Shown one piece after another: positions 1-64,000 of a stretch of 64,000 nucleotides of DNA. This DNA is from Oceanihabitans sp. IOP_32 (GTDB taxonomy: Bacteria; Bacteroidota; Bacteroidia; Flavobacteriales; Flavobacteriaceae), in NCBI RefSeq assembly GCF_009498295.1, contig NZ_CP040813.1, positions 1,247,001 to 1,311,000 on the forward strand. The letters are read 5' to 3'. Every line of letters begins with the position of its first letter. Position 1 is the first letter of the stretch. Made by a program: the position numbers and the translations under genes. The notes beneath the pieces are model-generated. The model saw only the letters and a program-made list of their open reading frames with translations. It was not told the origin of the DNA and did not search any database.

Positions 1-469
1 AAAACCAGTGGGTGGTCTATTGCAAACGCCCATTCTTTGGGCCTTCACAGGTAGTGGAATATCTAGGGCGCTATACCCATAAAATTGCGATAAGCAACCA
101 TCGTATAAAAAGTCTTGAAAGTGGAAACGTACGGTTTATGGTAAAGGATTATCGCCAAGGGGGTAAGAAGTCGGTACTTGCACTATCCGATGCCGAGTTC
201 ATCAGGCGTTTTTCATTGCATATCCTGCCCAAAGGGTTTACCCGCATCCGGCACTATGGTATCTTGAGCAGCTATTATAAAAGAACCATAATCCCAGAAC
301 TACAAAAAGATCTGGGCAGGCCAGAACTAGCGGAAAAAGTACTTTAAAGCACCGCAAGTGTCCCAGCTGTAAAAAAGGAAACCTGGTTACCATTGCAACC
401 TTCCCCGCTCGTGGACCACCGAATGGTTGGCGCGAAGAGATCGAGAAACACCTAAACAGACCAATATGA
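1..469 (+). pseudogene. IS91-family transposase, C-terminal part, frameshifted
   Basis: The reading frame is open from the window edge to a stop at 345-347. It contains the YLGRY motif (codons at 60-74), whose two tyrosines match the catalytic pair of IS91 HUH transposases, then the family's LPKGFTRIRHYG segment. After the stop, the frame starting at 347 continues the protein with a zinc-knuckle-like KCPSCKKG and a RGPPNGW segment, to a TGA at 467-469. I read this as one transposase broken by a frameshift near 345. The N-terminal half lies outside the window. A sequencing error could also produce the shift. Confidence 0.75.
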
Positions 470-669
470 AAAAAACGCAAAACCGACGTAACGGGACTGC
501 TATGGCCAAAACTGAAGAAAACACATCAAAGCAGTAATGAACAAGGAAAAGTAAGTCCTAAATCTGCCATGTTCTTTTAATATTCCAAAGAAAGGGAGGC
601 AAAACTCCCAAAACAGAAAAAACCAACTCCTAAAAATCCAATCCAAAACAGACCATTCCCCATAAGGGC

Positions 670-734
670 GAACCGACAAACACCGGTTCAGTCAACACGG
701 CATTCATGTTGGGTCGTACCGACCACACGAATGC
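670..734. other. Two hairpins at the right end of the IS91-type element
   Basis: The first hairpin pairs GAACCG (670-675) with CGGTTC (684-689). The second is longer and imperfect: GCATTC (700-705) with GAATGC (729-734), TGT with ACA, and GGTCG (712-716) with CGACC (720-724) around a three-base loop. Subterminal hairpins are expected at the ends of HUH elements, so an origin or terminus role is inferred. The second hairpin could also be a transcription terminator, but it has no T-run. Confidence 0.4.
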
Positions 735-758
735 TTAGTTATTGCCCACCGTATTTAT

Positions 759-1343
759 TCAGCTTACCCAACTTCCAAGGCTTTCTTTTTCAATCCATTT
801 TCCGTCGATAAATTCATAGATTCTTTCTTCTCCACCACCACATAATCTACCACAAACTGTTCCGATACGGACATAAGCTAAGTTAAAAGTTTCATTAAAA
901 ATCGGTTTACTTATTGAACAATATCCATTTTCGCAATTTGCATCTAACCAATCCCAAAAACTAAATCCACCTTTTTCAGACTTTCTTTCAAATTCATCAA
1001 ACTGTTTTTTTGTCAAAATATTTTTTTCTGGCGCCAAGTCAGCTGTAATTTTGAATTTTTTAGATAAGCGTGATTGAGTTTTGTAATGCAAAGAATCTTT
1101 TATATTTAAAAGTTTTTTTACGTATTCATCAAAATTCGAAATCATTGGGGAAGAGACTGCTCTTGGGTTTTCGGTCATACAACTCGATGATAAATAGCCA
1201 TCTCTTTCGTCATTTAAAATTTGTGTGATTAACTCTGATGTTTTTTGAGCATCTAATGTTTTCAAATCAGTTTTTTTGTCCGTTTTGCAACTTAAATTCA
1301 AAGTCAAAACAACAAATAATATGTAGATGATTGTTTTTTTCAT
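759..1343 (-). CDS. Hypothetical lipoprotein
   Basis: The 194-residue protein starts with a lipoprotein signal peptide: a KK n-region, a hydrophobic stretch, and a lipobox LNLSC placing the lipidated cysteine at residue 19. The mature part is charged and contains several cysteines (in SSCMTENP, ANCENGYCS and TVCGRLCGGGEE), so disulfides are possible outside the inner membrane. I recognise no family. It is the first of two isolated genes beside an IS91-type element, flanked by a short inverted repeat, so it is probably an acquired accessory gene. The start is the only ATG that leaves an intact signal peptide. Confidence 0.6.
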   Translation of the reverse strand: MKKTIIYILFVVLTLNLSCKTDKKTDLKTLDAQKTSELITQILNDERDGYLSSSCMTENPRAVSSPMISNFDEYVKKLLNIKDSLHYKTQSRLSKKFKITADLAPEKNILTKKQFDEFERKSEKGGFSFWDWLDANCENGYCSISKPIFNETFNLAYVRIGTVCGRLCGGGEERIYEFIDGKWIEKESLGSWVS

Positions 1344-1486
1344 ATGGTGGGCAACGTGTTTGTATATGGTTTGTTGCGTGGTTTAGCACGTAATTTAGCA
1401 AATAAAAACCGAATATAAAATCCGCGAGGATTTTCGTAAGTAGGCTAGAACTAGCAATAAATTATATACGGTGTTGTGCAACGTAT
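1344..1486 (-). repeat. Palindrome-rich spacer between the two cassette-like genes
   Basis: The 143-base spacer holds several small palindromes on the plus strand: GTGGTTTAGCAC (1378-1389), AATCCGCGAGGATT (1419-1432) and GCTAGAACTAGC (1444-1455). Near-direct repeats lie at both ends (GTATATGGTTTGTTGC and TATACGGTGTTGTGC). It contains no ORF and no T-run terminator. From memory, closely similar spacers recur between small hypothetical genes in flavobacterial genomes; this was not tested. Confidence 0.35.
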
Positions 1487-1990
1487 TTATATTTTCCGTT
1501 TCAATTTCTTAAAACAATATTTATAATCAAATATTTTGTCCAAATCGCAAATCAGTTCTTTGGCTTTCTTTTTTTCGAAAACGGGAACAAAACAGCTCAT
1601 AATTCCAAAACCTTTTGTTTTAAAAAACAATTCCAAATATAATTCAGTTTCAGTTGGTTTGAATATTTTGTCAGAACTTAAATCAGAGTATTCATTTTCG
1701 ATTTCCACGTACAATTTATCCAATAAATTATGCTTTTTTAATATTCCGATAATTTGTTCGTTTTTCTTTTCGTTTGTTTCAATGTCAATACAAGAATTCA
1801 ATTCGGGATTTTCAACAATCGCATCTTTTGTAATTCCGATATAAAAGTCAGATTTTGGTGAAATCAGAGTTGTATTTAGAGATTCCGATGACTTTTCTAA
1901 TTCAGCAAGAATATTCTCAAAACTCAAAGTTTTTTGAGAAAAAGACTGACTAAAAGTCAAAAATAATATTGTATAAATTAAAATTCTCAT
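1487..1990 (-). CDS. Hypothetical secreted protein
   Basis: From the ATG at 1990 the protein has 167 residues and starts with MRILIYTILFLTFSQSFSQ, a clear Sec signal peptide with cleavage after the final SFSQ. An upstream ATG at 2029 would add 13 residues translated from the inverted-repeat sequence before the signal peptide, so I prefer the internal start. The mature protein is acidic and lysine-rich, with cysteines in NSCIDIE, GIMSCF, ELICDL and YKYCF. I recognise no domain. It lies alone between repeat-like spacers, as its neighbour does, and is probably an accessory gene. Confidence 0.55.
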   Translation of the reverse strand: MRILIYTILFLTFSQSFSQKTLSFENILAELEKSSESLNTTLISPKSDFYIGITKDAIVENPELNSCIDIETNEKKNEQIIGILKKHNLLDKLYVEIENEYSDLSSDKIFKPTETELYLELFFKTKGFGIMSCFVPVFEKKKAKELICDLDKIFDYKYCFKKLKRKI

Positions 1991-2017
1991 TCGTTTCTCA
2001 TATGTTGCACAACAATT

Positions 2018-2041
2018 GGATATAGTCAATTGTCTATATCC
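2018..2041. other. Hairpin upstream of the second cassette-like gene
   Basis: GGATATAG (2018-2025) pairs perfectly with CTATATCC (2034-2041) around an 8-base loop. It directly follows the GTTGCACAAC palindrome at 2004-2013. It may belong to the cassette boundary; function unknown. Confidence 0.35.
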
Positions 2042-2133
2042 ACACTATGTGCACTAAGATAATATTTTTTTTAAGTTTATTGATTTCATTAGCACATATT
2101 AATGCGTTTGGATAAGTAACACTAAAACATTAA

Positions 2134-2164
2134 AAACCCCTTTTTTTAATAAAAAAAGGGGTTT
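2134..2164 (-). terminator. Rho-independent terminator of the S9 peptidase gene
   Basis: AAACCCC plus seven T (2134-2147) pairs with seven A plus GGGGTTT (2151-2164). On the minus strand the hairpin follows the peptidase stop codon and leads into a short T-run. The A/T arms make it work in either direction. Confidence 0.75.
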
Positions 2165-2170
2165 AAAAAA

Positions 2171-4078
2171 TTATAAGGTGTCTTCCAACCATTTAAAAAA
2201 TTCTGTTTGCCAGACAATGGCGTTTTGTGGCTCGAGAATCCAGTGGTTTTCTTCGGGGAAGTAAATTAATTTACTTTTTATATCTAAAAGTTGTACCGCT
2301 TGAAAGGCACTTAATCCTTGCTCGATAGGCACTCGGTAATCCTTTCCGCATTGAATAATTAACATAGGCGTATTCCAGTTAGATACCTTAGTAATAGGGT
2401 TAAACTCATTGTAGGCCTTTTGCGCTACGGCATTTTCTTTGTCCCAATAGCTACCACCCCAATCGTGATTTACAAAAAATAATTCTTCGGTTGTGCCGTA
2501 CATGCTACGGTTATCGAAAACACCATTATGCGATATAAACGTTTTAAAGCGATTTTCATGCATTCCTGCGAGGTAAAACACAGAATAACCACCAAAACTG
2601 GCTCCTACAGCTCCTAGCCTGTCGTTATCGACATAAGGCTCTTTGGCAAGATCGTCTATAGCACTTAAATAATCGTCCATCACTTGTCCGCCCCAATCTT
2701 TACTAATGGCCGCATTCCATTCTACACCATGTCCTGGCATACCTCTACGGTTAGGAGCCACAACAATATAACCTTGAGATGCCATTAATTGAAAATTCCA
2801 ACGGTAAGAATAAAATTGTGTTAACGGCGATTGTGGTCCCCCTTGTGCATATAACAACGTTGGATATTTTTTTGCCGGATCAAAATTTGGAGGTAAAATT
2901 ACCCAAACCAACATTTGCTTATTATCGGTTGTGGTAACATAGCGTTTTTCGACTTTTGGCATATCGATTGTGCTGTACAATTCGGTATTGATAGCAGTAA
3001 TCTGTTTAAACGTTTTTTTCTTCAAATCGAAACTAAAAACCTCAGCAGCATGATTCATGTCTGTTCGGGTTACTAAAAGTTCATTTTTTGCTTCAGAAAT
3101 GATACTAGTCACATCAAAATGACCTTCCGATAATTGTGTTACAACCGGTGCAATACGTTTTTTACCAGGATAATTAACAACGAATAACTGTATGGTACCA
3201 TCTACAGGCGCTGTAAAATAAACATTCCTGCCGTCGTTACTCCATTTAAAACTTCTTACGGTTCCGTCCCAACGTGCTGTTAGATTTTGTTCTACCCCGT
3301 TTTCTAATACGATAATATCGTTTTTATCACTTTCGTTACCAGGGGTTTTCATTTGCAACCAAGCTAAAGCTCCTTGGCTCGAAAAATTTGGAGCAACATC
3401 ATATCCAAGATTCTTTTCTGTGATATTTGTAGTTGTTTTTGTTGCTAAATCGTATTTATAAATATCGGTATTCGTACTTGTAGCGTAGGCCTTTCCCTTT
3501 AACTTTTTACTTACGTAATAAATACTTTTACTATCTGGCCCCCAAACGTAATCCTCATCGCCTCCAAAAGGACGTTGCGGTGTGTAATACGGTTCGTTCG
3601 GCATAATATCTATAGCCGTGGCATCATCAGCGTTTTTTTCTTTGTAAAATACGTGATTGTAATTGCCGTCGTTCCAGGTATCCCAATGTCTGTTATCTAA
3701 ATCTGTATAAATATAGGCATCAGATTTTGTTAAAGATTTATAAACATCTTTACTGTGAATTGCTTCGATAGCAACCGGTTTATCGAACATGTGATAACGA
3801 CCATTTGGCGAGATATTCTTATCTACAACAGCGACTTCATCCTTAGTTATTTTTTCAGATTCGCCTCCTGTTATAGAAATTTTATAATAACTATAATCAA
3901 AACCGTTAGTTTCCATATTTGGAACGCTCACGCGGTAAAATAACGCATCACCTTCATTGTTTAAACCCAAAACACTTAAGCGCTCTACTTGCCAAAGGCG
4001 TTCTGGGGTCATTACTTCTTGTCCTTGGACTAGGAGAACACTTAAAAAAAGTCCGAATAATAATGCAATTCTTTTCAT
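2171..4078 (-). CDS. S9 family prolyl-oligopeptidase-type serine peptidase (secreted)
   Basis: The 635-residue protein starts with a Sec signal peptide (MKRIALLFGLFLSVLLVQGQ), so it is exported to the periplasm or beyond. Residues from about 30 to 370 are beta-propeller-like (TolB/DPP-IV type, with repeats such as YVWGPDSKSIYYVS and FKWSNDGRNVYFT). The C-terminal 250 residues are an alpha/beta hydrolase: nucleophile Ser494 in GASFGGYS, with Asp580 (CGKD) and His612 (EENHW) completing the triad. This fits dipeptidyl- or acylaminoacyl-peptidases that cut short peptides for nutrition. Exact specificity cannot be read from sequence. It is a single gene with its own terminator. Confidence 0.93.
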   Translation of the reverse strand: MKRIALLFGLFLSVLLVQGQEVMTPERLWQVERLSVLGLNNEGDALFYRVSVPNMETNGFDYSYYKISITGGESEKITKDEVAVVDKNISPNGRYHMFDKPVAIEAIHSKDVYKSLTKSDAYIYTDLDNRHWDTWNDGNYNHVFYKEKNADDATAIDIMPNEPYYTPQRPFGGDEDYVWGPDSKSIYYVSKKLKGKAYATSTNTDIYKYDLATKTTTNITEKNLGYDVAPNFSSQGALAWLQMKTPGNESDKNDIIVLENGVEQNLTARWDGTVRSFKWSNDGRNVYFTAPVDGTIQLFVVNYPGKKRIAPVVTQLSEGHFDVTSIISEAKNELLVTRTDMNHAAEVFSFDLKKKTFKQITAINTELYSTIDMPKVEKRYVTTTDNKQMLVWVILPPNFDPAKKYPTLLYAQGGPQSPLTQFYSYRWNFQLMASQGYIVVAPNRRGMPGHGVEWNAAISKDWGGQVMDDYLSAIDDLAKEPYVDNDRLGAVGASFGGYSVFYLAGMHENRFKTFISHNGVFDNRSMYGTTEELFFVNHDWGGSYWDKENAVAQKAYNEFNPITKVSNWNTPMLIIQCGKDYRVPIEQGLSAFQAVQLLDIKSKLIYFPEENHWILEPQNAIVWQTEFFKWLEDTL

Positions 4079-4123
4079 TTGTTTGTGTTTTTAATATTAA
4101 TATTTACATGCTTTCTGCAAGTT

Positions 4124-4279
4124 ATACCAAATTAGCCATGTCTTGTCGCATATAATCCGTTTGTTTTTCGCTCATATTTCGATATAAGATAAAACTATGG
4201 CTATGCTTTTATTTTCTATCTTATCCTAACAAAAAATAATTCAAATTAATAATACGACATTTCAAAACTAAATTGGTAT
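4124..4279 (-). repeat. Interspersed ATACCAA/TTGGTAT repeat, copy A
   Basis: The 156-bp copy starts ATACCAAATTAG and ends CTAAATTGGTAT. It is inverted relative to copies B, C and E: its right part (AATAATACGACATTTCAAAACT) is the reverse complement of their left ends. It fills most of the 348-base gap between the peptidase and the P450 gene. No other feature was seen in that gap. Confidence 0.7.
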
Positions 4280-4426
4280 TATAATTTGTTGGCTTGATAA
4301 AACTTCTAACATGCTCAGGTTTTATATTTTAAAGGCCTTTCTAGTTTAAGATAGCTCAGACCCAAAGATAAACATATATATCACTTTAAAAATAGCCTTA
4401 TAAAGAAACTTCATAGTTGTTTAATC

Positions 4427-5758
4427 TTAACGCTTTACAAATGTGAGCAGCGCATTTTTAGGTTTTAAAGCTATTAAGGGCGTTACTGCAATGGTTTTAA
4501 AGTTTGGATGGATTTTATATTTTGAAACCAATTCGGTTATGGCAATAATCATTTCGTACATCGCGAAGTTATTCCCTATGCATTTTCTAGGCCCCGCTCC
4601 AAAGGGAAAATAATGCGATGAAAATTGTCGACCACCACCGGCAAAGCGCTCTGGCATAAAGGCCATAGGTTGATCCCATAATTTTGGATGGCGATGAATT
4701 TCGTAAATAGAAAACAGTAAATTTGATCCCGCTTTATAACCTAACCCGTTAAAATGATCGTCTGTAAGATTTACACGGTCTATAAAATATACTGGCGGAT
4801 ACAAGCGCATGGCCTCTTCAATAACTTGTTGACATACTTTTGAAGCTCTTATACGCCCCATCAAGTCTTCGTTAGAGCTCTTTAAATTTAAACGCTCTTC
4901 ATATATTTTCTCCTGCCATTCTGGATGTAAAGCAAGTAGCTGCAGGGTAAATGTTAAGGCATTGGCTGTGGTTTCGTGTCCTGCCGTAAACAAAATAAGG
5001 ATTTCATCGATGAGTTGTTCCTCGTTCATCGCACTACCATCTTCATACCGAGCATCCAATAACATATCGAGCAAATCGTTTTCACGGGTTTTCGAAGCTT
5101 TACGTTGCGCGACAATTTGTTTTAAAACCGCCCGAGACTCCCTCATAAGCTCGAGGTGTTTTTCAATTTCGCCACTGGCTTTAAACCACCACCCTAAATA
5201 AGGTTGCCGCAATTCTCTAACCATCATGTTTTGTGCCGCCTCAGTAATAAATTGAAGCCGATTAATTTCCTGCTGATTTACCGCACTACTAAATAATGAT
5301 TTCACGACGGTTTGAAAAGCTAGGTCATTTAAAATTGGGAAAATGTCGATACTCTGGTTTGGTTCTATTCTCTTGTACTCTGAAACTATCGCACTTTTAA
5401 TGGTGTCTAGCAACTGCTCAAGCTGCTTTTTATCAAAAGCTGGTTGTATAAGCTTGCGCTGTTTGCGCCAATGCTCCCCTTCTGCCGTTAACAAACCCTT
5501 GCCTACATATTTGGCTAAATCTTCGGTTTGAATTTTTGATTTTACGTAATTTTTTTGCTTTTTCTGAAGCACATATTCGGCAAATCCCGCATCTCTAACA
5601 AAAAATACACTGTTTTTAAAACCCACTTTCAGTCTAAAAACATCACCGTGCTTATTAAAATTGCGATGATGAAAAGGCAACGGATTTTTTAAAATTTCTA
5701 AAGCGTGTTTTACAAATTGAGCCAAAGACACTGTAGGGACTTCTTTTAAGTTTTCCAT
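4427..5758 (-). CDS. Cytochrome P450
   Basis: The 443-residue protein has all P450 signatures: I-helix AGHETT (259-264) for oxygen activation, the K-helix ExxR pair Glu315/Arg318 in EEAMRLYPP, and the heme loop FPFGAGPRKCIG with Cys393 as thiolate ligand. There is no signal peptide or N-terminal membrane anchor, so it is soluble as usual in bacteria. It carries no fused reductase domain and no ferredoxin gene is adjacent, so its redox partners are elsewhere. It lies 12 bases downstream of ruvB and is probably cotranscribed. Substrate is unknown; fatty acids or terpenoids are common for this type but that is a guess. Confidence 0.95.
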   Translation of the reverse strand: MENLKEVPTVSLAQFVKHALEILKNPLPFHHRNFNKHGDVFRLKVGFKNSVFFVRDAGFAEYVLQKKQKNYVKSKIQTEDLAKYVGKGLLTAEGEHWRKQRKLIQPAFDKKQLEQLLDTIKSAIVSEYKRIEPNQSIDIFPILNDLAFQTVVKSLFSSAVNQQEINRLQFITEAAQNMMVRELRQPYLGWWFKASGEIEKHLELMRESRAVLKQIVAQRKASKTRENDLLDMLLDARYEDGSAMNEEQLIDEILILFTAGHETTANALTFTLQLLALHPEWQEKIYEERLNLKSSNEDLMGRIRASKVCQQVIEEAMRLYPPVYFIDRVNLTDDHFNGLGYKAGSNLLFSIYEIHRHPKLWDQPMAFMPERFAGGGRQFSSHYFPFGAGPRKCIGNNFAMYEMIIAITELVSKYKIHPNFKTIAVTPLIALKPKNALLTFVKR

Positions 5759-5770
5759 GTTCTTCTATAA

Positions 5771-6793
5771 TTAGAATAAACCGCCCTGTGTTGCACCTTT
5801 TATTTTACCTAAATGCTTATACGCTTGCTCGGTTACTTCACGCCCGCGTGGTGTACGCATAATAAACCCCTGTTGTATTAAGAAAGGCTCGTAAACCTCT
5901 TCAATAGTTTCGGGACTCTCACTTACGGCCGTTGCAATGGTCGAGATACCCACAGGACCGCCTTTAAATTTATCGATTATGGTCGATAAAATCTTATTGT
6001 CCATTTCATCTAAACCATAGGCATCAACACTTAAAGCCTCTAAGGCATACTTTGCTATTTTTATATCGATTTTACCATTGCCTTTAATTTGAGCGAAGTC
6101 GCGAACCCGACGCAGTAAAGCATTTGCAATTCTAGGTGTGCCCCGACTTCTACCAGCTATTTCTATGGCGGCTTCCATGGAGATGGGCACCTCTAAAATA
6201 GTGGCACTTCGTTGCACTATAGTTGTTAGTAAATCGGTTTTGTAGTATTGCAGTCTGCTCTGTATACCAAAACGTGCACGCATGGGCGAGGTTAATAATC
6301 CCGATCGTGTTGTGGCTCCAATTAAGGTAAAAGGATTTAAATTTATCTGAACCGTTCTGGCATTGGGACCAGACTCAATCATAATATCAATTTTATAATC
6401 TTCCATTGCCGAGTATAAATACTCTTCTACTATAGGACTTAAACGATGAATCTCGTCTATAAACAACACATCGCGTTCTTCTAGATTTGTAAGCAATCCA
6501 GCAAGGTCTCCGGGTTTATCTAACACAGGTCCAGAAGTCACTTTAATGCCCACACTAAGCTCGTTTGCCAAAATATGTGCCAACGTGGTTTTACCCAAGC
6601 CTGGTGGACCATGAAACAACGTATGGTCTAATGCTTCGGTACGTAAATTTGCGGCCTGAACAAAAATTTTAAGATTTTCTAATACTTGATCTTGACCCGT
6701 AAAATCATCAAAGGCTAAAGGTCTTAATTTTTTTTCTACATCTAATTCTTCAGGTGAAAAATTCTCGTCTGTTGGATCTAGGTTTTCATTCAT
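5771..6793 (-). CDS. ruvB: Holliday junction branch-migration helicase subunit RuvB
   Basis: RuvB is the AAA+ motor of the RuvAB complex that drives branch migration at Holliday junctions. Visible are Walker [10 protein letters not shown] (62-70), Walker B FIDEIH (111-116), the TRSGLL sensor region, and the C-terminal winged helix with [12 protein letters not shown]. Length (340) is normal. I start at the ATG at 6793; a GTG six bases upstream is also in frame. The N-terminal 20 residues are acidic as in other Bacteroidota RuvB. P450 follows immediately. Identification is secure. Confidence 0.97.
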
Positions 6794-6994
6794 AGTCACT
6801 AAACTAATAAGTCTGAAACTTGTTTCATTAGAAAAATATCTCGAAAAATCACTTCCTCTTTTAGCGGTTAGTTAAAATCCCGTAAATTTCTGTATCATCA
6901 ACTAAAGACATTCTTTTTGAGATGACAGAGTCTATAAATCGAGCATCCATACTTTAGACATTTCCTTTTTGGTAGTGCTCAAATTCACTAGAAG

Positions 6995-7002
6995 CAAAGA
7001 TA
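6995..7002 (-). promoter_or_regulatory. TAnnTTTG -7 box, candidate ruvB promoter
   Basis: TATCTTTG on the minus strand matches the Bacteroidota -7 consensus and sits just after the coxA terminator. The leader to ruvB would be about 195 bases. No clear -33 TTG at ideal spacing was confirmed. Confidence 0.45.
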
Positions 7003-7006
7003 AACA

Positions 7007-7035
7007 AAAAGCCTCTCCGAATTGGAAAGGCTTTT
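7007..7035 (-). terminator. Terminator of the act-cox operon
   Basis: AAAAGCCT-TCC pairs with GGA-AGGCTTTT around a short loop, 20 bases after the coxA stop codon. It closes the eight-gene respiratory operon. Confidence 0.8.
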
Positions 7036-7055
7036 CAATATTATTAAAAAACACT

Positions 7056-8849
7056 TTAATGTTGTAACTCTTCTTCACCTTCTTTTAAGGGCACGTTTTG
7101 CGGCACAAAATCGACATCATGCCCAGGCTTACTGTAATCGTATGGCCAGCGGTAAACGTGAGGTATTGGTCCGTCCCAGTTTCCGTGAATATGCTTCACT
7201 GGAGTGGTCCACTCTAAGGTTGTAGATTGCCATGGGTTTTGAGTGGCTTTTTTACCAATAAACATACTGGCAAAAAAGTTGTATAAATAGATAATTTGAA
7301 CAACACCACCTACTAAAGCAAAAATGGTGATTATAACGTTCACATTAGCTAAATCGTCGAATAATGGGAATCTTGTGTTGGTGTAATAACGTCTTGGTAA
7401 TCCTGCCATACCAATAAAGTGCATCGGGAAAAACACCCCATAAGCACAAACCGCAGTGATCCAGAAATGAATATAGCCTAAATTTTTATTTAACATCCTA
7501 CCAAACATTTTAGGATACCAATGGTAGATACCCGCAAACATACCATAAAGCGCAGAAATACCCATTACTAAGTGAAAATGCGCGACCACAAAGTAGGTAT
7601 CGTGTACATTAATATCTAGAGCAGAATCGCCTAGAATAATACCTGTTAAACCACCTGATATAAAGGTAGACACAAAACCAATGGAGAACAACATCGCCGG
7701 ATTCATTTGCAAATTACCTTTCCAAATAGTGGTGATCCAATTGAAAGCTTTTACGGCCGATGGAATTGCGATTAATAGGGTAGTAAATGTAAATACCGAG
7801 CCTAAAAACGGATTCATACCCGAAACGAACATGTGGTGACCCCAAACTATGGTAGATAAAAAGGCAATAGCTAGCGTCGAAGCAATCATGGCGCGGTAAC
7901 CAAAAATGGGTTTACGTGCACTGGCCGCCAAAATTTCTGAAACTAATCCCATGGCTGGTAGTATCACAATATACACTTCTGGGTGGCCCAAAAACCAGAA
8001 TAGGTGTTCGAATAACACTGGCGAACCACCTTGGTAATGCAAAACTTCACCTTGAATAAATATATCTGATAAAAAGAAAGAGGTTCCAAAACTTCTATCC
8101 ATAATGAGTAATAAGGCAGCCGATAACAATACCGGGAAGGATACCACCCCAATTATAGCTGTTACAAAAAACGTCCATATGGTTAAGGGTAACCGCGTCA
8201 TAGACATTCCTTTGGTACGTAAATTAATAACGGTAACTATATAGTTTAATGATCCCATTAAAGATGATGCGATAAAGATTGCCATAGAGACCAACCAAAG
8301 TGTCATACCCAAACCAGAACCTCCTTGTGCCATAGGCAATGCACTTAAAGGCGGATAAATGGTCCAACCGGCTGCTGCTGGTCCTGCCTCGACAAATAAG
8401 GATATTATCATGATTACACTGGATATGAAAAATAACCAATAGGACAGCATATTTAAAAATCCAGATGCCATATCCCGCGCTCCAATTTGCAACGGTATTA
8501 ATAAGTTACTAAAGGTTCCACTTAAACCTGCGGTTAACACAAAAAACACCATAATGGTTCCGTGAATAGTAACTAAGGCTAAATAAATATCGGCATCCAT
8601 AACTCCGTCTGGTGCCCATTTGCCCAAAAAGAATTCGAACAGTACATTGGGCTCTTCTGGCCATGCCAATTGTATACGAAATATCAAAGACATTAAAATC
8701 CCGATAACCCCCATAATAGTACCCGTAATAAGGTACTGCTTTGCAATCATTTTATGATCTTGACTAAATATGTATTTAGTGATAAAAGTTTCTTTATGAT
8801 GGTGTTCGTGATTCTCGTCTTGAACGTGATTATCTGGGTGTGCTGACAT
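7056..8849 (-). CDS. coxA: Cytochrome c oxidase subunit I
   Basis: This is the heme-copper catalytic subunit that reduces O2 and pumps protons across the inner membrane. The 597-residue protein has about twelve hydrophobic helices. It has the His-Tyr crosslink and proton-channel motif GHPEVYIVILP, which points to the A1 class, CuB/heme ligand motif GHHMFVSG, and HDTYFVVAHFHLVMG with the heme a and a3 histidines. A His-rich soluble N-terminus (NHEHHHKE) precedes the first helix. It is the last gene of the operon that encodes alternative complex III, matching the ACIII-oxidase supercomplex known from flavobacteria. Subunits III and IV are not in the window. Confidence 0.97.
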   Translation of the reverse strand: MSAHPDNHVQDENHEHHHKETFITKYIFSQDHKMIAKQYLITGTIMGVIGILMSLIFRIQLAWPEEPNVLFEFFLGKWAPDGVMDADIYLALVTIHGTIMVFFVLTAGLSGTFSNLLIPLQIGARDMASGFLNMLSYWLFFISSVIMIISLFVEAGPAAAGWTIYPPLSALPMAQGGSGLGMTLWLVSMAIFIASSLMGSLNYIVTVINLRTKGMSMTRLPLTIWTFFVTAIIGVVSFPVLLSAALLLIMDRSFGTSFFLSDIFIQGEVLHYQGGSPVLFEHLFWFLGHPEVYIVILPAMGLVSEILAASARKPIFGYRAMIASTLAIAFLSTIVWGHHMFVSGMNPFLGSVFTFTTLLIAIPSAVKAFNWITTIWKGNLQMNPAMLFSIGFVSTFISGGLTGIILGDSALDINVHDTYFVVAHFHLVMGISALYGMFAGIYHWYPKMFGRMLNKNLGYIHFWITAVCAYGVFFPMHFIGMAGLPRRYYTNTRFPLFDDLANVNVIITIFALVGGVVQIIYLYNFFASMFIGKKATQNPWQSTTLEWTTPVKHIHGNWDGPIPHVYRWPYDYSKPGHDVDFVPQNVPLKEGEEELQH

Positions 8850-8871
8850 ACTTTTTCGTGATATTTATCTT

Positions 8872-9942
8872 TTATTCTTTGACTAAAAAATCTATAAATT
8901 CTTTTTGCTCTTTTATCCAAGCATCAAATTCTTCTTGTGTGACCACAATAATATTCATTTGCATATTATAGTGTGATTTTCCGCATATTTTATTGCATAA
9001 CAATAAATAATTAAACTCGTAAGGATCAAGAGGCACTTCTCCTTTAGCCTCTAGAGCTTTGCTTTTCTCTGCTCTAATTCGATTTATATTATTAACTTTT
9101 TCAACAATCTCTGGCCGTTGTCTCATTTCTGCCGTTGTTACCGTAGGTGTAAATCCAAATTGTGTAATCATACCCGGAACGCAATTCATTTGTGCTCTAA
9201 AGTGCGGCATATAAGCCGAGTGTAAAACATCTTGAGAACGCATTTTAAAGATAACTTGTCTGTTCACTGGCAAGTACAATTCTGTCGTAATGATATCGTC
9301 CTGCGCATTAGGATCCGATTCGTCTAAACCTAAAATATTGGCGCGGTCAATATCAATTAAACGCACATTTGCCTTACCTAAAGTGTTATCTGTACCAGCG
9401 TATCTCGCTTTCCAATTGTATTGCTGTGCATAGAGCTCTACCACCAAAGTTTCTTCGTCTTCTTCAACACCCATTATATCAATCCAAGTGTTTAAGCCGT
9501 ATATAATTAAGCCAGCTAAAACAATTACAGGTATAAGTGTCCATATGGCTTCTAATTTATTATTATCGGCAAAAAACAAGGCTTTTTTTCCTTTTTCGCC
9601 TCTGTACTTAAACGCGAAATAGTGTAATAAAAACTGGGTTATAATTTGTACGGTAAAAATGATGATCATTGAAATAATCATCAAATTATCTATGGTCTCG
9701 CCATGTTCTGATGCCGCATTAGAGACTAGCGGTAGATCTCCCCATTTTACAAAAGACACAATAGTAATGGCATAAATAAAGATGAGAAAGGCTATCATGA
9801 GATAGCCATTAACTGCATTGTCTTTATCTGTAGCAATTTGGTTATTTTCTTTTTTAGTCTGGGTTAAATCATATATTTTAACCATTTGCCAAACGGCTAC
9901 TAGGATAAATATAATTACTATAATGGTTAATAAAGCAGTCAT
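8872..9942 (-). CDS. coxB: Cytochrome c oxidase subunit II
   Basis: Subunit II carries the CuA centre that accepts electrons from cytochrome c or directly from ACIII. The 356-residue protein has three hydrophobic segments (near residues 1-20, 45-70 and 85-110, with a further one near 135-155), then a cupredoxin domain. CuA ligands are visible in CNKICGKSHYNM (Cys316, Cys320, His324, Met327) and the first histidine in VLHSAYMP. The usual Glu of the CxExC motif is Lys here; I believe this is common in the phylum. There is no fused cytochrome c domain. It lies 22 bases upstream of coxA in the act-cox operon. Confidence 0.95.
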   Translation of the reverse strand: MTALLTIIVIIFILVAVWQMVKIYDLTQTKKENNQIATDKDNAVNGYLMIAFLIFIYAITIVSFVKWGDLPLVSNAASEHGETIDNLMIISMIIIFTVQIITQFLLHYFAFKYRGEKGKKALFFADNNKLEAIWTLIPVIVLAGLIIYGLNTWIDIMGVEEDEETLVVELYAQQYNWKARYAGTDNTLGKANVRLIDIDRANILGLDESDPNAQDDIITTELYLPVNRQVIFKMRSQDVLHSAYMPHFRAQMNCVPGMITQFGFTPTVTTAEMRQRPEIVEKVNNINRIRAEKSKALEAKGEVPLDPYEFNYLLLCNKICGKSHYNMQMNIIVVTQEEFDAWIKEQKEFIDFLVKE

Positions 9943-9970
9943 TAATTTTGTTCGTCTTTATTTAAATTTA

Positions 9971-11344
9971 TTAATAATGAAAATTTTCACTTTCCTTTTT
10001 TAAAGGGTGTCTTTTAACGAGTAATGGCGCTTTTGTTAGGGCAGTGAATACTACAAAGATAAACAATCCTGCAAAAAGTAACACAGAACTAATCTCGGGA
10101 ATTCCTATAAACCATTGGTCGCCAACCGTAGCTGGCATAACCATAACAAAGACATCTAAATAATGGCCTATTAACACCACAATACCCGATATTACAATAA
10201 GCCAAGGTATTCGCTTGTAATCGGAATTTATTAACATTAAAAAAGGAAATACAAAATTTAAAACCACCATACCTATAAATGGTAGTTGGTAATCGTTAAA
10301 ACGCGATGCAAAATAGGTTACCTCTTCTGGAATGTTAGAATACCAAATAAGCATAAACTGAGAAAACCATAAATAGGTCCAGAAAATACTAAAAGCAAAT
10401 AGATATTTCGAGATATCGTGTAAATGGCTATCGTTAACAGCCTCTAAATAACCTCTAGATTTTAAATAGATGGTAATTAGTGCAATTACTGTAACACCGC
10501 TTACAAACATACTAGAGAATACATACCAACCAAATAGTGTTGAGAACCAATGCGGATCTAAACTCATAATCCAATCCCAAGACATCACCGATTCGGTAAA
10601 AATAAAAAACACTAAAAACCCGGCAGCAAATCGAAATGATTTTTTAAAATTCGAATTGTCTTCTGCGGTATCTTGAGCTATAGAAAGCTTACGAGAAAAA
10701 TATTGATAAAGACCCCAGCCTGCAATAAAAATTAAGCCCCTAATAATAAACCAAGGCAGGTTTAAGTACGATGATTTATTATCTACCAATTTATCGTAAT
10801 AATCGCTTTCGGGATTGGTAATATCTGGGTTCATCCAAATAAAAAGATTGTCATGCCCAATATAGTGAGACGCTACAGCGATCCCCAGAACAATTAATGT
10901 GCCTGGTAAAACATAAGCAGAAATGCCTTCCATTACTCGAAACAACACCACAGACCATCCTGCTTGCGCTGCTATCTGTATGGCGTAAAACACCAACACA
11001 CCAACCCCTATCATCATAAAGAAAAAGGCCGCAACATACAGTGCTGCCCATGGTCTGTTGGCCAGCTGATGCTGCACGTGCTTTGCGTGTTCCTCATCAT
11101 GATGAGCCTCTAGAGCAGCGTGATCTTCAGTTTGATTTTCACTGGCTTGTTCGGCGTGCAGTTCTAAACCATTTTGTGTCGCTTCGGTAAGTGCTTTGCC
11201 GTGTGATGAGCCCTCTTCAGTTAACATTGTTTTTACATCTTCTAAAGATTTATTAGAATCTATAAAACCATAAGCAACACCCAGGACACCAATAACAATG
11301 AGTGCCAGAGAGAATGTTTTTAATTTATTTGAGAATGTGTACAT
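9971..11344 (-). CDS. actF: Alternative complex III subunit ActF (quinol:cytochrome c oxidoreductase, membrane subunit)
   Basis: ActF is a multi-pass membrane subunit of alternative complex III, similar in fold to ActC but without its quinol-site function being settled. The 457-residue protein has about ten hydrophobic helices and a long His/Glu-rich loop after the first helix (residues about 35-95, HHDEEHAKHVQHQ). Motifs such as SVMSWDWIMSLDPHWFSTLFGWYVF are characteristic of this family. It lies 25 bases downstream of actE and 28 bases upstream of coxB. The His-rich loop is unusual in composition but common in flavobacterial copies, from memory. Confidence 0.9.
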   Translation of the reverse strand: MYTFSNKLKTFSLALIVIGVLGVAYGFIDSNKSLEDVKTMLTEEGSSHGKALTEATQNGLELHAEQASENQTEDHAALEAHHDEEHAKHVQHQLANRPWAALYVAAFFFMMIGVGVLVFYAIQIAAQAGWSVVLFRVMEGISAYVLPGTLIVLGIAVASHYIGHDNLFIWMNPDITNPESDYYDKLVDNKSSYLNLPWFIIRGLIFIAGWGLYQYFSRKLSIAQDTAEDNSNFKKSFRFAAGFLVFFIFTESVMSWDWIMSLDPHWFSTLFGWYVFSSMFVSGVTVIALITIYLKSRGYLEAVNDSHLHDISKYLFAFSIFWTYLWFSQFMLIWYSNIPEEVTYFASRFNDYQLPFIGMVVLNFVFPFLMLINSDYKRIPWLIVISGIVVLIGHYLDVFVMVMPATVGDQWFIGIPEISSVLLFAGLFIFVVFTALTKAPLLVKRHPLKKESENFHY

Positions 11345-11368
11345 AGTTGTATATAAACTGGTCTAAAC

Positions 11369-11941
11369 TTATTTTTCTAAATCTTGCTTTAATTTCATCA
11401 CATACGAGGTGACTTGCCAGCGCTCTTCTTCATTTAATTGGTTTGCATAAGAGCCCATAGCGTTTTTTCCATAATATACCGTATGGTAAGTACTCCCATG
11501 CGTTATGGCACGCCCTACATCGTCAAAACTTGGTATGCCCAGAATTTTTTCTCTTTTCACTAAAATACCTTGGCCGTCCCCTTTATCGCCGTGACAAACA
11601 CCACAGTATATATCGTAAAGTACTTTCCCTCTTTCAAAATCTACTTCGGTACTGTCCAAAGGATTCGTTAAAGTTTCTTTAGCCAGGTTATACCCAGCGG
11701 TAGAGTTTTCTATATCGAAAGGCACAAAACCTCTTGGTATGGTGCCCTCTGCTGGTAATTGGGCTTGTATACCATTAGGAAATGCGGCTTCTCCATAGGT
11801 TTCGTAACCCACAGACTCGTGCATATCGGGCATATATTGATAATTTGGAGCCGCTTTATCTTGACAAGATACTGCTACAAACACCATCGCTATTACTACT
11901 ATTTTTATAAAGCCTTTCATCTGTATATTTATATTTTTCAT
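11369..11941 (-). CDS. actE: Alternative complex III monoheme cytochrome c subunit ActE
   Basis: A lipid-anchored class I cytochrome c: signal peptide ending in the lipobox VAVSC, then a single heme site CGVCHGDKGDGQG and a distal Met region (GKNAMGSYAN). In ACIII, ActE helps pass electrons towards the oxidase. Start choice is uncertain: ATGs at 11971, 11941 and 11920 are in frame. The last leaves the shortest ordinary lipoprotein signal; I use 11941 because it still fits one. The gene lies between actD and actF. Confidence 0.9.
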   Translation of the reverse strand: MKNINIQMKGFIKIVVIAMVFVAVSCQDKAAPNYQYMPDMHESVGYETYGEAAFPNGIQAQLPAEGTIPRGFVPFDIENSTAGYNLAKETLTNPLDSTEVDFERGKVLYDIYCGVCHGDKGDGQGILVKREKILGIPSFDDVGRAITHGSTYHTVYYGKNAMGSYANQLNEEERWQVTSYVMKLKQDLEK

Positions 11942-12000
11942 TTTATAAGATGTCATTCGCAACAGCTTCAATGTATTGATTACAGGTTGCGCATTCCAAA

Positions 12001-12543
12001 TTAATGTTCTTTGTCTTCTTCTTTGTCAATTATATTTATCTCGACCGCTCCAGTTTCTACTAATAAATCTTGCAGTTCATTTTCGTTACCATGAACTGGG
12101 ATTTCCATTAAAAAATGATCGTCTGTTGTTCTTGGATCTGGATTTTCAGCCTGCTTAAATGGCCACATTCTGCTTCTTAAATAAAATGTAATAACCATTA
12201 AGTGCGCCGCAAAAAACACGGTAAGTTCAAAAATAATTGGTATGAATGCCGGCGAGTTTTCCATAAAGGAAAAACTAGGTTTACCTCCAATATCCATGGG
12301 CCAATCTTCAATCATCATATAATTCATCATGACCACCGAGACTATTAAACCTACAGTACCATATAAAAAAGAGGTGATGGCCAGACGGGTTGGCGCTAAG
12401 CCCATAGCCTTATCAAGACCATGAACAGGAAAAGGCGTATATATTTCTTCGATATGATGCTTCTCGGCCTTAAGGCGTTTTACAGCCGACATGAGTACAT
12501 CATCATCCGTATAAATAGCGTGAATAACTTTTGAAGTTTCCAT
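12001..12543 (-). CDS. actD: Alternative complex III subunit ActD (DUF3341)
   Basis: The 180-residue DUF3341 protein has a soluble N-terminal part (IHAIYTDDDVLMSAVKRLKAEKHHIEEIYTPFPVHGLD) and two central transmembrane helices (about 55-75 and 100-120). It closes with a soluble tail. ActD is a small accessory membrane subunit at the cytoplasmic face of ACIII with no cofactor. It lies 13 bases downstream of actC and shares the operon. Assignment rests on the conserved PFPVHGLDKAMG motif and the gene order. Confidence 0.92.
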   Translation of the reverse strand: METSKVIHAIYTDDDVLMSAVKRLKAEKHHIEEIYTPFPVHGLDKAMGLAPTRLAITSFLYGTVGLIVSVVMMNYMMIEDWPMDIGGKPSFSFMENSPAFIPIIFELTVFFAAHLMVITFYLRSRMWPFKQAENPDPRTTDDHFLMEIPVHGNENELQDLLVETGAVEINIIDKEEDKEH

Positions 12544-12556
12544 GAACTAGACTATT

Positions 12557-14284
12557 TTAATTTATTAATTTTTTAGCTTGTCCCGACCAATCATCACGTT
12601 CTGCCCTTCCTGGAAAAGACCCTGTGATGCTGTCTAACAAATCGTATTCTTTTTTGCTCATCTTACTAACCTGCAAGAAGGTATAAATACCTATGCTATT
12701 GAGCACATCTTCCATTTTAGGGCCAATTCCACTAATCTTCTTTAAATCGTCTGCTGTTTGAGTAGCGGCATCAAAAACACCTATACTATCTAACAAATCA
12801 TTTACTTTATCTGAACTATTTTCTTTTACACCTTCTGAAACTTGCATTGGACTTCCTCCAGAAGTTCTCACATCGACTGCTGCTCCGGCCAGACTACCGC
12901 CAGATTCTCGAATCTCTTTATAATATTGCCCTGAAGATTTTAAAATGGTTTTAACCTCGGCTTGCGCGATAATTGGGAAGGTTCTTGCGTACAACAAAAA
13001 TAATACAAAGAAAAAGCCTATGGTCCCAATAAATGTTCCTATATCTACAAATGTTGGTGAAAACATAGTCCATGACGACGGTAAATAATCTCTGTGAAGT
13101 GAGGTTACAATAATCACAAAACGCTCGAACCACATCCCTATATTCACAACAATAGAGATAAAGAACGAGAACATAATACTTGTTCTAAGTTTTTTAAACC
13201 ACATAAGTTGCGGTGAGAACACGTTACAGGTCATCATTAATAAATAAGCCCACCAATACGGTCCTGTTGCTCTATTTAAAAAGGCGTACTGTTCGTACTC
13301 GACACCAGAGTACCAAGCCACAAACAACTCGGTAATATAAGCTACCCCAACTACGGTACCCGTAATCATGATTACAATGTTTATTAATTCGATATGCTGT
13401 ATAGTAATATAATCTTCAAGATTAGATACTTTTCGCATAATAATAAGTAAGGTATTTACCATAGCAAAACCAGAGAACACGGCACCAGCCACAAAGTATG
13501 GCGGAAAAATGGTGGTATGCCAACCCGGAATAACCGATGTTGCAAAATCGAATGATACAATGGTATGTACAGAAATTACCAATGGCGTAGCTAAACCAGC
13601 CAGCACCAGCGAAACTTCTTCAAAACGCTGCCAATCTTTAGCACGACCAGACCAACCAAAGCTTAATAAGGCATATATTTTTTTCTGAAAAGGTTTAACC
13701 GCACGGTCGCGTAACATGGCAAAATCCGGCAATAAACCCGTCCACCAAAATACTAAGGATACCGATAAATACGTTGAAATGGCAAATACATCCCAAAGTA
13801 AAGGCGAGTTGAAATTAACCCATAGCGATCCGAATTGATTGGGAATAGGCAACACCCAAAAGGCTAGCCATGGTCGACCCATGTGAATAAGTGGAAACAA
13901 ACCGGCTTGCAGAACTGCAAAAATCGTCATGGCTTCAGCCGAACGGTTAATCGCCATTCTCCATTTCTGACGAAATAACAACAGTACTGCAGAAATTAGT
14001 GTCCCGGCATGACCAATACCAACCCACCACACGAAGTTTGTAATATCCCAGGCCCAACCTACAGTTTTATTTAAACCCCAAGTTCCAATACCTTCGGTTA
14101 TTGTGTACATGATACATCCTACACCCCAAAGAAAAGCCGCAAGTGAAATACTAAAAACGATCCACCACTGTTTATTTGCTTTCCCTTCAACAGGTCTTGC
14201 TACATCCACAGTTACATCATGGTATGTTTTTTTTCCTGCAACTAAAGGTCTTCTAATAGGTGCTTCATAATGAGACGCCGCCAT
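12557..14284 (-). CDS. actC: Alternative complex III subunit ActC (NrfD/PsrC family) with C-terminal helix-hairpin-helix domain
   Basis: ActC is the quinol-binding membrane subunit of ACIII, related to PsrC/NrfD. Most of the 575 residues form about ten transmembrane helices, including GIGHAGTLISAVLLLFRQKWR and WFERFVIIVTSLHRDYLPSSW, which are typical of the family. Residues about 512-575 form an added soluble domain with KISGIGPKMEDVLNSIGIYT, a helix-hairpin-helix motif of the kind found in DNA-binding or protein-interaction domains. This tail is not needed for quinol oxidation. It lies between actB and actD. Confidence 0.93.
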   Translation of the reverse strand: MAASHYEAPIRRPLVAGKKTYHDVTVDVARPVEGKANKQWWIVFSISLAAFLWGVGCIMYTITEGIGTWGLNKTVGWAWDITNFVWWVGIGHAGTLISAVLLLFRQKWRMAINRSAEAMTIFAVLQAGLFPLIHMGRPWLAFWVLPIPNQFGSLWVNFNSPLLWDVFAISTYLSVSLVFWWTGLLPDFAMLRDRAVKPFQKKIYALLSFGWSGRAKDWQRFEEVSLVLAGLATPLVISVHTIVSFDFATSVIPGWHTTIFPPYFVAGAVFSGFAMVNTLLIIMRKVSNLEDYITIQHIELINIVIMITGTVVGVAYITELFVAWYSGVEYEQYAFLNRATGPYWWAYLLMMTCNVFSPQLMWFKKLRTSIMFSFFISIVVNIGMWFERFVIIVTSLHRDYLPSSWTMFSPTFVDIGTFIGTIGFFFVLFLLYARTFPIIAQAEVKTILKSSGQYYKEIRESGGSLAGAAVDVRTSGGSPMQVSEGVKENSSDKVNDLLDSIGVFDAATQTADDLKKISGIGPKMEDVLNSIGIYTFLQVSKMSKKEYDLLDSITGSFPGRAERDDWSGQAKKLIN

Positions 14285-14349
14285 ATTTTATTGTTTAAAT
14301 GTTTATTTATTTAAAGTCTAAAGCACCAGGCCTTAGCTTTTTACTTTTT

Positions 14350-17300
14350 TTATACTTCTGTTGTATTTCTTACTTTTGTGTGGTATTGCACATTCGGCTT
14401 AGTACCTACATACTCCAATAAGTGATACATACGATCATCTTCTTTAAGTTTTGCAACTTTACTTTCTTCATCGTTAATATCTCCAAAGGTCATTGCCCCG
14501 TTACTACAAGCTGCCGAACATGCGGTTTGGAACTCTCCATCTTTTATTTCACGACCGTCGCGCTTGGCATCTAAAATTGTTTTTTGAGTCATTTGAATAC
14601 ACATCGAACATTTTTCCATTACCCCACGAGAACGTACTACAACATCTGGATTTAATACCATACGCCCTAAATCGTCGTTCATATGATAATCGAACTCATC
14701 GTTTCCATTATATAAGAACCAGTTAAAACGACGCACTTTGTATGGACAGTTATTTCCGCAATATCGTGTACCAATACAACGATTGTAGGTCATTTGATTT
14801 TGGCCTTGACGCCCATGGGTTGTCGCTGCTACTGGGCAAACAGTTTCACAAGGCGCGTGGTTACAGTGCTGGCACATAACAGGTTGAAAAACAACCTGTG
14901 GATTTTCAGCAGCAATTTCCATTTCTCCAAGAGCTCCAATTATCCCTAAACCTTTAGTACGGTCTTTTTTCTCAATATCTTCAGTAAATGTATCTTCAGA
15001 TGAATAATATCTATCAATACGCAACCAGTGCATATCGCGACTGCGGCGTACTTCCTCTTTACCTACAACGGGTACATTGTTTTCGGCATGACAAGCGATA
15101 ACGCAAGCACCACAACCGGTACAAGCATTTAAATCGATAGCTAAATTAAAATGATGTCCAATCGAGCGATCAAACTCGGTCCATAAATCTACTTCTGGAG
15201 AGGTTACTGGAGTTTCAACGTGATCTAAAGATACTTTAGGCACAGGATTCCAATATTCCTTATCTTTTGTGTTAAATATTTCTAAAGTCGTCTCTTTAAT
15301 AATATCACCACGCCCCATTAAAGTAGTGTGCAACTGTACCGATGCAAATTCGTGCTCTTCTTTTAGAGCTTCAATAGTAACCGATTGTAAGGTATTAAAA
15401 TTTTGGTATAAGGCATAAGCATTAACACCAGTTCGCATCTCACTTTTAAGCCCCAAAGATCTACCATACCCAAAGGCTAAACCAACAGAACCTTTGGCTT
15501 GCCCTGGTTGGATAATAACAGGCGCTTTAACAGGCGTGTCTAGACCCTGCACGGTTAGATTCACATAACTACCGTTTAACCCTCCGTTGGCTTCATGCCT
15601 ATTTACAACCCCTAGGGCATCGGCGTCTGCTTGAGACATGGTTAAATAATTATCCCAAGTCGTTCTGGTAATGGGATCTGGAAATTCTTGTAGCCAAGGG
15701 TTATTCGCTTGCTGGCCATCGCCCATACCAACTTTAGTATACAGAGTTAATTCAAAGCCAGAAACGGGTTGAATTGAAGCCACTAGCTTTCTTGCGGCAT
15801 CAATAGGCGTTTGAATATCTGCTTGCTCTTCTTCAGTCTGTGTATTGTTTGTAACTGTGGCAATCGTTCCAACATAAACACCATCATGCAGTGCTTTATT
15901 AAATGAACTCTCCCCTAAAATAGAAGTGCCCCAGGTATCTCTTATATAATCGTGATAAGACATCGTATTATCCGTCCATTGCAACAAGGCCTCTTGAAAT
16001 TGCATGGTATCAAATAAAGGACGAATGGTTGGTTGCATTAAGGCGTAATGCCCTTTTTTAAATTCTACATCACCCCAAGATTCTAGGTAGTGCGGTGCTG
16101 CCGCGATATAGTCGGTGAGTGAAGACGTTTCGTCTGCTTTCATGGAGAAGGTAATGGACAAATCAACATTTGTTAACCCTTCGGCAAATTCTGAAGCATT
16201 TGGCAGTGTGTACATCGGGTTTACCCCGCTCATTATAAGAGCTCCAATATTTCCGGCATTCATGTCGGCCACTAATTTAGCCACTGCTTTATCGTCGCCT
16301 TGTCTTGTTTTTATTGGTGTTTTAGTATCGAAAGCCTTGCTGTTTAAAGCCTCATTAATTTCTAAAACAAGGGTTTGTGCATTTACATCTTGAATGCCTG
16401 TAACAACCACACCATTACTTCCCGCTTTTTTAAGTTGAGACGCCGCTTTCGTGATGGCATCTTCAATGGCTGCTGGTAAATCTGATGTCGAAACAGCTGC
16501 GCCAACCACTAAGCTGTACAATTTAGCTAAGGCTGTTTTTTGTTGGCTTGGTGTTAAGGCCACCCGTTTATCGGCATTTGCTCCTGTTAGAGACATATTA
16601 GACTCAAACTGAATGTGGCGTGACATTTTACCTTGATTTGGCACTCTGTTTTTTGAGTAGCCAGAATCAAATCCACCGCCTTGCCAATCGCCTAAGAAAT
16701 CTGCTCCAATAGACACAATAGTCATCGCTTTATTAAAATCGTAATTGGCTAAAGCGCGCTCGCCGTACTTGGCTTGAAAAGCATCTAAGGCCGCAGACTC
16801 TGAAACCGCATCGTAAACCACATGACGTACATTGGTGTATTTAGCCGCAAACTCAGAAATTAATTTACTGGTTGACGGACTTGCAAAGGTTTGCGTTAAT
16901 AATACAATTTCTTTATTTGAAGCTACAATTTCTGTTAAAGACTGGTTGGTTTCCGTATAAAAATCACTCCAATCTACATACGTATCACCTTTAACTGGTC
17001 CTTGCATTCTTAAACTGTCATACAGTCCTAATACCGATGCATTAACACGAGCATTGGCATTACCGTTTGTAGTAGCTAGCGCATTATTTTGAATTTTAAT
17101 GGGACGACCCTCACGTGTTTTAACTAAAACACTCGCAAAATCGAAACCATTGGCAATGGTAGTCGCGTAATAATTGGCAATACCAGGCACAATTTCTGTT
17201 GGCTGCAAAACGTAAGGAATAGATTTAACTACAGGACCTTCGCAAGCAGCAAGAGAAGCCGCAGCAGTACTAAAACCGATATATTTTAGAAAATCGCGAC

Positions 17301-17454
17301 GTGTTGTCGAGGATTTTTCCAGCGTGTTTTTATCTCCTAAAAACTCATCCGCAGGAATTTCTTCAACAAACTCGTTTTGTTTTAGCGTCTCAACAATTGA
17401 GCTATTTTCGTTTAGCTCTTCAACACTTTTCCAGTATTTCTTGTTTGATGACAT
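14350..17454 (-). CDS. actB: Alternative complex III iron-sulfur subunit ActB (molybdopterin-oxidoreductase-like)
   Basis: The 1034-residue protein joins a molybdopterin-oxidoreductase-like domain that binds no Mo cofactor (about residues 75-740) to a ferredoxin-like domain. That domain has four cysteine groups: CTGCGACVIAC, CQHCNHAPCETVC, CIGTRYCGNNC and the CSMCIQ/CSAAC pair. These are expected to hold the Fe-S clusters that take electrons from quinol to the ActA hemes. A twin-arginine signal with RR at 52-53 (TTRRDFLKYIG) is followed by SLAAC, so the protein is exported folded and may be lipidated at Cys71. It lies 65 bases downstream of actA. Confidence 0.95.
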   Translation of the reverse strand: MSSNKKYWKSVEELNENSSIVETLKQNEFVEEIPADEFLGDKNTLEKSSTTRRDFLKYIGFSTAAASLAACEGPVVKSIPYVLQPTEIVPGIANYYATTIANGFDFASVLVKTREGRPIKIQNNALATTNGNANARVNASVLGLYDSLRMQGPVKGDTYVDWSDFYTETNQSLTEIVASNKEIVLLTQTFASPSTSKLISEFAAKYTNVRHVVYDAVSESAALDAFQAKYGERALANYDFNKAMTIVSIGADFLGDWQGGGFDSGYSKNRVPNQGKMSRHIQFESNMSLTGANADKRVALTPSQQKTALAKLYSLVVGAAVSTSDLPAAIEDAITKAASQLKKAGSNGVVVTGIQDVNAQTLVLEINEALNSKAFDTKTPIKTRQGDDKAVAKLVADMNAGNIGALIMSGVNPMYTLPNASEFAEGLTNVDLSITFSMKADETSSLTDYIAAAPHYLESWGDVEFKKGHYALMQPTIRPLFDTMQFQEALLQWTDNTMSYHDYIRDTWGTSILGESSFNKALHDGVYVGTIATVTNNTQTEEEQADIQTPIDAARKLVASIQPVSGFELTLYTKVGMGDGQQANNPWLQEFPDPITRTTWDNYLTMSQADADALGVVNRHEANGGLNGSYVNLTVQGLDTPVKAPVIIQPGQAKGSVGLAFGYGRSLGLKSEMRTGVNAYALYQNFNTLQSVTIEALKEEHEFASVQLHTTLMGRGDIIKETTLEIFNTKDKEYWNPVPKVSLDHVETPVTSPEVDLWTEFDRSIGHHFNLAIDLNACTGCGACVIACHAENNVPVVGKEEVRRSRDMHWLRIDRYYSSEDTFTEDIEKKDRTKGLGIIGALGEMEIAAENPQVVFQPVMCQHCNHAPCETVCPVAATTHGRQGQNQMTYNRCIGTRYCGNNCPYKVRRFNWFLYNGNDEFDYHMNDDLGRMVLNPDVVVRSRGVMEKCSMCIQMTQKTILDAKRDGREIKDGEFQTACSAACSNGAMTFGDINDEESKVAKLKEDDRMYHLLEYVGTKPNVQYHTKVRNTTEV

Positions 17455-17519
17455 ATTTTATAATGGATTTACTTCTTTTATTATTTACTTTTCGCTTTCG
17501 CGGAATTACAATCACAACA

Positions 17520-18821
17520 TTAATAGTGGCACTTCCCACATTCTAAACCGCCTTGCATAGCCACAGTAAGCTCTTCGACACCGTATTTCTTTGTTAACTC
17601 GGCATGTATTTTTGTGTAGTATGCATTATCACCCATATCTACTTCCGATGTTCTATGGCAGTCTATACACCAACCCATGGTTAAAGAAGAATGCTGATAC
17701 ATTATCTCCATTTCTTCAACAGGCCCATGACAGGTTTGACACTCTATTCCAGCCACTGTAACGTGTTGCGAATGGTTAAAATACACAAAATCTGGTAAAT
17801 TATGAATACGCACCCATTTAACAGGTTGTGTTTCGCCAGTATACTCTTGTTCTTCATCATCCCAACCTACGGCGTCGTACAGTTTTTGAATTTCTGCGTT
17901 GTAATCTACACCCAATTCTTTACCCTCAGCTAAAGTTTCTGGTGCCACTTCGTAGATCGATTTATGACAATTCATACATACATTTAGAGAAGGAATACCA
18001 GAATGCTTGGACGCTCGTGCAGAAGAATGGCAATAATTACAATCTACTTCATTATCGCCGGCATGAATTCTGTGCGAGAAATGTATGGGTTGCACAGGCT
18101 CGTAACCTTGATCTATACCCACTTGCATGAAATATCCATAAGCAAAATAGGCGCTACCCAATAAGAAAAATATGGCAACTACAATCATTAAAAACTGATT
18201 TTGCAAAAACGCTTTCCATAAAGGTGTGCGCTTCGGTTTCGCCACAGGAATTTCGATATTTTGAGCTGCCGCAAATCTGCGTAGTGTTCTATTGACAATA
18301 AAAAGTCCCGCACCCAACAAAGCAAATAAAATAGCTAAGGCTCCTAATATGATTTCGTTTGAAATGCTACCTGAGGTTACCACAGCGCCATCGGTGGCAA
18401 CGGCAGTTTCTGCAACCACTGGCGCAGGTTTATCTTGCTCGGTATAGGCTAAGATATCGTCGATATCTTCATTAGACAACTGCGGAAAAGCCGTCATTGC
18501 TGCACCGTCGTACTCTTCGAAAATCTTAACAGCATAGGGATCTCCGGCCTTAACCATGGCGGCACTGTTTTTAATCCATGCGTAAAGCCATTCTCGGTCT
18601 AAGCCTTCGTTTTCAATTAAGTTTCTTTCGGTGTGTCTTAAAGCGGGCCCCGTCATTTTACGGTCTAAAGCATGACATGCCGCACAATTTGTATTAAATA
18701 AAGCCTTCCCCTTAACAGGATCCCCTTCTTGAGCCGAGACCGAAGCTGTACATGTTAATAAAATAACAAAACCAACATGAAGAATTTTTGTGGTTAGTTT
18801 GCGGTAAATTACCTGTATCAT
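17520..18821 (-). CDS. actA: Alternative complex III multiheme cytochrome c subunit ActA, with fused N-terminal monoheme domain
   Basis: From the ATG at 18821 the protein has 433 residues and a Sec signal peptide (HVGFVILLTCTASVSAQ). An upstream ATG at 18866 would bury that signal. A class I cytochrome c domain (CAACH) comes first, then a helix near 150-165 and another near 205-225. The pentaheme ActA domain follows with CNYCH, CMNCH, CQTCH, CIDCH and CGKCH, giving six heme sites in total. ActA relays electrons from ActB to ActE or the oxidase on the periplasmic side. It is the first gene of the operon. Confidence 0.93.
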   Translation of the reverse strand: MIQVIYRKLTTKILHVGFVILLTCTASVSAQEGDPVKGKALFNTNCAACHALDRKMTGPALRHTERNLIENEGLDREWLYAWIKNSAAMVKAGDPYAVKIFEEYDGAAMTAFPQLSNEDIDDILAYTEQDKPAPVVAETAVATDGAVVTSGSISNEIILGALAILFALLGAGLFIVNRTLRRFAAAQNIEIPVAKPKRTPLWKAFLQNQFLMIVVAIFFLLGSAYFAYGYFMQVGIDQGYEPVQPIHFSHRIHAGDNEVDCNYCHSSARASKHSGIPSLNVCMNCHKSIYEVAPETLAEGKELGVDYNAEIQKLYDAVGWDDEEQEYTGETQPVKWVRIHNLPDFVYFNHSQHVTVAGIECQTCHGPVEEMEIMYQHSSLTMGWCIDCHRTSEVDMGDNAYYTKIHAELTKKYGVEELTVAMQGGLECGKCHY

Positions 18822-19001
18822 ATTATTTTTTAAATTAACTTCTAAAACTTGGCACAATTTTTTCATTATTTGAAAAAAGCTACCAAATAATCTTCTGCAA
18901 AATAGTGATAAAAGTCGTTTTTTGAAATGTTAGAGAAGTGTTAATTGCTAGTTTAGAAATGTTCTAAATAAGAAAAATGGACATATTAATTTATAAAGAT
19001 A

Positions 19002-19009
19002 TACATTTG
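19002..19009 (+). promoter_or_regulatory. TAnnTTTG -7 box of the SPOR gene
   Basis: TACATTTG lies 23 bases before the ATG at 19033 and fits the Bacteroidota -7 consensus. Confidence 0.6.
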
Positions 19010-19032
19010 TAAAAAACAATAAAACTATAACG

Positions 19033-19416
19033 ATGTTAAATTTAAAATTTAAGCTGGTAACTGCTCTCTGCTTTCTTTTAATAGCCACAGTTTGCCATGC
19101 TCAACAAGGAGCAGTAACCATAAATCAAGATCAGAATATTTCCACTCTACTCGCATTAAAAAAAGAACTCAATAAAAGTGAAGCTACTCCTAACAGATAT
19201 AAAATACAGATATACAATGGCACGCGTGCTGCCGCTCAATTGGCTAAAAAGAATTTCAATACGAACTATACCGAATGGCCCTCTAAAATTATATTCGACA
19301 CACCCGATTTTAAAATTTGGGTAGGCAATTTTAGAACGCGATTAGAGGCTGATCGTGCCTTACGAAAAATTAAAACCAATTTTCCCAATGCTTTTATTTT
19401 TAAACCTAAAAAATAA
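19033..19416 (+). CDS. SPOR-domain secreted protein
   Basis: The 127-residue protein has a Sec signal peptide (LVTALCFLLIATVCHAQ) and a C-terminal SPOR-like region from about residue 55. That region has RYKIQIYNGTRAAAQLAKKNF and the typical closing pattern FKIWVGNFRTRLEADRALRKIKTNFPNAFIF. SPOR domains bind denuded septal peptidoglycan, so a role at the division site or cell wall is plausible. It is transcribed away from the act operon with its own promoter and terminator. The specific role is unknown. Confidence 0.8.
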   Translation: MLNLKFKLVTALCFLLIATVCHAQQGAVTINQDQNISTLLALKKELNKSEATPNRYKIQIYNGTRAAAQLAKKNFNTNYTEWPSKIIFDTPDFKIWVGNFRTRLEADRALRKIKTNFPNAFIFKPKK

Positions 19417-19436
19417 AAGTTTTAAAATTTAGATTG

Positions 19437-19467
19437 GAAAAAGTGACGGCGATAGTCACTTTTTTTG
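19437..19467 (+). terminator. Rho-independent terminator of the SPOR gene
   Basis: AAAAAGTGAC pairs with GTCACTTTTT around a short loop and is followed by T residues, about 20 bases after the stop codon. Confidence 0.85.
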
Positions 19468-20048
19468 TTTAAAAAAATTTACAGTGGCCGATTAGGCTTT
19501 TAAAATCTAGGCGTAAAGACCACCGCACATCACTCACAAAACAGGCGAAAGCTGTTTTATCACTTTTCTCTCCTTTAATTAAGGCCAATATCATAAAAAC
19601 CCCTTAGCTCTATACAACAAACAAAATATATTTCCAGTTGTAACTAAAATCAGCTCTTTTTAATGATATAAACCCATACCGAACACCGACGGTATAGCCA
19701 ATTAATGCACAGGTCTACTACATGGATTCACTTCTTTGCCATGACTTTCTGAAGGTTCTCATGCTCTAATTTGCATTTCTTTTTTACTCCAGTTTTATTA
19801 AAATTGCAGCCTAGCCAAGCTCACCCATCTATTAGAACAGTACTTAAAATGCTTAATTTGTACGCATCTAAAAACCCTCCTTTTCTTTTCATAGCTCATC
19901 TTATATAAATGATACGAATTTAATTTTGAAATGTCGTATTGTTAATTTGGTATGCATATAAAAAACAAACCGTTTAAAAGACGACAGTAGGCCTATATTA
20001 ATACTAAAATACAGTTAAACCCAAGTAATGGAAGAATAATTTACAAAA
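19468..20048. other. Long intergenic stretch without a recognised gene
   Basis: About 580 bases separate the SPOR terminator and the infB terminator. There is no credible ORF on either strand. The only structure I see is a remnant of the interspersed repeat at 19912-19953. A decayed gene or an unrecognised small RNA cannot be excluded. Confidence 0.4.
19912..19953 (+). repeat. Interspersed repeat, 42-bp remnant (copy F)
   Basis: ATACGAATTTAATTTTGAAATGTCGTATT matches the left end of copies B and C, then jumps directly to GTTAATTTGGTAT, their right end. The interior of about 200 bases is missing, as expected of an internal deletion derivative. Confidence 0.55.
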
Positions 20049-20083
20049 GCAAAAAGGCACCTATAATACAAGTGCCTTTTTGC
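20049..20083 (-). terminator. Terminator of the rimP-nusA-infB operon
   Basis: GCAAAAAGGCAC (20049-20060) pairs perfectly with GTGCCTTTTTGC (20072-20083), about 30 bases after the infB stop on the minus strand. Confidence 0.85.
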
Positions 20084-20112
20084 GTAAGATTTGATACTGA
20101 AAAAAAATGAAA

Positions 20113-22968
20113 TTATTTCAATCGTTTTTTAACCTCTACCTGATGGAAGGCCTCAATAACATCACCTTCTTCAATATCGTTATAATTTTTAATTTGCATA
20201 CCACAATCGTAACCTTTAGAAACTTCTTTAACGTCGTCTTTAAATCGTTTTAGAGAAGATAACTCGCCGGTATGTACCACAACACCGTCTCTAATTAAAC
20301 GGATGCTTGAGCTTCTAAGTATTTTACCATTTGTGACCATACACCCTGCAATAGAACCAATTTTTGATACTTTGAAAATTTCTCGAATTTCTGCTGTACC
20401 TAAAATCTCCTCTTTAAACTCTGGAGACAACATGCCCTCCATCGCATCTTTAAGTTCGTTAATGGCATCGTAAATAATAGAATAGGTTCTAATATCAATT
20501 TCTTCCTTGTCTGCAATTGCTCTAGCGTTTCCAACTGGTCGTACATTAAATCCGATGATAATAGCATCGGAAGCCGAAGCTAATAAAACATCGCTCTCGG
20601 TAATGGCACCAACACCTTTATGTAAGATATTAACCTGAATTTCTTCAGTAGATAATTTTTGGAAGGAGTCCGTAAGGGCTTCTACAGAACCATCTACATC
20701 TCCTTTAAGAATAATATTTAATTCTTGGAAATCGCCAAGCGCAATACGCCTACCAATTTCGTCAAGGGTTATATGACGTTGTGTTCTAACCGATTGCTCA
20801 CGTTGTAATTGTGCACGTTTAGCAGCAATTTGCTTCGCTTCGCGTTCATCTTTAAATACATTAAACTTATCGCCCGCCTGAGGTGCTCCATCCAATCCTA
20901 AAACAGATACTGGAGTTGATGGTCCAGCTTCTAAAACATCGTTACCTCGTTCGTCCTGCATGGCCTTAACTTTACCACTATGCTGGCCAGCTAAAATATA
21001 GTCGCCAATACGCAAGGTTCCCGATTGCACTAATACCGTAGAGACATAACCACGTCCTTTATCTAAAAAGGCTTCAACAACGGTACCCTGTCCTGGTTTA
21101 TTTGGATTCGCTTTAAGCTCTAACAATTCTGCCTCTAGCAATACTTTTTCAAGTAATTCCTTTACACCTGTTCCCATTTTTGCAGAAATATCGTGAGATT
21201 GAATTTTACCTCCCCAATCTTCCACCAATAAATTCATTTGGGCTAAACCATCCTTAATTTTATCTGGATTGGCTTCTGGTTTATCAATCTTGTTAATGGC
21301 AAAAACAATTGGCACACCTGCAGCTTGCGCGTGCGAGATAGCCTCTTTGGTTTGTGGCATTATGGCATCGTCTGCGGCGGCCACAATAATAGCAATATCG
21401 GTTACTTGAGCACCACGTGCACGCATGGCCGTAAAGGCCTCGTGACCTGGTGTATCTAAGAATGCTATTTTCTGACCGTTTTCTAATTGTACTCCGTAAG
21501 CTCCAATATGCTGAGTAATTCCACCAGACTCTCCTGCAATAACATTTTCTTTACGAATATAATCTAAAAGTGAAGTTTTACCATGATCAACGTGTCCCAT
21601 TACGGTAACAATTGGTGCACGAGATACTAAGTCTTCAGGTTTGTCTTCAACCTCTTCAATAGCGTCTTCAATATCGGCATCAACAAATTCTACTTTATAA
21701 CCAAATTCTTCGGCTACAATAGATAAGGTCTCTGCATCTAATCGCTGATTCATAGTAACCATCAAACCTAGGGACATACATGCCGAAATAATTTGAGTTA
21801 CCCCAACATCCATCATCGTTGCCATTTCGCTTGCCGTAACAAACTCGGTAACTTTAATGATTTTACTCTCTGCCGCTTCAATTTGCTGATCAATTTCAAT
21901 CTGCTCTCTGTGCAGTTCTCTTTTGTCTCTTCTGTAGCGAGCTCCTTTTCCTCTACTCGATTTTCCTTGCAGTTTTTCGAGGGTCTCGCGTACTTGTCTT
22001 TTTACATCTTCTTCACTAGGCTCTTCTTTTACAACGTTTCGTCGTCCTTGGCCTGGTTTAGATTTAAATCTATCGCTTCCTGGTTTACCAGCTCCTGGTC
22101 TACCCGTACCTGGTCTACCTGGCGTACTTCCAGATCCTGGAGCGCCAGCTTTGCTTATTCGGCGACGCTTTTTCTTGTTCGCCGCACCTGCTTTAGCATC
22201 GGTTTTTTTATCGTCTTTCTTTTTCTTAGGCTTATTAAATTGAGATAGGTCAATCTTTTCGCCTGCTATTTTTGGACCGCTAAGTTTTTTGTATTGTGTT
22301 TCTACACGTTCTTCAATAACCACACCATCCTCATTAGAAACCACCTCTTTTTTAACAGTTTCGGCTGGTTTGTCCTCGGCTTTTGTCTCTTCAACTTTTG
22401 GCTTTGGGTCTTTAGGCTTTTCAGTTATAGATTCGGCTGCTTTTTTTACTGCTTTAGCCTCTTCTTTTTTAACAGTTTTGTCGGTCGCTTTAATCACCTC
22501 TTTCTGGGTCTCTTCTTTTTTAGGAGTCTCTGATTTTGACTCCGCCTTTTTAGAACTAGCCTCGGGAGTCTTCTCTTTTATAGATTCTACTTTATCCTTT
22601 TTTGGTTCTAAATCTATTTTTCCTACGGTTTTAGGACCAGCTATAGGTTTTGAAGCTTTTACGATTTCTTCTTGCTTAGCTTTTTCTTTATCTGCTTGGG
22701 CTTTCTGTTTTTCCTCTAGTTCCTTCTCACGTTTAATACGCAAATCTTCCTTCTCCTTCAGCTTCTCCTCACTTACCTTTTGAGACTTCATCTTCTTATT
22801 AGCGTCGGTCTCAAATTCATCAGAAAGAATCTTATAAGTCTCCTGAGAAATTTTTGTAGTCGGGCGCTTCTCAATTTCCACACCTTTGGAATCCAGAAAT
22901 TCCACGGCACGATCTAAAGAGATGTTAAGCTCACGTAATACTTTATTTAATCTAACTGTTTCAGCCAT
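20113..22968 (-). CDS. infB: Translation initiation factor IF-2
   Basis: IF-2 is the GTPase that brings initiator fMet-tRNA to the 30S subunit. The 951-residue protein begins with an IF2_N domain ([24 protein letters not shown]) and a long Lys/Glu/Ala-rich linker (about 55-300) with a Gly/Pro/Arg-rich part. A second IF2_N-like region follows (about 375-435). The G domain has GHVDHGKT near residue 456, DTPGHEAF and NKID. Domains II, III and the tRNA-binding C-domain follow. The long charged linker is normal for Bacteroidota. It is the last gene of rimP-nusA-infB. Confidence 0.98.
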
Positions 22969-23033
22969 AAATTGCCTTTAAAAATACTCAAATATATATA
23001 TTATACCTGTTCAATCATAATAATAGTCAGGTA

Positions 23034-24266
23034 TTATTCTTCGAATTCCTCTCTTAAAATTCTAAGAACATCATTAATTGTTTCTTCTTCTAGATCTGTT
23101 CTTTTAACTAAGTCTAACACATCTAATTCTAAAATACTCTTCGCAGTGTCTAATCCTGCTTTGCTAAATTCGTCGATAATCCAGCTTTCAATTTCGTCGG
23201 TAAACTCTCTTAATTCTACATCTTCTTCTGCGCCTTCTCTAAACACGTCTATCTCGTAACCCGTTAACTGCCCGGCTAGACGGATATTATGCCCACCTCT
23301 ACCAATAGCTTTACTCACCTCTTCAGGCTTTAAAATAACCTCGGCTCTTTTAGTCTCTTCGTTTAAGCTAACCGACGTTACTCGTGCCGGACTTAAAGCT
23401 CGAGTGACATAAAGCTGCGGATTATTAGTGTAATTTATGACATCGATATTTTCATTTCCTAATTCGCGAACAATACCGTGAATACGAGAGCCTTTCATGC
23501 CCACACATGCTCCTACTGGGTCTATTCTATCGTCATAAGAATCTACAGCTACTTTAGCTTTTTCGCCTGGTATTCTAACTACATTTTTAATGGTGATTAG
23601 ACCATCAAAAACTTCAGGGATTTCTTGCTCGAAAAGTTTCTCTAAAAACTTAGGCGAGCTTCTTGACATGATGATAGTGGGTTTGGCACCTTTTAGTTCT
23701 ACAGCATCAATAACCCCGCGAACATTATCGCCTTTCCTAAAGAAATCTGAAGGTATTTGTCTGTCTTTTGGCAGTACAATTTCGTTGCCTTCGTCGTCTA
23801 ATAGAATAACAGCGCGGTGACGTATATGGTGTACTTCTGCTGTGTAAATCTCACCTACTAAATCTTTAAACTGTTTATAGATAATAGTATTGTCGTGTTC
23901 ATGTATTTTGGAGATTAAATTTTGTCGTAAAGCTAGAATAGCTCGTCTTCCTAAATCTACGAGCTTTACTTCTTCAGACACATCTTCACCCACTTCAAAA
24001 TCAGGCTCTATTTTACGAGCTTCTGTTAGCGATATTTCTTGATTTTCATCTTCTACTTCACCATCTGCAACAACGGTTCGGTTTCTCCAAATTTCTAAAT
24101 CACCTTTATCTGGATTTACAATAATATCAAAATTATCGTCGTCGCCATATTTCTTTTTTAAAGCACTTCTAAATACATCTTCTAAAATAGCCATTAACGT
24201 TACTCTGTCAATAAACTTATCGTCTTTGAATTCTGAAAAAGATTCAATTAACGCTATATTCTCCAT
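23034..24266 (-). CDS. nusA: Transcription termination/antitermination factor NusA
   Basis: NusA binds RNA polymerase and nascent RNA to modulate pausing, termination and antitermination. The 410-residue protein has the N-terminal polymerase-binding domain, an S1 domain (about 130-200) and two KH domains. The latter hold GACVGMKGSRIHGIVRELGNENIDV and AIGRGGHNIRLAGQLTGYEIDV. A short C-terminal helical hairpin replaces the acidic repeats of enterobacterial NusA. It lies 9 bases downstream of rimP and 65 upstream of infB. Confidence 0.97.
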   Translation of the reverse strand: MENIALIESFSEFKDDKFIDRVTLMAILEDVFRSALKKKYGDDDNFDIIVNPDKGDLEIWRNRTVVADGEVEDENQEISLTEARKIEPDFEVGEDVSEEVKLVDLGRRAILALRQNLISKIHEHDNTIIYKQFKDLVGEIYTAEVHHIRHRAVILLDDEGNEIVLPKDRQIPSDFFRKGDNVRGVIDAVELKGAKPTIIMSRSSPKFLEKLFEQEIPEVFDGLITIKNVVRIPGEKAKVAVDSYDDRIDPVGACVGMKGSRIHGIVRELGNENIDVINYTNNPQLYVTRALSPARVTSVSLNEETKRAEVILKPEEVSKAIGRGGHNIRLAGQLTGYEIDVFREGAEEDVELREFTDEIESWIIDEFSKAGLDTAKSILELDVLDLVKRTDLEEETINDVLRILREEFEE

Positions 24267-24275
24267 AAATCTAAA

Positions 24276-24737
24276 TTAAAATTTAATCATAACTTTTGCT
24301 TCTACAATGTCGTTGTAAGCAATGTTTGCTTCCTTCTTTACTGTAGTTTTACCCTTGCCAACTGGCTTAGGCTCTCTAACTTTCCATTCTAAGGTAATTG
24401 CCTCATCTGTGGCTTGAGCCAGAACACCTTCTATTTTTTCAGCATCAGTTCTCACTTCTAATGTTCTGCCTATATTTTTTTTAAACTGTCTATTATGCGC
24501 TAATGGGGCAGTTGCTCCAGCCGACATAACGTCCAAAGAAAAATCATGCTCTTCTCGGTCTATATGATGTTCGATGGCTCGACTTATAAAGATACAATCT
24601 TCAACCAAAACACCTTGATCGCCGTCTATTATGATTTTAATATGATTATCACTGTCGATAGAAAAATCGATTAAAAATAAATCTGAACGCTCTGCCAAAG
24701 CGGCCTCTAATAAGTCTGTAACTGTGTTTTTAAACAT
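24276..24737 (-). CDS. rimP: Ribosome maturation factor RimP
   Basis: RimP helps 30S subunit maturation. The 153-residue protein shows the N-terminal alpha/beta domain with VEDCIFISRAIEHHID and LDVMSAGATAPL, a family signature (usually VSSPG, here MSAGA), and a C-terminal SH3-like beta domain. Its operon with nusA and infB is the conserved bacterial arrangement. The start codon overlaps a short upstream ORF and sits 14 bases after a terminator-like hairpin. Confidence 0.93.
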   Translation of the reverse strand: MFKNTVTDLLEAALAERSDLFLIDFSIDSDNHIKIIIDGDQGVLVEDCIFISRAIEHHIDREEHDFSLDVMSAGATAPLAHNRQFKKNIGRTLEVRTDAEKIEGVLAQATDEAITLEWKVREPKPVGKGKTTVKKEANIAYNDIVEAKVMIKF

Positions 24738-24774
24738 TTTTAGTATAAAAAGAGGGGACTTTTTGTCCCCTCAT
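24730..24774 (-). other. Short upstream ORF across the rimP leader hairpin (uORF2)
   Basis: ATG at 24774-24772 opens a 14-codon frame encoding MRGQKVPSFYTKNV that crosses the leader hairpin and ends at TAA 24732-24730, overlapping the rimP start by eight bases. Its ATG overlaps the stop of a still shorter frame by one base. No conservation data are available, so translation is a hypothesis. Confidence 0.3.
24752..24772 (-). terminator. Terminator-like hairpin in the rimP leader (possible attenuator)
   Basis: GAGGGGAC pairs perfectly with GTCCCCTC around a five-base loop; on the minus strand it is followed by TTTTT. It lies between the candidate promoter (24801-24808) and the rimP start (24737), so it could end transcription early rather than terminate an upstream gene. 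The tRNA upstream has its own terminator. Confidence 0.65.
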
Positions 24775-24788
24775 TATCTTTTTTTCAT
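24774..24788 (-). other. Four-codon upstream ORF in the rimP leader (uORF1)
   Basis: ATG-AAA-AAA-AGA-TAA encodes MKKR; the last base of its TAA is the first base of the uORF2 start (TAATG). It begins about eight bases after the estimated transcription start. It may be chance in AT-rich DNA. Confidence 0.25.
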
Positions 24789-24800
24789 CTTTCAATGGCG

Positions 24801-24808
24801 CAAAGATA
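24801..24808 (-). promoter_or_regulatory. TAnnTTTG -7 box of the rimP-nusA-infB operon
   Basis: TATCTTTG on the minus strand is an exact consensus match. Transcription would start near 24796, giving a leader of about 58 bases that contains the hairpin and the two short ORFs. Confidence 0.65.
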
Positions 24809-24890
24809 TAATTTTTTAATTGAATTTTAATGCATTAGCACAAAATTTATACCGACACATTGAAAAATTGTAAGAAATTATTCTCAATCA

Positions 24891-24924
24891 AAAAATCCTA
24901 ATCAAATAAATGATTAGGATTTTT
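24891..24924 (-). terminator. Terminator of tRNA-Gln
   Basis: AAAATCCTAATCA pairs with TGATTAGGATTTT around a six-base loop, directly after the 3' end of the tRNA on the minus strand, followed by T residues. Confidence 0.85.
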
Positions 24925-24925
24925 G

Positions 24926-24998
24926 TTGGCCCACTAGGGATCGAACCTAGACTCTTTGGTACCAAAAACCAACGTGTTGCCAGTTACACCATAGGCCA
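24926..24998 (-). tRNA. tRNA-Gln (anticodon TTG)
   Basis: The minus strand folds as a 73-base tRNA. The acceptor stem is TGGCCTA/TGGGCCA, the D arm GTGT/ACAC, and the anticodon arm TTGGT-TTTTGGT-ACCAA with TTG at positions 34-36. The T arm is CTAGG-TTCGATC-CCTAG and the discriminator base is A. The CCA end is not encoded. It has its own promoter box and terminator. Confidence 0.97.
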
Positions 24999-25016
24999 TT
25001 TTCAGTATTGCGCTTG

Positions 25017-25024
25017 CAAAGGTA
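25017..25024 (-). promoter_or_regulatory. TAnnTTTG -7 box of tRNA-Gln
   Basis: TACCTTTG on the minus strand, 18 bases before the mature 5' end, with a TTTTG about 14 bases further upstream. Confidence 0.6.
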
Positions 25025-25209
25025 TAACAAAATAATGTTTATGCAAGCTTTTTTTGAAAAATATTTTTAAAAAATGATTTTTGTGTAATTCACTGCGCTT
25101 GCCTTAAGCCTTAACAGCTACAGTACTATTGATTTATGTTAAGACATCCTAAATATTTAGGACTTGTTTCATATTTATTATTAAATTCGCCAAGCAAAGA
25201 AATATACTT

Positions 25210-28200
25210 ATGGCACATTTAAACTTTAAAAAATGGAATACTATTTTAGGATGGTTCTCTTTTTTAGTTGCATTTATCACTTATAGCTTAACAGTTGAAC
25301 CTACCGTTAGTTTCTGGGACGCTGGTGAATACATTCTAACCTCAGCGAAATTACAGGTAGGACATCCTCCTGGAGCACCTTTTTTCCAAATGCTTGGTGC
25401 CTTCTTTACCACCTTTGCTTTTGAGCCTTCGCAAATAGGCTGGATGATGAATATGATGAGTGCTACTGCTAGTGCATTCACTATACTCTTTATGTTTTGG
25501 ACCATTACGTTACTACTAAAGAAACTAATTGGTGCCAACAAGGATTTAAACCAAACACAAATCATGGCTATTTTAGGTAGTGGATTGGTGGGAAGTTTAG
25601 CCTTTACCTTTACCGATTCGTTTTGGTTTAATGCTGTTGAAACTGAAGTTTACGCCATGGCCACTTTAATTATGTCTGCTTTATTTTGGCTAGGACTGCG
25701 TTGGGAGCAGGACATGCACAAACCACGTGGCAACCGCTGGCTCATTTTAATCGCATTTATTATTGGCCTTTCTTTTGGGGTGCATTTTATGGGCTTATTA
25801 ACCATTCCTGCCATCGGTCTTATTTATTATTTTAAAAACTACAAAACGATCACCGTAAAAAACCTCATCTTAGCGCATGTGGTTTCGATTGGTATTTTAT
25901 TGTTTGTTTTTAAATTGTTAGCCCCGAACATTCTTAGAATATTTAGTGTTTTTGAAATCTTTTTTGTGAATAGCGTTGGCCTACCATTTAACTCGGGCTC
26001 TGTAATTGCAGGATTAGTTCTAATTGCTATTATCGTTTTTGCTCTAAAATACACGCGTAAAAAACAATATATTCATCTAAATACAGCGGTACTCTGTTTA
26101 ACTTTTGTGATTATTGGGTTTTCCACTTGGCTCATGCTCCCTATAAGAGCTAATGCCAACGTAGTGGTTAATGAAAACGAGCCCTCGAGTGCCAGAGAAT
26201 TGTTAGCCTATTACAATTTAGAGCAATATCCAGAAACACATTTGTTTTACGGACCAATGTTTACCGATCAATACGCCTACCTAGATGAAAACAATCCGTA
26301 TGTAGACGACAAACCTAAATATGAAAAAGACGAAGAAAAAGGCAAATACGTTATTGTAAACGATTACAAAAACGCAAAACAAAATTACAACTCTAAACAT
26401 GCTGGTTTACTACCGCGTATGTGGAGCGCCGAACACGCCGAAAATTACATGATGTTTTCTGGTTATTTAGATTTTAAACTAAAACCAGAGTACCAGATGC
26501 AAAACGAACTTCGTCAGGCCATATCCGATTTTAAAACCGATGTGGCTCGAGGGAACGTAGATTACGAAGATTACAACATTTTTCTAAAACGCTTTAAAAG
26601 CTATATAGATATTGAAAAACCTTCGTTAGGCGCAAATATCCTCTATATGTTAGAATACCAAATAGGGTATATGTACTGGCGTTATTTTATGTGGAACTTC
26701 ACTGGGAGACAAGACGATATTCAAGGCCGTTACGATAATCATGGCAACTGGATAAGTGGCATAAAACCAATAGACGAATGGCACTTGGGCTTCTCGCAAG
26801 ATAATTTACCAAGCGATGTGAAAAATAATAAAGCACGAAATACCTATTATTTCTTACCTTTAATTTTAGGACTCTTAGGTATGTTTTTCTTATTTAATAG
26901 AGACAAAAAAACCTTTTGGACTATGCTCGTGTTTTTCCTTTTTACAGGAATAGCTATTCAGTTTTATACCAATGTGCGTCCTTTTGAACCTCGCGAACGG
27001 GATTACTCTGTGGTGGGATCGTTTTATGTGTTTTCCATTTGGATTGGTTTTGGAGTGTATGCCCTTTACGATGCCTTAAAAAAATACCTGCCACAAAAAA
27101 TCGCTGTACCAGTAATTACTATCGCGTGTTTAATATTGGTTCCAGGAATATTAGCAGCCAACAATTGGGACGACCACGATAGGTCTGATAAATACACCGC
27201 AAGAGCTATGGCCAAAAAATACTTAGATTCTTGCGAAGAAAATGCCATATTATTTACCATTGGTGATAACGATACTTTTCCGCTGTGGTATGCTCAAGAA
27301 ATTGAAGGTTTTAGAACCGATGTACGTGTGGTAAATACCAGTTTATTTCAAACCGATTGGTATATTAATCAAATGAAACGCAAGGCCTACGAGAGTGACC
27401 CGATTCCGTCGCAATTAACTCACGAACATTATAAATATGGTACAAACGATTATGTTATTGTTCAAAATGTTATTCAGGACACGCTTGAAATTAAAGATGC
27501 TTTAAATTTTATAACAAGTAACAATCCGCGATCTAAATACCAATACATCTTACAACAGCAAGGCGTAGATGTGTCGCAAGTGCGAAGTCAAGATTTAAAT
27601 GCGAATTACTTCCCAACAGGACATTTAAGACTTCCTGTAAATAAGGAGAACGCATTAAAATACGGTATTGTAAAACCAAAAGATGCCGATAACATGGTGT
27701 CGCATATAGATATCAATATAACGGCCGACGCTGTTTACAAAAACCGATTGTTAATGCTAGACATTGTTGCTAATAACGACTGGAAACGCCCCATTTACTT
27801 TACCGGTGGTGCCTTTGCGGAAGACGATTATATCTGGATGAAAGACTACCTGCAACTCGATGGTATGGCTTACAAGTTAGTCCCTATTAAAACACCTGTT
27901 GATAGAGCAAATCCTTTTGATATGGGACGTGTAGACAGTGAATTTATGTACCAGAAAGTTAAAAACTGGGATTGGGGCAACAGTGGGAGTCCCGATATTT
28001 ACCACGATGTTGAAACCCGTAAAAATTCTATCACTTACAGAGGGAATTTAGCGCGCCTAATAGAGCAGCTTATCAACGAAAATAAGTTAGATAAAGCTGA
28101 AGAAATAGCCGATATCGCCATGCTTAATATGCCTGTTGATTACTTTGGTTTCTACACCCTTTTAGAACCGTATATTAGTGCCTATTACGAGGTTGGCAAC

Positions 28201-28518
28201 AAAGCAAAGGCACAGCAATTGTTTAAAGAAGTGGCTCAAAAATATCAAGAGAACTTAAGTTATTACAGCGGTTTAAAGGTTGCCAATCAAGAGCGTTTAT
28301 TTGAAGAGATCTATACCGATATTCAACGCTATAAGGGTCTTGTAGATGTTTTAGTGGAATACGATATGGATTTCGCGAGAACCGAAGGCGATATTTTTAA
28401 TAATTACTTGAAACTTTTTATGCATTTTTATGGTGAAGATGCGATAGAAGACGAACAACCTGGCACAGGATTAGACGCCTCTATAGACCACAGTATCGAA
28501 ATAGATACAGTTAATTAA
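25210..28518 (+). CDS. DUF2723 multi-pass membrane protein, candidate GT-C protein O-mannosyltransferase
   Basis: The 1102-residue protein has about twelve transmembrane helices in its first 650 residues, then a large soluble region ending in TPR-like helices (about 940-1060). The first exposed loop carries FWDAGEYILTSAKLQVGHPP with Asp37 and Glu40, the acidic pair position of GT-C glycosyltransferases that use lipid-linked sugars. A second conserved loop is VRPFEPRERDYSVVGSF. Human TMEM260, a protein O-mannosyltransferase, contains DUF2723; Bacteroidota O-glycans are often joined through mannose. A role in protein or surface glycosylation is therefore plausible but inferred. A polysaccharide deacetylase follows after 14 bases. 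Confidence 0.85.
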   Translation: MAHLNFKKWNTILGWFSFLVAFITYSLTVEPTVSFWDAGEYILTSAKLQVGHPPGAPFFQMLGAFFTTFAFEPSQIGWMMNMMSATASAFTILFMFWTITLLLKKLIGANKDLNQTQIMAILGSGLVGSLAFTFTDSFWFNAVETEVYAMATLIMSALFWLGLRWEQDMHKPRGNRWLILIAFIIGLSFGVHFMGLLTIPAIGLIYYFKNYKTITVKNLILAHVVSIGILLFVFKLLAPNILRIFSVFEIFFVNSVGLPFNSGSVIAGLVLIAIIVFALKYTRKKQYIHLNTAVLCLTFVIIGFSTWLMLPIRANANVVVNENEPSSARELLAYYNLEQYPETHLFYGPMFTDQYAYLDENNPYVDDKPKYEKDEEKGKYVIVNDYKNAKQNYNSKHAGLLPRMWSAEHAENYMMFSGYLDFKLKPEYQMQNELRQAISDFKTDVARGNVDYEDYNIFLKRFKSYIDIEKPSLGANILYMLEYQIGYMYWRYFMWNFTGRQDDIQGRYDNHGNWISGIKPIDEWHLGFSQDNLPSDVKNNKARNTYYFLPLILGLLGMFFLFNRDKKTFWTMLVFFLFTGIAIQFYTNVRPFEPRERDYSVVGSFYVFSIWIGFGVYALYDALKKYLPQKIAVPVITIACLILVPGILAANNWDDHDRSDKYTARAMAKKYLDSCEENAILFTIGDNDTFPLWYAQEIEGFRTDVRVVNTSLFQTDWYINQMKRKAYESDPIPSQLTHEHYKYGTNDYVIVQNVIQDTLEIKDALNFITSNNPRSKYQYILQQQGVDVSQVRSQDLNANYFPTGHLRLPVNKENALKYGIVKPKDADNMVSHIDINITADAVYKNRLLMLDIVANNDWKRPIYFTGGAFAEDDYIWMKDYLQLDGMAYKLVPIKTPVDRANPFDMGRVDSEFMYQKVKNWDWGNSGSPDIYHDVETRKNSITYRGNLARLIEQLINENKLDKAEEIADIAMLNMPVDYFGFYTLLEPYISAYYEVGNKAKAQQLFKEVAQKYQENLSYYSGLKVANQERLFEEIYTDIQRYKGLVDVLVEYDMDFARTEGDIFNNYLKLFMHFYGEDAIEDEQPGTGLDASIDHSIEIDTVN

Positions 28519-28532
28519 TTTCCAGATTAGGA

Positions 28533-29183
28533 ATGCGTTTAACACCTGTAAAAACACCAAAATTAGTGAAGTGGATGTTTCCAAATTATATTTGGAACAT
28601 CCCAACAACTCGTAAAACCATTTACCTCACTTTTGATGATGGCCCCACCCCAGAAATTACCAACTGGACGTTAACTGTATTAAAACAATATCAGGCCAAA
28701 GCTACCTTTTTTTGTATTGGAAATAATATTAAAAAACATCCTGAAATTTTTGAGAACATTATACAAGATGGGCACGCCATTGGCAACCATACATACAATC
28801 ATCTAAAAGGTTGGAAAAGCAACACCAGACCCTATTTAGACAATATAAAGCAAGCTCAAGATCTCATAGAATTTCATGCTAAAAACCAGAAAACGAAATT
28901 TATAAATACTTTTAGACCACCCTACGGCCAAATAACACTTAAACAAGGTAAACAGCTTCTGGCATTGAACTACAAAATTATAATGTGGGATGTGCTATCT
29001 TTTGATTGGCAAACACAAGTGTCTCCAGAAACCTGCTTCAAGAACATTATCTCGAAAACAACTAACGGAAGTATTGTTGTCTTCCATGATAGTGTAAAAG
29101 CTTCAAGAAACATGCAATATGCTTTACCAAAGATGTTGGAGTACTTCAGTAACAAAGGGTATGTGTTTCAGCCTATTAATTAA
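28533..29183 (+). CDS. Polysaccharide deacetylase (NodB homology, CE4)
   Basis: A compact 216-residue NodB-type hydrolase. The five CE4 motifs are visible: TFDDGP (33-38, with the base Asp35 and metal ligand Asp36), HTYNH (metal ligands His86 and His90), FRPPYG, DVLSFDW, and IVVFHDS with the catalytic histidine. Such enzymes remove acetyl groups from N-acetylated sugars of peptidoglycan, chitin-like or capsular polymers. No signal peptide is obvious, so it may act in the cytoplasm or leave by another route. It follows the DUF2723 gene by 14 bases and is probably cotranscribed. Confidence 0.93.
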   Translation: MRLTPVKTPKLVKWMFPNYIWNIPTTRKTIYLTFDDGPTPEITNWTLTVLKQYQAKATFFCIGNNIKKHPEIFENIIQDGHAIGNHTYNHLKGWKSNTRPYLDNIKQAQDLIEFHAKNQKTKFINTFRPPYGQITLKQGKQLLALNYKIIMWDVLSFDWQTQVSPETCFKNIISKTTNGSIVVFHDSVKASRNMQYALPKMLEYFSNKGYVFQPIN

Positions 29184-29221
29184 GAGTTCCGCTTTACACA
29201 AGTGAAACCTGCATTAAGCAG

Positions 29222-29518
29222 CTAGAAATATTGTTCAATAATAGTAATAAGTGTATGAGCATCTTGCGGTCCTATTTCACGCCATTTCATTTCGCCGTCT
29301 TTATAAATGATTAAAGTAGGAAGTCCTTTTACCCGCAAGGCGTCGGCAAGTGCCTCATTTTTTTCTATATCGATTTTAATCACTTTTACTTTATCGCCTA
29401 ATGTCGCTGCAACCTCCCTAAGCACGGGATGCATGGCTGTAGATTGCGCGTTCTCTTCTTTAAAAAAGTCTAAAAGAACAGGTGTTTCACTATCTATAAG
29501 TTCTCCAAATTTCGACAT
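29222..29518 (-). CDS. Thioredoxin-fold protein lacking the CxxC active site
   Basis: The 98-residue protein aligns along its whole length with thioredoxin: LLDFF strand, central VKVIKIDIEKNEALADALRVKGLPTLIIYKDGE with the cis-proline loop GLPT, and the closing helix. Where thioredoxin has WCGPCK, this protein has ENAQST (residues 22-27), so both redox cysteines are replaced (Asn23, Ser26). There is no cysteine at all in the protein. It cannot act as a classical disulfide reductase and may be a binding or scaffold protein. It lies downstream of the divergently oriented deacetylase, tail to tail. Confidence 0.9.
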   Translation of the reverse strand: MSKFGELIDSETPVLLDFFKEENAQSTAMHPVLREVAATLGDKVKVIKIDIEKNEALADALRVKGLPTLIIYKDGEMKWREIGPQDAHTLITIIEQYF

Positions 29519-29638
29519 ATCTTAGATGTTTTTAATAAATCAAAAAGAAGAAAAACCTGAAAATAAAATTAATCTCTTTAAAACCTATTTGCCATTAAAT
29601 ATAAATAAAAATCTGTTGCCTACAACAATTCTTATGGT

Positions 29639-30874
29639 TTAGGCTTGCTGCGCCCCCTTTTTAAGTTCGATTACGGTAATTTCTGGCCAAATACCAACAC
29701 GCCCTGGAAAGGCATGGTAGCCAAACCCCCTATTTACATTAATATACCGCCCAACATTATTGTACAATCCGGCCCACTGCTTGTACACATACTGCGATGG
29801 ACTCCATTTAAAAAATCCTGGTATTTCAATACCCATTTGTAAACCATGGGTATGACCACTAAGTGTAAGATGGTAATTCAAGGCATCGTTTTTTACCACA
29901 TGTTCCCAATGACTTGGGTCGTGGGTTAGCAAAATTTTAAAATCTTCTTTTTTAACACCTTGAGCAGCTTGTTGTAAATCTCCAGACTTATTAAATCCTT
30001 TCCCCCAATTCTCTACCCCTAAAACCGCTATTTGCTCGCCGTCTTTCTCTAAAAATCGATTTTCGTTTAACAATAAATCAAATCCCATTTTCGAATGAGC
30101 ATCTTTAATAGCTCGAAAATTAACTTCTTTATCGCTTTCGGTTTCCCAATTGGTATAATCACCATAATCGTGATTTCCTAACACTGAATATTTTCCTAGA
30201 GGCGCTTTTAAGTTCTTAAAAACATCAATCCAATCATCCATTTCTTCGGCTTTACTATTTACCAAGTCACCTGTAAACAAAATCAAATCTGATTGTTGCT
30301 TATTAATCAAATCAATACCATATTGTACTTTCTCTTTATTGGTAAAGCTTCCCGAGTGAATGTCTGAAATTTGCGTAATGGTTAAACCGTTAAAGGCCTC
30401 TGGTAGATCATCAAAAGTTAGTTGGTATTTTAACACTTTATAATTGTACCGTCCCTCAACAATACCATATAAGAATGAAACAAAAGGTATGGCCGCTATG
30501 CCCAAGGCCATTTTAGATAAAAACTCTCGACGCCCAGCTAAAGGCTCCGTTTTTTTACTTGAGAACTTAGACCTTAATTTTTGAGCCATTCGCAGCACAT
30601 CTTCACTAAACAAAATGGCTACCACAAATAATTTAGGCACTAAAAAGGTTAATAAAATACCTGCTGCAAATTGATAGCTGTTTGTCTGCTCTTTTGTTCC
30701 AGATATAGCGAAAAAATGATATGAAAAATAAGCATAAACGGCAATAGTGACCAGCAACCAAAACCATTTAATGTAGTTGCTTTTCGCAACCGTTTTCAAG
30801 GCTTGAAAAGCGTAATATTCCAGTAAAATTACTGGAATAGACGCTGCAAAAAACGCGGTAATCCATTGAGCCAT
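29639..30874 (-). CDS. Membrane-anchored metallophosphoesterase
   Basis: The first 110 residues form three or four transmembrane helices, then a basic linker with RREFLSKMALGIAAIPF (another hydrophobic segment). The calcineurin-type phosphoesterase domain follows from about 145: ISDIHSG, FTGDLVN, GNHDYGDY, LTHDPSHW and SGHTHGLQMG supply the dinuclear metal ligands. The family resembles YkuE-type enzymes linked to lipid or UDP-sugar pyrophosphate hydrolysis near the membrane; the actual substrate is unknown. It is a single gene with a consensus promoter box at 30897. Confidence 0.93.
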   Translation of the reverse strand: MAQWITAFFAASIPVILLEYYAFQALKTVAKSNYIKWFWLLVTIAVYAYFSYHFFAISGTKEQTNSYQFAAGILLTFLVPKLFVVAILFSEDVLRMAQKLRSKFSSKKTEPLAGRREFLSKMALGIAAIPFVSFLYGIVEGRYNYKVLKYQLTFDDLPEAFNGLTITQISDIHSGSFTNKEKVQYGIDLINKQQSDLILFTGDLVNSKAEEMDDWIDVFKNLKAPLGKYSVLGNHDYGDYTNWETESDKEVNFRAIKDAHSKMGFDLLLNENRFLEKDGEQIAVLGVENWGKGFNKSGDLQQAAQGVKKEDFKILLTHDPSHWEHVVKNDALNYHLTLSGHTHGLQMGIEIPGFFKWSPSQYVYKQWAGLYNNVGRYINVNRGFGYHAFPGRVGIWPEITVIELKKGAQQA

Positions 30875-30896
30875 AAAATATCATTATGAATATACA

Positions 30897-30904
30897 CAAA
30901 GATA
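30897..30904 (-). promoter_or_regulatory. TAnnTTTG -7 box of the metallophosphoesterase gene
   Basis: TATCTTTG on the minus strand, 22 bases before the start codon at 30874. Confidence 0.6.
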
Positions 30905-31013
30905 ATTCTTAAATAACAAACTGTGTTTTAAGGTCTTGTTAAAATTACACCACATTAAAGCTTTAGGTTTGTAATGCAGTTGGTTAAAATAAATAATAGC
31001 TTTAAAACAAAAA

Positions 31014-32225
31014 CTAATCGTTACCTACCGTCCAACTCACTCCCCAAATGTCGTAGTCTGTTCCGGTGCCGTTACCGTCTCCAGAAATAAAATCTGCTTC
31101 GCCAAAAACGTCACCTGTATCATTTTTCATTTTCGTGTTTACATCTATAAAGGTGACGTTTTCAACGTACAAATTACCATTTATAACTCCTGTTCCGGTT
31201 GGGTTATTGCTAGCGGCACCCGTATCGCCATCTAAATCGAAGCCTTCATCAAAACCTTCAATTAAAATATTGTTAAATACCCCCTGAGTTCCTGATCTTA
31301 ATCTAATCGCTTCATTTCCCGTGGCAGATCCTAAGCCCACAATCCTAGCATGAGTTACGGTAGGTTTAGACCAAAATTTTGGATTAGAAAGATTCCCAAT
31401 ATCAGTATTATAGCCATCGCACTCGAAAGCTTTATCGTGCGCCGCACCGTGTTTAATATATACATTTGTGATTGCCCCAGTAAAACCTTCAGTCCAATCT
31501 ATAGAATCGTCTTGACAGTTAATAACTACCGCATAAGCCACTTCTGCCGTGCCTCCAAAAAATTCAATGCCGTCATCTGCACCTTCAAACGCTTGGATAT
31601 ACTCAATCGTTGTACCAGCTCCCACGCCATAAAAGGAGAAGCCATTGTTTTCAGAAGAACCATCAGCAGCACCTCCAGAATATTCAACACGGACATAACG
31701 CAAAACCCCGGAGTTATCTGCTGCATCTGTTCCGCCGTAAGGCAAACTTCCAATTTCTGAAGTTGATGTGGCATTCCCTGTAACAGAGTTAATAGGTGCT
31801 TTTCCTAAAAGTATTAATCCGCCCCATTGTCCGGCAGCAGGATTGGGATTTCCAGATGTCATCACAATAGGTTTTGTAGCAGAGCCATTTGCAATAATTT
31901 TTGCGCCTTGTGATATGGCAATATACACATCGGCACCAGTGGCCACAGCTTTAATAGTAACGCCTTCGTTTATGGTTAATGTAGCGCCATTTGTTATAAT
32001 TACAGGGCCGTTAATGGTGTAAGTGCGGTTAGCTTCTAGTGTTAAATCGGAAGTATACTCGGCAGCACTTATTGGAATTTCTTCATCAGTTCCGTTCGTG
32101 TTTCCATTACTGTTGTTATTAATTATGCTGTTATCTGTAATATAAATATCGGCAGTATCGTCTTGAGCGCATGCATTAAAAAGCAATGTTATAATTGCCA
32201 ATTTTACTAATAGATTATTTTTCAT
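31014..32225 (-). CDS. Beta-helix surface lipoprotein paired with a TonB receptor
   Basis: From the ATG at 32225 the protein has 403 residues and a lipoprotein signal (LAIITLLFNAC). ATGs 12 codons further upstream extend before the signal and are less likely. The body is rich in short Gly/Asn/Ile repeats such as YTINGPVIITNGATLTINEGVTI and DGIEFFGGTAEVAYAVVIN, typical of a right-handed parallel beta-helix. It directly follows the TonB receptor (5 to 41 bases depending on start). It is probably its surface partner for binding or processing a ligand. The ligand is unknown; this is not a SusD fold. Confidence 0.75.
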   Translation of the reverse strand: MKNNLLVKLAIITLLFNACAQDDTADIYITDNSIINNNSNGNTNGTDEEIPISAAEYTSDLTLEANRTYTINGPVIITNGATLTINEGVTIKAVATGADVYIAISQGAKIIANGSATKPIVMTSGNPNPAAGQWGGLILLGKAPINSVTGNATSTSEIGSLPYGGTDAADNSGVLRYVRVEYSGGAADGSSENNGFSFYGVGAGTTIEYIQAFEGADDGIEFFGGTAEVAYAVVINCQDDSIDWTEGFTGAITNVYIKHGAAHDKAFECDGYNTDIGNLSNPKFWSKPTVTHARIVGLGSATGNEAIRLRSGTQGVFNNILIEGFDEGFDLDGDTGAASNNPTGTGVINGNLYVENVTFIDVNTKMKNDTGDVFGEADFISGDGNGTGTDYDIWGVSWTVGND

Positions 32226-32266
32226 CATTTCTAAGTTTAGTTTTCTTGTGTTTAAATTCATCCTGT

Positions 32267-35128
32267 TTAAAATTTATACTTTAACTGTAATCCTACATTG
32301 ATTCCTTTTTTATAGTTTGAAATATCTTTTCCGTTAGGTGATGTAACTGTAATATCGCCTTGTGTTGTTTCTCTTATATATTTTACATTAGGATTTAAAA
32401 GGTTTTTTGCAGCAACATTAATTTCAAATTTGTCGCCCAATTTGTTGTTAAGAATAAAGTCTAAAGTTGGTATGCCTTTTTCGATTACATCTCCTAATTG
32501 TCCAGAGCCTAAAGCATCAATTCTATCTGAAAAGTATGAGAAGGATAAGGTGACGTTAGGTTTATAATTTTCAAAATATTTTGGAGCGTAGTTAAGATCT
32601 GCGTTTACTATAAGTGGCGATGCGCCTTGTAATGCGGCGTTATTATTTATAAAACTTACGTTAAAATTGCTGCCCACAATGGCTTTATATAAATCCTGTT
32701 GGGTATACATATAAGTGGCATTTAAACCCATAGATAATTCAGACTCATCGTTTTTATTAGCGATTAGGTTTTTTCTAATTTCTGCTTCAACACCATATAT
32801 TTGCGCTTTTTCTCCTGTTCTAAAATAGCGCTGTGTTCCTGTGGCATCAAAAGCGACCACTTGATTTATGGGGTCTTTAATCTGTTTGTAGAATGCTCCG
32901 ATCGAAATTAATTCTGATGCTGTTACAAACCATTCATATTTAAAATCGAGGTTTAAAATTTTAGAATACGATACATCTTTTACATTGGTGTAGGTTTCTC
33001 CTGCTTGGTGTCCTAATAGGTCTGGATTACCACCAATACGCTGCGAAACACTTTCGTAAACAAAAGGTGCAACCTCCTTAAATTCTGGTAGAGACATCGT
33101 TTGACTCGCAGAGAAACGCAAGTTTTGGTTCTGGGCTAAAGCGTGTTTAAGACTTAAGCTTGGGAGTAGCAATACACTTGAAGCTTCAATGTTATCGATG
33201 CCATTAACGCCTAGGTTAATCACATCGTATTCAATATATTGTTTAAAAGATTCGATGCGAACGCCAGGTACAATTAACCATTTTTCATTCAGATTAATTT
33301 CAGTATTCAAATAACCTGCGTAGATATCTAGTTTTCCTTTATAGGTGTTTTCGACCAATCCAGGTCTGTTGGTGTTGCCAAGATTGGGGTACGGTTTTAT
33401 GACTTTAATTTCGTAATCACCTTGATTATCAATTAAGTTTAAATTATCTAAAGAAAAAATTTGGTTTAGATTATTAACGTTATCAATACCGTTATTGTCA
33501 ATAATATCATAGCCATATCTCACGTTATTAAAACGCCGCGCTTTGGTTCTTGCATGATAGCCAAGATTAATTTTTATTTTTTCTGAAGGTTTATAGGCTA
33601 TATTTAAACGACCGTTTAATTCTTCATCTTGAATGTCTTGAAAGTAACGTTGGTTATCAAAATCTACATTGCTATAAAAAACAGGATTTGTGCTTGCATC
33701 ATTATCTAAAGCAAAATGATAATTCTCAAAGCTTAAACGTTTTCTATCGGGTTCGTGCGCATTAACAAGGTTGTGCCCAAATCTCCATTCTAAAGCCAAA
33801 TTTTCGAAATTATGAGATCCTATAAGTTGGTTGACGTAAATAAGATTTTGATTAAATTGAATGTTTTGCTGATAAAAGCCTTTATCGGTATTTATAATAG
33901 CATCTCGGTTTCGCCCATGGCCATCAATACCAAAATACCCCACTTTATCTGAGGCGCTATTTACAAAAAGCGAGTTAAATTTAAGGGTGTTTCTAGTATC
34001 TATTCTGTAAATAATAGATGCCATGGCGGCAGTGGTGGTACCGTACTCAAAGGCTTCAGCATGGTCGAAAGCTTTTTTCTCAACATTGGTATAATCTATT
34101 GAAACGCCTTTTCTGTATTGGTAATCGTTTTTAAACGCAGCCGTAGCATAAAAACTAAGTTTGGCGCCATTTGTAAAATTGAACGAGGTGCCAAAAGCAC
34201 CACCAAAACTTGTGTTTATTGGAGTGCCAGCATTAACAGGGTCGAATCCGTGCGATATAATAACTGAAAATGGATGGTGAGCATATCGATTATAAAATCC
34301 GAAATGTCCCGTACCTTCGCTTCTTATAAAATCTTTCCCTATAGCATTGGTGTTTATTTCTGAGCCCATTTCTAAATCAAAAAAACCAGAACCGGTATAA
34401 TTTTTAGAGGAAATATCTATATTGCCAGCAGCAAAATCGGCGTAAAATTTTGAAGCATACGCTTTACTTATAGATACATTTTCAATAACAGATGATGTAA
34501 ATACATCTAAATCGATATTCTTTTTACTCACATTGTTGGATGGTAAGGATAAACCATTCATGGTAGTATTTAAATACCTATCTCCCAAACCGCGCACATA
34601 CACATTACTAGAGCCTTCTTGCTTTGACACACCGGAAATTTTAGCAACTGCGCCAGCCGCATCGCTAACACCTTTTCTCGATAATTCTTGGGCGCCAATA
34701 CTTTGTTTAATTTCTATTGCCTTTTTTTGCTCTAAAAGCAGTGAGGTTTCTCTTTCCCGATTTGTAGTGGTCGTAATAAGGACTTCATCTAAAGCAGCAG
34801 CACTGGCTTCCATAATAATATTTAGTTCTGCCGTTTTTCCAGAGATTACATCAACTTTAATTTCCTGTGTTTTGTAACCCACAAAACTAAAAACCAAGGT
34901 GTGACTTCCCGATTTCAAGTTTTTTAAAACAAATACACCATCAAAGTCTGATGTGGTGCCATGGGTTGTTCCTTTAATTAAAATATTGGCAAATGCTAAA
35001 GGCGCGTTATTAAATTGCTTATCTATAAGTTTACCAGTAACTATACCCGTGTCTTGAGCGGATAAAAACATTCCTGTAAGTATTAAAAACAGAACTGTTA
35101 TTTGTTGCTTGCGTTTCTTTAAATTCAT
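32267..35128 (-). CDS. TonB-dependent outer-membrane receptor with N-terminal carboxypeptidase-regulatory domain
   Basis: The 953-residue protein has a signal peptide (ITVLFLILTGMFLSAQ) and a carboxypeptidase-regulatory-like beta-sandwich (about 28-110, with GTTHGTTSDFDGVFVLKNLKSG). A plug domain follows (about 130-240, VYVRGLGDRYLNTTMNGLSLP) and then a 22-strand barrel ending in the aromatic KYKF. It imports a ligand across the outer membrane using TonB energy. The plug type with RGLGDRYLNTTMNG is a distinct Bacteroidota group, not classical SusC. Its partner is the beta-helix lipoprotein downstream, and no SusD is present. Confidence 0.93.
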   Translation of the reverse strand: MNLKKRKQQITVLFLILTGMFLSAQDTGIVTGKLIDKQFNNAPLAFANILIKGTTHGTTSDFDGVFVLKNLKSGSHTLVFSFVGYKTQEIKVDVISGKTAELNIIMEASAAALDEVLITTTTNRERETSLLLEQKKAIEIKQSIGAQELSRKGVSDAAGAVAKISGVSKQEGSSNVYVRGLGDRYLNTTMNGLSLPSNNVSKKNIDLDVFTSSVIENVSISKAYASKFYADFAAGNIDISSKNYTGSGFFDLEMGSEINTNAIGKDFIRSEGTGHFGFYNRYAHHPFSVIISHGFDPVNAGTPINTSFGGAFGTSFNFTNGAKLSFYATAAFKNDYQYRKGVSIDYTNVEKKAFDHAEAFEYGTTTAAMASIIYRIDTRNTLKFNSLFVNSASDKVGYFGIDGHGRNRDAIINTDKGFYQQNIQFNQNLIYVNQLIGSHNFENLALEWRFGHNLVNAHEPDRKRLSFENYHFALDNDASTNPVFYSNVDFDNQRYFQDIQDEELNGRLNIAYKPSEKIKINLGYHARTKARRFNNVRYGYDIIDNNGIDNVNNLNQIFSLDNLNLIDNQGDYEIKVIKPYPNLGNTNRPGLVENTYKGKLDIYAGYLNTEINLNEKWLIVPGVRIESFKQYIEYDVINLGVNGIDNIEASSVLLLPSLSLKHALAQNQNLRFSASQTMSLPEFKEVAPFVYESVSQRIGGNPDLLGHQAGETYTNVKDVSYSKILNLDFKYEWFVTASELISIGAFYKQIKDPINQVVAFDATGTQRYFRTGEKAQIYGVEAEIRKNLIANKNDESELSMGLNATYMYTQQDLYKAIVGSNFNVSFINNNAALQGASPLIVNADLNYAPKYFENYKPNVTLSFSYFSDRIDALGSGQLGDVIEKGIPTLDFILNNKLGDKFEINVAAKNLLNPNVKYIRETTQGDITVTSPNGKDISNYKKGINVGLQLKYKF

Positions 35129-35319
35129 ACCACAAAGAAAGCTAGCTTATGTAAAGGAGAGGTTAACTCAAGATTAAACAACGGTAATAAAACCGTTATG
35201 TTAATGTTATGACATATTATTTTAAAAGCCACTTTCAAAACAATTTGTTAACATAGCGGCTTTAGCTTAATAATTTGAAGGACTTCTTTTTTTTGAGAAT
35301 TTTCTATTTATCCATTACA

Positions 35320-36042
35320 CTATCGCAAGCGCTCTAAAATTTGTGATATTTTTTCAGAATCTGAAAAGGCTTCGGTAGTTTCATCAAAAAAAGCCAAGCT
35401 TTGCATAGACACTTTTGGGGTTTCAATGACTGGTTTTATTGTGGTGGCCGAACAGTGAATTTCATTAAAACCAGCTGTTTTAAACGCTTTTGCATTTTCC
35501 GCATGGATACCTCCCCCAGGTAATATTATAATTCTGTTTTTAGCCCGTTCATTTAATTGTGTGAGTAAATCTAGGCCTAATAATGCGCTAGTTTCTTGTC
35601 CGGATGTTAACACCCGATTTACACCCAAACTCGCTAGTTCCTCTAAAGCATCTTCGGGAGTTATAACCCAATCAAAAGCACGATGAAATGTAAACGCCAT
35701 GGGTTTTGCCAATTCTACCAAAACCTTTGTGCGCTCAACATCTATAGTGTTATTTTTATTTAAAACTCCAGAAACCACCCCATGGCACCCTAAGGCTTTA
35801 CATTGCGCAATATCACTTTTCATAATCTCAAATTCATCATCAGAATAGGTGAAATTTCCACTTCGAGGGCGTATTAAAACAAATACAGGAATTTTAAGTG
35901 TTGTTATCACTTTTTTAATTAAACCAAAACTGGGTGTTATACCGCCAACCGCTAACTCGGCACAGAGTTCAATGCGATGTGCTCCCGATTTTTCGGCGTT
36001 AATTGCCGAGCGATAAGAATTAGCACAAATTTCTACTTTCAT
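35320..36042 (-). CDS. cutC: CutC family TIM-barrel protein
   Basis: The 240-residue protein matches CutC: KVEICANSYRSAINAEKSGAHRIELCAELAVGG at the N-terminus, VLIRPRSGNFTYSDDEFEIM, FHRAFDWV, and RVLTSGQE near the barrel C-terminus. CutC was linked to copper tolerance in E. coli, but the role is disputed and direct copper binding is unproven in most species. It is cytoplasmic. It is divergent from dgt with 189 bases between. Family assignment is firm; function less so. Confidence 0.93.
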   Translation of the reverse strand: MKVEICANSYRSAINAEKSGAHRIELCAELAVGGITPSFGLIKKVITTLKIPVFVLIRPRSGNFTYSDDEFEIMKSDIAQCKALGCHGVVSGVLNKNNTIDVERTKVLVELAKPMAFTFHRAFDWVITPEDALEELASLGVNRVLTSGQETSALLGLDLLTQLNERAKNRIIILPGGGIHAENAKAFKTAGFNEIHCSATTIKPVIETPKVSMQSLAFFDETTEAFSDSEKISQILERLR

Positions 36043-36219
36043 TTTTAAACTATTAGAAAGCTAAATGTAGCAAAAAATCATGAAAACCAATTTAAAACCC
36101 AAGAAACATGTGTTGGTTTGCCTTAATGAAACAGGACTGCGTTTTCTATACATCAAACCCTGTAATGTTCGTAAATTTTTGACTCTATTTTTACCTAATT
36201 TACTTATCTTGCTAGCTCT

Positions 36220-36227
36220 TAAATTTG
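36220..36227 (+). promoter_or_regulatory. TAnnTTTG -7 box four bases before the dgt start
   Basis: TAAATTTG ends four bases before the ATG at 36232. With usual spacing transcription would begin at or next to the start codon. Confidence 0.6.
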
Positions 36228-36231
36228 TAAA

Positions 36232-37572
36232 ATGAACTGGGAACAACTACTATCTTTAAAACGCTATGGCGACACCAATAAACGGATAAGAAAAGAACAA
36301 GACGAAACACGATTGGGCTTTGAAGTAGATTACGACCGCATTATTTTTTCATCAGAATTTAGAAGTCTTCAAGACAAAACTCAGGTTATTCCGCTGTCTG
36401 AAACCGATTTTGTACATACCCGTTTAACACATAGCTTAGAAGTAAGTGTGGTAGGGCGATCTATTGGCAGGCGTGTTGGGCAGAAATTATTAGAAAAACA
36501 CCCGCATTTACAACGTGTACACGGCTACCAAACGAATGATTTTGGCGCTATTGTTGCCGCTGCAGCCTTAGCCCACGATATTGGCAACCCGCCTTTTGGT
36601 CATTCTGGAGAGAAAGCGATTGGAGAATTTTTTAAAACTGGTAAAGGGAAAGCCTTTAAACCCGAGCTTAGCGCCAAAGAGTATCAAGATTTATGTGATT
36701 TCGAAGGCAATGCTAACGGATTTAAAATTTTAACCCAAGACAGGCAAGGCCGAAAAGGTGGTTTGCGTTTAAGCTATGCCACACTTGGTGCCTTTACTAA
36801 ATATCCGAAGGAGTCTCTACCAAAACATCCTACCAACCATATTGCACACAAAAAATACGGCTTTTTTCAGAGTGAAAAAGAGCGATTTAAGCAAGTTGCA
36901 GAAGAACTTGGCTTGCTAAAAACAGAGGGAAACGACATGAGTTATTCTCGACATCCTCTAGCCTTTTTAGTTGAAGCTGCCGACGATATTTGCTACACCA
37001 TAATCGATTTTGAAGACGGTATAAATCTTGGCTTGATTCAAGAAGAATACGCGCTAGAATACCTCTCTAAAATTATTAGAGACACCATAAAACCCGAAAG
37101 TTACTACGGGCTTTCAACTAAAGAAGACCGCATAGGGTATTTACGTGCCCTCGCCATTGGCACACTTATTAACGAAGCTGTCGAAATATTTATGGCCCAT
37201 GAGGACGCTATTTTAAAAGGTGAATTTGATTGCGCCTTATTAGATAAAAGTAAATACAACGCCCAAATAAAAGATATTATTAAAATAAGTGTTGATAACA
37301 TTTATCAATCTAACGAGGTTATCGATAAAGAGATTGTGGGCTATGGGGTTATAAACACCTTATTAGACACTTACACAAATGCAGTAAACAACACCTTTAA
37401 CAAAACCGATTCTAATTACGATGCACTTATTTTAAGGGCCTTACCGGTTAGCGTTAAAACAAATACATCTAGCTTATACCAACGTTTAATGAGTGTGTGC
37501 CATCATGTATCTCTGCTCTCCGACAGTAAAGCTATTTTGGATTATAAAAAGATAAAAGGGATTGAATTTTGA
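36232..37572 (+). CDS. dgt: Deoxyguanosinetriphosphate triphosphohydrolase (dGTPase)
   Basis: HD-superfamily enzyme that cuts dGTP to deoxyguanosine and tripolyphosphate, affecting dNTP pools. The 446-residue protein shows FRSLQDKTQV, RLTHSLEVSVVGR (first metal His) and the HD pair AAALAHDIGNPPFGHSGE. The lower half has EAADDICYTIIDFEDG with the conserved Asp. Length is normal for the family. The start is supported by the promoter box just upstream. It is a single gene. Confidence 0.95.
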   Translation: MNWEQLLSLKRYGDTNKRIRKEQDETRLGFEVDYDRIIFSSEFRSLQDKTQVIPLSETDFVHTRLTHSLEVSVVGRSIGRRVGQKLLEKHPHLQRVHGYQTNDFGAIVAAAALAHDIGNPPFGHSGEKAIGEFFKTGKGKAFKPELSAKEYQDLCDFEGNANGFKILTQDRQGRKGGLRLSYATLGAFTKYPKESLPKHPTNHIAHKKYGFFQSEKERFKQVAEELGLLKTEGNDMSYSRHPLAFLVEAADDICYTIIDFEDGINLGLIQEEYALEYLSKIIRDTIKPESYYGLSTKEDRIGYLRALAIGTLINEAVEIFMAHEDAILKGEFDCALLDKSKYNAQIKDIIKISVDNIYQSNEVIDKEIVGYGVINTLLDTYTNAVNNTFNKTDSNYDALILRALPVSVKTNTSSLYQRLMSVCHHVSLLSDSKAILDYKKIKGIEF

Positions 37573-37622
37573 GCTCATAACTTTAATAAAAGTTTCTAAA
37601 CTATGACTGAATAAAACCTTTA

Positions 37623-37885
37623 ATACCAATTTAGTTTTGAAATGTCGTATTATTAATTTGAATTATTTTTTGTTCAGATGATATAGAAATCGCAGATTCA
37701 CGAACTCGTTATTTTACTATAATATGGGCGTGAGCTAAAATCAAAGCATAGCCTGAGTTATGGTTTTATTTTATACCGAAATATGGGCGAAAAAGAACTG
37801 CGAAGCACATCATGAACACCTATTTATAAAATAGAAAAATGTGAGTAAACGAATTATATGCGGCATGACATGGCTAATTTGGTAT
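37623..37885 (+). repeat. Interspersed ATACCAA/TTGGTAT repeat, copy B
   Basis: 263 bp, starting ATACCAATTTAGTTTTGAAATG and ending GACATGGCTAATTTGGTAT. The interior contains TAGAAATCGCAGATTCACGA and AATATGGGCGTGAGCTAAAATC, shared with copies C and E. It fills the gap of 357 bases between the 3' ends of dgt and lysR, and nothing else was seen there. Confidence 0.8.
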
Positions 37886-37929
37886 AAATTTTATACTTTC
37901 TATCTTATAGGAATTTGTTTGCTCCTCAT

Positions 37930-38802
37930 TTAAACCTCAATAAATTGGATGCATTCTAGAAGTTTTTGAATGGTTTTATTGGGTTCATGCTTTCTCCAAT
38001 GTAGGTACAAATCTATTGTTTCGTCTAACTCAATAAATCTTAAGTTTTGAGTGTTTGCCATTTTAAACGAAAGCGGCAGAATAGAAATTCCCAATTCTTT
38101 AGATACCAGATTTAAAATCATTCCTCCAAAATCAGATTCAATAATGGTTTTTGGTTCAAAATCATATTTGGTGAAAAAGTTTCTTAAAAGTGAGGCAAAA
38201 AATGTGTTTTGATGCAAACCCGAAATAATAAATTTTTCGTCTCTTAGCGCGTTTAAATTGTGTATTGATGTTTCATCTAACCAATGATTATCGGGCACAA
38301 CTAAACATATAGGTTCTGAAGATAATTTTAAGGAATCAATGTTTCTATTTTTTATCTCATCTCTACTAAATGCGATATCGGTTTGATAGCTGAGTAATAA
38401 TTTTTCATGATTCTCATCAATGGGCTCGGTGAGCTCAAATTTAAGTTCTGGCAATTCAGCATTTAAAAGTTCCAAAAGTTTTGGCAAAAATTTAAAAGCA
38501 ATTGAGCCTGGATAGGTAATTGACACTTGACCAGAAACGCCTTCTTCAATTTTTTTTGCCTGCCTGTGAATTTGATCGAGCTCTTTTAAAACAAGGGACC
38601 ATTTATTTTTAAGAAATTTACCCGCATCAGTAAGTTTTACATTGCGCTTATCTCTTTCAAAAAGTTGAACGCCTAGTTCTTCTTCTAGCGATTGAATTTG
38701 CCTGCTTAACGTAGATTGGGATATGAATAGCTTTTCGGCTGCTCTCCAAAAATGCAATTCATTAGCCAGACTTAAAAAATGTTTGATTTGTAGCGTATTC
38801 AT
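37930..38802 (-). CDS. LysR family transcriptional regulator
   Basis: The 290-residue protein begins with the LysR winged helix-turn-helix (about 1-60, HFWRAAEKLFISQSTLSRQIQSLEEELGVQLFERDKRNVKLTDAG). A periplasmic-binding-protein-like sensor domain follows (about 90-290). It is divergent from a LysE-family exporter, the usual layout when a LysR protein controls its neighbour. Its start codon lies only two bases from a 167-bp inverted-repeat element, so its native promoter has probably been displaced. The inducer is unknown, perhaps an amino acid. Confidence 0.95.
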   Translation of the reverse strand: MNTLQIKHFLSLANELHFWRAAEKLFISQSTLSRQIQSLEEELGVQLFERDKRNVKLTDAGKFLKNKWSLVLKELDQIHRQAKKIEEGVSGQVSITYPGSIAFKFLPKLLELLNAELPELKFELTEPIDENHEKLLLSYQTDIAFSRDEIKNRNIDSLKLSSEPICLVVPDNHWLDETSIHNLNALRDEKFIISGLHQNTFFASLLRNFFTKYDFEPKTIIESDFGGMILNLVSKELGISILPLSFKMANTQNLRFIELDETIDLYLHWRKHEPNKTIQKLLECIQFIEV

Positions 38803-38804
38803 AA

Positions 38805-38971
38805 TTAGTGTCTGGTCGGAAACAGACGGTTTTTATAATTTGAATTATTTTTGATGTCATTTTTGTTTAGTTTTTATGAGTTGATGCCTTAGCATCAAGC
38901 GATTAAAAATAAACTGGGAGGACGCAAAAAGAAACAAATTTAATTTTGCTGTGTTTCCGTCCAGACACTAA
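38805..38971. mobile_element. 167-bp MITE-like element with 20-bp terminal inverted repeats
   Basis: The left end TTAGTGTCTGGTCGGAAACA (38805-38824) and the right end TGTTTCCGTCCAGACACTAA (38952-38971) are inverted copies with one mismatch in 20. There is no ORF inside. The ends TTA/TAA allow a TA target duplication, as IS630/mariner relatives make, but this is ambiguous. On the minus strand it carries TAAATTTG (38935-38942), a possible promoter for lysR. Confidence 0.65.
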
Positions 38972-38994
38972 CTAATGCATTTTACGCATTAGTT
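38970..38994. promoter_or_regulatory. Perfect dyad upstream of lysE, possible LysR operator
   Basis: AACTAATGC (38970-38978) and GCATTAGTT (38986-38994) are perfectly inverted around seven bases. It lies about 80-105 bases before the lysE start, where LysR-type activators often bind. It could also be part of the neighbouring element. Confidence 0.35.
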
Positions 38995-39076
38995 GACCAA
39001 AACTATGTATTATTTAATTGACATCAAAACCTTTTATTTGCAATCTAGTTTTATTTAATACTAAACAGAAGAAGAT

Positions 39077-39700
39077 ATGGGCATCGAGAATTTTATGACC
39101 TTCATATTAACGGCTATGCTTTTTGTAATGACACCTGGTATTGATACTATGTTTGTCTTAAACAAATCTATTGGTCAAGGAAGAAAATCTGGTATTTATG
39201 CTACACTAGGTATAAATACCGGTGTTTTAACTCATGCTTTATTTGGAGCTGTTGGGCTCTCTGTTTTAATCGCTAAATCTGCTTTTGCCTTTACAGGTAT
39301 TAAATATGCCGGTGCTATTTATATAATTTATATGGGTTTTATAAAGCTTAAAGCGAAATACGAGCTTTTACCAGAAGCCGAGATAGGTAAACAGAAAACT
39401 AAAAGCGATTTTTGGTCGGGGTTTTTAACCAATACATTAAATCCGAAAGTTGCATTATTCTTTTTGGCTTTTTTCCCTCAATTTATTACTCCAGAACAGC
39501 TTCATAACCCGATGCCATTTATAATTCTAGGCCTCACATTTTCCCTAATTGGGATGGCTTGGTACTTAAGCCTCACTCTAATGGCCAGTACTTTTTTTGA
39601 AAAAATCAAGCACCATCCAAAACTGGGTTTATGGGTGAATAAATTTAGTGGTTTAGCCTTTATTTTAATGGGCTTGTATATTGGTTTAATACCAATTTAA
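39077..39700 (+). CDS. LysE/RhtB family amino-acid exporter
   Basis: The 207-residue inner-membrane protein has six hydrophobic helices. It has the family N-terminus FILTAMLFVMTPGIDTMFVLNKSIGQGRKSGIYATLGINTGVL, with the conserved PGP-like region here PGID, and FLTNTLNPKVALFFLAFFPQF near the middle. Relatives export lysine, threonine or homoserine lactone; the substrate is unknown here. It is divergent from a LysR regulator. Oddly, its last three codons and stop (ATA CCA ATT TAA) coincide with the left end of repeat copy C, so the natural C-terminus may have been replaced by the insertion. Confidence 0.93.
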   Translation: MGIENFMTFILTAMLFVMTPGIDTMFVLNKSIGQGRKSGIYATLGINTGVLTHALFGAVGLSVLIAKSAFAFTGIKYAGAIYIIYMGFIKLKAKYELLPEAEIGKQKTKSDFWSGFLTNTLNPKVALFFLAFFPQFITPEQLHNPMPFIILGLTFSLIGMAWYLSLTLMASTFFEKIKHHPKLGLWVNKFSGLAFILMGLYIGLIPI

Positions 39701-39900
39701 TTTTGAAATGTCGTATTATTAATTTGAATTATATTTTGTTCAGATGAGATAGAAATCGCAGATTCACGAACTCGTAATTATAAAATAATATGGGCGTGAG
39801 CTAAAATCAAAGCATAGCCGTAGCTATGGTTTGATTTTATACCGAAATATGGGCAAAAAAGAAACCAATTATATGCGACATGACATGGTTAATTTGGTAT
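39689..39900 (+). repeat. Interspersed ATACCAA/TTGGTAT repeat, copy C
   Basis: 212 bp, starting ATACCAATTTAATTTTGAAATG and ending GACATGGTTAATTTGGTAT. It lacks a block of about 40 bases near the right end that copies B and E carry (from GAACTGCGAAGCAC). It overlaps the last 12 bases of lysE. Confidence 0.8.
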
Positions 39901-39941
39901 AATATAGCGCTTAAGTGTTATTTAGCATATTTTGAAGCCAC

Positions 39942-41726
39942 TTAAGCCTCGGTTATAGAGGTCAACATGTCTAAAAACACCTTTACCAAATACTGGGCAT
40001 CTAAACCAACAGACGCCTGCAATTCAGGAACACTGCCATGCTCTATAAAAGCATCTGGTATGCCCAGAACCTTAATAGTGTTTTTATACTGATTGGTCGC
40101 TGCAAACTCTAAAATACCCGAACCAAAACCGCCAACAACCGTAGCATCTTCAACAGTTACGATAAGTTTGTAAGATTTAAAAATAGAATTTAATAAGTTT
40201 TCATCTAGAGGTTTTACAAAGCGCATATCGTAATGCGAAATAGCGTCTTTATCCTCAACCAAATCCAAAGCTTGAGAGACATTCTTAGCGATACTCCCTA
40301 CACTTAAAACAGCCAGTTTAGTTCCTTGTTTAAGCTGTTCACCTACACCTATTTTTAGGGCTTTAAAAGGCTGCTTCCAGTTTAAGGTTATGCCACGGCC
40401 ACGTGGGTATCGAATCGCAATAGGTCTATCTAATCCAAGTTGCGCGGTGTACATGATGTTACGCAATTCAAGCTCGTTTCGAGGTGCAAAAATAACAAGA
40501 TTAGGAATGCATCGTAAATAGGCTAAATCGAAAACACCATGATGCGTTGCGCCATCTTCACCTACCAAACCAGCACGGTCTAAACAAAAAATAACCGGTA
40601 GTTTTTGCAAAGCTACATCGTGTATAATCTGGTCGTACGCCCGTTGTAAAAATGTGGAGTAAATATTACAAAATGGCACTAGGCCTTGTGTGGCCATACC
40701 AGCTGCGAGTGTTACGGCATGTTGTTCTGCAATCCCAACATCGAAAGCACGTTCGGGAATTTCTTGCATCATGTATTTTAACGAGCTTCCTGTGGGCATG
40801 GCTGGTGTAATACCCACAATATTTTTGTTTTTGTTTGCCAGCTCTACAATAGTGTGCCCAAAAACATCCTGATATTTTGGTGGTTCTTGACTAGAACCCA
40901 ATCTTGTAATTAGTTCTCCTGTAACCGCATTAAATTTTCCAGGTGCATGGTATTTCACTTGGTCTTCTTCGGCTTGTTTTAAACCTTTACCTTTAGTGGT
41001 AATAACATGCAAAAACTTAGGCCCTTTAACGGTTTTTAAACGTTTTAATTCTGAAATCACAGCGTTAATATCATGCCCATCTATAGGTCCTGAATAATCG
41101 AAATTTAAAGCCTCAAATATATTGTCTTGTTTTTGTGTGCCTTTTTTAACGTTTGTTAAGTACATTTTTAAAGCCCCAACGCTAGGATCGATTCCAATGG
41201 CATTATCATTTAAAACAACCAGCAAATTCGCATTGACAACTCCGGCGTGATTTAAGCCCTCGAATGCCATCCCTCCAGCAATACTGGCATCGCCAATAAC
41301 AGCGATATGCTGTTTATCTTCACCTTTTAATTGTGAGGCAATCGCCATCCCTAAAGCAGCCGAGATGGAGGTTGAGGCATGACCCACACCAAAAGTATCG
41401 TATTCACTTTCGTCACGGTTGGGAAATCCGCTTATACCATTAAGTTGCCTATTGGTTTCAAACGTATCTTTCCTTCCTGTTAAAATTTTGTGCCCATAGG
41501 CCTGATGCCCAACATCCCAAACAAGCTGATCTTTGGGTGTATTAAACACATAGTGCAAGGCAATAGTGAGTTCGACAACACCCAAGCTCGCACCCAAATG
41601 CCCTTCTTTGGTCGCAATAATATTAATGATGAATTCGCGCAATTCTTTAGCAAGTTGCGGTAAGTCTTCTGGCCTTAAAAGACGAAGTTGTGCTGGGGAA
41701 TCGATATGATTTAAAAAGCTTTTCAT
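39942..41726 (-). CDS. dxs: 1-deoxy-D-xylulose-5-phosphate synthase
   Basis: DXS joins pyruvate and glyceraldehyde 3-phosphate in the first step of the MEP isoprenoid pathway. The 594-residue protein has DVGHQAYGHKILTGR and the thiamine-diphosphate region GDASIAGGMAFEGLNHAG...VVLNDN, where the family usually has GDG. It also has the transketolase core FDVGIAEQHAVTLAAGMA, DRAGLVGEDGATHHGVFDLAYLR, and a C-terminal domain. It is divergent from tadA with only 40 bases between, holding both promoter boxes. It supplies precursors for the polyprenyl synthase seen at 59919. Confidence 0.96.
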   Translation of the reverse strand: MKSFLNHIDSPAQLRLLRPEDLPQLAKELREFIINIIATKEGHLGASLGVVELTIALHYVFNTPKDQLVWDVGHQAYGHKILTGRKDTFETNRQLNGISGFPNRDESEYDTFGVGHASTSISAALGMAIASQLKGEDKQHIAVIGDASIAGGMAFEGLNHAGVVNANLLVVLNDNAIGIDPSVGALKMYLTNVKKGTQKQDNIFEALNFDYSGPIDGHDINAVISELKRLKTVKGPKFLHVITTKGKGLKQAEEDQVKYHAPGKFNAVTGELITRLGSSQEPPKYQDVFGHTIVELANKNKNIVGITPAMPTGSSLKYMMQEIPERAFDVGIAEQHAVTLAAGMATQGLVPFCNIYSTFLQRAYDQIIHDVALQKLPVIFCLDRAGLVGEDGATHHGVFDLAYLRCIPNLVIFAPRNELELRNIMYTAQLGLDRPIAIRYPRGRGITLNWKQPFKALKIGVGEQLKQGTKLAVLSVGSIAKNVSQALDLVEDKDAISHYDMRFVKPLDENLLNSIFKSYKLIVTVEDATVVGGFGSGILEFAATNQYKNTIKVLGIPDAFIEHGSVPELQASVGLDAQYLVKVFLDMLTSITEA

Positions 41727-41733
41727 TTATATA

Positions 41734-41741
41734 CAAATGTA
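41734..41741 (-). promoter_or_regulatory. TAnnTTTG -7 box of dxs
   Basis: TACATTTG on the minus strand, seven bases before the dxs ATG at 41726, so the transcript is near-leaderless. Confidence 0.6.
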
Positions 41742-41754
41742 GCATTTGAAATTG

Positions 41755-41762
41755 TATTTTTG
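41755..41762 (+). promoter_or_regulatory. TAnnTTTG -7 box four bases before the tadA start
   Basis: TATTTTTG ends four bases before the ATG at 41767. It excludes the further upstream ATG at 41746 as the start and suggests a leaderless transcript. Confidence 0.6.
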
Positions 41763-41766
41763 TACT

Positions 41767-42216
41767 ATGTTACAACCTTTTGACGATAATTATTTTATGA
41801 AAAAAGCACTTCAGGAAGCTGAAACTGCTTTTGAAAAAGGCGAAATCCCCGTGGGCGCTATAATTGTTATTGATAACAAAATTATAGCTCGTGGCCATAA
41901 CCTTACCGAAACCTTAACCGATGTTACCGCCCATGCCGAAATGCAAGCTATTACTGCTGCTGCGAATTATTTGGGAGGCAAATACCTTCAAAAATGCACG
42001 TTGTATGTCACTCTAGAACCTTGCCAAATGTGTGCTGGAGCTTTGTATTGGAGTCAGATTTCTAATATTGTTTATGGTGCAAGAGATATGGAGCGTGGCT
42101 GTATAAATTTAAACACAAAACTGCATCCTAAAACCACTATAAAAGGTGGTGTTTTAGCTGATGAGGCTTCTGACTTATTAAAACGTTTTTTTATTGAAAA
42201 ACGGAATTTGAATTGA
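41767..42216 (+). CDS. tadA: Nucleoside deaminase, tRNA adenosine(34) deaminase TadA type
   Basis: The 149-residue zinc deaminase carries HAE (56-58; zinc ligand His56 and catalytic Glu58) and PCQMC (85-89; zinc ligands Cys86 and Cys89). TadA converts adenosine 34 of tRNA-Arg to inosine; close relatives such as guanine deaminases share these motifs, so some doubt remains. I start at 41767 because the promoter box overlaps the region just before it; an ATG at 41746 is upstream of that promoter. Divergent from dxs. Confidence 0.88.
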   Translation: MLQPFDDNYFMKKALQEAETAFEKGEIPVGAIIVIDNKIIARGHNLTETLTDVTAHAEMQAITAAANYLGGKYLQKCTLYVTLEPCQMCAGALYWSQISNIVYGARDMERGCINLNTKLHPKTTIKGGVLADEASDLLKRFFIEKRNLN

Positions 42217-42245
42217 TTGAATGCTTCAATTATTCTTGCAGACTT

Positions 42246-42406
42246 ATACCAATTTAACCATATTATGTCGTAATAAATAGCTTCTTTTTTGCTTACTTTT
42301 CATCAAAAATAATTACCGTAACGTTGCTATGCTATTTATTTTTCATTTCAATTAATCAAAAAATAATTCAATTTATTGACACGACATTACAAAGTTAAAT
42401 TGGTAT
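42246..42406 (-). repeat. Interspersed ATACCAA/TTGGTAT repeat, copy D (divergent)
   Basis: 161 bp, ATACCAATTTAACCATATTATG at the left and CGACATTACAAAGTTAAATTGGTAT at the right, in the same orientation as copy A. Its interior is the most diverged, but it keeps CAAAAAATAATTCAA before the right end. It lies in the 327-base gap between tadA and the small membrane gene. A separate small hairpin (CCTGC/GCAGG, 42508-42523) is also there. Confidence 0.65.
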
Positions 42407-42543
42407 TAATTATTATATCGTGAACTTTTTGCGTTAGGGATTGTAATGGAAATCCTTTTTTGAGGCACGAAAAAAAGATTGTATTGAAAAGCCCGACCTT
42501 TAGGTAACCTGCCAACTAGCAGGCTTGCGCCCAAATTAAAAAA

Positions 42544-42780
42544 TCAACTTTTTTTATCCTCTTGATTTTCGCGCATTTTATCAAGATTTTCTTTGGTAAG
42601 CATATAGTCTTTTAAGTTTTTATCTTTCCAATGGCGATAAGAAAATAACGGAAAAACAACAAAAAACAAACCCATTACACCAAAACCAATGAGTTTTTCA
42701 GAGTATATGGAGTCTAAAAAAAGACCAGTTAAAATAGATCCAGAGGTTATTAAAAACAGTATGAGAATTAGATATTTCAT
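42544..42780 (-). CDS. Small membrane protein, unknown function
   Basis: The 78-residue protein has two hydrophobic helices (about 3-22 and 31-48) and a charged cytoplasmic-like tail (HWKDKNLKDYMLTKENLDKMRENQEDKKS). I recognise no family. The size and clean coding frame suggest a real gene. It lies 39 bases downstream of the ClC gene's end of the strand order, that is upstream of none of its own partners: clc is transcribed towards it from further right, with its stop at 42820. Confidence 0.6.
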   Translation of the reverse strand: MKYLILILFLITSGSILTGLFLDSIYSEKLIGFGVMGLFFVVFPLFSYRHWKDKNLKDYMLTKENLDKMRENQEDKKS

Positions 42781-42819
42781 AAAAAATTACTATTAAATAT
42801 ACCAAACTAGCCCGAGACT

Positions 42820-44607
42820 TTAAGCCGTAAAGTTAATTAATTGCGCTCTGTAGGCCGACAGTAGTTTTGATTTGGAAATATAACCAAAATATTTTCCTTC
42901 TTTAATTACAGGTAAATTCCAAGCGCCACTGGTTTTAAATTTATGCATAATAACCTGCATAGAGTCCAGATTATAATCAATTACACCCACATCGGCCCGC
43001 ATTAGGCTTGCAGCGTCAACCGTATCGTAAAACTCTCTATTAAACATAATATGCCTTATGTCATCGAGTCGTACAACACCCAAAAACTCATGCTTATCGT
43101 TTACTACAGGAAAATGATTACGCGAAGATTTAGCAACTGCCGCATTTACTATTTCGCCCAATTTCATATCGGGTTTTAAAATTATAAAATTGGTTTCAAT
43201 AACTTTATCAATATCTAAGACCATTAAAATATTTTGATCTTTATCATGGGTCATAAGTTCGCCACGCTGGGCAAGTCTTAAGGTATAAACAGAATGCGAC
43301 ACGTAGTACTTTGTAATAGCAAAAGAAGTGGCAGACACAATCATTAACGGTACGAACAGCTCATAACCTCCAGTAATTTCGGCTATAAGGAAAATGGCAG
43401 TTAGTGGTGCATGTAACACACCAGCCATTAAGCCCGTCATTCCAATTAAGGTAAAATTAGATTCTGATATGTGAAACCCTAGGCCAATATTATTTACAAT
43501 CTTGGCATAAACATGACCCAAAGCACTACCCATAACTAGGGTTGGGATAAAAATACCACCTACGCCACCTGCGCCAAAAGTAGTGGTCATGGCCACAGCC
43601 TTAAAGATAGCAATACCCAGTAATAAAATGATAACCACCCAAACGTTAGACAAATCTAAATTAAACGGTGTTTTACCTATTGCTGCTATATGATCGCCTT
43701 TTAAAAGGTTATTTATAATACCATAGCCTTCTCCGTAAAGTGGTGGTATAAAATAAAGCAAAACACCAATAGCCAGACCACCAATAAGTAGTCTTTTCGC
43801 ACGACTTTCAAATTGATTAAAAAAGTTCGTTATGGCAAAGAATACTTTAGAAAAATATACAGAAGCTAAGGCGGTAACTAAACCGAAAATGGCGTAGAAT
43901 ACGATGTCGTTAATTTCAAATTTGTCTAACAATTCAAACCGAAGTAAAACATCGGTTCCTAAAAACATATAAGATGTGATAACAGCCGATACTGATGCCA
44001 ATAATAAGGGCACCAAAGACACCAAAGCGATTTCTAAGCTAAACACTTCTATGGCGAAAATAATAGCCGCAATAGGGGCTTGAAACATAGACGACATGGC
44101 ACCGGCAACAGCGCAACCAATTAATAACATTCTGGTTTTGGTATTCATGTGAAACAAACGCGCCGCATTAGAACCCAAGGCGGCTCCTACGCTAACCGCA
44201 GGCCCTTGCAAACCCACAGAGCCCCCAAAACCAGCCGTTAAAGGCGCCGTAATTAAGGCTGCATAAATATTGTATCTAGGAATTATGCCATCTAATTTTG
44301 AAATAGCATATAAGGTGGAAGAAATACCGTGACCAATGTGTTTTTTAAGCCATATTTGTTTGATAACATAAACTAGAAATAGCCCAATAATGGGAAAAAT
44401 AAAATACAGCGAATTCTGGTAATCGTTAAAGAAATCCAATTCGAAAAGCAGCTGGATGTAGTGCACAAAGTTTTTTAATAACACGGTTCCCATGCCCGCT
44501 AAAAACCCCACTAAAATACTAAGTATATAAACAAACTGCCGCTCGGAGATATATTTGTATTTCCAAATTAAGAATTTCCGCAATATATTTTTACTGGTAG
44601 CGCGCAT
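42820..44607 (-). CDS. ClC family chloride channel/transporter with C-terminal CBS domains
   Basis: The 595-residue protein has the ClC membrane fold (about 20-440), including GFGGSVGLQGP (126-136) and GGIFIPTLVMGSALG. Two CBS domains follow (about 455-590, with RDDIRHIMF and GAWNLPVIKEGKYFGYISKSKLL), which usually bind adenine nucleotides. The gating glutamate of the GREGP motif is Gln134. The internal proton glutamate (E203 of the E. coli protein) aligns with Val188 in IIFAIEVFS. The GSGIP motif is GHGIS. It may therefore be a passive anion channel instead of a proton exchanger. It lies downstream of aspS after a terminator. Confidence 0.93.
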   Translation of the reverse strand: MRATSKNILRKFLIWKYKYISERQFVYILSILVGFLAGMGTVLLKNFVHYIQLLFELDFFNDYQNSLYFIFPIIGLFLVYVIKQIWLKKHIGHGISSTLYAISKLDGIIPRYNIYAALITAPLTAGFGGSVGLQGPAVSVGAALGSNAARLFHMNTKTRMLLIGCAVAGAMSSMFQAPIAAIIFAIEVFSLEIALVSLVPLLLASVSAVITSYMFLGTDVLLRFELLDKFEINDIVFYAIFGLVTALASVYFSKVFFAITNFFNQFESRAKRLLIGGLAIGVLLYFIPPLYGEGYGIINNLLKGDHIAAIGKTPFNLDLSNVWVVIILLLGIAIFKAVAMTTTFGAGGVGGIFIPTLVMGSALGHVYAKIVNNIGLGFHISESNFTLIGMTGLMAGVLHAPLTAIFLIAEITGGYELFVPLMIVSATSFAITKYYVSHSVYTLRLAQRGELMTHDKDQNILMVLDIDKVIETNFIILKPDMKLGEIVNAAVAKSSRNHFPVVNDKHEFLGVVRLDDIRHIMFNREFYDTVDAASLMRADVGVIDYNLDSMQVIMHKFKTSGAWNLPVIKEGKYFGYISKSKLLSAYRAQLINFTA

Positions 44608-44623
44608 TTTATAAATCTACTAA

Positions 44624-44648
44624 AAAATCCTGCGATTTGCAGGATTTT
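44624..44648 (-). terminator. Rho-independent terminator of aspS
   Basis: AAAATCCTGC pairs perfectly with GCAGGATTTT around five bases, just after the aspS stop codon on the minus strand. Confidence 0.8.
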
Positions 44649-44654
44649 AAATGG

Positions 44655-46409
44655 TTATGATTTTATATTAAGTTTTAGGCTTAATTCTTTAAGTTGTGTT
44701 TCGTCTAGCGGAGCAGGTGCATCGATCATAACATCGCGTCCCGAATTATTTTTTGGGAAAGCGATAAAATCTCTAATAGTTTCTTGTCCGCCTAAAATAG
44801 CCACCAATCTATCTAATCCAAAGGCTATACCGCCGTGAGGTGGTGCGCCATACTCAAAAGCATCCATTAAAAAGCCAAATTGCGCTTTCGCCTCTTCTTC
44901 AGAAAATCCTAAATGCTTCAACATAATGGCTTGTGTGGCTTTATCGTGAATACGAATAGAACCACCACCAATTTCATTGCCATTTAACACCAAATCGTAA
45001 GCATTGGCTTTTACTTCGCCTGGTTTAGAATCTAATAATTCGATTTGCCCCGGTTTTGGTGAGGTAAACGGATGGTGCATGGCGTGGTAACGGCCAGTTT
45101 CTTCATCTAATTCTAACAAAGGAAAATCGATTACCCAAAGCGGTGCAAATACTTTAGGGTCTCTTAGTCCTAAACGCTCTGCCAATTCCATACGCAAAGC
45201 ACTAAGCTGCGCACGCACTTTATGGGTTTCGCCAGAAAGCACACAAATTAAATCGCCTGCTTTAGCACCAGTAACTTCGGCCCATTTTGCTAAATCGTCT
45301 TGATCGTAAAATTTATCGACTGACGATTTATAAGTACCATCTTCATTACAACGGCAATAAATCATACCCAAAGCACCAACTTGAGGTCGCTTCACCCAAT
45401 CTACTAATTTATCTATCTCTTTTCTGGTATAGCTATTTCCTCCAGGAACTGCAATACCAACAACCAACTCGGCATCATTAAAAATACCAAATTCCTTGTG
45501 CTGCGCTACTGCGTTTAGTTCGCCAAATTCCATCCCGAAACGAATGTCTGGTTTATCGTTGCCGTATAAACGCATCGCATCGTCATACTGCATACGTGGA
45601 AATTTATCTACCTCAACCCCATTTACTTCTTTTAATAAATGACGGGTTAAACCTTCAAAAGCATTTAGAATATCTTCTTGATTTACAAAGGCCATTTCAC
45701 AATCTATTTGCGTGAATTCTGGCTGCCTGTCGGCACGTAAATCTTCGTCTCTAAAACATTTTACAATCTGGAAATATTTATCCATGCCCCCAACCATGAG
45801 CAATTGCTTGAATGTTTGCGGCGACTGCGGAAGCGCATAAAACTCACCCACATTCATACGCGAAGGCACCACAAAATCACGTGCACCCTCTGGAGTAGAT
45901 TTAATTAAATACGGAGTTTCTACTTCAATAAAACCTTCTTCCGACAAGTAATTGCGAACTTCTTGAGCCACTTTAGCTCTAAAAATCAAACTGTTTTTTA
46001 CGGGATTACGACGAATATCTAAATAACGATATTTCATTCTTATATCTTCACCGCCATCGGTTTTATCTTCAATAGTAAATGGTGGTAATTTGGCCTCGTT
46101 TAACACAGTTAATTCTGAAACCAAAATCTCAATGTCGCCAGTTGGCATATTCGGGTTTTTCGAAGCACGCTCGATTACCGTTCCTTTAACTTGAATTACA
46201 AATTCGCGACCTAAATTTTGAGCTTGCTCGATTAAAGCCTTAGAACTGCGTTCCTCATCGAAAACCAATTGAGTAATACCGTAGCGGTCTCGTAAATCTA
46301 CCCATACAATAAACCCCTTATCTCGAGATTTTTGAACCCAACCAGATAGGGTCACTTCCGTATTTATGTGCGAGGCGTTTAATTCGCCACAATTATGACT
46401 TCTATACAT
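44655..46409 (-). CDS. aspS: Aspartyl-tRNA synthetase
   Basis: Class II synthetase that charges tRNA-Asp. The 584-residue protein has an OB-fold anticodon-binding domain ([25 protein letters not shown]), motif 2 [21 protein letters not shown], a bacterial GAD insertion domain (about 280-420), and motif 3 [17 protein letters not shown] start at the ATG at 46409; the earlier ATG at 46430 falls inside the promoter box. No Asp/Asn discrimination was attempted. A terminator separates it from the ClC gene. Confidence 0.97.
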
Positions 46410-46427
46410 CTTAATAAAATTGAAGTG

Positions 46428-46435
46428 CAAATTTA
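46428..46435 (-). promoter_or_regulatory. TAnnTTTG -7 box of aspS
   Basis: TAAATTTG on the minus strand, 18 bases before the ATG at 46409; it rules out the upstream start at 46430. Confidence 0.6.
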
Positions 46436-46750
46436 GTTAAATAGTATGGAGTTCAAATTATTTTGACAGTCTTTTTAAAGGGTTCTCATGCTTTAGTAGA
46501 ATAACTTATAATTAGCACTTGTTTACTTCTTGTAAGCATGTGAAGAATGTGAGTATTATCATATCATGTTCTTAGTTCGTGTAAGCTTTTATCCCACTAA
46601 AATCAGTTCCGTAAAAGGTAAATTCTCAATATTTTAAAAAACTGTTTCATCAACTTATTAACATAATATTTTGATTTTCACTACGAAATTAACCTCTTTA
46701 TTACATTTTTAAGCTATATTGGCGACAATTAACTAATAAATAAAAAGTCT
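46436..46750. other. Intergenic region between aspS and the TonB receptor pair
   Basis: About 315 bases of AT-rich DNA without an ORF. TATATTGGCGACAATTAACTAA (46715 onward) just before the receptor resembles the sequence at the same place before the second receptor (TATATTAGCAGCAACTAA), so it may be the shared promoter type. Nothing else was recognised. Confidence 0.35.
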
Positions 46751-49657
46751 ATGTATAAATTATTGACCTTTAAAATTTTTATAATTTCCGCGCTATTCGC
46801 TTCATTTAGTACAGTCCATGCGCAGGAAGTAAACGGTACGGTTACCGACGAATCTGGCCCTGTACCTGGAGTATCTGTAATTATTAAAGGTACTACTGTA
46901 GGAACCACCACCGATTTTGATGGAAATTATTCCATTACTGCCAACAATGGGGATGTTCTTGTTTTTTCCTACGTGGGTTACGAGACGCAAGAAGTTACAG
47001 TGACTGGAAATATTATGAATGTTACCATGAAATCTGGGGTTGCCTTAGATGAGGTTGTGCTTGTTGGCTCAAGAAATCCTAGCAGAACAGCGACAGATAC
47101 TGCTGTACCTGTTGATGTTATCGACATCTCTGAACTCACAGCTGCAGGACCTCAAGTAAATTTAAATCAGATTTTAAATTTTGTAGCCCCCTCATTCACA
47201 TCAAACACGCAAACCATTTCTGATGGTACCGATCATATCGACCCTGCCTCGTTAAGAGGTTTAGGACCAGATCAAGTATTGGTTTTAATAAACGGCAAGA
47301 GAAGACATAATTCTTCTTTAGTTAATGTTAATGGTACTTTTGGTAGAGGTAGCGTGGGTACAGACTTAAACGCCATACCATCTGGGGCTATTAAACGCTT
47401 GGAGGTATTAAGAGATGGCGCTGCTGCACAATACGGCTCTGATGCTATTGCAGGGGTTATTAATATCGTTTTAAACACCAGCGTAAACGAGCTTACTTTT
47501 AACGTAACATCGGGTGCAAATTTCTCTAAAAATGCCAATAAACAAACTGGAGGTGTCGATGGTGAAACCGTGAACATTAGTGTAAATTATGGAATCCCAT
47601 TAGGAGAAAAAGGAGGCTTTATTAATTTTACTGGTGATTTTGATTATAGAGAAGATTACAATAGAATGAAAGCCTGGGAAGGTAACATCTTCAATCAATA
47701 TAACACCATAGAACGTTTTGCTAATAATGATGGCTACGATATCGCAAATTTATTAGATGATGATGTTGCAGATGTTATTCAATATGGCAATGCCGCTGGC
47801 TTTAGCTTAGATCCGGCAGCTACAAAAGCAGATTTGCAAAGTATTTTGAGTGCCGACAATACGGAAGCCGAACTAGCAGCTCGCGGATTAGAACGTAGTG
47901 ATTTTAATATGCGTGTTGGCCAATCTCAACTTCGTGGAGGCCGCTTTTTTGCTAATTTATCAATACCGATGGATAACAATGGCACAGAATTATATTCCTT
48001 TGCTGGTATGAGCTCAAGAAAAGGAAACTCGGCAGGGTTTTACAGATTACCAAACCAAGCAAGAACCTACACACCAGCTTATATTAACGGTTTTTTACCA
48101 GAAATTAATTCCACGATTAGCGATAAATCTATAGCTGTAGGAATTAAAGGAAAAGTAAACAACTGGAATGTCGATTTGAGTAATACCTATGGCAAAAACG
48201 AATTTCTCTACACTATTGGAAACACGTTTAACGCCTCCCTTCAAAACACATCGCCAACAACATTTGATGCTGGTGGCTTTAACTTTGTTCAAAACACCGT
48301 AAATTTAGATATAAGTCAGTTTTATGATGATATAATGAACGGATTAAACGTGGCCTTTGGTGCCGAATATCGATCTGAAAACTATGAAATTGAAGCTGGA
48401 GAAGAAGCCTCTTACGGTCAATATACGTCTGCTGGCGTACTTATTACAACCCCAACTCAAAATCCTTCAGTAGATTTCTTTGGTAATGCTCGACCAGGAG
48501 GCTCGCAAGTATTTCCAGGTTTTGGCACTAAAAACGAACTCTCTAGAGGCCGAAGTAGTATTGCTGGGTATTTTGATTTAGAAGCCGATATTACCGAAAA
48601 ACTGCTTCTTAGTTTCGCCACACGTTTTGAAAACTATTCAGATTTCGGGTCGACCATTAACTTTAAACTCGCAGGAAGAATAAAAGCTAGCGATAATCTA
48701 AACTTTAGAGCCGCGGCAAATACAGGTTTTCGAGCGCCTTCGTTACACCAATTAAACTTTAACTCTACCTCAACGTTATTTAACCAACAAGGAGAGCCAG
48801 AAGAGGTAGGGACATTCTCGAATGATAGTAGAGCCGCTCAATTATTAGGCATCCCACAGTTAAAGGAGGAAACTTCAAGAAGTTTAAGTTTAGGTTTTAC
48901 GGCAAAAATACCAGATGCTAACTTAACCTTTACGGTAGATGGTTATTTTGTTGGTATTGACGATAGAGTGGTATATACCGGACAATTTTCTCCAAAACTA
49001 GATGACTCTGGCGTACCAATTGACGCCGCTAATGCAGAATTAGCAAATTTATTAAAGCAAGCCAATGCCTCTAAGGCTTCATTTTTTGCAAATGCAATCG
49101 ACACAGAATCTAAAGGATTAGATATTGTTATTACGCATACAGCAGATATAGGCAGCAATGCAAGATTGAAATCTGATTTATCTGGAACATTTTCTAAAAC
49201 AAAACAAGTAGGTGCTATTAACGCCTCCCAAATATTAGAAGATGCTGGTCAAGTAGGCACTTATTTCCCAGAGGACAGTAGAGTTTATTTAGAAGAAGCA
49301 GTCCCAAGAACTAAGGTGAATTTAACCAATAATTTAAGCATTGGTAAATGGAATGTCTTTTTAAGAAATAATTTCTTTGGTGAAGTTACCGAAGCCACAA
49401 CCAATATTGATACGCAAGAGATTTACGGATCGAAAGTGGTAACCGATTTATCTTTTGGCTACAAAGCTTCCGAAAGCTTAACCCTTACCATTGGTGCTAA
49501 TAATTTATTAGATATTTACCCAGATAGAGCTGCCGAAGTTTTACCTAACGGAGGCACCAATAGAAGTAGTGGTCGTTTTGATTGGTCTAGAAGAGCGCAA
49601 CAATTTGGTATTGCAGGACGCTTCCTTTTTGCTAGAGTGAGCTTCCAATTAAAATAA
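46751..49657 (+). CDS. TonB-dependent outer-membrane receptor (first of a tandem pair)
   Basis: The 968-residue protein has a Sec signal peptide (FIISALFASFSTVHAQ). A carboxypeptidase-regulatory-like domain follows (about 26-100, GTTVGTTTDFDGNYSITANNG), then a plug domain (PVDVIDISEL, LRGLGPDQVLVLINGKRRH, RLEVLRDGAAAQYGSDAIAGVINIVL). The barrel ends in an aromatic-rich strand (FARVSFQLK). It imports an unknown ligand, perhaps an iron complex or sugar. No SusD partner follows. A terminator separates it from its paralogue. Confidence 0.94.
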   Translation: MYKLLTFKIFIISALFASFSTVHAQEVNGTVTDESGPVPGVSVIIKGTTVGTTTDFDGNYSITANNGDVLVFSYVGYETQEVTVTGNIMNVTMKSGVALDEVVLVGSRNPSRTATDTAVPVDVIDISELTAAGPQVNLNQILNFVAPSFTSNTQTISDGTDHIDPASLRGLGPDQVLVLINGKRRHNSSLVNVNGTFGRGSVGTDLNAIPSGAIKRLEVLRDGAAAQYGSDAIAGVINIVLNTSVNELTFNVTSGANFSKNANKQTGGVDGETVNISVNYGIPLGEKGGFINFTGDFDYREDYNRMKAWEGNIFNQYNTIERFANNDGYDIANLLDDDVADVIQYGNAAGFSLDPAATKADLQSILSADNTEAELAARGLERSDFNMRVGQSQLRGGRFFANLSIPMDNNGTELYSFAGMSSRKGNSAGFYRLPNQARTYTPAYINGFLPEINSTISDKSIAVGIKGKVNNWNVDLSNTYGKNEFLYTIGNTFNASLQNTSPTTFDAGGFNFVQNTVNLDISQFYDDIMNGLNVAFGAEYRSENYEIEAGEEASYGQYTSAGVLITTPTQNPSVDFFGNARPGGSQVFPGFGTKNELSRGRSSIAGYFDLEADITEKLLLSFATRFENYSDFGSTINFKLAGRIKASDNLNFRAAANTGFRAPSLHQLNFNSTSTLFNQQGEPEEVGTFSNDSRAAQLLGIPQLKEETSRSLSLGFTAKIPDANLTFTVDGYFVGIDDRVVYTGQFSPKLDDSGVPIDAANAELANLLKQANASKASFFANAIDTESKGLDIVITHTADIGSNARLKSDLSGTFSKTKQVGAINASQILEDAGQVGTYFPEDSRVYLEEAVPRTKVNLTNNLSIGKWNVFLRNNFFGEVTEATTNIDTQEIYGSKVVTDLSFGYKASESLTLTIGANNLLDIYPDRAAEVLPNGGTNRSSGRFDWSRRAQQFGIAGRFLFARVSFQLK

Positions 49658-49677
49658 GATTTTATTTGAATCTAATT

Positions 49678-49705
49678 AAAAAGCTCTGCAATCGCAGAGC
49701 TTTTT
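49678..49705 (+). terminator. Terminator after the first TonB receptor
   Basis: AAAAAGCTCTGC pairs with GCAGAGCTTTTT around four bases, 20 bases after the stop codon. Confidence 0.85.
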
Positions 49706-49967
49706 AATTTACAACACATCATGCACATCTTAACAATGATCTACCCTCCTTGAAAAAGAATAACAATAAAATATTTGTTCAAGATATTAAGTTTACCCTC
49801 AAAAAGCGTTTAAAAAAACAACAACACTAAATCATTTTTTTTAAGAATATTCTAAAATTAATTAGATTTTTGCTAAAATATTGCATTCACTTTTATTAAT
49901 TTCCCGATTATAACACATTTATTAAGGTAATTTTTATATTAGCAGCAACTAAAAAAACTAAACAGTT
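49706..49967. other. Leader of the second TonB receptor
   Basis: AT-rich, no ORF. TATATTAGCAGCAACTAA near 49937 parallels the sequence before the first receptor and may be its promoter. Otherwise nothing recognised. Confidence 0.3.
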
Positions 49968-52589
49968 ATGAAAAACCTAATCCCTTTAAAACCACTAGCA
50001 GTTGTACTCTTGTTAGTGGTCTCTAATTTAATGTTTGGTCAAACCGTATCCGGTTTAGTAACAGACGATACCTCGCAACCTGTACCTGGTGCTTCGGTAG
50101 TTCTAAAAGGCACGACAACAGGAACAACAACCGATTTTGATGGCAATTATACTATAAACGCAAACAATGGAGAAACCCTTGTTTTTTCTTATGTAGGCTA
50201 CGAAACTCAAGAGGTTATAGTATCAGGAAGCACCTTAAATGTGACTTTGCAATCTGGAGTAGCACTTGATGCTGTTATGCTGGTGGGAAGTAGAGCCAAA
50301 CCTAGAACGATATTAGATTCTCCCGTGCCAATCGATAATATTGGAGTAAGCAAATTGAAAAACACTGGCCAACCTACGGTAGATAAAATGCTTACTTATA
50401 AAGTCCCATCTTTCAACTCGTCAAATCAAACCGTTTCAGACGCAACGGCACATTTTGATCCTGCAGATTTAAGAGGATTAGGACCGAGTAGAACTTTGGT
50501 TTTAGTGAATGGAAAAAGAAAAAATCAAAGTGCTTTAGTTTATATTAATGACACCCCAGGTAAAGGTGAAGTTGGAGTCGATTTAAAAAGTATACCTGCC
50601 GCCGCCATAGAGAGGATTGAAGTTTTAAGAGATGGCGCATCAGCACAATACGGATCTGATGCCATAGCGGGAGTAATTAACATGGTTTTAAAAAAAGGCG
50701 TTGACTATACCACAGTTAATGCCAAAACTGGTATTACCACAGAAGGCGATGGCTTTAACTACGGCATAGATATAAATACCGGCATTACTGGTGAAACCGG
50801 AGGATATTTAAATTTAACCTTTGGCTATTACGAGCAAGATAAAACAGACAGATCTGGAACACCAGGAGCAGATGCTTTATTTGGAGTTGCAGCTAACGAT
50901 CCTACTTTTGGGTCGTGGTTAGCAGAAAATGCAGATTTAGGAACCATAGTTGGCCAACCAGAATTAAAGAAAACCGATGTGTTTTTTAATGCAGGTATGC
51001 CTTTTAAGAATGGTAAAGGAGAGTTCTACACTTTTGGAGGTTTATCTTACAGAAAAGGAAAGAGTTTTGCCTTATATAGAACCCCATATTGGGTTCAAGA
51101 TCCTTTTAATCTGTTACACGAAGCAGGAACCACCTACCAAGGGTTTCAGCCAAATTTTGAAACCGATATTAGAGATAATAATGTTACGGTTGGAACCAAA
51201 TGGGGGCTGCTTGGATTTGATGTTGATTTGAGCGGTACTTATGGTAGAAATGCGGTAGATTACGAAATAACCAATAGTTTGAACCCGTCGTTAGGAGCGA
51301 GCAGTCCGACAGCTTTTGACGCTGGAGCTTATTCCTTTAGTAATACTCTAGCTAATTTTGATGTGTCTAGAAGTTTTGGTGCATTAAGTCTTGCTTTTGG
51401 TGCCGAAATTAAAGGCGAACGCTTTACAGCCAAGGCGGGAGAGCCAGCGTCGTATATTGGTGGTGGCGCACAATCGTTTCCTGGCCTACAACCGAGTAAT
51501 GTGGTTACCGCCACAAGAGATAATTATGGCGTTTACGCCGATGTAGAATGGGAACCTATAGAAGCCCTTTTAATTGGAGGCGCTGTAAGATATGAGGATT
51601 TTAGCGATTTTGGAGATAATACCTCTTGGAAAATTAATGCCAGATATTCTTTGGGTGAAAGTGGTGCCTTAAGAGGATCTTATAGCACAGGGTTTAGAGC
51701 ACCTGCATTACATCAAATATATTTAAGTAATATTCAAACCTTAGTTTCTGGCGGAACTATTTCTAACCAAGGTACTTTTAATAATGTAGATCCGGTAATT
51801 AGAACAGGTTTAGGGGTGCCCCAATTAACGGCAGAAACCTCGAAAAATATTTCTGCAGGTATTACCTATAAATTTAATAACAACTTTACAGCCTCGGTAG
51901 ATTTTTACAACGTAAAAGTGGACGACCGCGTATTGTTTACCGGAGAAATAGGTTTTGATGGAGATGATACGACTACAAATCCAGTAGAGCAAGTCTTAAT
52001 AGACAATTCTATTACCAGTTTAAAATTCTTTACCAATGCTGTAAATACTGAAACTACAGGCGTAGACATCGTTCTTAATTACAGCAATATCGAATTGGGT
52101 GATGGTAAATTAAACGCCTCTTTAGCGGCCAACTTTAACGAAACTAAAATTAAAGGAAAAATAGGAACCCCTGCATTGTTAGAAGCCAATGGATATGACA
52201 TTTTTAACAGAAAAGAGCAGTCAAGAATATTATCGGCAAGACCAAAATCTAAAATTTTATTAGGATTAGATTATGGTATTAATAAATGGAATTTTATTGT
52301 TAATAACACCTATTTTGGTGAAGTGACTTGGCAGCATGCCACAACACCTGCTAACGACCAGACATTTTCTGGTAAAGTGATTACCGATTTAGTAATTAAC
52401 TATGAGTTTAGTGAGAAGTTCTCTGCTAATGTATCGGCAAGCAATTTATTAGATGTCTATCCAGATGCTATAGATCCTAAGGGTGATGTGGTTACCGATC
52501 TGGGAGGTCGTTTCAAGTACCCGTGGGAAGTAAATCAATTTGGATTTAATGGCACTACCATTAATGCTGGAGTTACCTTTAAATTTTAA
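49968..52589 (+). CDS. TonB-dependent outer-membrane receptor (second of a tandem pair)
   Basis: The 873-residue paralogue of the receptor upstream has a signal peptide (VVLLLVVSNLMFGQ). Its carboxypeptidase-regulatory-like domain is nearly identical in pattern (GTTTGTTTDFDGNYTINANNGETLVFSYVGYETQEV). The plug (LRGLGPSRTLVLVNGKRKNQ, RIEVLRDGASAQYGSDAIAGVINMVL) is shared too. The barrel is about 95 residues shorter, mainly in extracellular loops, so the two may differ in ligand. It has its own terminator and promoter-like leader, so the pair can be regulated separately. Confidence 0.94.
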   Translation: MKNLIPLKPLAVVLLLVVSNLMFGQTVSGLVTDDTSQPVPGASVVLKGTTTGTTTDFDGNYTINANNGETLVFSYVGYETQEVIVSGSTLNVTLQSGVALDAVMLVGSRAKPRTILDSPVPIDNIGVSKLKNTGQPTVDKMLTYKVPSFNSSNQTVSDATAHFDPADLRGLGPSRTLVLVNGKRKNQSALVYINDTPGKGEVGVDLKSIPAAAIERIEVLRDGASAQYGSDAIAGVINMVLKKGVDYTTVNAKTGITTEGDGFNYGIDINTGITGETGGYLNLTFGYYEQDKTDRSGTPGADALFGVAANDPTFGSWLAENADLGTIVGQPELKKTDVFFNAGMPFKNGKGEFYTFGGLSYRKGKSFALYRTPYWVQDPFNLLHEAGTTYQGFQPNFETDIRDNNVTVGTKWGLLGFDVDLSGTYGRNAVDYEITNSLNPSLGASSPTAFDAGAYSFSNTLANFDVSRSFGALSLAFGAEIKGERFTAKAGEPASYIGGGAQSFPGLQPSNVVTATRDNYGVYADVEWEPIEALLIGGAVRYEDFSDFGDNTSWKINARYSLGESGALRGSYSTGFRAPALHQIYLSNIQTLVSGGTISNQGTFNNVDPVIRTGLGVPQLTAETSKNISAGITYKFNNNFTASVDFYNVKVDDRVLFTGEIGFDGDDTTTNPVEQVLIDNSITSLKFFTNAVNTETTGVDIVLNYSNIELGDGKLNASLAANFNETKIKGKIGTPALLEANGYDIFNRKEQSRILSARPKSKILLGLDYGINKWNFIVNNTYFGEVTWQHATTPANDQTFSGKVITDLVINYEFSEKFSANVSASNLLDVYPDAIDPKGDVVTDLGGRFKYPWEVNQFGFNGTTINAGVTFKF

Positions 52590-52621
52590 TAAAATTAACC
52601 GCCTTATTAGTTAGTAAACAT

Positions 52622-52657
52622 AAAAAAGCTCAGCGCATAATGCACTGAGCTTTTTTT
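52622..52657 (+). terminator. Terminator after the second TonB receptor
   Basis: GCTCAG pairs with CTGAGC with additional partial pairing in the loop, flanked by A and T runs, 33 bases after the stop codon. Confidence 0.8.
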
Positions 52658-52712
52658 GTATGATTAAATTGTCGTTTAGACCTAAAAACAAAAATCTTTT
52701 ACAACTTGTTTA

Positions 52713-52969
52713 ATACCAGTTTAGTTTTAAAATGGCCTATGGTTAATTTGAATTGTTTTTTGTTCAGATGAAATAGAAATCGCAGATTCACGAACTCGTT
52801 ATTTTATTATAATATGGGCGTGAGCTAAAATCAAGGCGTAGTTATGGTTTTATTTTCTACCAAAATATGGGCGAAAAAGAACTGCGAAGCACATCATGAA
52901 CACCTATTTATAAAATAGAAAGATGCGAGCAAACACATTACAGGCGACATGACATGGTTAATTTGGTAC
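52713..52969 (+). repeat. Interspersed ATACCAA/TTGGTAT repeat, copy E
   Basis: 257 bp, ATACCAGTTTAGTTTTAAAATG at the left and GACATGGTTAATTTGGTAC at the right. It is very close to copy B inside, including GAACTGCGAAGCACATCATG. It lies in the 470-base gap between the TonB receptor terminator and the 3' end of the RND gene. Confidence 0.8.
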
Positions 52970-53059
52970 AAGTCCTTTTAAATAAGCATCAAACTCTCAT
53001 TTTTCATCTACAATTAATTGTATGAAATTCAATTAAAACCAAGTGAATTAGTTTTCAAA

Positions 53060-56000
53060 TTAATCTATAGCCGCATCCCTATTAATCGTACCCTCGGCAA
53101 TTAAATCTTGATCAGTTGAAACCACTCGATCTTTATACAACCACATTTTAAATTTAGTTATTAAAAAGAATAACACGGGCACGATAATTAAGGTCAAGAA
53201 TGTTGCTATTAGCAAACCGTATATCACAGTCCACGCTAACGGCCCCCAGAATACGACGTTATCTCCACCAAAATAAATGTTAGGATCAAAATCTTTAAAC
53301 AAAGTGAAAAAGTTTATATTAAATCCTGTTGCCAAAGGAATTAACCCTAAAATAGTAGTAATAGCAGTTAATAAAACAGGACGTAAACGCGCTTTTCCAG
53401 CTTTTACAATGCACTCAAACAAATCGTTAGTCTGTAAGTATATATTAGCTTCTAAGCCCAATTCGTTTTTCTTTCTATCAATGAGTAATTGGGCATAATC
53501 CAGCAAAACCACACCATTATTCACGACAATTCCAGCAAGGGAGATAATTCCCATCATGGTCATCATAATAACGAATGAAGCCCCAGTAATAACAATACCA
53601 CCAAACACACCAATAAAGCTTAAAAATATGGCTATCATGATAATGGTAGGCCTTGACACCGAATTAAATTGAAAAATGAGTATAAAGAAAATTAAAGCTA
53701 ATCCTGTTAGTAAAGCACCGTTTAAAAAGCTTTGCTGCTTGGCCTGCTCTTCTAATTGTCCGGTGTAATCTATTTTTATAGTATCTGGTAAATTCTCGAA
53801 ACCTTTCATTTCGTTTTGAATTTGAGCGACTATGGCACCAGCATCGACAAAACCTGGAGCTAAGGCCGAATACACCGTAACAACACGTTTTGTATCGTTG
53901 TGTTTAATGGCACTAAAGTTAGAGTTATTGCTTCTTGTAGCCAATGCAGATACAGGAATTTCTTTTATCTGCCCAGAAGCCATATCTCTAAACGTTATGT
54001 TTTGATTAAATAGTGCGCTGGTATTGTATCTGTTTTCTGCGTTAAAACGCACATAAATATCAAAATCGTCGCCATCTTCTTTATAAACCCCAGCTTTTGC
54101 ACCAAAAATAGAATTACGTATTTGCTGTCCCACTTGAGAGGCGCTCACACCCAACTCTCCAGCCTTCTTCCTGTCTACAACCACCAACATACCAGGTTTA
54201 TCCTTGTTGACATCAATTTTTAACTCATCGATTCCAGCAATGTTTTTAGAATTTATAAATTCGCGCATACGCTCGGCCGTATTAATTAACTCGTCGTAAT
54301 CGTCGCCTTCAAGTTCAATATTAATTGGCGACCCAGCAGGTGGTCCTGCAGCATCTTTTTCAACTGAAATTAAAACCCCTGGATAAACGCCAACCAAAGC
54401 TTGCTGTACTTTTTGACGTAGCAACTCACTGTCTTCTCCGCGTCTGTATTTAAACTCACGCATAGAGGCGGTAATTTTACCTTTATGTGGCATTTCTGAA
54501 GTGGAACCCCCATCGGTTTGCGGATTACCAGCACCTTCGCCAACTTGAGACACCGCACTTTCGACCATAAAATTATAATCCCCATCCTTGTATTGCGCAT
54601 CTTCAATCACTTCATACACCTTTTTTTCGATTTCTTTAGTGATGGCATTGGTTCTTTCAATATCTGTACCTTCAGGATATTCTATATAAACAATAATTTG
54701 GTTAGGCTTATTATCTGGAAAAAACTCCACGTTGGTACGTTGCGATGCTAGGGATGCTCCAAAAGCCACAAAAGATAGAATCAACAAAACAAAAGTAGAA
54801 CCCACTAACCAATAAGGCTTTTTATTTGTTAAAGCGCTTCTCAACTCCTTCTCGTACCAATTCTCCAGCTTAGGTAATATTTTATTTTGAAAACCATTAG
54901 TCCATTTTCGTAAAAACAGACGATAACCCCAGAGTAAGATTGCGGTAAAAATCATGAGCGAACCTAAGGCCCGATTTTCACCTCCAAAAATAAAAATAAG
55001 AAGCCCAATACCTGCCATTATAGCGGTGAGTTTAATTATTTTTTTAAGTGGCATATCGACATCCTCAGTACTCATAAATTCGGACACCAACACCGAATTA
55101 AAAAATATAGCCACCACTAAAGAGGACCCCAAAACCGTAGCTAAGGTTATAGGCAAAAGCTTCATAAACTCGCCCATAACTCCGGGCCATAAGCCCAACG
55201 GAATAAAGGCGGCCACTGTAGTTGCCGTAGAAATAATAATAGGAAACGCAATTTCTCCAATCCCTTTTTTGGCCGCATCAACACGCGTCATGCCCTCTTC
55301 GTCCATGAGGCGATACACATTTTCTACCACCACGATACCATTATCTACCAGCATACCTAAGCCCATAATAAGACCGAAAAGTATCATGGTATTCAAGGTA
55401 TAGCCAAATAGGTTTAAAATCATTAGAGACATAAACATAGACATGGGTATGGCAAACCCCACAAAAATGGCGTTTTTAAAGCCTAAAAAGAACATTAAAA
55501 CGGTAACTACTAAAATAACACCGAAAAGAATATTATTTACTAAATCGTCAACCTGACCAATGGTTACTCTAGATTGATCGTTGGCAATAGTCACTTTTAA
55601 GTCTTGCGGAAATACATTGTCAATAGCATATTGTACAATCTCTCGAATCTCTTCTGTGGCCGCTACCATGTTTTCGCCCGCACGTTTCTTTACATCGAGC
55701 ATAACCACTTGGTTTCCAAACTCTCTAGCATAAGTGGTCTTATCTTTAGACTTAAAAGACACCTGAGCTACATCTTTGAGATAAATAGGATTATTGTTTT
55801 CGCTTTTAACCACAAAGTTTTCAAGCTCATTGGGGTGTTCAATCTCTCCTAAAATACGAATGGTTCTTCGCTGGCCACTTGAAATTAGATTTCCTCCCGA
55901 CATGGTCACATTACCACCGTTAATGGTATTAATAATATCGTCAAAACTTACTTTAGAGGCTTGCATTTTAAAAATATCAACCGCTACCTCTACCTCTTTG

Positions 56001-56587
56001 TCTTGAACACCGCGAATATCTACTTGTTTAATTTCGAGTAGATTTTCTATTTCGTCTTGCAAATACTCACCGTATTCCTTAAGCTTCTCGACGGTATAAT
56101 CGCCAGAGATATTGATGTTTAAAATGGGCATCTCTTCACTTAAACTCAAGGCAAAAACGTTAGGCTCTACTTTTGCGCCATTAAAGGTTGGCCAATCTTC
56201 ACTAGACGTTTCAGAATCTATCTCATCTCGTACTTTTTGTTTGGCCTCGGCAATGGTTAAAGTCTCATCAAATTCTACAATAATTATAGATGAATCTTCT
56301 TGAGATGTCGAGGTAATATCTACAACGTTACTTACCGTTTTTAATTTATCTTCTAAAGGATCTGTTATTAATTTCTCAATATCTTCTGCTGTATTTCCAG
56401 GATAAACGGAACTAACATAAATTTTGGTCTCTTTTATTTCTGGAAAACTCTCACGAGGCATAGCGAAAAAGGCAGAAATACCTAAAAACAAAATTATCCC
56501 CATAACCACATACATGGTCGTTTTATTGTTTATGGCCCAAGACGATAAACCAAACTCTTTGTCTATTTGTTTTTTATTTTTAGTCAT
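53060..56587 (-). CDS. RND family efflux transporter, inner-membrane pump
   Basis: The 1175-residue pump has the RND architecture: helix at 30-50, two large periplasmic loops, and helices 2-6 (about 345-540) and 8-12 (about 980-1150). The proton-relay region LVDNGIVVVEN has a single Asp followed by Asn, where many drug pumps have Asp-Asp. It is about 130 residues longer than AcrB, partly from an insertion around residues 500-590 with an extra hydrophobic pair. It is likely energised by the proton gradient. It works with the adaptor and TolC-type protein encoded upstream. Substrate unknown. Confidence 0.94.
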   Translation of the reverse strand: MTKNKKQIDKEFGLSSWAINNKTTMYVVMGIILFLGISAFFAMPRESFPEIKETKIYVSSVYPGNTAEDIEKLITDPLEDKLKTVSNVVDITSTSQEDSSIIIVEFDETLTIAEAKQKVRDEIDSETSSEDWPTFNGAKVEPNVFALSLSEEMPILNINISGDYTVEKLKEYGEYLQDEIENLLEIKQVDIRGVQDKEVEVAVDIFKMQASKVSFDDIINTINGGNVTMSGGNLISSGQRRTIRILGEIEHPNELENFVVKSENNNPIYLKDVAQVSFKSKDKTTYAREFGNQVVMLDVKKRAGENMVAATEEIREIVQYAIDNVFPQDLKVTIANDQSRVTIGQVDDLVNNILFGVILVVTVLMFFLGFKNAIFVGFAIPMSMFMSLMILNLFGYTLNTMILFGLIMGLGMLVDNGIVVVENVYRLMDEEGMTRVDAAKKGIGEIAFPIIISTATTVAAFIPLGLWPGVMGEFMKLLPITLATVLGSSLVVAIFFNSVLVSEFMSTEDVDMPLKKIIKLTAIMAGIGLLIFIFGGENRALGSLMIFTAILLWGYRLFLRKWTNGFQNKILPKLENWYEKELRSALTNKKPYWLVGSTFVLLILSFVAFGASLASQRTNVEFFPDNKPNQIIVYIEYPEGTDIERTNAITKEIEKKVYEVIEDAQYKDGDYNFMVESAVSQVGEGAGNPQTDGGSTSEMPHKGKITASMREFKYRRGEDSELLRQKVQQALVGVYPGVLISVEKDAAGPPAGSPINIELEGDDYDELINTAERMREFINSKNIAGIDELKIDVNKDKPGMLVVVDRKKAGELGVSASQVGQQIRNSIFGAKAGVYKEDGDDFDIYVRFNAENRYNTSALFNQNITFRDMASGQIKEIPVSALATRSNNSNFSAIKHNDTKRVVTVYSALAPGFVDAGAIVAQIQNEMKGFENLPDTIKIDYTGQLEEQAKQQSFLNGALLTGLALIFFILIFQFNSVSRPTIIMIAIFLSFIGVFGGIVITGASFVIMMTMMGIISLAGIVVNNGVVLLDYAQLLIDRKKNELGLEANIYLQTNDLFECIVKAGKARLRPVLLTAITTILGLIPLATGFNINFFTLFKDFDPNIYFGGDNVVFWGPLAWTVIYGLLIATFLTLIIVPVLFFLITKFKMWLYKDRVVSTDQDLIAEGTINRDAAID

Positions 56588-56646
56588 TAGCAGTAGACTT
56601 TATTTTTTTATTTTTCGTGTTTTTATTTTTAATAACAACCTCTAAT

Positions 56647-57816
56647 TTATAAATCTAGCACTTTTACTGTCTGTCCATTTTTAACAGTTCTAGCGCCTTC
56701 TTTAACAACCTCTGCACCGTCGTTTACACCCTCTAAAACCTCGATAATATCGCCTTGTGTTCTGCCCGTTTCAATAATAACTCGTTCGGCAACCCCTATG
56801 TTATTTCCGTTTTTATTATTCACAACATAAATGTATTGATCGCCGTTGGCATTTTCTGATATGATATTTAAAGGGACTAAAAGCGCCTCTTCATTTGTAT
56901 AATCGTTAATTTTAAGCCTTGCCGTTAAATTGGGTTTTATAATTTTATTTTTATTTGGCACGGCAACTTCTATTTTAAAGGTTCGGTTGGCTGGATTTAT
57001 AAAATTCCCTACTTGCCTTATTTTAGAGTCTATAGTTTTACCTAAAACAGGAAACTCAACTTTTACATTTTTATTAACTGTTACATCATTTAAATAACTC
57101 TCTGGAACATCAGTTTTAATGTACATATCGCTAAGATTTACAATGCGCATTAATTGCGTTTGCCCAGCGTTTACAACACTACCTTGATCTGTGATCACAT
57201 CGTCTATAATTCCAGAAAACGGTGCCCTAACCACTGTTTTAGCAATTTGTTGTTTTATTTGATTTACAGCCTCTGCTTGAGCTTCGTAGTTAGATTTTGC
57301 TTGTAAATACTGTATCTCGCTTCCAATTTTTTGATTCCACAATCGCTCTTGACGTTCGAAAGTTGTTTTGGCTAAATTGGTTTGAATTTCGGCTTGTGCC
57401 AATTGTTGACTTAAGCCGCCATCGTCAATTTTTGCTAAAACTTCACCTTTTCTAACCTTTTGCCCTTCTTTTACATAAACTTTAGTAAGCACGCCATTGT
57501 ATTCTGGATACAACACGAGCAGATTTTTAGTGTTTACATTTCCTTGCAATTCTAGATAATGTTTAAACACCTCTTTTTTAAGCTTGAATGTGGTCACTAA
57601 AGGCACGTTTTTAACAGTGTCTAAAACCCTAATTCTGTCGTCTAACTGCTTTAATTGCGCTGCAATGTTTTGCTGCTGTCCAACAAGCTCTGCTCGTTTT
57701 AACCGCATAGCTTCTAAATTATCTGAGGCTATTATAGTTTCCACCGATTGTTTTTTATCGCCAGAACAGGAGGTTATAAAAAGCGTTACCATTAAAATTG
57801 AATAAAGTAATTTCAT
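56647..57816 (-). CDS. RND efflux periplasmic adaptor lipoprotein (HlyD/MFP family)
   Basis: The 389-residue membrane fusion protein has a lipoprotein signal (SILMVTLFITSC) and a coiled region near residues 35-70. A split biotinyl-lipoyl domain follows (GVLTKVYVKEGQKVRKGEVLAKIDDGG and VVRAPFSGIIDDVITDQGSVV), with a helical hairpin between (QLAQAEIQTNLAKTTFERQ). Beta-barrel and membrane-proximal domains complete it. It bridges the RND pump and the outer-membrane TolC protein. It lies 59 bases upstream of the pump in the same operon. Confidence 0.95.
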   Translation of the reverse strand: MKLLYSILMVTLFITSCSGDKKQSVETIIASDNLEAMRLKRAELVGQQQNIAAQLKQLDDRIRVLDTVKNVPLVTTFKLKKEVFKHYLELQGNVNTKNLLVLYPEYNGVLTKVYVKEGQKVRKGEVLAKIDDGGLSQQLAQAEIQTNLAKTTFERQERLWNQKIGSEIQYLQAKSNYEAQAEAVNQIKQQIAKTVVRAPFSGIIDDVITDQGSVVNAGQTQLMRIVNLSDMYIKTDVPESYLNDVTVNKNVKVEFPVLGKTIDSKIRQVGNFINPANRTFKIEVAVPNKNKIIKPNLTARLKINDYTNEEALLVPLNIISENANGDQYIYVVNNKNGNNIGVAERVIIETGRTQGDIIEVLEGVNDGAEVVKEGARTVKNGQTVKVLDL

Positions 57817-57848
57817 GTGCGTTATTTTTCTTATTATTTTGACTGCTT

Positions 57849-59189
57849 TTAATCTATTTGATTTAATACCGTTTCTAATGCTGCTTTTTTGTTTATAACA
57901 TCCAGCATGGCTTGTAAAAATTCTTGTTGTACGGTGTATAGTTGTGTTTGAGCCTGTCTTAGGTCAAAACTACTTGCAATACCCTCAAAAAACTTGGTTT
58001 GGTTTTTCTTTTCAATACGTTCGGCTAAGTTTAAATTTTGCTTTTTATTAAAATAATCTTCAACAGCAAATTGATAATCGCTTTTTGCCGATGCAATTTG
58101 AAGTTTTAATTTCTGTTCGGTTTCGGTTAAGGTTTCTTGAGCTATTTCCAAATTAATTTTAGCGCGTTGTGTTGCAGCGCCTCGACCACCAGAACTAAAA
58201 ATAGGAATATTCATGCTCACACCAAACATGGAAGAACCAAACCAATTTTGTTCTTTTTTTAAAAAATCGAAATCTTCACCAAACCCAGAATACCCTGCAT
58301 TAAGAAATGCTCTTAATGTTGGCAAGGCTTTACTTTTTTCTAGTTTTAAAAAGAGCTCTTTAGCTTTTGTTTCGTTTAATGAAATTTTATAATCCAAGGT
58401 GTTTTCAATGTTTTCTTCAGCGTTAAGCAAATCTAAACCCAGATTTTGCGCTGTTAAACTTTCTAGGTTATCTGTAAGGACGGTATTCGTGTTTAGATCT
58501 GCACCCAAGGTTATATTCAACATTTGGTAAGCCAAAGTCTTTAAGCGCGTGGTATTATTTAAATTACTTTCTAATCCAGCCAATGTTATTTGTAATTGTT
58601 CAACACTTTCTTCATCGGTTAAACCGTTTTCAAAAATTTTGCTCGTTTCATTGAGATTATTCTTTAAAACAGAAATATTGCGTTGTAAAATACCTATACT
58701 TTCTTCTGCAAGAAGTACATTTCCGTAGGCATTAATCACCGCTTTTCTTACCTCTAAATCTGTTTTTTCTTTGGCATTTTTTGAAACTTCTAAAAACACT
58801 TTGGCCGATTGTAAGGCGACTAGATAAGAGCCATCAAAAATTAATTGATCTAACACCACAGTACCAGTCATCGTTTGTTTTGTACCAAAAGCCACCTCTG
58901 CAAACTCTCCCGGATTACCCCCAAAAAACTCTGCTGGTAGCAAAGAGACTTGTTGTTTTAACCAATTATTATAATCTATATTAGCACTAATATTTGGTAA
59001 GCCTATGGTTGTCGTTTCCCACTTCTCTTTTTCTGCTGCTTTAATATCTAGGGCTGCAATTTTTGAGGTTCTACTGTTTTCTATAGCGTAATCTATGGCC
59101 TCTTGTAACGAAAAAGATTGTTTGTTTTCTTGCGCATATACCAATATAGAACAGAATAAACTAAAAATTAACATTAGTTTGCTTTTCAT
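57849..59189 (-). CDS. TolC family outer-membrane efflux protein
   Basis: From the ATG at 59189 the protein has 446 residues with a Sec signal peptide (MKSKLMLIFSLFCSILVYAQ). The longer ATG at 59249 would read 20 residues into the tetR gene and hide the signal. Two OEP repeats of coiled-coil helices are visible (SLQEAIDYAIENSRTSKIAALDIKAAEKEK and IASSFDLRQAQTQLYTVQQEFLQAMLDVINKKAALE). The start overlaps the tetR stop as ATGA, so translation is probably coupled. It forms the outer-membrane channel for the pump downstream. Confidence 0.95.
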   Translation of the reverse strand: MKSKLMLIFSLFCSILVYAQENKQSFSLQEAIDYAIENSRTSKIAALDIKAAEKEKWETTTIGLPNISANIDYNNWLKQQVSLLPAEFFGGNPGEFAEVAFGTKQTMTGTVVLDQLIFDGSYLVALQSAKVFLEVSKNAKEKTDLEVRKAVINAYGNVLLAEESIGILQRNISVLKNNLNETSKIFENGLTDEESVEQLQITLAGLESNLNNTTRLKTLAYQMLNITLGADLNTNTVLTDNLESLTAQNLGLDLLNAEENIENTLDYKISLNETKAKELFLKLEKSKALPTLRAFLNAGYSGFGEDFDFLKKEQNWFGSSMFGVSMNIPIFSSGGRGAATQRAKINLEIAQETLTETEQKLKLQIASAKSDYQFAVEDYFNKKQNLNLAERIEKKNQTKFFEGIASSFDLRQAQTQLYTVQQEFLQAMLDVINKKAALETVLNQID

Positions 59190-59797
59190 TGTTTTTTGGG
59201 CTTTGATGTTATAAATTGTTTTAATATTTCGAGTCCTTTTGGGGTACAAATACCACGTAAATGATATTCTAAATAATCGTGAATAATCATATTTGACGAG
59301 AATAGTTCTAAAGGAAACAAGTCTCGGTCTTTAATTACAATCATACTATTAAAGTATAATCGCGCTATAAAATCGACATTGATAGAATCTCTGTACAACC
59401 CCTGTTTAATACCTCTATTTAAATTACTAATTACACAGGTTTGCATTATTTCAAATTGTTTGCTTTTTATGTCTTTAAATATTTTTGGGTAATATTTTTT
59501 TAACTCGTGCTGCGGAGACGATTTCTCATCTTTTAAATGCTCTAAAACAAATTGTTTAATACTGTACACCTCTTCAATAGGATTTTTTTCTAAAGCGCAA
59601 ATGTGGTCGATACCGCAAGAAACCGTTACAAACAACTTGTGGGTAGCAGCCTCAACCAGTTTCGTTTTATTTGCAAAATGCTGATAAATTGTTTTTTTTG
59701 ATATCCCTAAAGCAGTAGCAATATCATCCATGGTAACACTTTTAAATCCCAAGTTTAAAAACAACTCTGTGGCACAAATTAATATTTTCTCCCTCAT
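59186..59797 (-). CDS. TetR family transcriptional regulator of the efflux operon
   Basis: From the ATG at 59797 the protein has 203 residues. The first 50 are the TetR helix-turn-helix (REKILICATELFLNLGFKSVTMDDIATALGISKKTIYQHFANKTKLVEA). The rest is an all-helical ligand-binding domain. The ATG at 59836 would add 13 residues upstream of a TAATTTCG promoter-like box. It is first in the operon with the TolC, adaptor and RND genes, joined by an ATGA overlap, so it probably represses its own operon and responds to a pump substrate. Confidence 0.93.
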   Translation of the reverse strand: MREKILICATELFLNLGFKSVTMDDIATALGISKKTIYQHFANKTKLVEAATHKLFVTVSCGIDHICALEKNPIEEVYSIKQFVLEHLKDEKSSPQHELKKYYPKIFKDIKSKQFEIMQTCVISNLNRGIKQGLYRDSINVDFIARLYFNSMIVIKDRDLFPLELFSSNMIIHDYLEYHLRGICTPKGLEILKQFITSKPKKQ

Positions 59798-59906
59798 AAT
59801 GCTTGCGAAATTACGACAGAAAACTTTATAAAACAAAAAAGTTTCCTCAGTTTAATATTTTTTTAATAACATGAACATTCCAGTTTTTAATTATGGCGAT
59901 TTACGT

Positions 59907-59914
59907 TATTTTTG
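59907..59914 (+). promoter_or_regulatory. TAnnTTTG -7 box four bases before the polyprenyl synthase start
   Basis: TATTTTTG ends four bases before the ATG at 59919; it excludes the upstream ATG at 59871. Confidence 0.6.
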
Positions 59915-59918
59915 CATC

Positions 59919-60893
59919 ATGCATACTACAGAAAAATACCGAGCAGAATTTATTTCATTTTTAGACAATCATACCATTGTAAAAGAACCCCTAAGTTTAT
60001 ACAAGCCTATTCAATATATTTTAAATTTAGGTGGTAAGAGATTACGACCAGTTTTAACACTAATGGCAGCCGATATTTTTAATAACGACTACCAAAAGGC
60101 TTTACCAGCGGCCTTAAGTATTGAGGTCTTTCATAATTTCTCTTTAGTACATGACGATATTATGGACGATGCGCCATTACGTCGTGGCCAAAAAACCGTA
60201 CACGAAAAATGGAATATAAATACTGGTATCCTGTCTGGTGATGCCATGCTCATTATGGCTTATCAGCTGTTTGAAAACTACGAGACTAACACTTTTCAAA
60301 CTCTAGCAAAACTATTTAGTAAAACGGCCTTAGAAGTTTGTGAAGGCCAACAATACGATGTAGATTTTGAGAATAGAAGCGATGTAACGGTTAGTGAATA
60401 TTTAAAAATGATTGAATACAAAACGGCTGTCCTCGTTGCGGCAGCCTTGAAAATGGGAGCTATTGTGGCTCAAGCCTCTATTGAAGATCAAAACAACATA
60501 TACGAATTTGGTAGAAACTTAGGCATTGCTTTCCAACTTCAAGACGATTATTTAGATGCTTTTGGAGATCCTAAAACCTTTGGAAAACAGGTAGGTGGCG
60601 ATATTATTGAAAATAAAAAAACATACCTATATATTAAAGCTCTTGAATTTTCGAATAAAGCAGACCAAGAGGAATTGCAAAAAATATTCTCTAATAACTA
60701 TAAAGCTTCTAAAGATAAAATAGATATTGTAAAGCAAATCTTTAAAGCTTCCGGCTCGGCTGAAGCCACAAAACAAGCCATTGAAGCGTATACCAAAAAA
60801 GCCTTTTTGGTTTTAGAGGGTTTACAGATATCTGAGGACAAAAAAACACTTCTAAAAAACTTTGGCAACGACTTAATGAATAGAACGGTTTAA
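59919..60893 (+). CDS. Polyprenyl synthetase (trans-isoprenyl diphosphate synthase)
   Basis: The 324-residue enzyme adds isopentenyl diphosphate units to an allylic diphosphate. The first aspartate-rich motif is DDIMD (79-83), followed by APLRRG; the second is QDDYLDAFGD. GGKRLRP (38-44) is the substrate-binding start of the family. Product chain length cannot be read reliably; medium chains for menaquinone or GGPP are both possible. The start at 59919 is supported by the promoter box. A small gene overlaps its stop codon by one base. Confidence 0.93.
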   Translation: MHTTEKYRAEFISFLDNHTIVKEPLSLYKPIQYILNLGGKRLRPVLTLMAADIFNNDYQKALPAALSIEVFHNFSLVHDDIMDDAPLRRGQKTVHEKWNINTGILSGDAMLIMAYQLFENYETNTFQTLAKLFSKTALEVCEGQQYDVDFENRSDVTVSEYLKMIEYKTAVLVAAALKMGAIVAQASIEDQNNIYEFGRNLGIAFQLQDDYLDAFGDPKTFGKQVGGDIIENKKTYLYIKALEFSNKADQEELQKIFSNNYKASKDKIDIVKQIFKASGSAEATKQAIEAYTKKAFLVLEGLQISEDKKTLLKNFGNDLMNRTV

Positions 60894-61240
60894 TGCGACT
60901 ACCAACTACTTTTGATGCTTTAGTTGACCAAGCCAATCAATTAAATTTGTACCCCAAATTGATCCAACAACTCAATAAAGATTTTTTATTGGCCAATATC
61001 GATATGGATTTCCATGAAGAAGTTTTACCCACAAGTTTAAAGCTTTTATTACACGAAACCGTTTACAAACTTATTCAAAACAATTTTTCAGAATACCTAA
61101 ATCTACTTTACATTATTGATGTTTCTGAACCTAAAATAAAACGTTTAGACGGTAGTGATATGCGGCAACTATCAGAAGAAGTTACCTTTCTCATTCTTCA
61201 GCGCGAGTGGCAAAAAGTTTGGTATAAAAACAGGTTTTAA
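60893..61240 (+). CDS. Conserved-looking small protein coupled to polyprenyl synthase
   Basis: The 115-residue soluble protein is mostly predicted helix, without cysteines and without a signal peptide (RLPTTFDALVDQANQLNLYPKLIQQLNKDFLLANIDMDF). I recognise no named domain. Its ATG overlaps the TAA of the synthase (TAATG), a sign of translational coupling and joint expression. The tail (SEEVTFLILQREWQKVWYKNRF) is basic and aromatic. Function unknown. Confidence 0.7.
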   Translation: MRLPTTFDALVDQANQLNLYPKLIQQLNKDFLLANIDMDFHEEVLPTSLKLLLHETVYKLIQNNFSEYLNLLYIIDVSEPKIKRLDGSDMRQLSEEVTFLILQREWQKVWYKNRF

Positions 61241-61369
61241 ACAAAAACTTCCTAATCCCGATACAATTCTTCCCACAAAAATTAATAGATAACAAACTCT
61301 ATTTCAAATTAGTAAATATTTAAATAGTCGCCATCTTAAAAAGATTTTTTTTAAACAACAAATAAGTAT

Positions 61370-61377
61370 TACTTTTG
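61370..61377 (+). promoter_or_regulatory. TAnnTTTG -7 box of a candidate small RNA
   Basis: TACTTTTG, with no ORF downstream but a structured region and a terminator ending at 61540. Confidence 0.5.
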
Positions 61378-61381
61378 GCTA

Positions 61382-61540
61382 AATAAATATTACTACTTAT
61401 GGTTTAGGTTCCCATTTCTGGCCGATTTAGGACGCGAAAAGAACTTAAAATTGTAATACCATAATGCAGTAATATCAACATGAGTTTTTATTGGATTTAG
61501 TCTTAAAAGCCCTCGTAAACATGCGTTACGTGGGCTTTTT
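61382..61540 (+). ncRNA. Candidate structured small RNA, possibly 6S-like
   Basis: About 159 bases run from a promoter box to a terminator without an ORF. Nested pairings form one long imperfect hairpin: ATATTACT (61387-61394) with AGTAATAT (61468-61475), TTATGGT (61397-61403) with ACCATAA (61458-61464), and TTTAGGTTC (61403-61411) with GAACTTAAA (61441-61449). A further GGCTAAAT/ATTTAGTC pairing (61377-61384 with 61495-61502) may close the structure. The size and shape recall 6S RNA, which mimics open promoter DNA and binds RNA polymerase; a 6S-Flavo class has been described. The identity is not established. Confidence 0.5.
61505..61539 (+). terminator. Terminator of the candidate small RNA
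   Basis: AAAAGCCC-t-CGTAA pairs with TTACG-t-GGGCTTTT around seven bases and ends in T residues. The preceding gene ends 265 bases upstream, so it more likely serves the small RNA. Confidence 0.75.
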
Positions 61541-61616
61541 AATTGGTAACAAACAAGTCAGCCTTATCGAATCCCTAAATTTATCTGGCAAACTAAATAT
61601 CCATAAAAAATCACTA

Positions 61617-61829
61617 GTGTCCGATTAAAAATATTATAATGCTGTCAATCCTTTTAAAATTAAGAACTTTGCACGTTTTTTAAAATGTCACCTTGCTTAT
61701 TTGAATTAATTATTAAGATTTAAAGGAGCTATTTTGTTAATTAAAGCACTTCTGTTTATCAGTTAGTTAGAATAAAGTCTTGGTTCTTATGTCTATTAGC
61801 GAAGCGGTCTTATGTCTTTTGTCGGACAT
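61617..61829. repeat. Possible insertion-element remnant with GTGTCCGA/TCGGACAT ends
   Basis: GTGTCCGA (61617-61624) and TCGGACAT (61822-61829) are inverted ends (seven of eight pair) around about 200 bases with no intact ORF. TCTTATGTCT also occurs twice near the right end. This could be a decayed IS or MITE, or chance. The rest of 61541-61980 shows nothing else. Confidence 0.25.
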
Positions 61830-61980
61830 TAATGATAAAAAATAAAAGCTTGCATAAGAATAATACACAACTCTCGCAGCAAAACCTCGTTACCAATGTT
61901 TAAAAACACGAAAAACAATCAAATTTCAATTAAAAGCTACTTTTAATTAAGATAATTTTATCCCATATAAAATAAAGTTT

Positions 61981-61988
61981 TATCTTTG
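61981..61988 (+). promoter_or_regulatory. TAnnTTTG -7 box of the Rrf2 gene
   Basis: TATCTTTG ends 12 bases before the ATG at 62001, giving a leader of only a few bases. Confidence 0.6.
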
Positions 61989-62000
61989 TAGCCTTATTAC

Positions 62001-62444
62001 ATGCAAAATATGTTTTCTAAAGCTTGCGAATACGGTATTAAAGCATCTATTTTTATTGCTATAAACTCTTTTGAGGGTAAACGCGTGAGCCCTAAAGAAA
62101 TAGCACTAGAAATAGATTCACCACAGGCCTTTACCGCGAAAATTTTACAAGCCTTGGTAAAACACAATATCGTAAACTCTGTGAAAGGTGCTCATGGTGG
62201 TTTTGAAATGGATAAAAACAAAATTGCCAACGTAAAACTTAGTCATATTGTAAATGCCATTGATGGCGATTCTATTTACAAGGGTTGTGGTCTGGGTTTA
62301 CATACTTGCAATGAAGCGCATCCTTGCCCTGTACACGAAAAGTTTAAAACCATTCGAGACGAGTTAAAACACATGCTAGAGCACACTAGTTTAGAGGAAT
62401 TAGCACTAGATATAAAATCTGGCACTTCCTTTTTAAAAGTATAA
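62001..62444 (+). CDS. Rrf2 family regulator, NsrR-like with three-cysteine cluster site
   Basis: The 147-residue protein has the Rrf2 winged helix (FSKACEYGIKASIFIAINSFEGKRVSPKEIALEIDSPQAFTAKILQALVKHNIVNSVKGAHGGFEM). Three cysteines, Cys96, Cys103 and Cys109 (CGLGLHTCNEAHPC), match the cluster-binding spacing of NsrR or IscR. With a RIC protein directly downstream, a nitric-oxide- or iron-sulfur-responsive repressor is likely. An ATG three codons in is a possible alternative start. Its promoter box lies just upstream. Confidence 0.88.
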   Translation: MQNMFSKACEYGIKASIFIAINSFEGKRVSPKEIALEIDSPQAFTAKILQALVKHNIVNSVKGAHGGFEMDKNKIANVKLSHIVNAIDGDSIYKGCGLGLHTCNEAHPCPVHEKFKTIRDELKHMLEHTSLEELALDIKSGTSFLKV

Positions 62445-62495
62445 AAAAAATTTGAGTATAAATAGGATAAGAATATCCGAAATAAATAAATAGTT

Positions 62496-63227
62496 ATGGA
62501 AACATTACAAAAAGATTCAGAAAAACAAATTGCACAATTTGTAGCCGAAGATTATAGAACAGCCGCAGTATTTTCAAAATATAAAATAGATTTTTGCTGT
62601 AACGGGAATAGATCCATTCAAGAAGCTTGCGAAAAAAAAGGAATAGATAGTGCAATTTTAATAGATGAACTTCATAGCGTTTTAAGCGTTAAAGGAGAAC
62701 AGTCTATAGATTATAAATCGTGGCCATTAGATTTGCTAATCGATTATATTGAAAAAAAACATCACCGCTATATTGAGGAAAAAACACCTGTATTACAACA
62801 GTTTTTAAATAAATTATGCCGTGTACACGGTGAGCGTCATCCAGAATTACACAAAATAAACGAACTGTTTACCGCATCGGTAGGCGATTTGGCATCACAC
62901 TTAAAAAAAGAGGAACTTATATTATTCCCTTTTGTAAAAAAATTGGTTGCTGCTAAATTAAAACAAACCGCAGTAGAATCGCCACAGTTTCAAACGGTTG
63001 AAAACCCAATTGAAACGATGATGCAAGAACACGATAACGAAGGGGAGCGTTTTAGAGAAATTGCTGAACTTACAAATAATTACAACCCGCCAGCAGACGC
63101 CTGTAATACCTACAGAGTAGCCTTTGCTATGTTGGAAGAATTTGAAAAAGATTTACACCTACACATCCATTTAGAAAATAACATTTTATTTCCTAGAGCT
63201 ATAAAACTAGAGCAACAATTTGCTTAG
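62496..63227 (+). CDS. Iron-sulfur cluster repair di-iron protein RIC (ScdA/YtfE family)
   Basis: RIC proteins repair Fe-S clusters damaged by nitric oxide or peroxide. The 243-residue protein has the N-terminal ScdA domain with FCCNG (33-37) and a C-terminal hemerythrin-like bundle. Di-iron ligands are spread over KKHHRYIEEK, HGERHPEL, HLKKEELILFPF, QEHDNEGERF and HLHIHLENNILFPR. It is 51 bases after the Rrf2 gene and probably under its control. The length is normal for full-length RIC. Confidence 0.95.
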   Translation: METLQKDSEKQIAQFVAEDYRTAAVFSKYKIDFCCNGNRSIQEACEKKGIDSAILIDELHSVLSVKGEQSIDYKSWPLDLLIDYIEKKHHRYIEEKTPVLQQFLNKLCRVHGERHPELHKINELFTASVGDLASHLKKEELILFPFVKKLVAAKLKQTAVESPQFQTVENPIETMMQEHDNEGERFREIAELTNNYNPPADACNTYRVAFAMLEEFEKDLHLHIHLENNILFPRAIKLEQQFA

Positions 63228-63258
63228 CAAAAGTCAATTTTTATCTGTTTTGTAAATT

Positions 63259-63299
63259 ATTCCAGAAGGTTATTCAATTAATCATCTGGAATTTTTTTT
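63259..63299 (+). terminator. Terminator after the RIC gene
   Basis: ATTCCAGA pairs with TCTGGAAT around 18 bases and leads into eight T. It separates the Rrf2-RIC pair from the membrane gene that follows. Confidence 0.75.
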
Positions 63300-63372
63300 A
63301 TAACATTGTTATTGGCATTATTTCAAGCTGACTCACTCTTACAAATGAATTTATAAAGCTAAAAAAAATAAT

Positions 63373-64000
63373 ATGATGCTTAAAAAGCTCACAATTGTAT
63401 GTTTAATTAATTTTTTAATCGCCGCCTTAATGGGTTTGGCGCTACGCTATTCGTTTATTGGTGATATCCATGTGAATTATCGGTTTCTAACTCATGCTCA
63501 TTCGCATGTAGCCATGTTAGGCTGGGTGTATTTAATGCTTTACGCTTTATTGGTTTATTATTTTATACCAGTTAAACATCAAGTTTTTAATTTTTTGTTT
63601 TGGCTTACAGAGATTTCGGTAATTGGGATGATGATAAGCTTCCCCATTCAAGGCTACGCTACCATTTCCATAACATTTTCAACCTTACATATTTTTTGCA
63701 GTTACTACTTTGTGTATTTAATTTGGAGACACCACAAAACCAAGTCGACCGCTACCTCGCGCTTATTAAAAACATCTCTGTTGTTTATGCTTATGTCTAC
63801 CTTGGGGGTATGGTGTCTTGGCCCTGCTGTTTCCATGCTTGGGCAAGCTTCGGCTTTTTATCAAATAGCCATACAATTCTTTTTACATTTTCAGTTTAAC
63901 GGCTGGTTTTTAATAGCGGTTATTGCTGTGTTTTTTCATTTTCTAAACATTCCCGATTCTAAACTTTTTAGGGCGTTTTTTGCATTACTCATACTATCAA
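63373..64000 (+). CDS. Multi-pass membrane protein, partial (heme-copper-oxidase-subunit-I-like helices)
   Basis: The frame opens at ATG 63373 (or 63376) and runs off the window without a stop; at least 209 residues are visible. There are about six hydrophobic helices. THAHSHVAMLGWVYLMLYALL is a histidine-rich helix start of the kind seen in the heme-copper oxidase subunit I/nitric oxide reductase NorB superfamily and in NnrS-like proteins; later HFQFNGWFLIAVIAVFFHFL repeats the theme. With RIC and an Rrf2 regulator upstream, a role in NO stress or respiration is plausible. The assignment is tentative because the C-terminus is missing. Confidence 0.7.
   Translation, partial: MMLKKLTIVCLINFLIAALMGLALRYSFIGDIHVNYRFLTHAHSHVAMLGWVYLMLYALLVYYFIPVKHQVFNFLFWLTEISVIGMMISFPIQGYATISITFSTLHIFCSYYFVYLIWRHHKTKSTATSRLLKTSLLFMLMSTLGVWCLGPAVSMLGQASAFYQIAIQFFLHFQFNGWFLIAVIAVFFHFLNIPDSKLFRAFFALLILS

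Follow-up and report, generated by a model that had tools for sequence, protein, structure and literature searches.

A predicted small RNA gene under a candidate NikR-type operator in Oceanihabitans sp. IOP_32

Does the intergenic stretch at 61370-61540 hold a gene for a regulatory RNA, and if so, which regulator would control it? The analysed genome (G000) is a single contig (C1) of 3,475,698 bp, and the window, the whole 64-kb stretch of DNA under study, corresponds to its positions 1247001-1311000. The initial annotation had proposed a free-standing structured RNA with its own promoter and terminator. Indeed, the TAnnTTTG box that it described is present on the forward strand as TACTTTTG (61370-61377), fitting the consensus of the flavobacterial sigma-A -7 box. 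This consensus is placed at -12 to -5 in the available text of PMC9723704, and the predicted transcription start is therefore at about 61382. By itself the box is at chance frequency, with 96 occurrences in the window against 98.5 expected. The stretch that follows is free of ORFs, as had been claimed, for about 160 nt, and the whole of 61241-61996 lacks a start-codon ORF of at least 50 aa. A rho-independent terminator, also part of the earlier description, lies at 61505-61540 on the forward strand (AAAAGCCC...GGGCTTTTT, about -16 kcal/mol) and is terminator-like on the reverse strand as well. Its pattern, AAAGCCC-N4-30-GGGCTTT, has one match in the window versus 0.03 expected; the strict terminator rule of our window scan flagged no terminator at 61505-61540. 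The predicted RNA thus spans box to terminator (61382-61541 on the forward strand, about 160 nt, no ORF), with a computed fold of -42.0 kcal/mol. The combination of box, non-coding stretch and terminator occurs as five pairs in the 64-kb window, the candidate being one, and two of the five lie at the tRNA-Gln gene, which serves as a positive control. The remaining pairs without an ORF, at 19929-20081 and 39706-39838 on the forward strand, could represent either the ends of genes or further small RNAs. Judged by these sequence signals, the candidate has the own promoter, the non-coding body and the own terminator of a free-standing RNA gene.

The predicted transcript is dominated by a long interrupted hairpin (61387-61475, forward strand, -24.0 kcal/mol). 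The nested pairings reported for it are real: the stems measure 8, 1+7 and 8 bp, with bulges and a weak tip. A small AU-rich hairpin follows at 61478-61501 in the minimum free energy structure. When the segment containing the hairpin (61385-61477, -24.0 kcal/mol) was compared with dinucleotide shuffles, its z-score was -3.87 and none of 200 shuffles folded as low. The same was true of 61385-61543, which includes the terminator (-42.0 kcal/mol, z -4.05, 0/200), and of 61385-61502, which excludes it (-26.0 kcal/mol, z -2.73, 0/200). The inner part by itself (61398-61460) is unremarkable, with z -1.19 and 21 of 200 shuffles as low. Across the 64-kb window, 71 of the 12,782 95-nt windows compared fold as well or better for their composition, and more extreme fold scores are found at 16 other distinct places. 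The structure is therefore beyond chance for its composition, though not exceptional by itself.

Which known RNA could this be? The initial annotation had read it as 6S-like or another structured regulatory RNA and had pointed to the Rfam models for 6S-Flavo (RF01685, cut-off 85 bits) and Flavo-1 (RF01705, cut-off 42 bits); neither matches at the candidate. The 6S half of this reading was not borne out, since 6S-Flavo finds nothing in 61200-62010 at a threshold as loose as E <= 10 and the sole match found in the genome lies at C1:2871202-2871328, with 101.4 bits. A 6S RNA or a 6S paralogue would account for the single long interrupted hairpin and for the length, but the likeness to RF01685 stops at hairpin architecture, and with the genome's own 6S-Flavo match elsewhere we rejected this identity as having next to no chance of being right. 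Flavo-1 was rejected too, as the window's sole above-cut-off match (42426-42502, forward strand, 54.1 bits) is away from the candidate. No Rfam family reached its gathering score in 61200-62010, where 12 weak matches, all far below, had a lowest E of 0.23. The other half of the proposal, a structured regulatory RNA of some other kind, stands as the best reading, and it is strengthened because the candidate shares an operator with other promoters.

This candidate operator is NikR-type, GTATTAC-N14-ATATTAC, 28 bp long (61366-61393, forward strand; half-sites at 61366-61372 and 61387-61393), and it covers both the -7 box and the predicted start. Its second half-site also forms the 5' side of the outer stem, and the hairpin may therefore owe some of its sequence to the operator; once the outer stems are left out, the fold is unremarkable (z -1.19). 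The site was first noticed through a weak match within the genome (C1:693571-693603, E 0.007) with the AGTATTACT unit at a 21-bp period. With zero mismatches, the pattern AGTATTACT-N12-ARTATTACT occurs at two places in the genome, one being window positions 61365-61394 and the other the promoter of a gene for a TonB-dependent receptor (TBDT), where three tandem half-sites follow one another with a 21-bp period (C1:693571-693600, reverse strand). The 30-mers of the two promoters are identical at 24/30 positions, the TACTTTTG box stands in equal register, and the string GTATTACTTTTG is common to both, with the box inside the site. The TBDT promoter has an additional box, TAGTTTTG, 29 bp further on. 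An apparent operon lies under this tandem operator (L162 5496-10034, reverse strand; C1 688995-693533) and encodes the TBDT, a Peripla_BP_2 protein and a fused TrmO-FmdE protein. Allowing up to two mismatches gave 10 matches at six genome places, against 3 matches for the backwards control. These places are the RNA, the first TBDT gene, an operon of Peripla_BP_2 protein, permease, ATPase, methyltransferase and TBDT, another TBDT gene, and two that are not uptake promoters, one being inside coding sequence and the other ahead of a small gene. The latter copy stands just before a gene of about 79 aa (L166 5970-6270; C1 about 2313969-2314269).

A tighter pattern, GTATTAY-N14-RTATTAY, has seven matches in the 3.48-Mb genome (four forward, three reverse), and all seven sites, located individually with four on the plus and three on the minus strand, account for the genome-wide count. 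They fall at just five promoters, that of the RNA and those of four predicted metal-uptake units. Two precede the genes for the first TBDT, its Peripla_BP_2 protein and the TrmO/FmdE protein (unit 1); two precede the Peripla_BP_2/permease/ATPase/methyltransferase/TBDT operon (unit 2); one precedes the other TBDT gene (unit 3); and one, GTATTAT-N14-GTATTAT, precedes a NikA-like (Opp/Nik-type) ABC operon (unit 4). The pattern was composed after the sites had been seen rather than predicted blind, and the evidence from its placement is therefore partly circular. The backwards control gave one forward and no reverse match in the same genome, so that about one chance match per genome is to be expected. 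The pattern is present in 196 of 299 family genomes; since counts range from 0 to 11 (G061 has 11, G195 8, and G072 and G091 7 each, the other genomes with at least seven), what counts as evidence is the placement of the sites, not their number. Three of them, at the RNA and both at the first TBDT, overlap a TAnnTTTG box on the gene strand; three more start 10, 13 and 35 bp past the first base of the box, and the seventh, second in its pair, some 100 bp past it. We infer from such locations, over or just behind the box, that the bound protein would act as a repressor.

Which protein might this be? Our first assumption for the 21-bp period, a LytTR- or AraC-type operator, was dropped once a nikR gene turned up near two of the sites. 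Its product scores 201.4 bits against NF003381 (cut-off 105) and 116 bits against PF08753, and among solved structures the closest are those of NikR (best E 1.3e-43). His and Cys positions are conserved in the alignment to 1q5v, which we take to be the E. coli NikR entry, and presumably correspond to the nickel ligands of that protein. The other TBDT gene sits between nikR and the Opp/Nik-type ABC operon; the sites of these two units are 2.4 and 7.7 kb from nikR, and only these units intervene.

The candidate operator resembles published NikR operators in length and half-site. In the available text of PMC545781, NikR operators are 27-28 bp long with the form GTGTTAC-[N13/14]-GTAACAC, and the sites include one GTATTAC half-site and also half-sites in the opposite orientation. 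The delta-proteobacterial operators described there are thus alike in their 28-bp length, in 7-bp half-sites 14 bp apart and in the GTATTAC half-site, whereas the half-sites here (GTATTAY...RTATTAY) are nearly direct, fitting a direct repeat better than an inverted one, and one promoter carries three units with a 21-bp period. The core pentamers here, TATTA and TATTA, are 16 nt apart. That spacing equals the one between TATGA and TCATA in the E. coli site, given as GTATGA-N16-TCATAC (PMC7055735).

No transport protein of the four units reaches a nickel NCBIfam cut-off, and the one that passes any NCBIfam cut-off, the TBDT of unit 2, does so as a siderophore receptor; the first gene of the NikA-like ABC operon has nickel_nikA as its best NCBIfam match, below cut-off. 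At the NikR_C cut-off of 22 bits, 4 of 299 family genomes have a match (G000 117 bits, G214 110.9, G217 52.8 and, marginally, G252 22.4), and an accessory RNA of such a regulon is therefore expected to be rare. The genome with the second strongest match, G214 (84% complete), has no exact GTATTAY-N14-RTATTAY match genome-wide, and the 20 kb around its nikR contain solely a 12-of-14 match, inside another gene. In G217, a divergent NikR_C regulator (contig C25, L172 9841-10500, 52.8 bits) belongs to a urea-carboxylase cluster and has GTATTAC-N14-TCATACT in front of it (L172 10720-10747). This 12-of-14 site was not taken as evidence.

The candidate lies between a 115-aa gene and an Rrf2 gene, which are separated by 760 bp in the window. 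Among 80 loci of the 115-aa gene, a full Rrf2 match follows on the same strand in 23 (L054 and L103, with Rrf2 fragments only, are outside the 23). From the last codon of the 115-aa gene to the Rrf2 match, the gap measures 62-83 bp in 17/23 and 156-671 bp in 6/23, and the hairpin model finds the RNA in none of these 23 syntenic relatives. The final 60 or so bases of the 760-bp gap correspond to the Rrf2 promoter region of relatives. Between the 115-aa gene and this promoter there are about 700 bp of extra intergenic DNA (61241-61940, limits approximate), which hold the RNA gene and a repeat element. The RNA therefore sits in DNA that either this lineage has acquired or its relatives have lost. 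Among named loci, the nearest come from Flavobacteriaceae, e.g. Flaviramulus, Gaetbulibacter and Algibacter. In three Tamlana relatives (L036, L038, L049) the intergenic spot measures 204-671 bp and looks, by eye, filled with other repeats, and the site therefore seems tolerant of insertions. Further downstream, the Rrf2 gene has its TATCTTTG box at 61981-61988, preceded by GATAATTTTATC (61951-61962); by eye, palindromes like it stand at the equivalent spot in syntenic relatives. This is possibly an operator of the Rrf2 regulator, beside an iron-sulfur repair gene at 62496.

The repeat element is a neighbour, separate from the RNA. It is MITE-like (61612-61834, about 225 bp), ends in CACTAGTGTCCG / CGGACATTAATG and is flanked by a 9-bp target duplication, ATAAAAAAT (61603-61611 and 61835-61843). 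At least 38 other dispersed copies, 81-99% identical, are present in the genome among the best 40 of 132 candidates scored, and target duplications are seen by eye at other copies too, e.g. L115 and L126. An array of the repeat at C1:1220003-1222036 comprises at least 12 pieces, one about every 171 bp.

Is the RNA itself found elsewhere? The initial annotation had tied its case to conservation of the paired segments in relatives, and here it fell short: neither DNA search nor the hairpin covariance model detected a homologue in the 298 other family genomes or in near relatives. By DNA, 146 of 299 family genomes had a match at E <= 0.1 when the best two candidates per genome were scored, and those outside the candidate's own place, among the matches listed, were short pieces (best 30 nt, E 8.4e-5). 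Among 42 genomes behind the 115-aa-gene loci (L033-L070, L076, L093, L097 and L102, from the 80 loci L033-L112), 15 had short pieces at E <= 0.01, the best 16 candidates at most being scored per genome. By eye, several such pieces resemble the promoters of other, unrelated genes, which have the TAnnTTTG box in common with the candidate. Phage sequences gave no DNA match, plasmid sequences one 42-nt piece, and viral contigs no match to one exact 21-mer of the candidate. The hairpin model (R1), being built from a single sequence, is a weak probe of distant relatives; it matched only the own genome among 299 family genomes (strict filters, best candidates scored) and again among 39 genomes, the 38 near relatives and the own, and across 28 sequence sources it found the own locus and one 15-bit match (E 3.1). 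The genus is represented by the own genome only. Such absence of conservation is equally compatible with a lineage-specific RNA and with there being no RNA at all.

Taken together, the best explanation is a lineage-specific small RNA gene belonging to the nickel (NikR) regulon, to which we assign a probability of about 0.5. The main rival, doubtful but to be taken seriously, is that a NikR-controlled uptake gene was deleted here, that its operator-promoter and terminator were left behind, and that the RNA is non-functional and its hairpin fortuitous. Several observations would fit such a relic, in that the stretch is extra DNA missing at this spot in 17/23 syntenic relatives, an unrelated repeat has inserted nearby too, and an ATG followed directly by GTT-TAG, 17 nt past the predicted start, could be what remains of a gene start; the 16 places of the window that fold more strongly for their composition point the same way. 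However, promoter, operator and terminator all appear intact, the hairpin stretch beats 200/200 shuffles, and the four peptides searched as possible coding remnants (61396-61557 on the reverse strand, 61473-61625, 61745-61900 and 61355-61453) gave no Pfam hit at E <= 1.

It is unlikely that the RNA is regulated by another protein, or in response to another metal, with the operator belonging to a general siderophore or metal regulon. The look of the regulon lends itself to this, since three of the four operator-bearing units are of TBDT and/or Peripla_BP_2 type and resemble siderophore systems more than established nickel systems, the sole transport protein above a cut-off is a siderophore receptor with none at a nickel cut-off, and G214 has nikR yet lacks an exact site. 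Against it stand the two sites near nikR, one of them before the operon whose first gene is nickel_nikA-like (below cut-off), and the agreement in 28-bp length and GTATTAC half-site with NikR sites in the published text available. Distinctly unlikely, in our view, is an ordinary 3' end of the polyprenyl-synthetase operon, with the terminator serving upstream genes and with box, operator and hairpin arisen by chance. The upstream 115-aa gene does stop about 265 nt short of the terminator, TAnnTTTG boxes are no commoner than chance and the backwards control predicts about one chance operator match per genome, but this would leave unexplained why the match lies over the -7 box in the very register of the TonB-receptor promoter.

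How would a NikR-regulated small RNA work? Since the operator is common to the RNA and to predicted metal-uptake promoters near nikR, the RNA is probably on at nickel shortage. With nickel plentiful, nickel-loaded NikR would sit on the operator at 61366-61393 and block RNA polymerase at the -7 box and start; with nickel short, the repressor would come off and the hairpin RNA of about 160 nt, ending at the terminator at 61540, would be produced alongside the metal-uptake genes under the shared operator. Once made, the RNA would probably act in trans by base-pairing, e.g. in nickel sparing. Duplex energies against 87 gene starts (the window plus L162-L166) revealed no target enrichment, the eight regulon gene starts ranking 13, 18, 48, 57, 63, 71, 72 and 83 of 87. 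As a more specific and tentative possibility, less probable than membership of the regulon as such, a newly arisen RNA of this one genome may have been wired into a rare NikR regulon with half-sites of 21-bp period, where it would serve as a nickel-sparing regulator. In either case, a candidate NikR regulon and operator are supplied here for Flavobacteriaceae. Our literature search on NikR and nickel in this family found only a bioreporter review.

To conclude, the closest parallels to this predicted circuit come from Helicobacter pylori, where three ncRNAs are repressed by nickel-NikR (PMC5385501) and one of them, IsoB/NikS, controls other genes (PMC9294342). Like Nrr1, Nrr2 and IsoB/NikS, as described in the available text of PMC5385501, the candidate is a short non-coding unit whose core promoter lies under a NikR-type operator; nickel is predicted to silence it and lack of nickel to switch it on. 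It differs in belonging to another phylum, in its flavobacterial -7 box, in being predicted from sequence and in the spacing of its core pentamers, which is 16 nt here and 15 nt in the H. pylori site (TRTTA and TAWTA; PMC5385501). The likeness drawn here is one of predicted regulation, and no kinship is claimed. In Streptomyces coelicolor, s-SodF is likewise a nickel-responsive small RNA, but it originates from an mRNA 3' UTR and is controlled by Nur, a Fur-family protein (PMC9294342, PMC5385501). The table of a 2022 review, in the portion available, names NikS of H. pylori as the one sRNA under NikR (PMC9294342). If our reading is right, the candidate would be, as far as literature searches showed, the first sRNA under NikR control to be described outside Helicobacter and, in Bacteroidota, the first sRNA that responds to nickel. 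A second case after that of H. pylori, in another phylum and with no homologue found, would suggest that metal repressors repeatedly recruit new small RNAs.
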